A stretch of DNA of 7,788 nt from T1SED10-198M sp003554345 [NCBI: Candidatus Sumerlaeota bacterium] (GTDB taxonomy: Bacteria; Sumerlaeota; T1SED10-198M). The position numbers were made by a program, and so were the translations under genes. The stretch lies in the NCBI GenBank assembly GCA_003554345.1, contig PWGE01000450.1, positions 1 to 7,788 on the forward strand, read 5' to 3'. Below the pieces are notes generated by a model. That model was not told where the DNA came from and did no database searches. It was given only the letters and a program-made list of their open reading frames with translations. Below are positions 1-7,788 of the stretch, in pieces. Each line of letters opens with the position of its first letter. The stretch's first letter is position 1.

Positions 1-308
1 CCCTGGTTGGAAACAGTCAGGGTATACATTTCTGTTTCTATGGTTACTGTTTCTTCAGGGACTCTTTCAACCTCAGGAGGGTCGGGTTCAGGGTCTGGTT
101 CCGGCTCCGGTTCGGGGTCTGGTGTCGGCTCTGGTTCTTCCGGTGGTTCCGGTTCTGGAAAGGGTTCTTCAGGAGGATCTACTTCTTCCGGTGCTTCTTC
201 GGCCGGAGGCGTGGGGGGATGTTCCGGAGGTGGTGCCACTCTCTGGAAAATCATCAGGACAATAAAGGCAGATATAATAAAAAGTATCATGCGTTTTGAT
301 TCACTCAT
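1..308 (-). CDS. yidC: YidC-like membrane protein insertase, N-terminal part (cut by window edge)
   Basis: The minus frame from ATG at 308 stays open to the window edge, giving 102 residues. It begins MSESKR, followed by one hydrophobic segment (about residues 7-22) that would anchor the protein in the inner membrane. Residues 25-80 are an extreme Pro/Glu/Asp-rich linker (PEPEP- and EPDP-type repeats). From about residue 84 it reads EETVTIETEMYTLTVSNQG, which resembles the first strands of the periplasmic P1 domain of Gram-negative YidC, where a 'V.T....T....GG' pattern follows a signal anchor and variable linker. YidC inserts and folds inner-membrane proteins, alone or with SecYEG. The conserved C-terminal transmembrane core lies outside the window, so the call rests on N-terminal architecture only. 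A GGAGG lies 13 nt upstream of the ATG, a long spacing, and no in-frame alternative start is closer to it. The gene has its own promoter. Alternative: another signal-anchored envelope protein with a proline-rich spacer. Confidence 0.68.
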   Translation of the reverse strand, partial: MSESKRMILFIISAFIVLMIFQRVAPPPEHPPTPPAEEAPEEVDPPEEPFPEPEPPEEPEPTPDPEPEPEPDPEPDPPEVERVPEETVTIETEMYTLTVSNQ

Positions 309-333
309 CGTACAAACTGCGCCTCCGGTTTTT

Positions 334-355
334 TTGAGAAGAGAAGAATTCTCAA
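334..355 (-). promoter_or_regulatory. Hairpin in predicted yidC 5' leader
   Basis: The arms TTGAGAA (355-349) and TTCTCAA (340-334) are exact reverse complements, separated by an 8-nt TTCTTCTC loop. The loop itself carries another TTCTC, so GAGAA can instead pair with the nearer copy to form a 5-bp stem with a 3-nt loop. The structure lies between the predicted transcription start and the GGAGG site. It is A/T-rich and short, so a regulatory role is only a possibility. Confidence 0.25.
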
Positions 356-367
356 TATTGAACCAAC

Positions 368-395
368 AGTATATCAAATAGCCAGCAGTTTTCAA
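368..395 (-). promoter_or_regulatory. Sigma70-type promoter for yidC
   Basis: Reading the minus strand, a -35 element TTGAAA (395-390, 5 of 6 matches to TTGACA) is separated by 16 nt from a -10 element TATACT (373-368, 5 of 6 matches to TATAAT). The -10 is preceded by TGA, giving an extended -10 (TGnTATACT). Transcription should start near 361, leaving a leader of about 50 nt before the ATG at 308. It is the best promoter match I found in the intergenic region. No experimental support is available here. Confidence 0.6.
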
Positions 396-537
396 TATGA
401 AGGGCTATGTGCTGAGTCCATGGCGACTTATTAAAAAATGTTTTTTGTTCTAACCAGCAAGACTCAGTTGCAAAATCATAGTATATGACAACTTCTATTG
501 CAGGAAGAACTATTCATTCTTACTCCTCATACGGCAG

Positions 538-566
538 AAAACATCTTATCTTTCCGGGATAAGATG
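538..566 (-). terminator. Probable weak intrinsic terminator after the rsmB-like gene
   Basis: CATCTTATC (566-558 read on minus) and GATAAGATG (550-542) form a perfect 9-bp stem with a 7-nt loop, followed on the minus strand by TTTT (541-538). It lies about 107 nt after the stop of the rsmB-like gene and upstream of the yidC promoter, as expected for an operon terminator. The stem is A/T-rich and the T tract short, so termination may be inefficient. A palindromic protein-binding site is the main alternative. Confidence 0.4.
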
Positions 567-672
567 GTTGGATGCCGGCAATGTTTTGAATAAAAACGCA
601 AAAAGAGAGCCTGGAAGAACCCGGTGTTCCATTATGTCAGAAAAAAATCATGTGGCGATAGAATTTCCCGTT

Positions 673-2085
673 TTACTTCTCAGGTCTTAAGAAGGTGACA
701 GTGACACCCTGCATGCGCGGTATGAATCGAATCGTACTAAAGTATTTACGGGTGTTGAGGAAATGAGGAAACATATTCCCGGTCTTTTCTGGCAGGTACT
801 TTTCAAACTTGTTGTTTTCAAGAAATTTATTGACAGGATGTTCGTTTTCTTCTTTCAGAATGGATGATGTGATATAAACCAGTTGTCCTTTTTCAGAAAC
901 AAACTCTGCTGCTTCCTCCAGCAGTTCTCTTTGTAATGTCATTAATTCCCCCAGTTTTTTTCTGCTGAAGAGAAGTCGCTTTTCAGGATTTTTATCCAGG
1001 TTTCCAGTACCTGTACAGGGCACATCAACTATTACGGTATCATATTTCTGCTTCCCGGAGTCCCCTAATTCTTTGCGGCTGACTGTCTGAATATTGCTGA
1101 ATCCGGCTGCACGGGCCCGTAATTTTACTTCTTTTACCATATCTTCTTTGTGTTCGGTAGCTGTTATTGAACCCTTGTTATGCATACATATTGCGTAACC
1201 CAGTGTTTTACTGCCGTATCCTGCACAATAGTCCAATACGCTGGTACCCGGTTTGGGATCGACACACTGGACTGCCAGCTGAGTGGCATCATCCTGTATT
1301 TCGAAAAGTCTTTCCTTATAATCTTTTAGTTCATGCACATCATGTATGCCACGTATATGGATGCCCCACTTGTTGAAGGGACTTTTCCGGGCATTTATCC
1401 CGGCGCTTTGAAGTCTTTTTAACATTTTCTCTCGAGTGATGGCCGAGAGATTTACCATCAGATGGCGGGTTTGATATTTTTCAATAAAATCAGAAGAGGG
1501 CGGGCGAGTTCTTTCTGTAACAGAAAGATAGTTGTTTGAGAAAAAACGGATATCTTTTACCGGTAATAAACGAAGGAGTGAATGAAGAAAATGGGGGGAG
1601 TACTGGACCTTAAGGGTCTTAAGCAGTTCCATCTTTGTGCCCAGTTGCCAGCCGAGAGAGAGGGGGTCCTGGCCTTTACGATATTTCTGGCCCAGTGAAT
1701 GGTAAGCATCTCTGCTTTTATGGAGCATTGCTATAAGTTGATCCAGGTTGAAATCAGGGAACAGATGAAGCTGTTTGACTATTTTCATGGTGTAATTTGT
1801 AGAGTAATCAAGAAGCGTGTGAACAGTAAGAACCCAGGCAGAATACACCTTTTCCTGCAATTCAAAACGAAATTGTTTATGAACAAGGTCAAAGCGGTAG
1901 AAATAGTTTTCAACAGCCCGGCTCAGAAAGGAGCAGACCCATTTTTCTTCCGCTGTTCCAAACGTGTGCTTTCGAATAAGCAGGGCTAATTCTTTATCTG
2001 TTACCGGAGGGTTTTGAAGGCGCTCTTGCAGATAGTCGGCTAAAAATCTGGCCCAGTAATTGGAAGTTATTCGGGGCTTGTTCAT
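673..2085 (-). CDS. rsmB: RsmB/NOL1-NOP2-Sun family rRNA methyltransferase homologue, altered active site
   Basis: This 470-residue protein belongs to the RsmB (Fmu/Sun) family, whose E. coli member methylates C967 of 16S rRNA at C5 using S-adenosylmethionine. The first ~200 residues are mostly helical-looking and probably replace or resemble the NusB-like RNA-binding domain. The C-terminal half carries the Rossmann methyltransferase: FEIQDDATQLA (261-271, family 'FxxQDxAxQL'), motif I DYCAGYGSKT (285-294), motif IV DVPCTGTG (354-361) with the release cysteine C357, and motif VI VYITSSILKEEN (403-414). The family motif VI is normally TCS, with the cysteine as nucleophile; here residue 407 is Ser (codon TCA). 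The C357-to-S407 distance of 50 matches the distance between the two cysteines in E. coli RsmB (C325, C375). Motif I is also unusual, since the common AAPGGKT is read as AGYGSKT. The length is slightly above the E. coli protein (429). The start overlaps the RNase G stop as ATGA and has an AGGAG site 7 nt upstream. It may be a non-catalytic RNA binder or an enzyme with changed chemistry. Confidence 0.85.
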   Translation of the reverse strand: MNKPRITSNYWARFLADYLQERLQNPPVTDKELALLIRKHTFGTAEEKWVCSFLSRAVENYFYRFDLVHKQFRFELQEKVYSAWVLTVHTLLDYSTNYTMKIVKQLHLFPDFNLDQLIAMLHKSRDAYHSLGQKYRKGQDPLSLGWQLGTKMELLKTLKVQYSPHFLHSLLRLLPVKDIRFFSNNYLSVTERTRPPSSDFIEKYQTRHLMVNLSAITREKMLKRLQSAGINARKSPFNKWGIHIRGIHDVHELKDYKERLFEIQDDATQLAVQCVDPKPGTSVLDYCAGYGSKTLGYAICMHNKGSITATEHKEDMVKEVKLRARAAGFSNIQTVSRKELGDSGKQKYDTVIVDVPCTGTGNLDKNPEKRLLFSRKKLGELMTLQRELLEEAAEFVSEKGQLVYITSSILKEENEHPVNKFLENNKFEKYLPEKTGNMFPHFLNTRKYFSTIRFIPRMQGVTVTFLRPEK

Positions 2086-3524
2086 AAAGGTTCTCCTGTT
2101 TCAAAATGAAGATGTTCTGTAATATCAAACTCGGTTTCTTGCAGGGCAGGGGATAGTTTTAGAGTAACTGAGATGTTAAAATTTTCCGTGAGATCCTCAG
2201 TCATTTCCTGAAAAAGCGGTTGAAAACCGGTAGGAATATACAGTAAAAAATCAAAGATATTTTGTATTTCATAATAGTGAAGAATAACGCGGCGAACCGC
2301 TAAGGCCTGGAAAAAAGCATTGGGATAATGGCCACTGCCTTTACAACACGGACATGTTTTAAGAAAAACCTGCTTTAAGGAAGAGTGCTTTCTTTTTCGT
2401 ACAATCGTCATTAAACCCACATCATTGACTCCGATAACTTCTGAAGGAATAAGACTTTTCGCAAGTTCTTCTCGCAAAAGGGCGCAGACTGTTTCGATTT
2501 CCACTTTCTTTTTCAGGTCGATAAAATCGATCACAATTAAACCCCCCAGGTTACGAAAACGAATCTGACGGGCTATCTGAACAGCGGCTTCCCTGTTGAT
2601 ATGATCGGCGGTAGCCTGTAATCCTTTTTTTGTTCCTGAAAAACGTCCTGAATTGACATCAAGTGTTGTCAGGAAAGGTTTTTCACTGATAAGAATATAC
2701 CCTCCTGAAGGAAGCCAGCACTTATTTTTAAGTGAGAGCTCGATGGCTCTGTTTATCCCATATTTTTCAAAAAGATCTGTCCGCTTTTCATAATGAATAT
2801 CGGGCTTTTGACTATCAGGTATCTCTGCAAAGTGTTCCTGTACCTCCTGGTAAAGTGCCCGGTTATCAGTATGTACAGCTTCGAAAAGAATACTGGCGGC
2901 ATCACGGAGCCAGAAAAAAATGTGGCTTTTATCCTGGTGCACCAGGCCGGGCTTTTTTTTCGTTTCCAGCTTTTCTTCGATTGCCGACCATTTTGCCTGC
3001 AACTTTTTCGCTTCTTCCAGAAGTGTGCTGTCATCCAGATTAAAAGCAGCAGTACGGGCAATAAAACCACCCTTTTCAGATGACAGGTTCTCTAAAAGAG
3101 AAAAGAGTCGTTCACGTTCTTCGCCTTCTATCTTCCTGGAGACTTTTTGAAAAGAGGTATAGGGAAAATAAACCAGGTATTTCCCGGTAAGGAAAAATTC
3201 ATTGGTAAGCTTCACTCCTTTTTCAGGAGTTTCTTCTTTTTGAACCTGAACAAAAAGTCGTTCACCGGCTTTAAAATCCTGACATCTGTCTTTTTCCGGA
3301 AGAAAGAGGTAGCCATTTTTATCCCGTCCAATATCCACAAATACCGCCTGTAAGCCAGGCACAACGTTGTCCACTTTTCCCAGGTAGATATCTCCGATAC
3401 GGGGTTTATTACTTCGTGTCCAGACATACAATTCCACGGCCTGGTCTTCTTCGAGAAGGCAGATCTTTTCTTCTATATTATTTCTGGAAAGGAGGAGGGT
3501 GCGGGACAGTGTCGGTTCGTTCAT
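2082..3524 (-). CDS. rng: Ribonuclease G (RNase E/G family endoribonuclease)
   Basis: This 480-residue protein is close in length to E. coli RNase G (489). RNase G is a cytoplasmic, metal-dependent, 5'-end-sensing endonuclease that matures 16S rRNA and turns over mRNA. An S1-like RNA-binding region spans about 38-115 (RIGDIYLGKV, LQAVFVDIG). The 5' sensor/RNase H-like part includes GGFIARTAA (152-160). The two metal-binding aspartates are visible in LTTLDVNSG (D289) and GGLIVIDFID (D333), with spacing like D303/D346 of RNase E. The zinc-link motif is CPCCKGSG (C391 and C394 in the CxxC positions), preceded by a KRKHSSL stretch. The long disordered C-terminal scaffold of RNase E is absent, which favours RNase G. 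The gene overlaps both neighbours by 4 nt (ATGA) and has no strong Shine-Dalgarno site of its own, so its translation probably depends on the upstream radical SAM gene. Nothing indicates truncation. Confidence 0.95.
   Translation of the reverse strand: MNEPTLSRTLLLSRNNIEEKICLLEEDQAVELYVWTRSNKPRIGDIYLGKVDNVVPGLQAVFVDIGRDKNGYLFLPEKDRCQDFKAGERLFVQVQKEETPEKGVKLTNEFFLTGKYLVYFPYTSFQKVSRKIEGEERERLFSLLENLSSEKGGFIARTAAFNLDDSTLLEEAKKLQAKWSAIEEKLETKKKPGLVHQDKSHIFFWLRDAASILFEAVHTDNRALYQEVQEHFAEIPDSQKPDIHYEKRTDLFEKYGINRAIELSLKNKCWLPSGGYILISEKPFLTTLDVNSGRFSGTKKGLQATADHINREAAVQIARQIRFRNLGGLIVIDFIDLKKKVEIETVCALLREELAKSLIPSEVIGVNDVGLMTIVRKRKHSSLKQVFLKTCPCCKGSGHYPNAFFQALAVRRVILHYYEIQNIFDFLLYIPTGFQPLFQEMTEDLTENFNISVTLKLSPALQETEFDITEHLHFETGEPL
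2093..2097 (-). promoter_or_regulatory. Ribosome binding site of the rsmB-like gene
   Basis: AGGAG lies 7 nt before the ATG at 2085, inside the last codons of the RNase G gene. It supports the chosen start. It also shows that this gene has its own initiation signal despite the 4-nt overlap, unlike the two genes before it. Confidence 0.6.
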
Positions 3525-5962
3525 AAAGCAATTTTTCTTTTGTTAAAATTTAAAAAGAGCTGTACTTTACGAACATAATATGGTGTATCACCTTTATTTA
3601 ACAGGGAACGAAACTTTTTTTTGGGGCCTTCTACATCAATTTCAAAAATATTCGATGATGGCCGGGATACAGCCTGAATGCTATCATCATGAATTTTGCG
3701 GAAATCTTCTTCAGCAATGAGAGGATCCTTCTCAAAAGTGGTACGGTAACGGCTTACTATTTTTTGTTTGTTAAGGTTAGGAGTGTTCCGGGGCAGAGGC
3801 AGAAGTTTACGGAATGAGTAGCCGGCGGGTGAACTCTGGTTGAGTTTTTTGAGAGATTCCCCGGGCTCTATGGGTTCGCTTAAAGGAAGTTCCAGAATTT
3901 CACAGTCACTTTCCCAGAAAATGGGAAGGGCGTCATAAAAACTTATTTTTACTTTAGGGTTATACCCCTGTGAGTAGAGGAGGGGAAGATGTGCCCGTCG
4001 AAGAATGAATTCAATGTTTCGAATAAAATCCAGGTGACCGATATAGCTTGCGGGAAAGTGTTTGGTGAGGAGTAACCAGTACCGGTAAGTTTTGGGAGTT
4101 GTTTCCATGAGATGGGCACGAGGTAGTGGTTCAATCTTCTCCCGAGAGGCGATAACATTTTTATGAGAAGGAGCGCAGGCCCCACAACCATAACATCCCT
4201 CTTTTCTGCAGGAGGGTCTTTCCTTATTTTCCTGTGAGGTATGATATTCTTCGAGAAGGAATTCTCTGTCTATACCGGCATCAATATTATCCCATGGCAA
4301 GGGGTTTTCTGGTAAGTAAGGGCGGTGTGCATCATACCCGTGTTTTTTCTCAAAATGACCGAGAATAGAGTCCCATAGTTCGGGTTGAAAGGCATCATCC
4401 CAGGTGTCCAGGTAAGCACCTTTATTGACGGCTTCCAGAATGACTTCTGAAGCCCGGCGATCGGCTCGCGCCAGGAAGGCTTCTACCCGGTTCATGGTCA
4501 GATCAGGATATTTTATTGAAACATGTTGTAATTTGCGGCATTCCCTGCGCATGGCGTGTATTATTTCAAAATAATATTCTCTGTCATGATGGGGCGCCCA
4601 CTGGAAAGGTGTATGAGCTTTGGGAATAAAAGGAGCTACAGATACGTTAATTTGATAACGCTTATGATATTGAGAGGCAATATCATTTGCTTTCCTGATA
4701 AGGGAAATAATACCTTCTATATCAGCTTTTTCTTCCCCGGGTAACCCAATCATAAAATAGAGTTTGAGAACCTGCCATCCCCTCGAAAAACAAAGTGAGA
4801 TGGTCTCAAATATTTCTTCGTCAGTGAAATGTTTATTAATTATCCTGCGCAATCTTTCGGTGCCTGCTTCCGGGGCGAAAGTAAAGCCTGCTTTGCCCCG
4901 TTGGAGCGCGGTGTCTTCAAGCTGAGTGGTGAACTTTTCAATGCGCAGAGAAGGGAAGGACAACTTTACATGATATTGCTCCAGAAAAGGAGACAGATTA
5001 CGAATTATATCAGATAAACAGGTATAATCGGCAATACTCAGGGAAAGGAGGCTGACCTCATTATATCCCGTGATGGTAAGACCACGTAAAATTTCTTCGC
5101 TGAGGCGGCGGGGATTTTTTTCGCGAAGTGGACGGTTTACATACCCTGCCTGACAGAAACGGCACCCATTTAAGCATCCCCTTGCTGTTTCTATGACCAG
5201 TCTGTCATGAACAGGCTTGATGGAAGGAATCAGGTACCATTTGGGAAAAGGACTTTTATTGATATCGAACACTCTTTTCCTGACCTGTTGTTCAGTTCCT
5301 TCTTCAACCTCATAACCCTTGAATTGACCGCTTTTATCATAGAGTGGCTTATACAGGGAAGGTACGTAAATCCCCTGAATTTTTGATAAACGACGCAGTT
5401 TTTGGCTGCGGGAAGAAGAATCTTTCTCAAGCAAATCGGCGATTTCTCCAAAGACTTCTTCTCCATCTCCGAGAATAAAAGCATCGATAAAGTCTGCATA
5501 TGGTTCCGGATTATAAGCCCCCGTGCCGCCGCCCAGTATAAGAGGATCTTTCTCGCCCCGGTCCTTTGCCAGTATGGGCACTCCGCTTCGTTCTATCATC
5601 TTTACCATAGTAGTGCAGGATAATTCTGTCTGTAATGTGAAACCGATGCAATCAAACTCTTTTCCTGGTTTTTGAAAATACAGCGAAGGAATCAAAGCGT
5701 CCCGGGATTCTAAAAATTCCATGATGGTTTGATCGGGAGCAAAAATACGGTCTACCACAAGAGAGGTTTTCTGGAGCATGTAATTGTACAGGGCATGAAA
5801 GCCAAAATAACAGGTGCCTATTTCATACACATCAGGAAATGCCAGCAATATCTTCAACTTTTCAGGGGCCCATCGCTGTCTTTTCTGACTGTATTCAGAG
5901 TCAATATATCGTCCCGGTTTGGGAAGATTATAGGATTGGAGCCAGGACAGAAATTCATTCAT
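3521..5962 (-). CDS. Radical SAM protein (TIGR03960-like) fused to a DUF2344/TIGR03936 domain
   Basis: This 813-residue cytoplasmic iron-sulfur protein is of uncertain function. Residues 1-200 resemble a B12-binding-like fold (KILLAFPDVYEIG at 37-49, LILGGGTGAYNPEPYADFID at 141-160). The radical SAM core begins near 250: RGCLNGCRFCQAG carries the CxxxCxxC triad C263, C267, C270 for the 4Fe-4S cluster that cleaves S-adenosylmethionine. APEAGTERLR (363-372) and YFMIGLPGE (402-410) are typical core strands. A second cysteine group, C585, C590, C593, C596 (C-x4-C-x2-C-x2-C), lies just after the core and could hold another metal or cluster. From about 625 to the end is the DUF2344-type domain (GHLDFIRNIEFILRRAHLPL, then YSQGYNPKVKISF). 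In many bacteria the two parts are separate neighbouring genes that sit beside RNase G; here they are fused. The start overlaps the preceding stop by ATGA and lacks a clear Shine-Dalgarno site. No substrate can be assigned; an RNA or ribosome-linked role is suggested only by the neighbours. Confidence 0.9.
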   Translation of the reverse strand: MNEFLSWLQSYNLPKPGRYIDSEYSQKRQRWAPEKLKILLAFPDVYEIGTCYFGFHALYNYMLQKTSLVVDRIFAPDQTIMEFLESRDALIPSLYFQKPGKEFDCIGFTLQTELSCTTMVKMIERSGVPILAKDRGEKDPLILGGGTGAYNPEPYADFIDAFILGDGEEVFGEIADLLEKDSSSRSQKLRRLSKIQGIYVPSLYKPLYDKSGQFKGYEVEEGTEQQVRKRVFDINKSPFPKWYLIPSIKPVHDRLVIETARGCLNGCRFCQAGYVNRPLREKNPRRLSEEILRGLTITGYNEVSLLSLSIADYTCLSDIIRNLSPFLEQYHVKLSFPSLRIEKFTTQLEDTALQRGKAGFTFAPEAGTERLRRIINKHFTDEEIFETISLCFSRGWQVLKLYFMIGLPGEEKADIEGIISLIRKANDIASQYHKRYQINVSVAPFIPKAHTPFQWAPHHDREYYFEIIHAMRRECRKLQHVSIKYPDLTMNRVEAFLARADRRASEVILEAVNKGAYLDTWDDAFQPELWDSILGHFEKKHGYDAHRPYLPENPLPWDNIDAGIDREFLLEEYHTSQENKERPSCRKEGCYGCGACAPSHKNVIASREKIEPLPRAHLMETTPKTYRYWLLLTKHFPASYIGHLDFIRNIEFILRRAHLPLLYSQGYNPKVKISFYDALPIFWESDCEILELPLSEPIEPGESLKKLNQSSPAGYSFRKLLPLPRNTPNLNKQKIVSRYRTTFEKDPLIAEEDFRKIHDDSIQAVSRPSSNIFEIDVEGPKKKFRSLLNKGDTPYYVRKVQLFLNFNKRKIAL

Positions 5963-6354
5963 GGAGCTAATTTAAAGAGTCCTTTTTTCCTGCAGCTTTT
6001 GCATTGACCCATGACAAAGGTGGTGCCGTCGCTCATCTCTTGCTGCGAGATAATGGTAATGGCTGGTGACTGGCATTTCATGCAGTGTATTTTTGATTGT
6101 GAGGTTCCTTCTTTCTGTGCATTCTGTTTTTGCGATGTTACCGGTATTTTTTTCTCTTCAGCTGTTTTTCTTCTGGCTGTTTTCGGTTCTTTTTTGGGGT
6201 CTTTTTCATGAAAAACCGGTTCAGATGTGGTATGGCTGCTATTCGGTATGAATGAATTGTAATTTACCCGGGAAGTTCTGAGTTTATATCCACAGATCAG
6301 GCAATTATCCATAAAGGATTCATTATGTTCTTTACAACGGGGACACAGGATCAT
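5959..6354 (-). CDS. Small protein with two Cys4 zinc ribbons, function unknown
   Basis: This 131-residue protein has an N-terminal treble-clef/ribbon motif, CPRC at 4-7 and CLIC at 18-21. A basic, Ser/Lys/Glu-rich and probably disordered linker follows (about 25-88). A second ribbon has CMKC at 91-94 and CKSC at 118-121 and ends GLFKLAP. All eight cysteines are in paired CxxC form, so binding of two zinc ions is likely. No signal peptide or membrane segment is visible, so it should be cytoplasmic. I do not recognise a named family. The ribbons and basic linker would allow RNA, DNA or protein contact. The gene follows pilT after a 39-nt gap with GGGAG 7 nt before the ATG. It overlaps the radical SAM start by ATGA, so its translation is probably coupled to that gene. 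Position and cysteine pattern make it a real gene; the role is unknown. Confidence 0.8.
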   Translation of the reverse strand: MILCPRCKEHNESFMDNCLICGYKLRTSRVNYNSFIPNSSHTTSEPVFHEKDPKKEPKTARRKTAEEKKIPVTSQKQNAQKEGTSQSKIHCMKCQSPAITIISQQEMSDGTTFVMGQCKSCRKKGLFKLAP

Positions 6355-6361
6355 TTGTAAA

Positions 6362-6366
6362 CTCCC
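6362..6366 (-). promoter_or_regulatory. Ribosome binding site of the zinc-ribbon gene
   Basis: GGGAG lies 7 nt before the ATG at 6354, in the 39-nt gap after pilT. It fixes the start so that the first CPRC motif is included. The gap holds no visible terminator, so read-through from pilT is expected. Confidence 0.5.
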
Positions 6367-6393
6367 GGACTGGTTATAGTATGCAGATAAATA

Positions 6394-7518
6394 TCAGATG
6401 TTTCCCAGTAAACTATAACGGTCGCCATCTGCAAAACGTCCTTCAGAGGCCCGCTTAACATAAGAAGGATCCTCTGAATAATCCAGAGCAGTATCCATAG
6501 TAATCAATTCTCTCTTATAGAGATCTACCAGTGAGTGGTCATAAGTCTGCATACCGGCTTCTCTGTTTTGCATGACCTGGTGCAATTCTTCCAGCTTATT
6601 TTCCCTGAGCAATTTGGCAACTGTTTTAGTGCCGACCAGTATCTCCAGGAAAGGAACCCGGCGTTCTCCATCTTTCTGTTTGATAAGACGCTGGGAAATA
6701 ACACCTTTCAATGCCTGTCCCAGTTCCTGTCGTACTGATTCTCTTTCTTCGTGCTTAAAATAAGCTGAGATACGCTCGATGGTCATCTTGGCATTAAGGG
6801 TATGAAGGGTGGAAAATACCAGGTGTCCTGTCAGAGCGGCTTTCATTGTCATGCGGACGGTTTCCTGGTCCCGCATTTCACCTACCAGAATCACATTGGG
6901 GTCCTGTCTTAACACGTGGGTAAGAGCGGTGTCAAAACTTTCAGCATCCTGACCGATTTCGCGCTGCTGAATAAAACTTTTTTTGTCGTCGTAGGCAAAC
7001 TCCACAGGGTCTTCAATGGTGATAACATGACGACTCTGATTTTGATTTATGTCTTCTATCATAGTTGCCAGGGTCGTTGATTTACCGCAGCCGGATGGAC
7101 CGACAACCAGAACCAGCCCGCTTTTGCTGCCCGCTAATTTTGAAAGAGTTTCTCCGGGAAGATTGTAGCTATTATAATCAAGATGTTTTTGGTTGACAAA
7201 GCGAATGGCAAAACTGACTGTTCCGCGCTGGAGAAAGATGTTAATCCGCAATCGGACTTTGTTCCACTGGTAAGAAAAGTCCACACTTCCTTTTTTCTTG
7301 AACAAATTCATATGCCTTTTGGACAGCAGGTAGTCCATAAGTCCTTTCAGGTCTTGTGCCGTCATGGGCGGCATATCACTGAGAGGATGTAAATCTCCTG
7401 CCACGCGAATCTGAGGTGTTTTGTTGGTTTTTAAATGCAGATCGGACGCTTCCTTATCGTAGACGATTTGCAGGAGTTGGTAAAACTTTTCTTTATATTT
7501 TTTTGTTTCTTCTGTCAT
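6394..7518 (-). CDS. pilT: PilT-family twitching/retraction ATPase
   Basis: This 374-residue hexameric-type secretion ATPase of the PilT/PilU group would power disassembly and retraction of type IV pili at the cytoplasmic face of the inner membrane. The N-terminal domain shows ASDLHLKTNKTPQIRVAGDL (24-43), typical of PilT. The ATPase core has Walker A GPSGCGKSTT (140-149, usually GPTGSGKSTT), an Asp box ITIEDPVEF (166-174), Walker B ILVGEMRD (210-217, catalytic Glu 214) and a His box GHLVFSTLHT (231-240). The C-terminal region holds TKTVAKLLRE (297-306), equivalent to the AIRNLIRE motif required for retraction in PilT, followed by GMQTYDHSLVDL. The length fits PilT (about 345-380). The start is set by AGGAGG 6 nt upstream and overlaps the coaB stop by one base (TAATG). 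No other pilus gene is in the window, so it may belong to a dispersed pilus system. PilU cannot be excluded. Confidence 0.93.
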   Translation of the reverse strand: MTEETKKYKEKFYQLLQIVYDKEASDLHLKTNKTPQIRVAGDLHPLSDMPPMTAQDLKGLMDYLLSKRHMNLFKKKGSVDFSYQWNKVRLRINIFLQRGTVSFAIRFVNQKHLDYNSYNLPGETLSKLAGSKSGLVLVVGPSGCGKSTTLATMIEDINQNQSRHVITIEDPVEFAYDDKKSFIQQREIGQDAESFDTALTHVLRQDPNVILVGEMRDQETVRMTMKAALTGHLVFSTLHTLNAKMTIERISAYFKHEERESVRQELGQALKGVISQRLIKQKDGERRVPFLEILVGTKTVAKLLRENKLEELHQVMQNREAGMQTYDHSLVDLYKRELITMDTALDYSEDPSYVKRASEGRFADGDRYSLLGNI

Positions 7519-7788
7519 TATTTACCTCCTGTATATGAAAGATAGTGTTCCTGAAAATATTCCCCCAATTGTATCATAATTTTGCGTGCAAGAAACTTTT
7601 TAGACTGTTTTTCAATGAATTGTGTTTTGCTCTCTGGAAAAAGAAGATGCACTTCATTGAAGGGGGAAGAAAATGCCGGGTTCTGGGGGGATATAATGTT
7701 CAAAATAAGAGCATCAAAAAACTTTTTCTTTATTTTATTACGGGCATTTTCTAATGGTTGCTTGTCTTCAGCAGCAAAACCAATAGAC
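7518..7788 (-). CDS. coaBC: CoaB domain of CoaBC (phosphopantothenate-cysteine ligase), C-terminal part
   Basis: The minus frame is open from the window edge to TAA at 7518-7520 and encodes 89 residues that belong to the end of a longer protein. They match the C-terminus of CoaB, which joins 4'-phosphopantothenate to cysteine using CTP in coenzyme A synthesis. Visible features are IGFAAED (family VGFAAET), ENARNKIKKKFFDALILN (family A..K...K..D.I.AN, including a K-x-K-K element), FSSPFNEVHLL (family F.SD.N.V.LI) and a final lysine-containing helix (KKFLARKIMIQLGEYF). In the SD.N element the aspartate is Pro here. The upstream CoaC decarboxylase half, if fused as usual, lies outside the window, so a standalone CoaB cannot be excluded. 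A TTG-initiated 61-residue reading starting at 7703 is only the tail of this frame. The stop shares one base with the pilT start, so pilT is cotranscribed with it. Confidence 0.82.
   Translation of the reverse strand, partial: SIGFAAEDKQPLENARNKIKKKFFDALILNIISPQNPAFSSPFNEVHLLFPESKTQFIEKQSKKFLARKIMIQLGEYFQEHYLSYTGGK
7525..7530 (-). promoter_or_regulatory. Ribosome binding site of pilT
   Basis: AGGAGG lies 6 nt before the ATG at 7518, within the last coaB codons. It is the strongest Shine-Dalgarno match in the window. It decides the pilT start and suggests that pilT is translated more strongly than the weakly signalled genes later in the operon. Confidence 0.7.

What the first reader, a model, noticed from the sequence alone, without database searches (positions are those of the whole stretch)
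863..866. RsmB-like methyltransferase with serine in place of the catalytic motif VI cysteine
Motif VI reads VYITSSILKEEN where the family has TCS; residue 407 is Ser (codon TCA, at about 863-866 on the minus strand). In RNA m5C methyltransferases this cysteine attacks C6 of the target base, while the motif IV cysteine (kept here as C357) releases the product. The 50-residue distance between the two positions equals the C325-C375 distance in E. coli RsmB, so the alignment is unambiguous. TCA is two changes away from TGT or TGC, so a single sequencing error would not explain it. The protein may be a structural rRNA-binding relic, use another nucleophile, or modify by different chemistry.
Basis: partly seen in the sequence, partly recalled or inferred. 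Interest (0 to 1): 0.6.

Follow-up and report, generated by a model that had tools for sequence, protein, structure and literature searches.

The report
RNA methyltransferase relative missing its nucleophile
An uncultured bacterium carries an RNA-methylating-enzyme relative in which the amino acid that attacks the RNA base is a serine instead of the cysteine found in every comparable relative examined, so it probably binds RNA without methylating it in the usual way.

Summary
In the 470-residue protein at 673-2085 (-), motif VI reads TSS; Ser407 is codon TCA at 865-867 (the given 863-866 is slightly off). Motif IV Cys357 is kept, 50 residues away. Of 138 other distinct family sequences aligned, 136 were readable at this column and all 136 have Cys. 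Seven columns are invariant in the others; the window protein keeps six (G291, K293, D354, P356, C357, E413), losing only the nucleophile. A second family protein in the same genome has both cysteines. The window protein fails RsmB equivalog cut-offs, shows no NusB match, and groups mostly with accessory paralogues, though one RsmB-scoring protein lies in the same clade. The gene looks intact: ATGA overlap with an RNase G-type gene and AGGAGA upstream. Best reading: a pseudo-enzyme or strongly impaired methyltransferase that still binds SAM and RNA, perhaps an RNA-maturation factor made with RNase G. Rivals: Cys357 acting as nucleophile as in DNMT enzymes, slow non-covalent methylation, recent decay or error. 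No other genome of its class is held, so conservation of Ser in true orthologues could not be tested. New variant of a known family; moderate interest.

The parts
673..2085 (-). RsmB/RsmF-family (PF01189) protein, 470 aa, P0001: low-confidence helical N-terminal part (about 1-200), ferredoxin-like part (209-250), SAM-dependent methyltransferase domain (about 259-437)
   Evidence: Pfam PF01189 100.8 bits, cut-off 27; PF22458 25.7 bits, just under its cut-off of 27; Foldseek hits to 2yxl, E. coli Fmu, RsmF, Nop2
865..867 (-). Ser407 codon TCA in motif VI, where 136 of 136 other readable relatives have Cys
1015..1017 (-). Cys357 codon TGT in motif IV (DVPCTG), retained
2082..3524 (-). Ribonuclease E/G family gene, upstream; its end overlaps the start of P0001 by ATGA
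   Evidence: TIGR00757 333.2 bits, cut-off 325.95; overlap
3521..5962 (-). TIGR03960 B12-binding radical SAM protein fused to a TIGR03936/DUF2344 domain; overlaps the RNase G-like gene by ATGA
   Evidence: overlap
5959..6354 (-). Small cysteine-rich ORF with CxxC pairs, 131 aa, zinc-ribbon-like; overlaps the radical SAM gene by ATGA
   Evidence: no Pfam or NCBIfam match at E up to 0.001; overlap; 'zinc-ribbon-like' is my reading of the CxxC spacing

Best explanation
P0001 is a member of the RsmB/RsmF/NSUN RNA m5C methyltransferase family, probably an accessory paralogue, that has lost the motif VI cysteine nucleophile. Shown: Ser at that column, Cys at motif IV, the other five invariant residues kept, an intact gene coupled to an RNase G-type gene, and a second family member with both cysteines elsewhere in the genome. 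Inferred: it still folds as a SAM-binding, RNA-binding methyltransferase domain and accepts a cytosine in the pocket, but cannot form the usual covalent C6 adduct. It is therefore methylation-dead or strongly impaired and works mainly as an RNA-binding factor, most likely in rRNA maturation together with the co-transcribed RNase G. This would resemble the eukaryotic relative Nop2/NSUN1, whose motif VI mutant still supports rRNA processing.
For: Ser407 against 136 of 136 Cys. G291, K293, D354, P356, C357 and E413 kept. Intact 470-codon ORF, ATGA overlap with the RNase G-type gene and AGGAGA just upstream of the ATG. Second family protein with DAPC and ITCT motifs in the same genome. Nop2/NSUN1 C513A rescues rRNA processing without methylating (PMC9561284, passages). 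Yeast nop2(C478A) is methyltransferase-deficient but rescues lethality, although growth is poor (PMC11121408, passages). Family-typical positions near motif IV and at the C-terminus are also changed: RR at 364-365 to DK (105 and 102 of the 136 readable rows have Arg), WR at 371-372 to LL (86 Trp, 81 Arg), G399 to K (116 Gly), D459 to Q (101 Asp) and F461 to V (103 Phe).
Against: Keeping six of seven invariant residues, including the motif IV Asp and Cys, suggests pressure on the pocket and is compatible with residual or altered catalysis. There is no expression, binding or methylation evidence. The link to rRNA rests only on family and operon neighbour: among the stretches compared, RNase G and a family member lay together in one other genome only (L074), about 2.5 kb apart. 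The accessory-paralogue reading is not clean: L006, in the same clade, passes the TIGR00563 RsmB cut-off (286.6 against 269.05) and has a NusB domain.
Confidence: 0.55

Rival explanations
1. Role swap: Cys357 of motif IV attacks C6, as the motif IV cysteine does in DNMT-type DNA/RNA m5C methyltransferases, and product release is left to solvent or to Ser407.
For: Cys357 and Asp354 are kept. DNMT enzymes lack a motif VI Cys and use the motif IV Cys (PMC6409601, passages).
Against: In human NSUN1 mutating the motif VI Cys abolishes methylation although the motif IV Cys is present (C513A). The DNMT motif VI Glu has no obvious counterpart here; this was not examined on a structure.
Confidence: 0.12
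2. Slow methylation without a stable covalent adduct, or with Ser407 as a weak nucleophile.
For: The invariant pocket residues are otherwise kept. [quoted passage not shown] seen only as a reference-list entry in PMC2927531).
Against: The motif VI mutants I saw described are Cys to Ala and are inactive. Serine is chemically a much poorer nucleophile (general knowledge).
Confidence: 0.15
3. Recent loss: the gene is on the way to becoming a pseudogene, or the codon is an assembly or binning artefact.
For: Single draft genome of 454 contigs, 87.66% complete and 4.32% contaminated. Long branch of 1.62 against a median of 0.5.
Against: Intact ORF and translational coupling; two base changes needed. 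The second family protein, with both Cys, has an even longer branch (2.28), so a long branch does not show decay.
Confidence: 0.13
4. Different chemistry or target, for example methylation of another atom or of a protein.
For: The SAM-motif Gly and Lys are kept. Several other family-typical residues are altered.
Against: The best family by far is PF01189, and other methyltransferase profiles score weakly. Pocket residues invariant in this family remain.
Confidence: 0.05

Closest known systems
RsmB (Fmu/Sun), 16S rRNA m5C967 methyltransferase
   Same: Same methyltransferase domain, motif order, 50-residue IV-VI spacing; HMMER and Foldseek hits to 1sqf/1sqg
   Different: Ser for the motif VI Cys; below RsmB equivalog cut-offs; no NusB match
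RsmF/YebU and Thermus RsmF
   Same: Family fold; GSKT-type motif I as in YebU
   Different: 75.3 and 70.1 bits against cut-offs of 588 and 690; no C-terminal extension of the RsmF kind in the alignment; Ser in motif VI
Nop2/NSUN1
   Same: Same family; documented role in rRNA processing that does not need catalysis
   Different: Nop2/NSUN1 has both cysteines; eukaryotic; acts on the large subunit
DNMT2/TRDMT1 and other DNMT-type enzymes
   Same: Cys in motif IV and none in motif VI
   Different: Different family; no DNMT-type profile among the Pfam matches of P0001 at E up to 1
Accessory RsmB/F paralogue groups of two families (f3, f5) of the same phylum
   Same: Same starred 27-row clade as P0001 (99/94); no NusB match in the four scanned (L008, L011, L013, L017)
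   Different: 22 of 22 keep both cysteines

Membership tests
RsmB/RsmF/NSUN methyltransferase family (PF01189) | Profile score over curated cut-off | tested here: met
   100.8 bits, cut-off 27
RsmB/RsmF/NSUN methyltransferase family (PF01189) | Motif IV D-x-P-C | tested here: met
   DVPC at 354-357
RsmB/RsmF/NSUN methyltransferase family (PF01189) | Invariant motif I Gly and Lys (G291, K293) | tested here: met
   invariant in the others and kept here
Active RNA m5C methyltransferase of this family | Motif VI Cys nucleophile | tested here: not met
   Ser407; 136 of 136 other readable rows have Cys
Active RNA m5C methyltransferase of this family | Makes m5C in RNA | not testable with these tools
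   needs bisulfite, mass-spectrometric or radiolabel assay
RsmB (16S m5C967) equivalog | Score over NCBIfam equivalog cut-off | tested here: not met
   TIGR00563 127.8 against 269.05; NF011494 158.5 against 319. The genome's other member also fails: 126.5 and 173.2
RsmB (16S m5C967) equivalog | N-terminal NusB domain | tested here: inconclusive
   no PF01029 match at E up to 1, while L006, L012, L028, L030, L031, L034, L053, L057, L080 match over the cut-off; the genome's other member has no match either; the N-terminus is predicted helical but mostly with pLDDT under 50
RsmB (16S m5C967) equivalog | Groups with canonical RsmB in a tree | tested here: inconclusive
   in a 27-row starred clade with 22 accessory-paralogue rows, but also with L006, which passes the RsmB cut-off; L012, the next row out, passes too; long branch
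DNMT-type m5C methyltransferase | DNMT-family profile match | tested here: not met
   none among Pfam matches at E up to 1

The most novel reading that the evidence does not exclude
P0001 is a natural RNA m5C methyltransferase in which catalysis has moved from the motif VI to the motif IV cysteine, giving a living intermediate between the RNA-type (NSUN) and DNA-type (DNMT) mechanisms within one fold.
Probability: 0.1. Interest if true: 0.8.

Novelty: new variant of a known kind. Interest (0 to 1): 0.42.

Why it matters
The motif VI cysteine was the same residue in every other readable family member examined here (136 of 136). A natural protein that keeps the other invariant residues but lacks this one is a clean test of whether the family has functions that do not need catalysis in bacteria, as shown for Nop2/NSUN1, or whether the motif IV cysteine can take over. 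If Ser proves conserved in the lineage, it would be a bacterial pseudo-methyltransferase tied to RNase G.

Tried and rejected
Close orthologues: P0001 was searched against 99 genomes at E up to 0.001, 40 of the phylum at 1e-28, 386 at 1e-27 and the class, each set counting the window's own genome; and by peptide patterns against genome and viral contigs. Nothing closer than generic family members was found; the class holds the window's genome alone. The synteny comparison covered only stretches fetched around family genes, not the RNase G genes themselves; in it only L074 had both, in a different arrangement. Another cysteine as substitute nucleophile: the protein has Cys at 51, 274, 287, 300 and 357 only, none near motif VI in sequence; nearness in space was not measured. 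Structure: single-sequence AlphaFold2 failed (mean pLDDT 34.4). Literature: ten searches listed no title or abstract on a natural family member with Ser at motif VI. I saw listings, and passages of PMC6409601, PMC11045063, PMC9561284, PMC11121408 and PMC2927531; most subscription papers are not held. The roles of the NSUN6 pocket residues could not be checked in print (nothing found).

Mended on re-check: I first held the clade of P0001 to be apart from canonical RsmB.

Rows left out of the census: hits under the Pfam cut-off; three weak rows (G016:C112, G062:C118, G065:C162) and rows without a locus and not otherwise held (G351, G320, second G306) were not fetched; loci came later and are the same five contigs as; two rows (L096, L101) end before the column. 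Three near-identical Ligilactobacillus rows were left out of the careful tree.

Full report
Observation. The ORF at 673-2085 on the minus strand encodes 470 residues. Residue 407 is Ser (TCA, 865-867), residue 408 is Ser (TCC, 862-864) and residue 357 is Cys (TGT, 1015-1017). HMMER alignments to PH0851 (2yxl), 1ixk, E. coli Fmu (1sqf) and YebU (2frx) run without a gap from motif IV to motif VI, with the Ser facing the Cys of TCS or TCT.

Family. Pfam PF01189 scores 100.8 bits (cut-off 27). RsmB and RsmF equivalog models score far below their cut-offs. No NusB domain is found at E up to 1, whereas nine of the sixteen other family proteins from other genomes that I scanned match it over the cut-off (L017 was scanned twice). 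With a small alignment (8 rows) AlphaFold2 gives a moderately confident methyltransferase core and a poor N-terminus (mean pLDDT 51.8). The model matches PH0851, Fmu, RsmF, Nop2 and NSUN structures.

Census. I gathered family members from the 40 held genomes of the phylum (the window's own included), from a 99-genome and a 386-genome search of relatives, and from contig scans. Translation and profile search gave 139 distinct sequences including P0001. Of the 138 others, 2 are cut before the column, and 136 of the remaining 136 have Cys there and at motif IV; they fall in 131 clusters at 90% identity. The sample is centred on this phylum plus one set of other bacteria, and several genomes give more than one row. 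Seven columns are invariant among the others: G291, K293, D354, P356, C357, C407 and E413; P0001 keeps six. Its mean identity to the others over residues 259-425 is 31.6%, the highest 42.3%. Other family-typical residues are changed: Arg364-Arg365 to Asp-Lys, Trp371-Arg372 to Leu-Leu, Gly399 to Lys, and the Asp and first Phe of the C-terminal DGFF motif; the alignment at the C-terminus is less certain. So the protein is divergent around the active site, conserved at the invariant pocket positions, and lacks the nucleophile. In a wider set of 25 columns conserved at 85% or more it keeps 19, the genome's other copy 23, and two of 134 other rows fall as low as P0001, 0.76.

Genome context. The window is a whole contig (7788 bases) of a draft genome of 2.55 Mb in 454 contigs, 87.66% complete. 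The genome has a second family protein on another contig (L002:481-1887, 468 aa) with DAPCSGLG and YYITCTL, so both cysteines. It too misses the RsmB cut-offs and shows no NusB match. With an incomplete genome a third copy cannot be excluded. In the window the order is PilT-like ATPase, small Cys-rich ORF, TIGR03960 radical SAM protein, RNase E/G protein, P0001. The last four are joined by three ATGA overlaps, and AGGAGA stands just upstream of the P0001 ATG. This is what an expressed, maintained gene looks like; it is not proof.

Descent. In a maximum-likelihood tree with column 407 masked (71 rows), P0001 lies in a 27-row clade (bootstrap 99, SH-aLRT 94). It holds two paralogue groups of families f3 and f5 of the phylum (10 and 12 rows), one fragment from family f15 and three proteins from outside the phylum; the genome's other protein lies elsewhere (the quick tree of 74 rows gives the same 27 rows). 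Scanned members of the two groups (L008, L011, L013, L017) have no NusB match and miss the RsmB cut-offs. Genomes such as G012 carry, besides one protein of each group, a third member with a NusB domain close to the RsmB cut-off (L080: 237.8 against 269.05). Against a purely accessory clade, L006 in it passes the RsmB cut-off and has NusB, and so does L012, the next row out. P0001 is a long branch (1.62, median 0.5), so its exact place is uncertain. The other copy, with both cysteines, is longer still (2.28), which shows that long branches in this lineage do not by themselves mean loss of function.

Mechanism. In NSUN-type enzymes the motif VI Cys forms the covalent adduct at C6 and the motif IV Cys helps release; in DNMT-type enzymes the motif IV Cys attacks (PMC6409601, passages). 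Human NSUN1 C513A (motif VI) is inactive but restores rRNA processing (PMC9561284, passages). Yeast nop2(C478A) lacks methyltransferase activity yet rescues lethality, with a severe growth defect that a second change at the other active-site Cys suppresses (PMC11121408, passages). On this basis I judge P0001 most likely to be an RNA-binding, SAM-binding factor without normal m5C activity, working in rRNA or other RNA maturation beside RNase G (0.55). The step from 'nucleophile missing' to 'RNA-binding factor in rRNA maturation' is inference. Residual non-covalent methylation, a switch to Cys357, recent decay or error, and other chemistry remain open.

Verdict. A real and, in this sample, unique substitution of the nucleophile in an otherwise preserved set of invariant residues; a new variant of a known family. 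Whether it is a conserved pseudo-enzyme or a one-off cannot be decided until a second genome of the lineage is found, which is why interest is moderate.

Noticed in passing
L002:481-1887 (+), G000 contig C20: The genome's other RsmB/F protein keeps both cysteines but carries an extra stretch before motif IV that splits the Pfam match in two, lacks a NusB match and has the longest branch in the tree (2.28).
   Followed up: partly
3-395 (-): Cut-off ORF with a hydrophobic stretch followed by a long Pro/Glu repeat (PEPEPEPDPEP), TonB- or periplasm-spanning-like by eye; it runs off the contig end.
   Followed up: no
3521-5962 (-): TIGR03960 radical SAM protein fused to a TIGR03936/DUF2344 domain, of unknown function, directly before an RNase G-type gene.
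   Followed up: partly
L008, L026, L076, L077, L083, L087 and others (group A): A paralogue group of the phylum reads EET instead of EEN after motif VI and DAPC[LM]G in motif IV; 10 of 10 keep both cysteines.
   Followed up: partly
L108 (G346): A family member lies in divergent orientation next to a TIGR03960-type radical SAM gene in a genome outside the phylum.
   Followed up: no
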